DNA of 14,388 nt from an uncultured Clostridium sp. GTDB lineage: Bacteria > Bacillota_A > Clostridia > Lachnospirales > Lachnospiraceae. The notes beneath the pieces are model-generated. The model was given only the letters and a program-made list of their open reading frames with translations, was not told the origin of the DNA and ran no database searches. Positions 1 to 14,388 of this stretch are shown here, piece by piece. Location: positions 1 through 14,388 of the forward strand of contig CAMWKN010000005.1 in the NCBI GenBank assembly GCA_947174825.1, in the 5' to 3' direction. The position numbers were made by a program, and so were the translations under genes. Positions within the stretch are counted from its first letter, which is position 1. Each line of letters begins with the position of its first letter.

Positions 1-860
1 GTACTGGTACGGGTGCTGCTCCGGTGGTGGCAGAGATCTCCAAGGAGCTGGGGATTTTGACGGTAGGTATTGTTACCAAACCGTTTACTTTTGAGGCAAA
101 GAGTCGTATGAATAATGCCATATCCGGTATTGAGACGCTTCGGGAGAGTGTGGATACCTTAATTGTGATACCTAATGATAAATTATTACAGATTGTAGAC
201 AGACGTACTTCTATGCCGGATGCTTTGCGCAAGGCAGATGAAGTATTGCAGCAGGGTGTGCAGGGTATTACCGATCTGATTAATGTGCCTGGTCTGATTA
301 ACCTGGATTTTGCAGATGTACAGACGGTTATGAAGGATAAAGGTATTGCCCATATCGGTATTGGTACTGGTACTGGTGAAGATAAGTGCGTGGATGCGGT
401 GAAAGAAGCAGTGTCCAGTCCGTTGTTAGAGACGACTATTGAGGGAGCTTCCCATGTGATTCTGAATATTTCCGGAGATGTTGGATTGCAGGAGTCCTAT
501 GAGGCTGCTTCTTACATAGAAAATCTCACAGGAGAGAATACAAACATTATTTTTGGTGTAATGTGTGAGGACAGTGAGAGTGAATCCGTAAAGATTACGG
601 TTATTGCTACTGGCTTGGAGGAAGATGCTCTGGCATCAGTTTCCACAGACGCTACTCCGTCCTTCCTAAAGAATGTGAAACCAAAGACTAATTTCCCAAC
701 CAAGGAGGGTCAGATGTCTAGTCGTCCGGTTACCCCGTCTGCAATGGGAGCTTCTCAGACAGCTGCTACCAGAAAGCAGGCTCCATCATCTACTTCGACA
801 TATAATCGTCAGAATGATGAGGGTATTAAGATTCCGGAGTTTTTGCAACGGAAGCGCTAA
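1..860 (+). CDS. ftsZ: Cell division protein FtsZ, 3' part (5' end outside window)
   Basis: FtsZ is the tubulin-like GTPase that polymerises into the cytoplasmic Z-ring at the division site. The reading frame is open from base 3, so the start codon and the N-terminal nucleotide-binding segments lie upstream of the window. The first visible residues, [12 protein letters not shown], are the end of the tubulin/FtsZ signature GGGTGTG. Next come the [10 protein letters not shown] region, the NLDFADV segment (T7 synergy loop with catalytic Asp) and the C-terminal beta domain with [12 protein letters not shown] Ser/Thr/Gln-rich variable linker follows, and the protein ends in [11 protein letters not shown], which matches the conserved C-terminal peptide that binds FtsA and other partners. 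Both the C-terminal peptide and the stop codon are present, so the visible part is complete at the 3' end. Identification is firm; only the 5' boundary is unknown. Confidence 0.97.
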
Positions 861-918
861 GTTTTATTTTTGCCTGAAACATTGGTTTCTTAGTGTGGAA
901 CATATATAAATAAAATCA

Positions 919-954
919 AAATGGTTCGGAACGGAAGTCGTTTCCGAACCATTT
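919..954 (+). terminator. Hairpin after ftsZ, possible terminator
   Basis: A 13-bp perfect stem (919-931 with 942-954, core ATGGTTCGGAA) encloses a 10-nt loop, 58 nt after the ftsZ stop. It is a plausible transcription terminator or 3'-end stabiliser for ftsZ. However, no U-run follows, because its 3' arm runs straight into the next inverted repeat. On the opposite strand the A-rich stretch at 907-920 would read as a T-rich tail, so terminator function is uncertain on either strand. Confidence 0.45.
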
Positions 955-995
955 ATACTTTATAGGAAACTTTTCGTTTCCTATAAAGTATAAAT
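951..995. repeat. Perfect 20-bp inverted repeat with 5-nt spacer
   Basis: Bases 951-970 (ATTTATACTTTATAGGAAAC) are the exact reverse complement of 976-995, separated by TTTTC. The stem is AT-rich in its outer part and has no T-tract behind it. It shares bases 951-954 with the preceding hairpin, so the two cannot both form at full length. The rest of this 216-nt spacer (861-1076) holds a small 6-bp hairpin (CGTCAC ttt GTGACG, 1019-1033) and the ribosome site of the next gene, AGGGGT at about 1062-1067. No convincing promoter was found. Confidence 0.85.
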
Positions 996-1076
996 ATTTA
1001 TGTGTACAGCCAGGAAGACGTCACTTTGTGACGATGGTTGGTGCAGCACACTTTGTTTTGATAGGGGTAACGTGTT

Positions 1077-1889
1077 ATGGAAGATAATAATTTAAAAATA
1101 CTGAGGATTCGGAATCTGGCGCAGAGTCTGTTCATTGTGCTGGGAGTGCTTCTGATACAGATGCTGTGTGCTATGCTGTGGGTGGCGGTAGCGATTTTGC
1201 ATAATGCAACAGATCCAGATACCAGGTTGATGGAGATGTCAGTTGCTAGTGCCTTACTGACAATTCTTTGGTGTTCCCTTTTTTATTATCAGTCTGACTG
1301 GAGGATCTTTGCATATAGGAGAGTGTGTTCGGTTAAGACTGTTGTATCCATTCTGGGATTGGGAATGGGGGGATGTATTATAGTCGCCTTGGTGTTATCA
1401 TTTTTACAGACTATTTTTCCGGCGGCATTTGCCCAATATAGCAAAATTATGGATCAGTTTGGACGGGGAGACTTGGTAATTACTTTGCTATATACCATAG
1501 GGATCGTACCAGTGATGGAGGAGATGGTTTTTCGAGGTGCGGTTTTGGATCGTTTGCGGCTAGCGTCATATCCATTTTGGACGGCAAATTTAATACAGGC
1601 AGCTTTGTTTGGGATTTACCATATGAATCTGATACAGGGAATCTATGCGTTTCTGTGGGGAATCCTGCTGGGTTTGATTTATCAGGCAACAGGTTCGATA
1701 TTGGCTGATATTCTGGCACACATGATCTTTAATACCACAAACTATCTCTTAATGTGGCTGTTTCCTGCAGGTAAGGCAGTATCCATTCCATTATATATTG
1801 GAATATTTTTCCTTGGAATTATTTTCTTTGTGGTGGGTTTGTGCTATACTGTACAAGCATATAGGACTAGAAATTCCACTAAGACATAA
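1077..1889 (+). CDS. CPBP-family intramembrane metalloprotease (Abi/CAAX-protease-like)
   Basis: A 270-residue, very hydrophobic protein with about seven or eight probable membrane segments. The three CPBP motifs are present in order: EExxxR as EEMVFRG (E148, E149, R153), FxxxH as FGIYH (F178, H182) and HxxxN as HMIFN (H215, N219). In this family (CAAX prenyl endopeptidase, bacteriocin-processing and bacteriocin-immunity proteins) these residues form the active site inside the membrane, so the protein is predicted to be an active membrane protease or an Abi-type protein. The ATG is preceded by AGGGGT with about 9 nt spacing. It stands alone between ftsZ and the amylase fusion, with 72 nt to the next gene. 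No bacteriocin or prenylated partner is visible, so the substrate is unknown. Confidence 0.88.
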   Translation: MEDNNLKILRIRNLAQSLFIVLGVLLIQMLCAMLWVAVAILHNATDPDTRLMEMSVASALLTILWCSLFYYQSDWRIFAYRRVCSVKTVVSILGLGMGGCIIVALVLSFLQTIFPAAFAQYSKIMDQFGRGDLVITLLYTIGIVPVMEEMVFRGAVLDRLRLASYPFWTANLIQAALFGIYHMNLIQGIYAFLWGILLGLIYQATGSILADILAHMIFNTTNYLLMWLFPAGKAVSIPLYIGIFFLGIIFFVVGLCYTVQAYRTRNSTKT

Positions 1890-1961
1890 AAAACAGTATG
1901 CGAAGTGAAATTCAAACAAGTCTGAAAGAATATAAGGGAATAGAAAGGAAGGAAATGAAGT

Positions 1962-4139
1962 ATGGCATGGTATGATCAGGCAGTATTTTATCATATTTAT
2001 CCACTGGGATTATGTGGATGTGCACACGAGAACACAGGAGTGGCAGAGTCTCATTTTGACCAGCTGCGGGATTGGGCAGCACATGCGGCGAGGATTAATT
2101 ATACCGCGATTTATATTGGACCTCTGTTTGAATCGGTAGGACATGGTTATGAGACTATCGATTATCGTAAAGTAGACTGTCGTCTGGGAACAAACGATGA
2201 TTTTAAAGATTTTGTTTCCTATTGCCATGAGATTGGATTGCGTGTCATTGTGGATGGTGTGTTTAATCATGTGGGCAGAGAGTTCTTTGCATTTAAAGAT
2301 GTACAGGAAAAGAGGGAAGCTTCCCCATATTGCAGCTGGTTCTGTAATTTGAATTTTGGCGGCAATAATGAATATAACGATGGATTTTCTTATGAAAACT
2401 GGGGCGGCTATAATTTGTTAGTTAAGTTAAACCAGCAAAACCCGGATGTGCAGAATTACTTATTTGATGCGATTCGCTTCTGGGTAACCGAATTTGATAT
2501 TGATGGAATACGTCTGGATGCTGCGGATGTTCTGGATCATGGATTGATGCACAACATGCGCCAGTTGACTGACAGCTTGAAACCGGATTTCTGGCTGATG
2601 GGCGAAGTGATTCATGGAGATTACAGCCGTTGGGTCAATGACCAGAAACTTCATTCTGTCACTAATTATGAATTGCACAAGGGACTGTATTCCGGTCACA
2701 ACGATCACAACTATTTTGAAATTGCCCATTCGATTAAGCGTCAGTTGGGAATCTGCGGTGATTTTCGTCTGTACACTTTTATGGACAACCATGATGTGGA
2801 GCGTATTTATTCCAAATTAAACAACAAGGAGCATATGTTCCTGGTTACTTTGTTAAATTATACGGTTTATGGCATTCCGTCTATGTACTATGGATCTGAG
2901 TTTGGCATTGATGGGAGAAAGGAGAAAGGTTCTGACTGGAACCTGCGACCTTATCTGGATATCCGTGATTATGAGAATGCAGAAACGGATAATGTGATTA
3001 CCGCATTGTGCAAAAAGCTGGGACAGTTCAAAAAAGACTATCAGGAGTTGACTTATGGACGGTATCAAGAGTTGGCACTGACCAATCGCCAGTTTGCTTA
3101 TGGTAGAATTTTGGATGATACTGCAATGGTTATGGTATTAAATAATGATGACAACCCGGCAACGGTGGAATTGAATGCACCGGTGGGGGCACCGGAAGCC
3201 ACAGATTTACTAGGAATTGCAGAGCGTGTTCAATATGAAAATGGACATTTGAGCGTGAGCTTACCGGCAAATCGAGGTACGGTTATTTATTTGGGATCTA
3301 AGGTGGCTGTACAGACGGATTTATCTGATCAGAAGGTAGATACCCCGGTATCGTCTACAGCAGAAAAACAGAATGCTTCTGCTGCCTTGGATTCCGGACA
3401 GAAGGATCAGCAGGAAAGTGTCCGTGAAAATGGACAGAGTGATGTGGCAAACAATGTCCCAGTTAATGGACAGAGTGGAATGGTAAACGATGTCCCGGTT
3501 GATGGACAGAATGACACACCATTAAAGGTTTTGATTATCAATGGATCGCCACATGCCAATGGTTCTACAGCGTTGGCTCTGCGTGAGGCAGAAAAAACTT
3601 TACAGGAGCAGGGCATTGAAACAGAGATGATTCAGGTGGGGCATCTGGATATCCGTAGCTGTATCGGCTGTGGACAGTGCGGCGGGAAGGGAAGTTGTGT
3701 CTTTGACGATATAGTGAATGAAACAGCGGCAAAATTTGAGCAGGCAGATGGGCTTCTGGTAGGTTCCCCAGTGTATTATGCTTCTGCTAACGCAACATTG
3801 GTGGCATTCCTGACCAGATTATTCTACAGCACACCATTTGACAAGCGAATGAAGGTAGGTGCAGCGGTGGTTTCTGCCAGAAGAGGAGGAAACTCTGCTA
3901 CATTCGATGAGCTGAATAAGTTCTTTACCATCAGCGGTATGCCAGTGGCATCCAGCCAGTACTGGAACAGTATTCACGGCAATAATGCCCAGGAAGCAGC
4001 GCAGGATGGTGAGGGATTACAGGTAATGCGTGCCCTGGGACGGAATATGGGATTCCTGGTTAAGAGCATTGCTCTTGGAAAACAGAAATATGGTTTGCCA
4101 AAGGAAGAGGAGCGCATTCGCACTAACTTTATCCGTTGA
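1962..4139 (+). CDS. Fusion: GH13 alpha-amylase-type enzyme plus flavodoxin-fold iron-sulfur flavoprotein domain
   Basis: This 725-residue protein combines two unrelated enzyme types. Residues 1 to about 445 form a GH13 glycoside hydrolase with all conserved regions: DGVFNH (98-103), GIRLDAAD with nucleophile D186, acid/base E215 in GEV, and DNHD with H277 and D278. A short C-terminal beta domain ends this part. Residues about 446-520 form a polar Gln/Asn/Asp/Ser linker with 12-residue repeats. From about 521, KVLIINGSPHANGST is the FMN-phosphate-binding start of the NADPH-dependent FMN reductase/flavodoxin_2 fold. C567-x2-C570-x2-C573-x5-C579 matches the cluster-binding spacing of iron-sulfur flavoproteins. 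GSPVYYASAN is a further flavin-contact segment. There is no signal peptide, so the protein is probably cytoplasmic and acts on imported maltodextrin-like oligosaccharides. The ATG follows AAGGAAGG (about 1945-1952). Substrate, electron donor and the reason for the fusion are not known. Both domains look intact. Confidence 0.9.
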   Translation: MAWYDQAVFYHIYPLGLCGCAHENTGVAESHFDQLRDWAAHAARINYTAIYIGPLFESVGHGYETIDYRKVDCRLGTNDDFKDFVSYCHEIGLRVIVDGVFNHVGREFFAFKDVQEKREASPYCSWFCNLNFGGNNEYNDGFSYENWGGYNLLVKLNQQNPDVQNYLFDAIRFWVTEFDIDGIRLDAADVLDHGLMHNMRQLTDSLKPDFWLMGEVIHGDYSRWVNDQKLHSVTNYELHKGLYSGHNDHNYFEIAHSIKRQLGICGDFRLYTFMDNHDVERIYSKLNNKEHMFLVTLLNYTVYGIPSMYYGSEFGIDGRKEKGSDWNLRPYLDIRDYENAETDNVITALCKKLGQFKKDYQELTYGRYQELALTNRQFAYGRILDDTAMVMVLNNDDNPATVELNAPVGAPEATDLLGIAERVQYENGHLSVSLPANRGTVIYLGSKVAVQTDLSDQKVDTPVSSTAEKQNASAALDSGQKDQQESVRENGQSDVANNVPVNGQSGMVNDVPVDGQNDTPLKVLIINGSPHANGSTALALREAEKTLQEQGIETEMIQVGHLDIRSCIGCGQCGGKGSCVFDDIVNETAAKFEQADGLLVGSPVYYASANATLVAFLTRLFYSTPFDKRMKVGAAVVSARRGGNSATFDELNKFFTISGMPVASSQYWNSIHGNNAQEAAQDGEGLQVMRALGRNMGFLVKSIALGKQKYGLPKEEERIRTNFIR
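3429..3521 (+). repeat. In-frame 36-nt tandem repeats encoding the interdomain linker
   Basis: Two full 36-nt units (3429-3464, 3465-3500) and a partial third (from 3501) encode NGQSDVANNVPV, NGQSGMVNDVPV and DGQNDTP. They lie in the linker between the GH13 and flavodoxin-like domains. Unit length is a multiple of three, so copy number could change without breaking the frame. The copies have already diverged at several positions. Confidence 0.85.
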
Positions 4140-4144
4140 AAAAA

Positions 4145-4250
4145 GAGTTAAAGTTTCACTAATACCTGGCTTGGCCAGGTAAAGTGAAACTAAGTTAACT
4201 CTGGAAGAAATTTGCAACAGCATAAAATGCTGTGCAATTTCTTCGTATCA
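4145..4250 (+). repeat. Composite structured intergenic element, copy A
   Basis: It begins 5 nt after the amylase-fusion stop codon. Outer stem GAGTTAA (4145-4151) pairs with TTAACTC (4195-4201). Inside it AGTTTCACT (4152-4160) pairs with AGTGAAACT (4183-4191), and CCTGGC (4165-4170) with GCCAGG (4174-4179). Directly after it a second hairpin, 4204-4223 with 4227-4244 (two single-base bulges, loop AAA), starts with GAAGAA and ends TTCTTC followed by GTATC. The boundaries CTCTGGAAGAA and TTCTTCGTATC recur in copy B after hydA. No U-tract is present, so simple intrinsic termination is not evident. The remainder up to the next gene holds only its ribosome site. I saw no T-box or other known riboswitch core. 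Confidence 0.75.
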
Positions 4251-4323
4251 AGATTTGGTAGTTAGTGATGTGTGGAAGGGGAATAGATTACAGCGCTTAT
4301 GCAGCGCAGAAATGAGGTTGATT

Positions 4324-5562
4324 ATGAAAGCAACACCCGTGAAGGGAACGAGGGATTATCTCCCGAAGGAAGTGCGTATTCGGGATTATCTGCAGGATGT
4401 GATTCGGCAGACATATGAAGAATCTGGCTTTGAACGGATTACCACACCGATTTTGGAGGATGCGGTTAATCTGGACAAAAGTGAGGGTGGGGAGAATCTG
4501 AATCTGATTTTTAAGGTGTTGAAACGAGGTCAAAAATTATTTTCCGCATTACAGAACGATTCTGTGACAGAGAAGGAACTGTCGGATATGGGACTTCGCT
4601 ATGATCTGACACTGCCTTTATCCCGCTACTATGCCAATAACCGGAATGCATTAATGGCGCCTTTTAAGGTAATACAGATGGATCGGGTTTATCGGGCGGA
4701 ACGTCCACAAAAGGGACGTTTACGGGAATTTATGCAGTGTGATATTGATATTATTGGTAATGCTTCTGCCGATGCGGAGGTAGAATTGATTCTGACTACC
4801 ACCAAGGCGTTGGAGAGAGTGGGCATTAAAGAGTATACGGTTAAAATCAACGACAGACGAATCCTGAAATCTATCTTTAGTTATGCAGGATTTTCTGAGG
4901 AGGATCATGAGAAACTGGCGATCATTTTTGATAAGCTGGATAAAATTGGGATTAATGGTGTGCAGGCTGAGTTGACAGAGAACGGTTTTGCAGAAGAAGC
5001 GGTTACCAAGTTTATTTGCTTATTTGAAAGTGGATCTCTGGATCTGGATACGGTTGCGAAGGTATGTGATGCGGAGTATATCACATCTTTGCAGTATATT
5101 ATGGATACGGTACAGACAGCATCTGGTGGAAATATTGCACTGGAGTTTACGCCTTCTCTGGTACGGGGACAGGGGTATTATACTGGTACCATCTTTGAAG
5201 TGGAAGCACAGGGATACAGCGGAGCTGTTGCCGGTGGTGGACGTTATGATAATCTGATTGGCAAGTTTCTGAATGAGGATATTCCGGCAGTAGGATTTTC
5301 CATCGGTTTTGAACGGATTTTCGGTATTTTGATGGAGCAGGAATATACCATTCCAGGGCAGAAAAAACGTATAGCTGTCTTTTATGATACAGATACTTAT
5401 GCACAGGCGCTTGCCTATGCTGAGGAATTGCGGCAGGAGTATCTGGTATCGGTAATTGCCAGACCAAAGAAACTGGGTAAGTTTTTGAATCGCCTGGAGT
5501 CGGATGGGTATGATGGCTTTGCTGTTTATGGTCAGGAAGATGGTGTGAAATTATTTTCATAA
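4324..5562 (+). CDS. hisS: Histidyl-tRNA synthetase family protein, short form
   Basis: A 412-residue class II aminoacyl-tRNA synthetase-type protein, predicted to charge tRNA-His in the cytoplasm. It opens with the typical TPVKGTRDYLPKE. Motif 2 is YRAERPQKGRLREFMQCD (123-140, with R124). The histidine-specific segment LVRGQGYYTGTIFE keeps the substrate-binding arginine (R281). Motif 3 is GGGRYDNL with GFSIGFERI (E330, R331). A short anticodon-binding-like domain ends at KLFS. Retention of the motif 2 and LVRG arginines argues against a HisZ-type regulatory subunit, which usually loses them. The C-terminal domain is shorter than in E. coli HisRS, as I recall for some Clostridia. ATG 4324 is chosen because GAGG (4314-4317) lies 6 nt upstream and the family N-terminus starts there; upstream in-frame codons reach into the structured spacer. 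No his genes are nearby. A paralogue with another role remains possible. Confidence 0.8.
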   Translation: MKATPVKGTRDYLPKEVRIRDYLQDVIRQTYEESGFERITTPILEDAVNLDKSEGGENLNLIFKVLKRGQKLFSALQNDSVTEKELSDMGLRYDLTLPLSRYYANNRNALMAPFKVIQMDRVYRAERPQKGRLREFMQCDIDIIGNASADAEVELILTTTKALERVGIKEYTVKINDRRILKSIFSYAGFSEEDHEKLAIIFDKLDKIGINGVQAELTENGFAEEAVTKFICLFESGSLDLDTVAKVCDAEYITSLQYIMDTVQTASGGNIALEFTPSLVRGQGYYTGTIFEVEAQGYSGAVAGGGRYDNLIGKFLNEDIPAVGFSIGFERIFGILMEQEYTIPGQKKRIAVFYDTDTYAQALAYAEELRQEYLVSVIARPKKLGKFLNRLESDGYDGFAVYGQEDGVKLFS

Positions 5563-5578
5563 GGAACTGTGAATAAAG

Positions 5579-5757
5579 GAATGGAACAAGTTGTCTAAAT
5601 TAGTTATTGTTTATTTACAGTTCGAAAATTGACTTATTGATGGGAATAGTGTACTATATGCCTATATTTGCTTTTCGAATGGAACTCAGGAATACGATTT
5701 TGGTATTATCATTCGAATGGCAATGAATAGAGCCGGATGATCCGGTGAGAATGGAAC
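5579..5757 (+). repeat. Three copies of GAATGGAAC in the asd leader
   Basis: The nonamer GAATGGAAC occurs at 5579-5587, 5677-5685 and 5749-5757, with a near-copy GAATGGCAA at 5715-5723, all in the same orientation within 180 nt upstream of asd. The last copy lies immediately before the ribosome site. A hairpin CCGGA-tga-TCCGG (5733-5745) sits just upstream of it. GAACTGTGAATAAA (5564-5577) can pair, with one G-U, with 5610-5623 across a 32-nt loop. Function is unknown; I did not recognise a lysine riboswitch core here. Confidence 0.55.
5629..5657 (+). promoter_or_regulatory. Candidate sigma-70-type promoter for asd
   Basis: TTGACT (5629-5634, five of six to the -35 consensus), a 17-nt spacer, and TACTAT (5652-5657, four of six to the -10 consensus). 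Transcription would start near 5664 and give a leader of about 105 nt before the asd start codon. This is the best promoter match I noticed in the window, and it was judged by eye only. Confidence 0.5.
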
Positions 5758-5770
5758 ATTGGAGGAAGCT

Positions 5771-6868
5771 ATGGATAAGAAGTTAAAAGTGGGTATCCTG
5801 GGTGGTACAGGTATGGTAGGGCAGAGATTTATTTCTCTGTTAGAGAATCATCCTTGGTTTGAGGTGGTAACCATTGCGGCAAGTCCACGCAGCGCAGGCA
5901 AAACCTATGAGGAAGCTATTGGAGGACGTTGGAAAATGCTGACTCCAATGCCGGAGAAAGTCAAGAAAATCGTGGTTCAGGACGTCAGTGACGTGGCTGC
6001 GGTTGCATCTTCCGTGGATTTTGTATTCAGTGCTGTGGATATGACCAAAGAAGAAATAAAAAAGATTGAAGAGGAGTATGCTAAGACAGAGACACCAGTG
6101 GTATCCAATAATAGTGCCCATCGATGGACACCGGATGTACCGATGGTGGTGCCGGAGTTGAATCCGGAGCATTTAGAAGTTATTGAATCCCAGAAGAAGC
6201 GTCTGGGAACAACCAGAGGTTTTATCGCTGTCAAGCCAAATTGTTCTATCCAGAGTTATACACCGGCATTGCATGCTTTGAAGATGGCGGGCTTTGAGCC
6301 TGAGACTGTGGTGGCTACCACTTATCAGGCGATCTCAGGTGCTGGTAAGAACTTTAAGGACTGGCCAGAGATGGAACATAATATTATTCCTTTCATTGGC
6401 GGTGAAGAAGAGAAAAGTGAGCAGGAACCGCTGCGAATCTGGGGACATGTGGAAAACGGTGAAGTGGTGAAAGCGGATGGTCCGGTGATTACTACGCAGT
6501 GTATCCGTGTTCCTGTATTGGATGGACATACGGCTGCTGTCTTTGTGACATTCCAGGAGGGCAAGAAGCCGACGAAAGAGCAGATCTTAAAGGCATGGAA
6601 GGAGTTCCGGGGCTTGCCGCAGGAGTTGAACCTGCCAAGTGCACCGAAACAGTTTATCCAATATCGTGAAGAGGATGATCGTCCACAGGTATCTCAGGAT
6701 GTTAATTATGAAAATGGATTTGGTGTGTCCATGGGACGTCTGCGTGAAGACACAGTATTTGATTATAAGTTTGTGGGCTTATCTCACAATACGGTACGTG
6801 GTGCCGCAGGTGGAGCTGTATTGACAGCAGAGTTGTTGACGGCAAAGGAATACATTAAAGCCAAATAA
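5771..6868 (+). CDS. asd: Aspartate-semialdehyde dehydrogenase
   Basis: A 365-residue enzyme that reduces aspartyl-4-phosphate to aspartate 4-semialdehyde with NADPH, the branch point towards lysine/diaminopimelate, threonine and methionine. The N-terminal dinucleotide-binding motif is GILGGTGMVGQRF (8-20). The catalytic cysteine is C158 in KPNCS, and H253 in RVPVLDGH fits the conserved active-site histidine. SNNSAHR and the AVKPNCS context resemble the archaeal/fungal-type branch of the family rather than the E. coli type. ATG 5771 is chosen because GGAGGAAG lies just upstream; a TTG at 5759 is in frame but would put the ribosome site inside the coding region. It has its own promoter candidate and a 60-nt gap to the next gene. 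Other lysine-pathway genes are not in the window. Confidence 0.95.
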   Translation: MDKKLKVGILGGTGMVGQRFISLLENHPWFEVVTIAASPRSAGKTYEEAIGGRWKMLTPMPEKVKKIVVQDVSDVAAVASSVDFVFSAVDMTKEEIKKIEEEYAKTETPVVSNNSAHRWTPDVPMVVPELNPEHLEVIESQKKRLGTTRGFIAVKPNCSIQSYTPALHALKMAGFEPETVVATTYQAISGAGKNFKDWPEMEHNIIPFIGGEEEKSEQEPLRIWGHVENGEVVKADGPVITTQCIRVPVLDGHTAAVFVTFQEGKKPTKEQILKAWKEFRGLPQELNLPSAPKQFIQYREEDDRPQVSQDVNYENGFGVSMGRLREDTVFDYKFVGLSHNTVRGAAGGAVLTAELLTAKEYIKAK

Positions 6869-6928
6869 GAGTTAAAACAAGATATTGATGGACTGAAAAT
6901 AATATTGCAAGAGAATAGGGGGTAACTA

Positions 6929-7333
6929 ATGGAACGTTATCGTATTCTGGTAAAAGGAATTGTGAAACGGGATGACCGGTATCTCATAGTTGAGAAATGG
7001 TATGATGACAATATCATTGAGCCTTATCAATGGGAGTTTGTGGATGGGGAAGCAGAGTTTGGTGAATCTCCGGATGCGGCTGTGGTTCGTATTGTACAGG
7101 AACAGACTGGTCTGATTACCGTAGTGGATCATGTATTATATACATGGACTTTTATGATTGGATCAGAATGTAACTTGGGACTGGCATATCTGTGTCTGAC
7201 GGATATGGAGGAAGACGGCGTGCAGTTGTCTGAGGATTTACGTGATGCCAAATGGATTTTACCATCGGATTTTGACGAATGGATTAATAACAATAAGATG
7301 TTAGAAGATCTAGAGAATGCAGAGATTTTTTAA
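6929..7333 (+). CDS. Nudix-fold protein with a degenerate Nudix box
   Basis: A 134-residue protein with the size and layout of a single Nudix domain. The start GxxxxxExxxxxxxR is intact (G40, E46, R54), and G61-L62 ends the box. However, the core REUxEExGU reads R54-I-V-Q-E-Q-T-G-L62: the glutamate after the arginine is Ile55, and the second of the EE pair is Gln59. In MutT-type enzymes those glutamates bind the catalytic metal, so normal pyrophosphohydrolase activity is doubtful. It could be a binding or regulatory domain, or use other ligands. ATG 6929 has a strong AGGGGGT 5-6 nt upstream. It lies 60 nt after asd without an evident promoter, so it is probably co-transcribed with asd, and a terminator follows its stop codon. 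The substrate is unknown. Confidence 0.7.
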   Translation: MERYRILVKGIVKRDDRYLIVEKWYDDNIIEPYQWEFVDGEAEFGESPDAAVVRIVQEQTGLITVVDHVLYTWTFMIGSECNLGLAYLCLTDMEEDGVQLSEDLRDAKWILPSDFDEWINNNKMLEDLENAEIF

Positions 7334-7340
7334 GGGTTAT

Positions 7341-7385
7341 GGGGCATTTGCCGGTATTGTTGGCAGATGTCCCTTTTCTCTTATT
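7341..7385 (+). terminator. Intrinsic terminator after the Nudix gene
   Basis: GGGGCATTTGCC (7341-7352) pairs over 12 positions, two of them G-U, with GGCAGATGTCCC (7362-7373) across a 9-nt loop. TTTTCTCTTATT follows. This is a classic rho-independent terminator starting 7 nt after the Nudix stop codon. It ends only about 11 nt before the pyrC ribosome site, so it could also act as an attenuator for pyrC. Confidence 0.85.
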
Positions 7386-7408
7386 ACAGGAATATAAAGG
7401 AGTCGATT

Positions 7409-8683
7409 ATGAGCAGATATTTAATACAAGGTGGTAGATTGGTGGATCCGGCAAATGGAATGGATGCTATGCGGGATCTGCTGGTGGATCAAGGCAAGGT
7501 ATTGAAAGTGGCAGAGCATATTGAGGATGATACGGCAGAGCTGATAGATGCCACAGGGCGGGTTGTAATGCCTGGTTTTATTGACTTGCATGTGCATTTG
7601 CGGGAGCCAGGGTTTGAATACAAGGAAACGGTTATGACCGGAGCACAGGCGGCAGCAAGAGGCGGTGTTACCACGATCTGTCCGATGCCGAATACCAATC
7701 CGGTGATCGACAGTCCAGAACGTGTTCGGGATTTGATGGAACGGGCAAAGGATGCTCCGGTAAATATCTTGCCCATAGGTGCTGTTACTCTAGGACAGGA
7801 AGGACAGCAGCTGGCTGACATTGCTGGAATGAAAGAGGCAGGAGCAGTAGCGCTCAGTGAAGATGGAAAATCCGTGATGGATACTCTGGTATTTCGGCAT
7901 GGATTACAGGCGGCAGCAGAGGTAGGACTGCCTATGTTTTCTCACTGTGAGGACAAACCGCTGGTGGATGGTGGCGTGATGAATGCCGGGCAGAAAGCGG
8001 AAGAATTGGGTTTGCCGGGCATTACCAATGCAGTAGAGGATGTGATTGTGGCAAGGGATATCTTTATGGCAAAGGAGACGGGATGCCAGCTGCATTTATG
8101 TCATTGTTCTACGGCAGATAGTGTGGCTTTGGTGGAACTGGCAAAGAAACAGGGACTGCCAGTAACGGCAGAGGTATGCCCGCATCATTTTACCATGTCA
8201 GATGATGAGATTACGGAGGATCATGGACGATTCAAAATGAATCCGCCCCTGCGCAGTAAAGCAGATGTACAGGCGTTACAGAAAGGATTGGCAGATGGGA
8301 TTATGGATGTGATATCCACCGATCATGCACCCCATGGAGCTGAGGAAAAAGACCAGTCCATGCTAAAAGCACCATTTGGTATTGTGGGACTGGAAACTTC
8401 TTTTGCCTTAGCCTATACCCAGTTAGTGCGTGGAGGATATTTGACTTTATCTGGATTGGTGGAAAAGATGAGTGTGAACCCGGCGAAGGTGCTGAGCATC
8501 CCGAAAGGAACCCTGGCAGAGGGAAGTGCGGCAGATCTGGTAATTGCCGAGCTGGAAACGGAATATACCATTGACAGCAGCACATTTGTATCCAAGGGAA
8601 AAAATACACCCTTTGATGGCAAGCGGGTTTATGGCAGAGTGGAAAAGACCATGGTGAAGGGAGAAGTGGTGTATGATATCTAG
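7409..8683 (+). CDS. pyrC: Dihydroorotase (class I)
   Basis: A 424-residue zinc amidohydrolase that interconverts carbamoyl-aspartate and dihydroorotate in de novo pyrimidine synthesis. The metal-binding H61-x-H63 lies in GFIDLHVHLREPG. Further conserved elements are PMPNTNPVIDS, the zinc-ligand histidines in SHCEDK and HLCHCST, and the catalytic aspartate D305 in STDHAPH. Length and motifs fit the long class I form of Firmicutes (Bacillus PyrC type), not the short E. coli type. ATG 7409 is chosen because AAAGGAG (7396-7402) lies 6 nt upstream and the family begins MSRYLIQGG; an in-frame ATG-like extension to 7367 would start inside the terminator. No terminator is visible after it, so read-through into the hydrogenase genes is possible. 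Confidence 0.95.
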   Translation: MSRYLIQGGRLVDPANGMDAMRDLLVDQGKVLKVAEHIEDDTAELIDATGRVVMPGFIDLHVHLREPGFEYKETVMTGAQAAARGGVTTICPMPNTNPVIDSPERVRDLMERAKDAPVNILPIGAVTLGQEGQQLADIAGMKEAGAVALSEDGKSVMDTLVFRHGLQAAAEVGLPMFSHCEDKPLVDGGVMNAGQKAEELGLPGITNAVEDVIVARDIFMAKETGCQLHLCHCSTADSVALVELAKKQGLPVTAEVCPHHFTMSDDEITEDHGRFKMNPPLRSKADVQALQKGLADGIMDVISTDHAPHGAEEKDQSMLKAPFGIVGLETSFALAYTQLVRGGYLTLSGLVEKMSVNPAKVLSIPKGTLAEGSAADLVIAELETEYTIDSSTFVSKGKNTPFDGKRVYGRVEKTMVKGEVVYDI

Positions 8684-8726
8684 CCTTTGTACCAGAGATA
8701 TGGTAGAATAGATATATTGGAAGTTA

Positions 8727-8755
8727 TTGAGACCAGAGAACAACAAGGATAAACA
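8727..8755 (+). promoter_or_regulatory. Weak promoter candidate upstream of hydC
   Basis: TTGAGA (8727-8732), a 17-nt spacer and TAAACA (8750-8755): a good -35 but a poor -10. An alternative extended -10, TGGTAGAAT (8701-8709), has no matching -35. A small hairpin AGATGC...GCATCT (8759-8786) lies between this and the hydC ribosome site. Because pyrC has no clear terminator, the hyd genes might instead be transcribed from upstream. Confidence 0.22.
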
Positions 8756-8793
8756 CATAGATGCAATTTCTGAAATAATGGCATCTGTGACAG

Positions 8794-8800
8794 AAAGGAG
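8794..8800 (+). promoter_or_regulatory. Ribosome binding site deciding the TTG start of hydC
   Basis: AAAGGAG lies 8 nt before TTG 8809. The next in-frame ATG encodes residue 27, inside the conserved domain and without a comparable ribosome site, so TTG is the supported start. Confidence 0.75.
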
Positions 8801-8808
8801 AAGGAAGA

Positions 8809-9294
8809 TTGACACATCAGGAAATTGCCAGGCTGGATGAAATCCTGCAGGCACATGACTACAACAGTACCTTATTGATTGCAATTATGCAGGATATTCA
8901 AAAGGTATACCGGTATCTGCCGGAGGAGGCATTGTGTTATATTGCCAAGAAACTAAAGCTGAGTGAAGCCAAAATTTATGGGGTTGCTACATTCTATGAA
9001 AACTTTTCATTGGAGCCGAAAGGAAAGTATGTCATTAAAATCTGTGACGGCACGGCATGCCATGTCCGTCATTCTGTTCCGATACTGGAAGAATTCCGGA
9101 AAACTTTGGGAGTGAGCGAGGAAAAGACCACCACAGATGATATGCTGTTTACGGTGGAGACGGTTTCCTGCTTGGGAGCATGTGGACTGGCACCAGTCTG
9201 TACCGTCAATGACCACGTTCATCCGGCTATGACACCGGAGAAGGCAAGAGAATTGATACAGACGTTAAAGGAGGAAGCGAACGGTGAGAATTAA
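8809..9294 (+). CDS. hydC: NuoE-like [2Fe-2S] subunit of NAD-linked [FeFe] hydrogenase
   Basis: A 161-residue thioredoxin-like [2Fe-2S] protein, homologous to NuoE of complex I and to HydC/HymA of multimeric [FeFe] hydrogenases. The cluster ligands are C79 and C84 (CDGTAC) and C121 and C125 (CLGAC). The helical N-terminal part (LLIAIMQDIQKVYRYLPEE... IYGVATFY) is typical of the family. It is predicted to pass electrons within a soluble cytoplasmic complex with the two following gene products. The start codon is TTG. Its last 11 bases overlap hydB, which implies translational coupling. The same fold occurs in formate dehydrogenase complexes, but the adjacent hydrogenase gene settles the assignment. 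Confidence 0.92.
   Translation: MTHQEIARLDEILQAHDYNSTLLIAIMQDIQKVYRYLPEEALCYIAKKLKLSEAKIYGVATFYENFSLEPKGKYVIKICDGTACHVRHSVPILEEFRKTLGVSEEKTTTDDMLFTVETVSCLGACGLAPVCTVNDHVHPAMTPEKARELIQTLKEEANGEN
9267..9274 (+). promoter_or_regulatory. Ribosome binding site deciding the GTG start of hydB
   Basis: AAAGGAGG, inside the 3' end of hydC, lies 9 nt before GTG 9284. It supports a GTG start that overlaps the hydC stop codon by 11 bases. Confidence 0.75.
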
Positions 9295-11173
9295 TACCAG
9301 AGAAGAGCTGATTGCAAAGCAGAAAGAATATAAAGCGTCCTTAAACAGCCAGAAAAAGCAGATTCTGATTTGTGCCGGAACCGGATGTGTGGCAGGCGGT
9401 TCGCTGCAGATCTATGATCGGATGAAGGAAATCATTGAGGAAAAGGGATTGCGCTGTGCTGTGCTTTTGGAAAAAGAACCTCATGATGAGAGTGTAGGAC
9501 TGAAAAAAAGCGGCTGCCATGGCTTCTGTGAGATGGGGCCTTTGCTTCGCATTGATCCTATGGGATGGCTTTATGTCAAGGTGAAAGTAGAGGATTGCGA
9601 GGAAATTATCGAGAAAAGTATTATTCATGATGAGGTGGTAGAACATCTGGTTTATCAGGATCATACCTTAAAGTCTTATGTGAAACAGGAAGATATTCCA
9701 TTTTATAAAAAACAGACGCGAATTGCACTGGAATACTGCGGTCGGATCAATGCAGAGAGCATTGCGGAATACATTGCGCTGGGAGGATACAGTGCAGTGG
9801 CAAAGGCATTGTTTGACATGACGCCACAGGAGATCGTGGATGAAATCAGTGAAGCTTCCCTGCGAGGACGTGGTGGCGGTGGCTTCCCTGCGGGAAGAAA
9901 ATGGCAGCAGGTATTGAACCAGCCAGAAAAAGAACGCTATGTTGTCTGTAATGGTGACGAGGGCGATCCGGGTGCCTTCATGGATCGTTCCATGATGGAG
10001 GGAGAACCTCACAGAGTGATCGAGGGAATGTTGATCGCCGCCATTGCCACTCAGGCGCATCACGGTTATATTTACGTCCGTGCTGAATATCCGTTGGCGG
10101 TGGAACGATTACAAAAGGCAATTGATAAAGCATTAGACCGGGGATTGCTAGGAGAGAATATTCTGGGATCCGGTTTTGATTTTGACTTACATATCAGCCA
10201 GGGCGCCGGTGCTTTTGTTTGTGGCGAGGGTAGTGCGCTGACTACTTCTATCGAAGGAAACCGTGGTATGCCACGAGTGAAACCACCACGTACGGTAGAG
10301 CATGGTCTGTTTGATAAACCGACCGTTTTAAATAACGTAGAGACATTCTGTAATGTGCCACCGATCATACTGAATGGTGCAGAGTGGTACAAGGGATATG
10401 GACCGGATAAGAATCATGGTACCAAGGCATTTGCCTTGACCGGTAATGTCCAGAATACGGGACTGATTGAGGTGCCGATGGGAACAACACTACGAGAAGT
10501 AATCTTTGATATCGGTGGCGGTGTCAAAGGGGGAGACTTCAAGGCGGTGCAGATCGGTGGTCCGTCCGGTGGATGCCTGTGTATCAGTGCCACCGAAGAT
10601 CATTTGGATATGCAGCTGGATTTTGATTCCCTGAAAAAAGTGGGGGCTATGATCGGATCTGGTGGTCTGGTGGTCATGAATGACAAGAGTTGTATGGTAG
10701 AGGTGGCAAGGTTCTTTATGAACTTTACCCAGAATGAGTCCTGCGGTAAATGCGTTCCATGTAGAGAAGGAACCAAACGAATGTTGGAGCTGCTGACGGA
10801 TATTACCGAAGGCAGAGGTACCATGGAGCATATTGAGCTGCTGGAAAAGCTGGCTGACACCATTTCGGCTACGGCTCTCTGTGGTTTGGGCAAAACTGCT
10901 GCCTCTCCGGTGATCAGTACCCTGAAATATTTCCGGGAAGAATATATTGCCCATGTGGTGGAGAAAAAATGTCCGGCAGGGCAGTGCAAGGCATTGATGA
11001 CATTACGAATTGATCCGGAACTGTGTCGTGGATGTACCAAATGTGCCAGAATGTGCCCGGTAGGGGCAATCTCTGGCAAGGTCAAAGAGCCTCATGTGAT
11101 TGATCCGGCAAAATGTATTAAATGTGGCGCATGTAAAGACGGTTGCAGCTTTGGAGCCGTTGTAGAGGAATAA
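9284..11173 (+). CDS. hydB: NuoF-like NAD(H)/FMN subunit of [FeFe] hydrogenase
   Basis: A 629-residue flavoprotein that handles NADH. An N-terminal thioredoxin-like [2Fe-2S] domain has C30, C35, C78 and C82. The NuoF core follows: the NADH/FMN site GRGGGGFPAG (195-204), VCNGDEGDPGAF, and GAGAFVCGEGSAL with EGNRGMPR. The NuoF [4Fe-4S] site is C487-x2-C490-x2-C493 with C533. The C-terminus carries a two-cluster ferredoxin domain: C581, C584, C587, C591 and C611, C614, C617, C621. This layout is that of HydB of bifurcating hydrogenases, in which the FMN is the proposed site where NADH, ferredoxin and H2 electrons meet. The GTG start overlaps hydC, and hydA follows after 19 nt. NADP-reducing relatives (HndC) share the layout, so the pyridine nucleotide is inferred. 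Confidence 0.95.
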   Translation: MRINTREELIAKQKEYKASLNSQKKQILICAGTGCVAGGSLQIYDRMKEIIEEKGLRCAVLLEKEPHDESVGLKKSGCHGFCEMGPLLRIDPMGWLYVKVKVEDCEEIIEKSIIHDEVVEHLVYQDHTLKSYVKQEDIPFYKKQTRIALEYCGRINAESIAEYIALGGYSAVAKALFDMTPQEIVDEISEASLRGRGGGGFPAGRKWQQVLNQPEKERYVVCNGDEGDPGAFMDRSMMEGEPHRVIEGMLIAAIATQAHHGYIYVRAEYPLAVERLQKAIDKALDRGLLGENILGSGFDFDLHISQGAGAFVCGEGSALTTSIEGNRGMPRVKPPRTVEHGLFDKPTVLNNVETFCNVPPIILNGAEWYKGYGPDKNHGTKAFALTGNVQNTGLIEVPMGTTLREVIFDIGGGVKGGDFKAVQIGGPSGGCLCISATEDHLDMQLDFDSLKKVGAMIGSGGLVVMNDKSCMVEVARFFMNFTQNESCGKCVPCREGTKRMLELLTDITEGRGTMEHIELLEKLADTISATALCGLGKTAASPVISTLKYFREEYIAHVVEKKCPAGQCKALMTLRIDPELCRGCTKCARMCPVGAISGKVKEPHVIDPAKCIKCGACKDGCSFGAVVEE

Positions 11174-11192
11174 GAGAAAGGAGGATCGTGCA

Positions 11193-12920
11193 ATGAGTAC
11201 AAATACAACCAAAAAATACATGGTAATTGACGGGATTAGAACGGAATTTACCGATGAAAAAAATATATTGCAGGTAATACATAAAGCAGGCATTCATGTT
11301 CCGACTTTCTGTTATTATTCAGATATGTCAATCTATGGAGCCTGTCGTATGTGTGTGGTGGAAGATGAGAGAGGTGGGATTATTGCCTCCTGTTCCACAC
11401 CACCCAAAGATAAAATGGTTATCAAAACCAATACATCCAAGCTGCATCAGCATCGGAAGATGATATTGGAGCTGCTGCTGGCGTCCCATTGCAGAGATTG
11501 TACCACCTGTGACAAGAATGGAAACTGCCGTCTGCAGATGCTGGCATCCCGTTTCCATTTGACGGATGTAAGATTCCCGAACACTCATCCGGAGAGATGT
11601 ATTGATAATTCCTCTCTATCCATTGTCAGAGATCCTAGCAAATGTATTCTCTGCGGCGACTGTGTCCGGATGTGTAATGAGGTACAGCATGTAGGAGCCA
11701 TTGATTTTGCCCATCGTGGAGCAAATATGGTGGTAAGTCCGGCATTTAACCGCAAGATTGCTGAGACGGACTGTGTTAACTGTGGACAATGTGCCGCTGT
11801 CTGTCCGACGGCTGCCATCACCATCAAGAATGATCTCAAGGGAGTTTGGAATGCCCTTTATGCCCCAGATAAGAGAGTGGTGGTACAGATTGCACCGGCT
11901 GTCCGGGTGGCTGTGGGAGAAGAGTTTGGACTGGCTCCTGGCAAAAACAGTGTGGGAAAAATCTTTACGGCACTGCGGATGCTGGGCTTTGATACGGTTT
12001 TTGACACCAGTTTTGGCGCAGACCTTACGGTAAAGGAAGAGGCAGAGGAACTGGTTTATAAATTGGAAAATGGGGAGAAGAAATATCCTTTGGGTAATTC
12101 TATGCCACTGTTTACCTCATGCTGTCCGGCATGGATCCGTTTTGTGGAGACCAAACATCCGGAGCTGTTACCATATATTTCCACCTGTAAATCCCCGATG
12201 GAGATGTTTGGCGCGGTGTTAAAGGAATACTATAAGCCGGCAGATCAGGAAGCGGGAATTGAAACGGTGTCGGTAGCTGTTATGCCTTGTGTGGCAAAGA
12301 AATACGAAGCCAGTCGGGAGGAATTCCGCAGGGACAATGTGCCGGATGTGGACTATGTGATTACGACGAAAGAACTGATCGCCATGATTAAAGAGCTGGG
12401 AATCCAGTTTAATGAGATCGAGCCTGGTGCTCCGGATATGCCGTTCTCCATTAGTTCCGGTGCTGGTGTGATCTTTGGTGTGACCGGTGGTGTGATGGAG
12501 GCAGCACTGCGCCATGTGGCAGAGAAGAATAACGAAGCCCTACGGGAAATCGAATATTCTGGTATCCGTGGATTGGAGGGAACCAAGATCGCTGAAGTGG
12601 AAATTGGTGGCAAGACACTCCGAGTGGGCGTGGTTAACGGTCTGGGAAATGCCGAGGAGCTCATTGAAAAACTGCAGCGTAGCGAGGAGAAACTGGACTT
12701 CGTGGAAGTAATGGCATGTCCATACGGATGTATCGGAGGAGCGGGTCAGCCATTTGGTTATCAGGCAGTGAAACAGGAGAGGGCAAATGGTATGTACAAG
12801 GCAGATAAATCTGCTATTGTGAAGCGTGCCGAGGAAAATCCAACGCTGTTGAATCTGTATGAAAACGGTATGTTGCATGATCGGGCACATGAACTATTGC
12901 ATGTGCATTATGGTAAATAA
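11193..12920 (+). CDS. hydA: [FeFe] hydrogenase catalytic subunit
   Basis: A 575-residue enzyme with the H-cluster, producing or oxidising H2. The N-terminal [2Fe-2S] domain has C40, C51, C54 and C67. The His-ligated [4Fe-4S] site has H99, C103, C106 and C112, and two ferredoxin [4Fe-4S] motifs follow (CILCGDC and CVNCGQC). H-domain motifs are L1 TSCCPAW (C310 for proton transfer, C311 as ligand), L2 MPCVAKKYE (C366) and L3 ACPYGCIGGAGQP (C509, C513). All expected ligands are present. L3 has Tyr and Ala where CpI-type enzymes have Gly and Gly. It lacks the extra C-terminal [2Fe-2S] domain of Thermotoga HydA. With HydB and HydC it should form a trimeric cytoplasmic complex coupling H2 to NADH and ferredoxin. 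AGAAAGGAGG lies 8 nt before the ATG. The maturases HydEFG are not in the window. Confidence 0.96.
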   Translation: MSTNTTKKYMVIDGIRTEFTDEKNILQVIHKAGIHVPTFCYYSDMSIYGACRMCVVEDERGGIIASCSTPPKDKMVIKTNTSKLHQHRKMILELLLASHCRDCTTCDKNGNCRLQMLASRFHLTDVRFPNTHPERCIDNSSLSIVRDPSKCILCGDCVRMCNEVQHVGAIDFAHRGANMVVSPAFNRKIAETDCVNCGQCAAVCPTAAITIKNDLKGVWNALYAPDKRVVVQIAPAVRVAVGEEFGLAPGKNSVGKIFTALRMLGFDTVFDTSFGADLTVKEEAEELVYKLENGEKKYPLGNSMPLFTSCCPAWIRFVETKHPELLPYISTCKSPMEMFGAVLKEYYKPADQEAGIETVSVAVMPCVAKKYEASREEFRRDNVPDVDYVITTKELIAMIKELGIQFNEIEPGAPDMPFSISSGAGVIFGVTGGVMEAALRHVAEKNNEALREIEYSGIRGLEGTKIAEVEIGGKTLRVGVVNGLGNAEELIEKLQRSEEKLDFVEVMACPYGCIGGAGQPFGYQAVKQERANGMYKADKSAIVKRAEENPTLLNLYENGMLHDRAHELLHVHYGK

Positions 12921-13075
12921 GAGTGAGGAGATGTTCTAAAGTCGACGATGTGCGTTTGGGCACATCTAATTGTTGCGTTGCAACAATAGAAGAACATCTA
13001 CGGTTTGCAATAGTATGTTTACTATTGCAAACCTACTCGCTCTGGAAGAATTCGCTTTGCGAATTCTTCGTATCG
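12921..13075 (+). repeat. Composite structured intergenic element, copy B
   Basis: It starts directly after the hydA stop codon. Outer stem GAGTGAG (12921-12927) pairs with CTCGCTC (13036-13042, one G-U). Enclosed are AGATGTTCT (12929-12937) with AGAACATCT (12991-12999), which itself holds two hairpins (12947-12953 with 12960-12966; 12969-12976 with 12980-12987), and a perfect 14-bp hairpin (13002-13015 with 13020-13033, loop TGTT). A further perfect 11-bp hairpin follows (13045-13055 with 13059-13069, loop TTT), starting GAAGAA, ending TTCTTC and followed by GTATC. The CTCTGGAAGAA and TTCTTCGTATC boundaries are identical to copy A. A short open frame inside is incidental. There is no U-tract. 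Confidence 0.78.
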
Positions 13076-13132
13076 ATAGCCGATAGGAAAGTGATATATA
13101 TAAAGAAATATTGAAAATGAGGAGATTGAGAC

Positions 13133-14056
13133 ATGATTGATCAATTAGTAAAGCAGATTCAGAAAAAGGATGCCCCGGTGGTAGTAGGATTGGATCCCAT
13201 GCTTTCCTACATTCCGGAGCAGATTTGTCAGAAGGCTTTTGCGGAGTATGGTGAGACCCTGGTGGGAGCAGCGGAGGCGATCTGGCAGTATAATAAAGGA
13301 ATTGTGGATGCGGTTTATGATTTGATTCCGGCAGTGAAACCACAGATTGCCATGTATGAGCAGTTTGGCATTCCGGGGATGGAGGCTTTTGAAAAAACAG
13401 TGGATTACTGCAAGGAAAAGGGATTGGTTGTGATTACCGATGCCAAGCGGGGGGATATTGGTTCTACCTCCGCTGCCTATGCCACAGCCCATTTGGGAAG
13501 TGTGACAGTGGGAAGTTATACTTATGCTGGTTTTTGTGCCGATTTTGTGACCGTGAATCCTTATTTTGGTTCGGATGGAGTAAAGCCATTTCTGAAAGTT
13601 TGTCAGGAGGAGAATAAGGGGATTTTTCTTCTGGTCAAAACCTCTAACCCATCCAGTGGAGAATTCCAGGATCGTCTGATTGATGGCAAACCATTGTATG
13701 AACTGGTGGCAGAGAAAGTCAATGAATGGGGAGCAGAGTGTATGGGGAGCTGTGGCTACAGTGCAGTAGGCTGTGTGGTTGGCGCTACCTATCCGGAGAT
13801 GGGAAAAGTTCTCCGGAAAGTCATGCCAAAAGCCTATATTCTGGTGCCAGGATATGGCGCTCAGGGTGGAACGGCAGCGGATCTGGCTCCGTATTTTAAT
13901 GAGGATGGTCTGGGAGCGATTGTGAATTCTTCCCGAGGGATTATCTGTGCTTATCAGCAGGAGAAATATGCGAAATTTGGTGCGGAGCATTATGCGGATG
14001 CCTCCCGCCAGGCAGTGATTGATATGATAGATGACATCAATGGAGCAATCAAATGA
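13133..14056 (+). CDS. pyrF: Orotidine 5'-phosphate decarboxylase
   Basis: A 307-residue TIM-barrel enzyme that decarboxylates OMP to UMP, the last step of de novo pyrimidine synthesis. VVGLDPM (substrate contact, D21) opens the barrel. The catalytic DxKxxD is DAKRGD (D103, K105, D108). LVKTSNP, LVPGYGAQGG and VNSSRGI are the phosphate-binding and closing segments. Its length of about 300 residues fits the long (type 2) PyrF subfamily rather than the roughly 240-residue E. coli form. ATG 13133 has TGAGGAG (13118-13124) 8 nt upstream. It is followed by pyrK after 37 nt, so the two are probably one operon with pyrD expected beyond the window. Confidence 0.96.
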   Translation: MIDQLVKQIQKKDAPVVVGLDPMLSYIPEQICQKAFAEYGETLVGAAEAIWQYNKGIVDAVYDLIPAVKPQIAMYEQFGIPGMEAFEKTVDYCKEKGLVVITDAKRGDIGSTSAAYATAHLGSVTVGSYTYAGFCADFVTVNPYFGSDGVKPFLKVCQEENKGIFLLVKTSNPSSGEFQDRLIDGKPLYELVAEKVNEWGAECMGSCGYSAVGCVVGATYPEMGKVLRKVMPKAYILVPGYGAQGGTAADLAPYFNEDGLGAIVNSSRGIICAYQQEKYAKFGAEHYADASRQAVIDMIDDINGAIK

Positions 14057-14093
14057 AGGCTATCTTTTAATGCAAAAATAAGGAGGAACACCC

Positions 14094-14388
14094 ATGGCAG
14101 AGAAGCGAAAAGTACAGGCAGTCATTGCCAGTCAGGAATGTATTACAGATGGCATTTACAGTATGTGGCTGCAATTTCTTCAGGATTATAATATGGCAGC
14201 GATGGCGAAAGCGGGACAATTTGTTTCTTTATATTCCAGAGATGGCAGCAGGCTTTTGCCTCGTCCTATCAGTATCTGTGAGATTGATTCTGAAACTGCA
14301 AAATTGCGTCTGGTATACCGGGTGGCAGGAGCAGGGACAAAAGAGTTTTCTCAGATGCAGGTAGGAGATGCCATAGAAGTGCTTGGAC
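14094..14388 (+). CDS. pyrK: Dihydroorotate dehydrogenase electron transfer subunit, 5' part
   Basis: The frame from ATG 14094 is open to the window edge (98 codons plus one base), with AGGAGG (14081-14086) 7 nt upstream. It reads MAEKRKVQAVIASQE, then AGQFVSLY, RLLPRPISICEID and VAGAGTKEFSQMQVGD. This is the ferredoxin-reductase-like FAD domain of PyrK, with the RPISIC flavin-binding motif. PyrK carries FAD and a [2Fe-2S] cluster and passes electrons from dihydroorotate, through PyrD type 1B, to NAD+. The cluster-binding cysteines lie beyond the window. A shorter frame starting at 14125 is only a shadow of this gene. Other ferredoxin-NADP reductase relatives have similar motifs, but the position after pyrF makes PyrK by far the most likely. 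Confidence 0.9.
   Translation, partial: MAEKRKVQAVIASQECITDGIYSMWLQFLQDYNMAAMAKAGQFVSLYSRDGSRLLPRPISICEIDSETAKLRLVYRVAGAGTKEFSQMQVGDAIEVLG

Follow-up and report, generated by a model that had tools for sequence, protein, structure and literature searches.

A GH13-type protein with diverse fusion partners, here an iron-sulfur flavoprotein-like domain

The fused gene and its domains

The window, by which we mean the whole 14,388-nucleotide stretch of DNA that was analysed, comes from a gut-type Clostridia bacterium and carries a gene whose product joins a GH13 domain, a low-complexity linker and an FMN_red domain in one chain (Table 1). A preliminary description, made from the sequence alone, had read it as one uninterrupted frame (1962–4139) with an intact GH13 catalytic triad, a flexible repeat linker, a flavodoxin-fold domain with C-x2-C-x2-C-x5-C spacing and no signal peptide, and our analysis bears out each of these points. 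In Pfam searches with the 725-aa protein, Alpha-amylase (PF00128, 3e-44, residues 45–323) and FMN_red (1.1e-25, residues 522–670) scored above their curated cut-offs; Malt_amylase_C (22.3 bits) and Flavodoxin_2 (25.2 bits) fell below theirs (27 in both cases). Both the triad (D186, E215, D278) and the four cysteines are invariant in 16/16 aligned rows. The linker contains a 36-bp repeat and is modelled with low pLDDT; the barrel begins right at the protein N-terminus (MAWYDQAVFYHIYP), where inspection by eye revealed no signal peptide.

Table 1. Features of the fused gene and its immediate neighbours (roles of the Asp-Glu-Asp triad residues assigned after a passage in PMC9781549).
Feature	Position	Strand	Evidence
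CPBP/Rce1-like membrane protease, upstream neighbour	1077..1889	+	Pfam Rce1-like 2.3e-20; relatives upstream of GH13 in L001, L002, L006
GH13–linker–FMN_red fused gene	1962..4139	+	single open frame without stop, 725 aa; Pfam; fusion kept in P0002–P0013
GH13 catalytic barrel and C-terminal beta domain, residues 1–445	1962..3296	+	Pfam, PDB sequence matches, Foldseek on model
D186, catalytic nucleophile, region GIRLDAADV	2517..2519	+	invariant in 16/16 rows of alignment A1
E215, proton donor, GEVIHGD	2604..2606	+	invariant in 16/16 rows of alignment A1
D278, transition-state stabiliser, DNHDVER	2793..2795	+	invariant in 16/16 rows of alignment A1
Low-complexity linker, residues about 446–518	3297..3515	+	low identity among 13 fusions, low pLDDT
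36-bp tandem repeat, 2.7 copies, within linker	3419..3514	+	
FMN_red / iron-sulfur flavoprotein-like domain, residues 519–725	3516..4136	+	Pfam; model of domain alone; flavodoxin-fold matches
Cysteine motif C567-x2-C570-x2-C573-x5-C579	3660..3698	+	invariant in 16/16 rows of A1 and 26/26 rows of A3
hisS, downstream neighbour, start uncertain	4255..5562	+	by eye; control query taken from 4327

An AlphaFold2 model of the whole chain, built on an alignment of 46 sequences (mean pLDDT 79.2, pTM 0.63), consists of two mostly confident regions around an unstructured stretch (residues 456–510, pLDDT of about 30 over most of it), with further short low-confidence stretches at 135–151 and 312–328. The model and its Foldseek matches contain a TIM barrel followed by a C-terminal beta domain, and the FMN_red domain modelled alone reached a pLDDT of 84 and gave flavodoxin-fold matches.

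The best PDB matches of the GH13 part, by sequence and by Foldseek, were the cyclomaltodextrinase, neopullulanase and maltogenic amylase structures 1EA9 (E 1.7e-52), TVA II and 1J0H, with the likeness extending over the barrel and the C domain. These three we take to represent the GH13_20 group. Bacterial members of that group are described in a passage of PMC9781549 as having an N-terminal CBM34, and the neopullulanase group as having MPKLN in region V; the window protein, in contrast, gave no Pfam match to CBM34 at E up to 0.1 and reads LVKLN at residues 153–157, and since it has neither the module nor the motif, we do not place it in GH13_20. The Nostoc punctiforme debranching enzyme NPDE (2WKG) and Thermotoga neapolitana AmyB (4GKL) are compact GH13 proteins resembling it in size (Foldseek TMt 0.75 for 2WKG and 0.80–0.81 for 4GKL), but they differ from it in having only 18–25% identity and solved chains of 419–486 residues, which at this length hold no fused domain.

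The second domain has the fold (flavodoxin-like/FMN_red) and the compact cysteine motif (C567/570/573/579) of iron-sulfur flavoproteins (ISFs), for which the pattern is given as CX2CX2CX5–7C in a passage of PMC3164229; unlike them, it is joined to a glycoside hydrolase. Its best sequence match was 7d38, titled flavone reductase, and no ISF-titled entry was present among the sequence or fold matches listed.

Farther along the window (8809–12920, + strand), Pfam identifies genes for a thioredoxin-like 2Fe-2S subunit, a NuoF-like subunit and an [FeFe] hydrogenase, a three-gene set with the appearance of an ordinary NAD-linked hydrogenase of clostridia.

Conservation of the GH13–FMN_red fusion

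A search for relatives over about 5.8 billion proteins, in which 7994 candidates were scored and the best 120 listed, recovered among the matches listed 14 GH13–FMN_red proteins beside the window's own, at 98% or more query coverage and 65–90% identity. Two of these (P0014, P0015) were left out because inspection by eye suggested that they are chimeric with P0010; among the matches listed there are thus 13 full-length clusters without a chimeric look, including the window's, which is how far the fusion, whose reach the preliminary description had left to database searches, was found to be conserved. Mean pairwise identity across the 13 is 0.89 in the barrel (1–330), 0.68 in the C domain (331–445) and 0.80 in the FMN_red domain; in the linker, which ranges from 53 to 103 residues, it is 12%. 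The P0010 cluster alone comprises 873 member sequences and is represented on a contig of 99 kb. The GH13–FMN_red fusion is real and conserved, and a local assembly error behind it is very unlikely. The preliminary description had stated that its reading would fall if relatives consistently encoded two separate proteins and the linker contained an assembly error: FMN_red is indeed often encoded as a protein of its own in relatives, but the objection of an assembly error fails because the fusion recurs in diverged clusters.

Stand-alone relatives of about 205 aa for the most part, at 71–78% identity, fill the search made with the FMN_red domain only (best 120 of 8000 scored). When the search with the FMN_red part was restricted to proteins of 0.55–1.75 times the full length, 54 proteins were obtained, of which 18 are the GH13 fusion or its pieces (P0001–P0016, P0038, P0121), five contain a sigma-54 activator, one (P0157) is a misjoined other GH13, and 30 have other partners. 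No full-length GH13–FMN_red fusion was found in the drawn genomes (397, 4 and 392, in overlapping draws) or in the best 80 of 585 public loci. Clostridium sp. OM05-9BH nevertheless probably has the fusion, whether intact or broken, since its protein P0184, titled flavodoxin family protein, matches residues 442–722 of P0010 at 94%.

Other partners of the same GH13

In a draw of 397 Lachnospiraceae-family genomes, made from the family of genome G001 (title of its locus L001: uncultured Lachnospiraceae), at least 126 contain the GH13 at E values up to 1.1e-139; it is also present in Faecalibacterium. Comparison of its ends in 80 public loci and further drawn genomes showed that the GH13 has, in related genomes, ten further types of partner supported by Pfam, or eleven with FMN_red. 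Seven are attached at the C-terminus. Above the Pfam cut-offs are a glyoxalase (L001); a regulator with HTH_11 and 3H domains in Faecalibacterium (L020, 1847–3772; L025, 6001–7923), the second of these loci belonging to the named strain Faecalibacterium gallinarum JCM 17207; and, in one genome each, an HD_3 hydrolase (L139), the glycogen synthase GlgA (Glyco_transf_5; L135, 528–3533) and a hexapeptide transferase (Hexapep; L131). The HTH_11–3H partner is presumably NiaR-like. Also above the Pfam cut-offs are a D-2-hydroxyacid dehydrogenase (2-Hacid_dh) in L113, to which L125 can be added by 82% similarity, and, in one genome, the branching enzyme GlgB, recognizable as CBM_48 and a second barrel (L130, 3998–7615). 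At the N-terminus, Pfam identified Maf in two genomes of one genus (L154, 1498–3492, and L155, 1492–3618, both on the − strand; L008, which shares its contig with L154, bears the title uncultured Roseburia sp.), NUDIX in one genome (L117) and, in another (L128), an Epimerase that is NAD-dependent and by eye resembles GalE. A HicB-like C-terminal part in L005 stayed below the Pfam cut-off (21.8 versus 27 bits), the 119 additional C-terminal residues of the L132 protein have no assigned family, and the short C-terminal part in L138 is helix-turn-helix-like by eye. The N-terminal part in L137 has a TetR-like look, for which Pfam gave no match at 0.001, and it was discarded as a candidate.

When sorted by their ends, 202 GH13 rows comprised 81 that match the pattern of a conserved tail (about 45 aa), 54 tailless ones, 26 with glyoxalase, 16 whose C domain contains an insert, 13 with FMN_red and 12 others including one cut by a contig end; these counts mirror how the rows were gathered, not natural frequencies, and rows from different loci may come from one genome.

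The tail is an element of about 45 aa at the C-terminus that follows a highly variable linker (e.g., L043:7585-7746) and is similar in 80 other GH13 rows. By eye its consensus is MTVEELQ-AIL-KM--NGPVTDQM----V--N--HDSLVNW-KSF or a close variant; it has no Pfam match (best E 0.16), and a second carrier was not found below E 0.5 in 8 genomes. The long insert, which is helix-rich by eye, lies in the C-terminal beta domain before the last strands (16 rows: L003, L004, L009, L011–L013 and others).

As a control, stop-to-stop frame lengths were compared in one draw (397 genomes) for 126 GH13 rows (E up to 1.1e-139), the best 150 hisS rows and the best 150 glgB rows. Frames extended 100 aa or more beyond the domain in 49/126 GH13 rows versus 3/150 for hisS and 5/150 for glgB, one of the last five being a GH13–GlgB fusion itself. 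The long frame of G019 reads as 489 aa, so that 48 GH13 cases stay. Because inserts and the short tail make up many of them, this control captures added sequence and not only enzyme fusions.

Gene neighbourhood

FtsZ-like (by eye) and CPBP genes lie upstream of the GH13 in the window, in L001 and L002, both glyoxalase fusions, and in the tailless L006; hisS follows downstream in the window and, on the opposite strand, in L002. These shared neighbours imply that the partner slot at related loci is filled by FMN_red, by glyoxalase or by nothing. The nearest of the 397 drawn genomes by hisS, G001 (79%) and G292 (78%), both carry the glyoxalase fusion.

Linkage with glgB is frequent: this gene lies on the contig and strand of the GH13, with 77–1012 bp between the matches, in at least 45 of the 126 listed GH13 genomes, a lower bound that comes from the 46 glgB rows sharing the GH13's contig number. 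One of the 45 (G075) is a fused GH13–GlgB pair, leaving a separate downstream glgB in at least 44 of the 126. This frequent linkage suggests a role of the GH13 in intracellular glycogen or maltodextrin turnover. Eight unfused Faecalibacterium loci have a 3H/HTH_11 gene starting 36–196 bp past the GH13 match. For FMN_red, adjacency was seen within the fetched loci in L114 only, where a separate gene (57% identity) begins about 240 bp past the GH13 gene; its product falls outside the clade of fused domains, on a branch that is long, and, not being close to the fused domain, documents adjacency rather than ancestry. A direct ancestor of the window's arrangement was not found in these loci. In G001, G004, G403 and G405 the GH13 and the close stand-alone FMN_red gene are on separate contigs. 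No unfused neighbour gene corresponding to the glyoxalase, HD, HicB-like or 2-hydroxyacid dehydrogenase partners turned up in the fetched loci, and no neighbour cluster occurred in more than 13/172 loci, apart from one GH13 cluster that had absorbed glgB (neighbours in 5 of the loci were covered by tblastn).

Trees of the two halves of the fusion

On a FastTree phylogeny of 201 GH13 rows, with 62 of its 198 inner branches drawn open, the tail states (14 in number) need 27 changes; L057, cut by a contig end, and rows with identical first 445 residues were excluded. Excluded from the trees and identity counts were also P0014 and P0015 (chimeric look), P0016, P0038 and P0121 (partial), and P0157 and P0158 (misjoined). 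In an IQ-TREE phylogeny of 51 GH13 rows, the fusion P0013 groups inside the glyoxalase-fusion clade (support 99/95), and a tree that unites the 13 FMN_red fusions by their GH13 part into a single clade is rejected (p-AU 6e-5). In the tree of FMN_red domains, in contrast, these 13 fusions fall together in a single clade, apart from 32 other rows (100/98; 200/200 bootstrap trees), once P0249, L153, P0125 and P0130 are removed. A rejection of this clade (p 0.0005) was traced to P0249 having been scored as a stand-alone protein, when it is a fragment of the fusion P0010 (99% identical to residues 523–722), and was set aside.

The trees suggest that partners have been exchanged at least once in the GH13 family, and the simplest reading of their conflict is that a C-terminal module was exchanged at the linker. 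That P0013 is a chimera is less likely, given the length of its FMN_red branch (0.43) and the 14 members of its cluster.

A probable recurrently fused enzyme

The explanation that we consider probable is a glycogen- or maltodextrin-type GH13 that has been joined to other genes repeatedly, in this case to an ISF-like domain that works independently. It would be a cytoplasmic enzyme acting on an alpha-glucan (maltodextrin or glycogen), connected by a flexible tether to a putatively cofactor-binding, ISF-like flavin redox domain, with each domain most likely acting on its own. The C-terminus of the GH13, and sometimes its N-terminus, would repeatedly capture other genes, some of them downstream neighbours, through stop loss or recombination, and the linker would be the site of partner exchange. 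We prefer a recurrently fused enzyme to a dedicated redox switch because the GH13 proteins of relatives carry many unrelated partners, and independent domains to redox control because the partners are interchangeable and the tether is not conserved. Conservation across many clusters is a property of the FMN_red fusion and of the glyoxalase fusion alike, and selection for a joint role may lie behind it; a selected tether function for the fusion is possible.

More tentatively, the GH13 could be pictured as a carrier whose ends are reused to attach unrelated modules, possibly docked on glycogen and swapped at disordered linker "sockets"; on the same tentative footing, these modules would be metabolic and regulatory, covering redox, detoxification, nucleotide and glycogen-building functions. 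The narrower proposal that the carrier docks its partners onto glycogen or other alpha-glucan particles, and so concentrates them there, strikes us as rather unlikely. It would fit with two of the partners being glycogen enzymes (GlgA in L135, GlgB in L130) and glgB being a common neighbour, with the long flexible linker of the FMN_red partner, and with the conserved element of about 45 aa behind a variable linker in 81/202 GH13 rows; however, it is not apparent how the Maf, 3H/HTH_11, glyoxalase, HD and ISF-like partners would relate to glycogen, glycogen binding by the GH13 is itself putative, and gene neighbourhood alone could account for the GlgB partner.

Returning to the recurrently fused enzyme, the nearest precedents are the alpha-glucan enzyme fusions TreS-Mak, GlgA-GlgB of some chlamydiae and GlgB-MalQ of Neisseria (PMC11046441), which, like some of the partners found here, unite enzymes of the same pathway in one chain. 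As presented in a passage of that source, they are fixed pairs within one pathway, whereas the present GH13 family has many partners, most of them outside glucan metabolism. Our searches of titles and abstract openings, with most subscription journals outside their scope, found neither a GH13–flavodoxin fusion nor such partner variety, in agreement with the preliminary description, which knew of no characterised enzyme with a GH13–ISF-like architecture. Eleven partner types on one enzyme family amount to a natural experiment in bacterial gene fusion and domain swapping, and draw attention to a glucan enzyme, often adjoining glgB, in Lachnospiraceae-family genomes and Faecalibacterium. If the partners dock on glycogen, this would be a new mode of organising bacterial metabolism; otherwise, the family shows with unusual clarity how permissive the ends of a protein can be.

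The redox-controlled glycosidase that was considered conceivable in the preliminary description, in which the ISF-like domain would sense redox state and regulate, or be regulated by, glucan breakdown, now appears improbable. The cysteine motif is invariant among the fusions compared and the key residues of both domains are intact, but none of the observations connects flavin or cluster state with glycosidase activity, the same GH13 occurs with many other partners or none, stand-alone FMN_red relatives are many, and the interchangeable partners are matched by a non-conserved linker, predicted to be a disordered tether in a model of modest whole-chain pTM (0.63). That the fusions are assembly or clustering chimeras is scarcely credible: P0014, P0015, P0157 and P0158 do look misjoined by eye, and 27 of the 30 FMN_red proteins with other partners rest on one contig, yet the 13 full-length clusters are diverged, P0010 has its 873 members and 99-kb contig, and the 3H/HTH_11 fusion is present in the named Faecalibacterium gallinarum strain.

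The FMN_red family also has a second recurrent architecture, in which it is combined with a PrpR_N/sigma-54 activator (P0140–P0143 and P0145), the match covering 69% of the domain.
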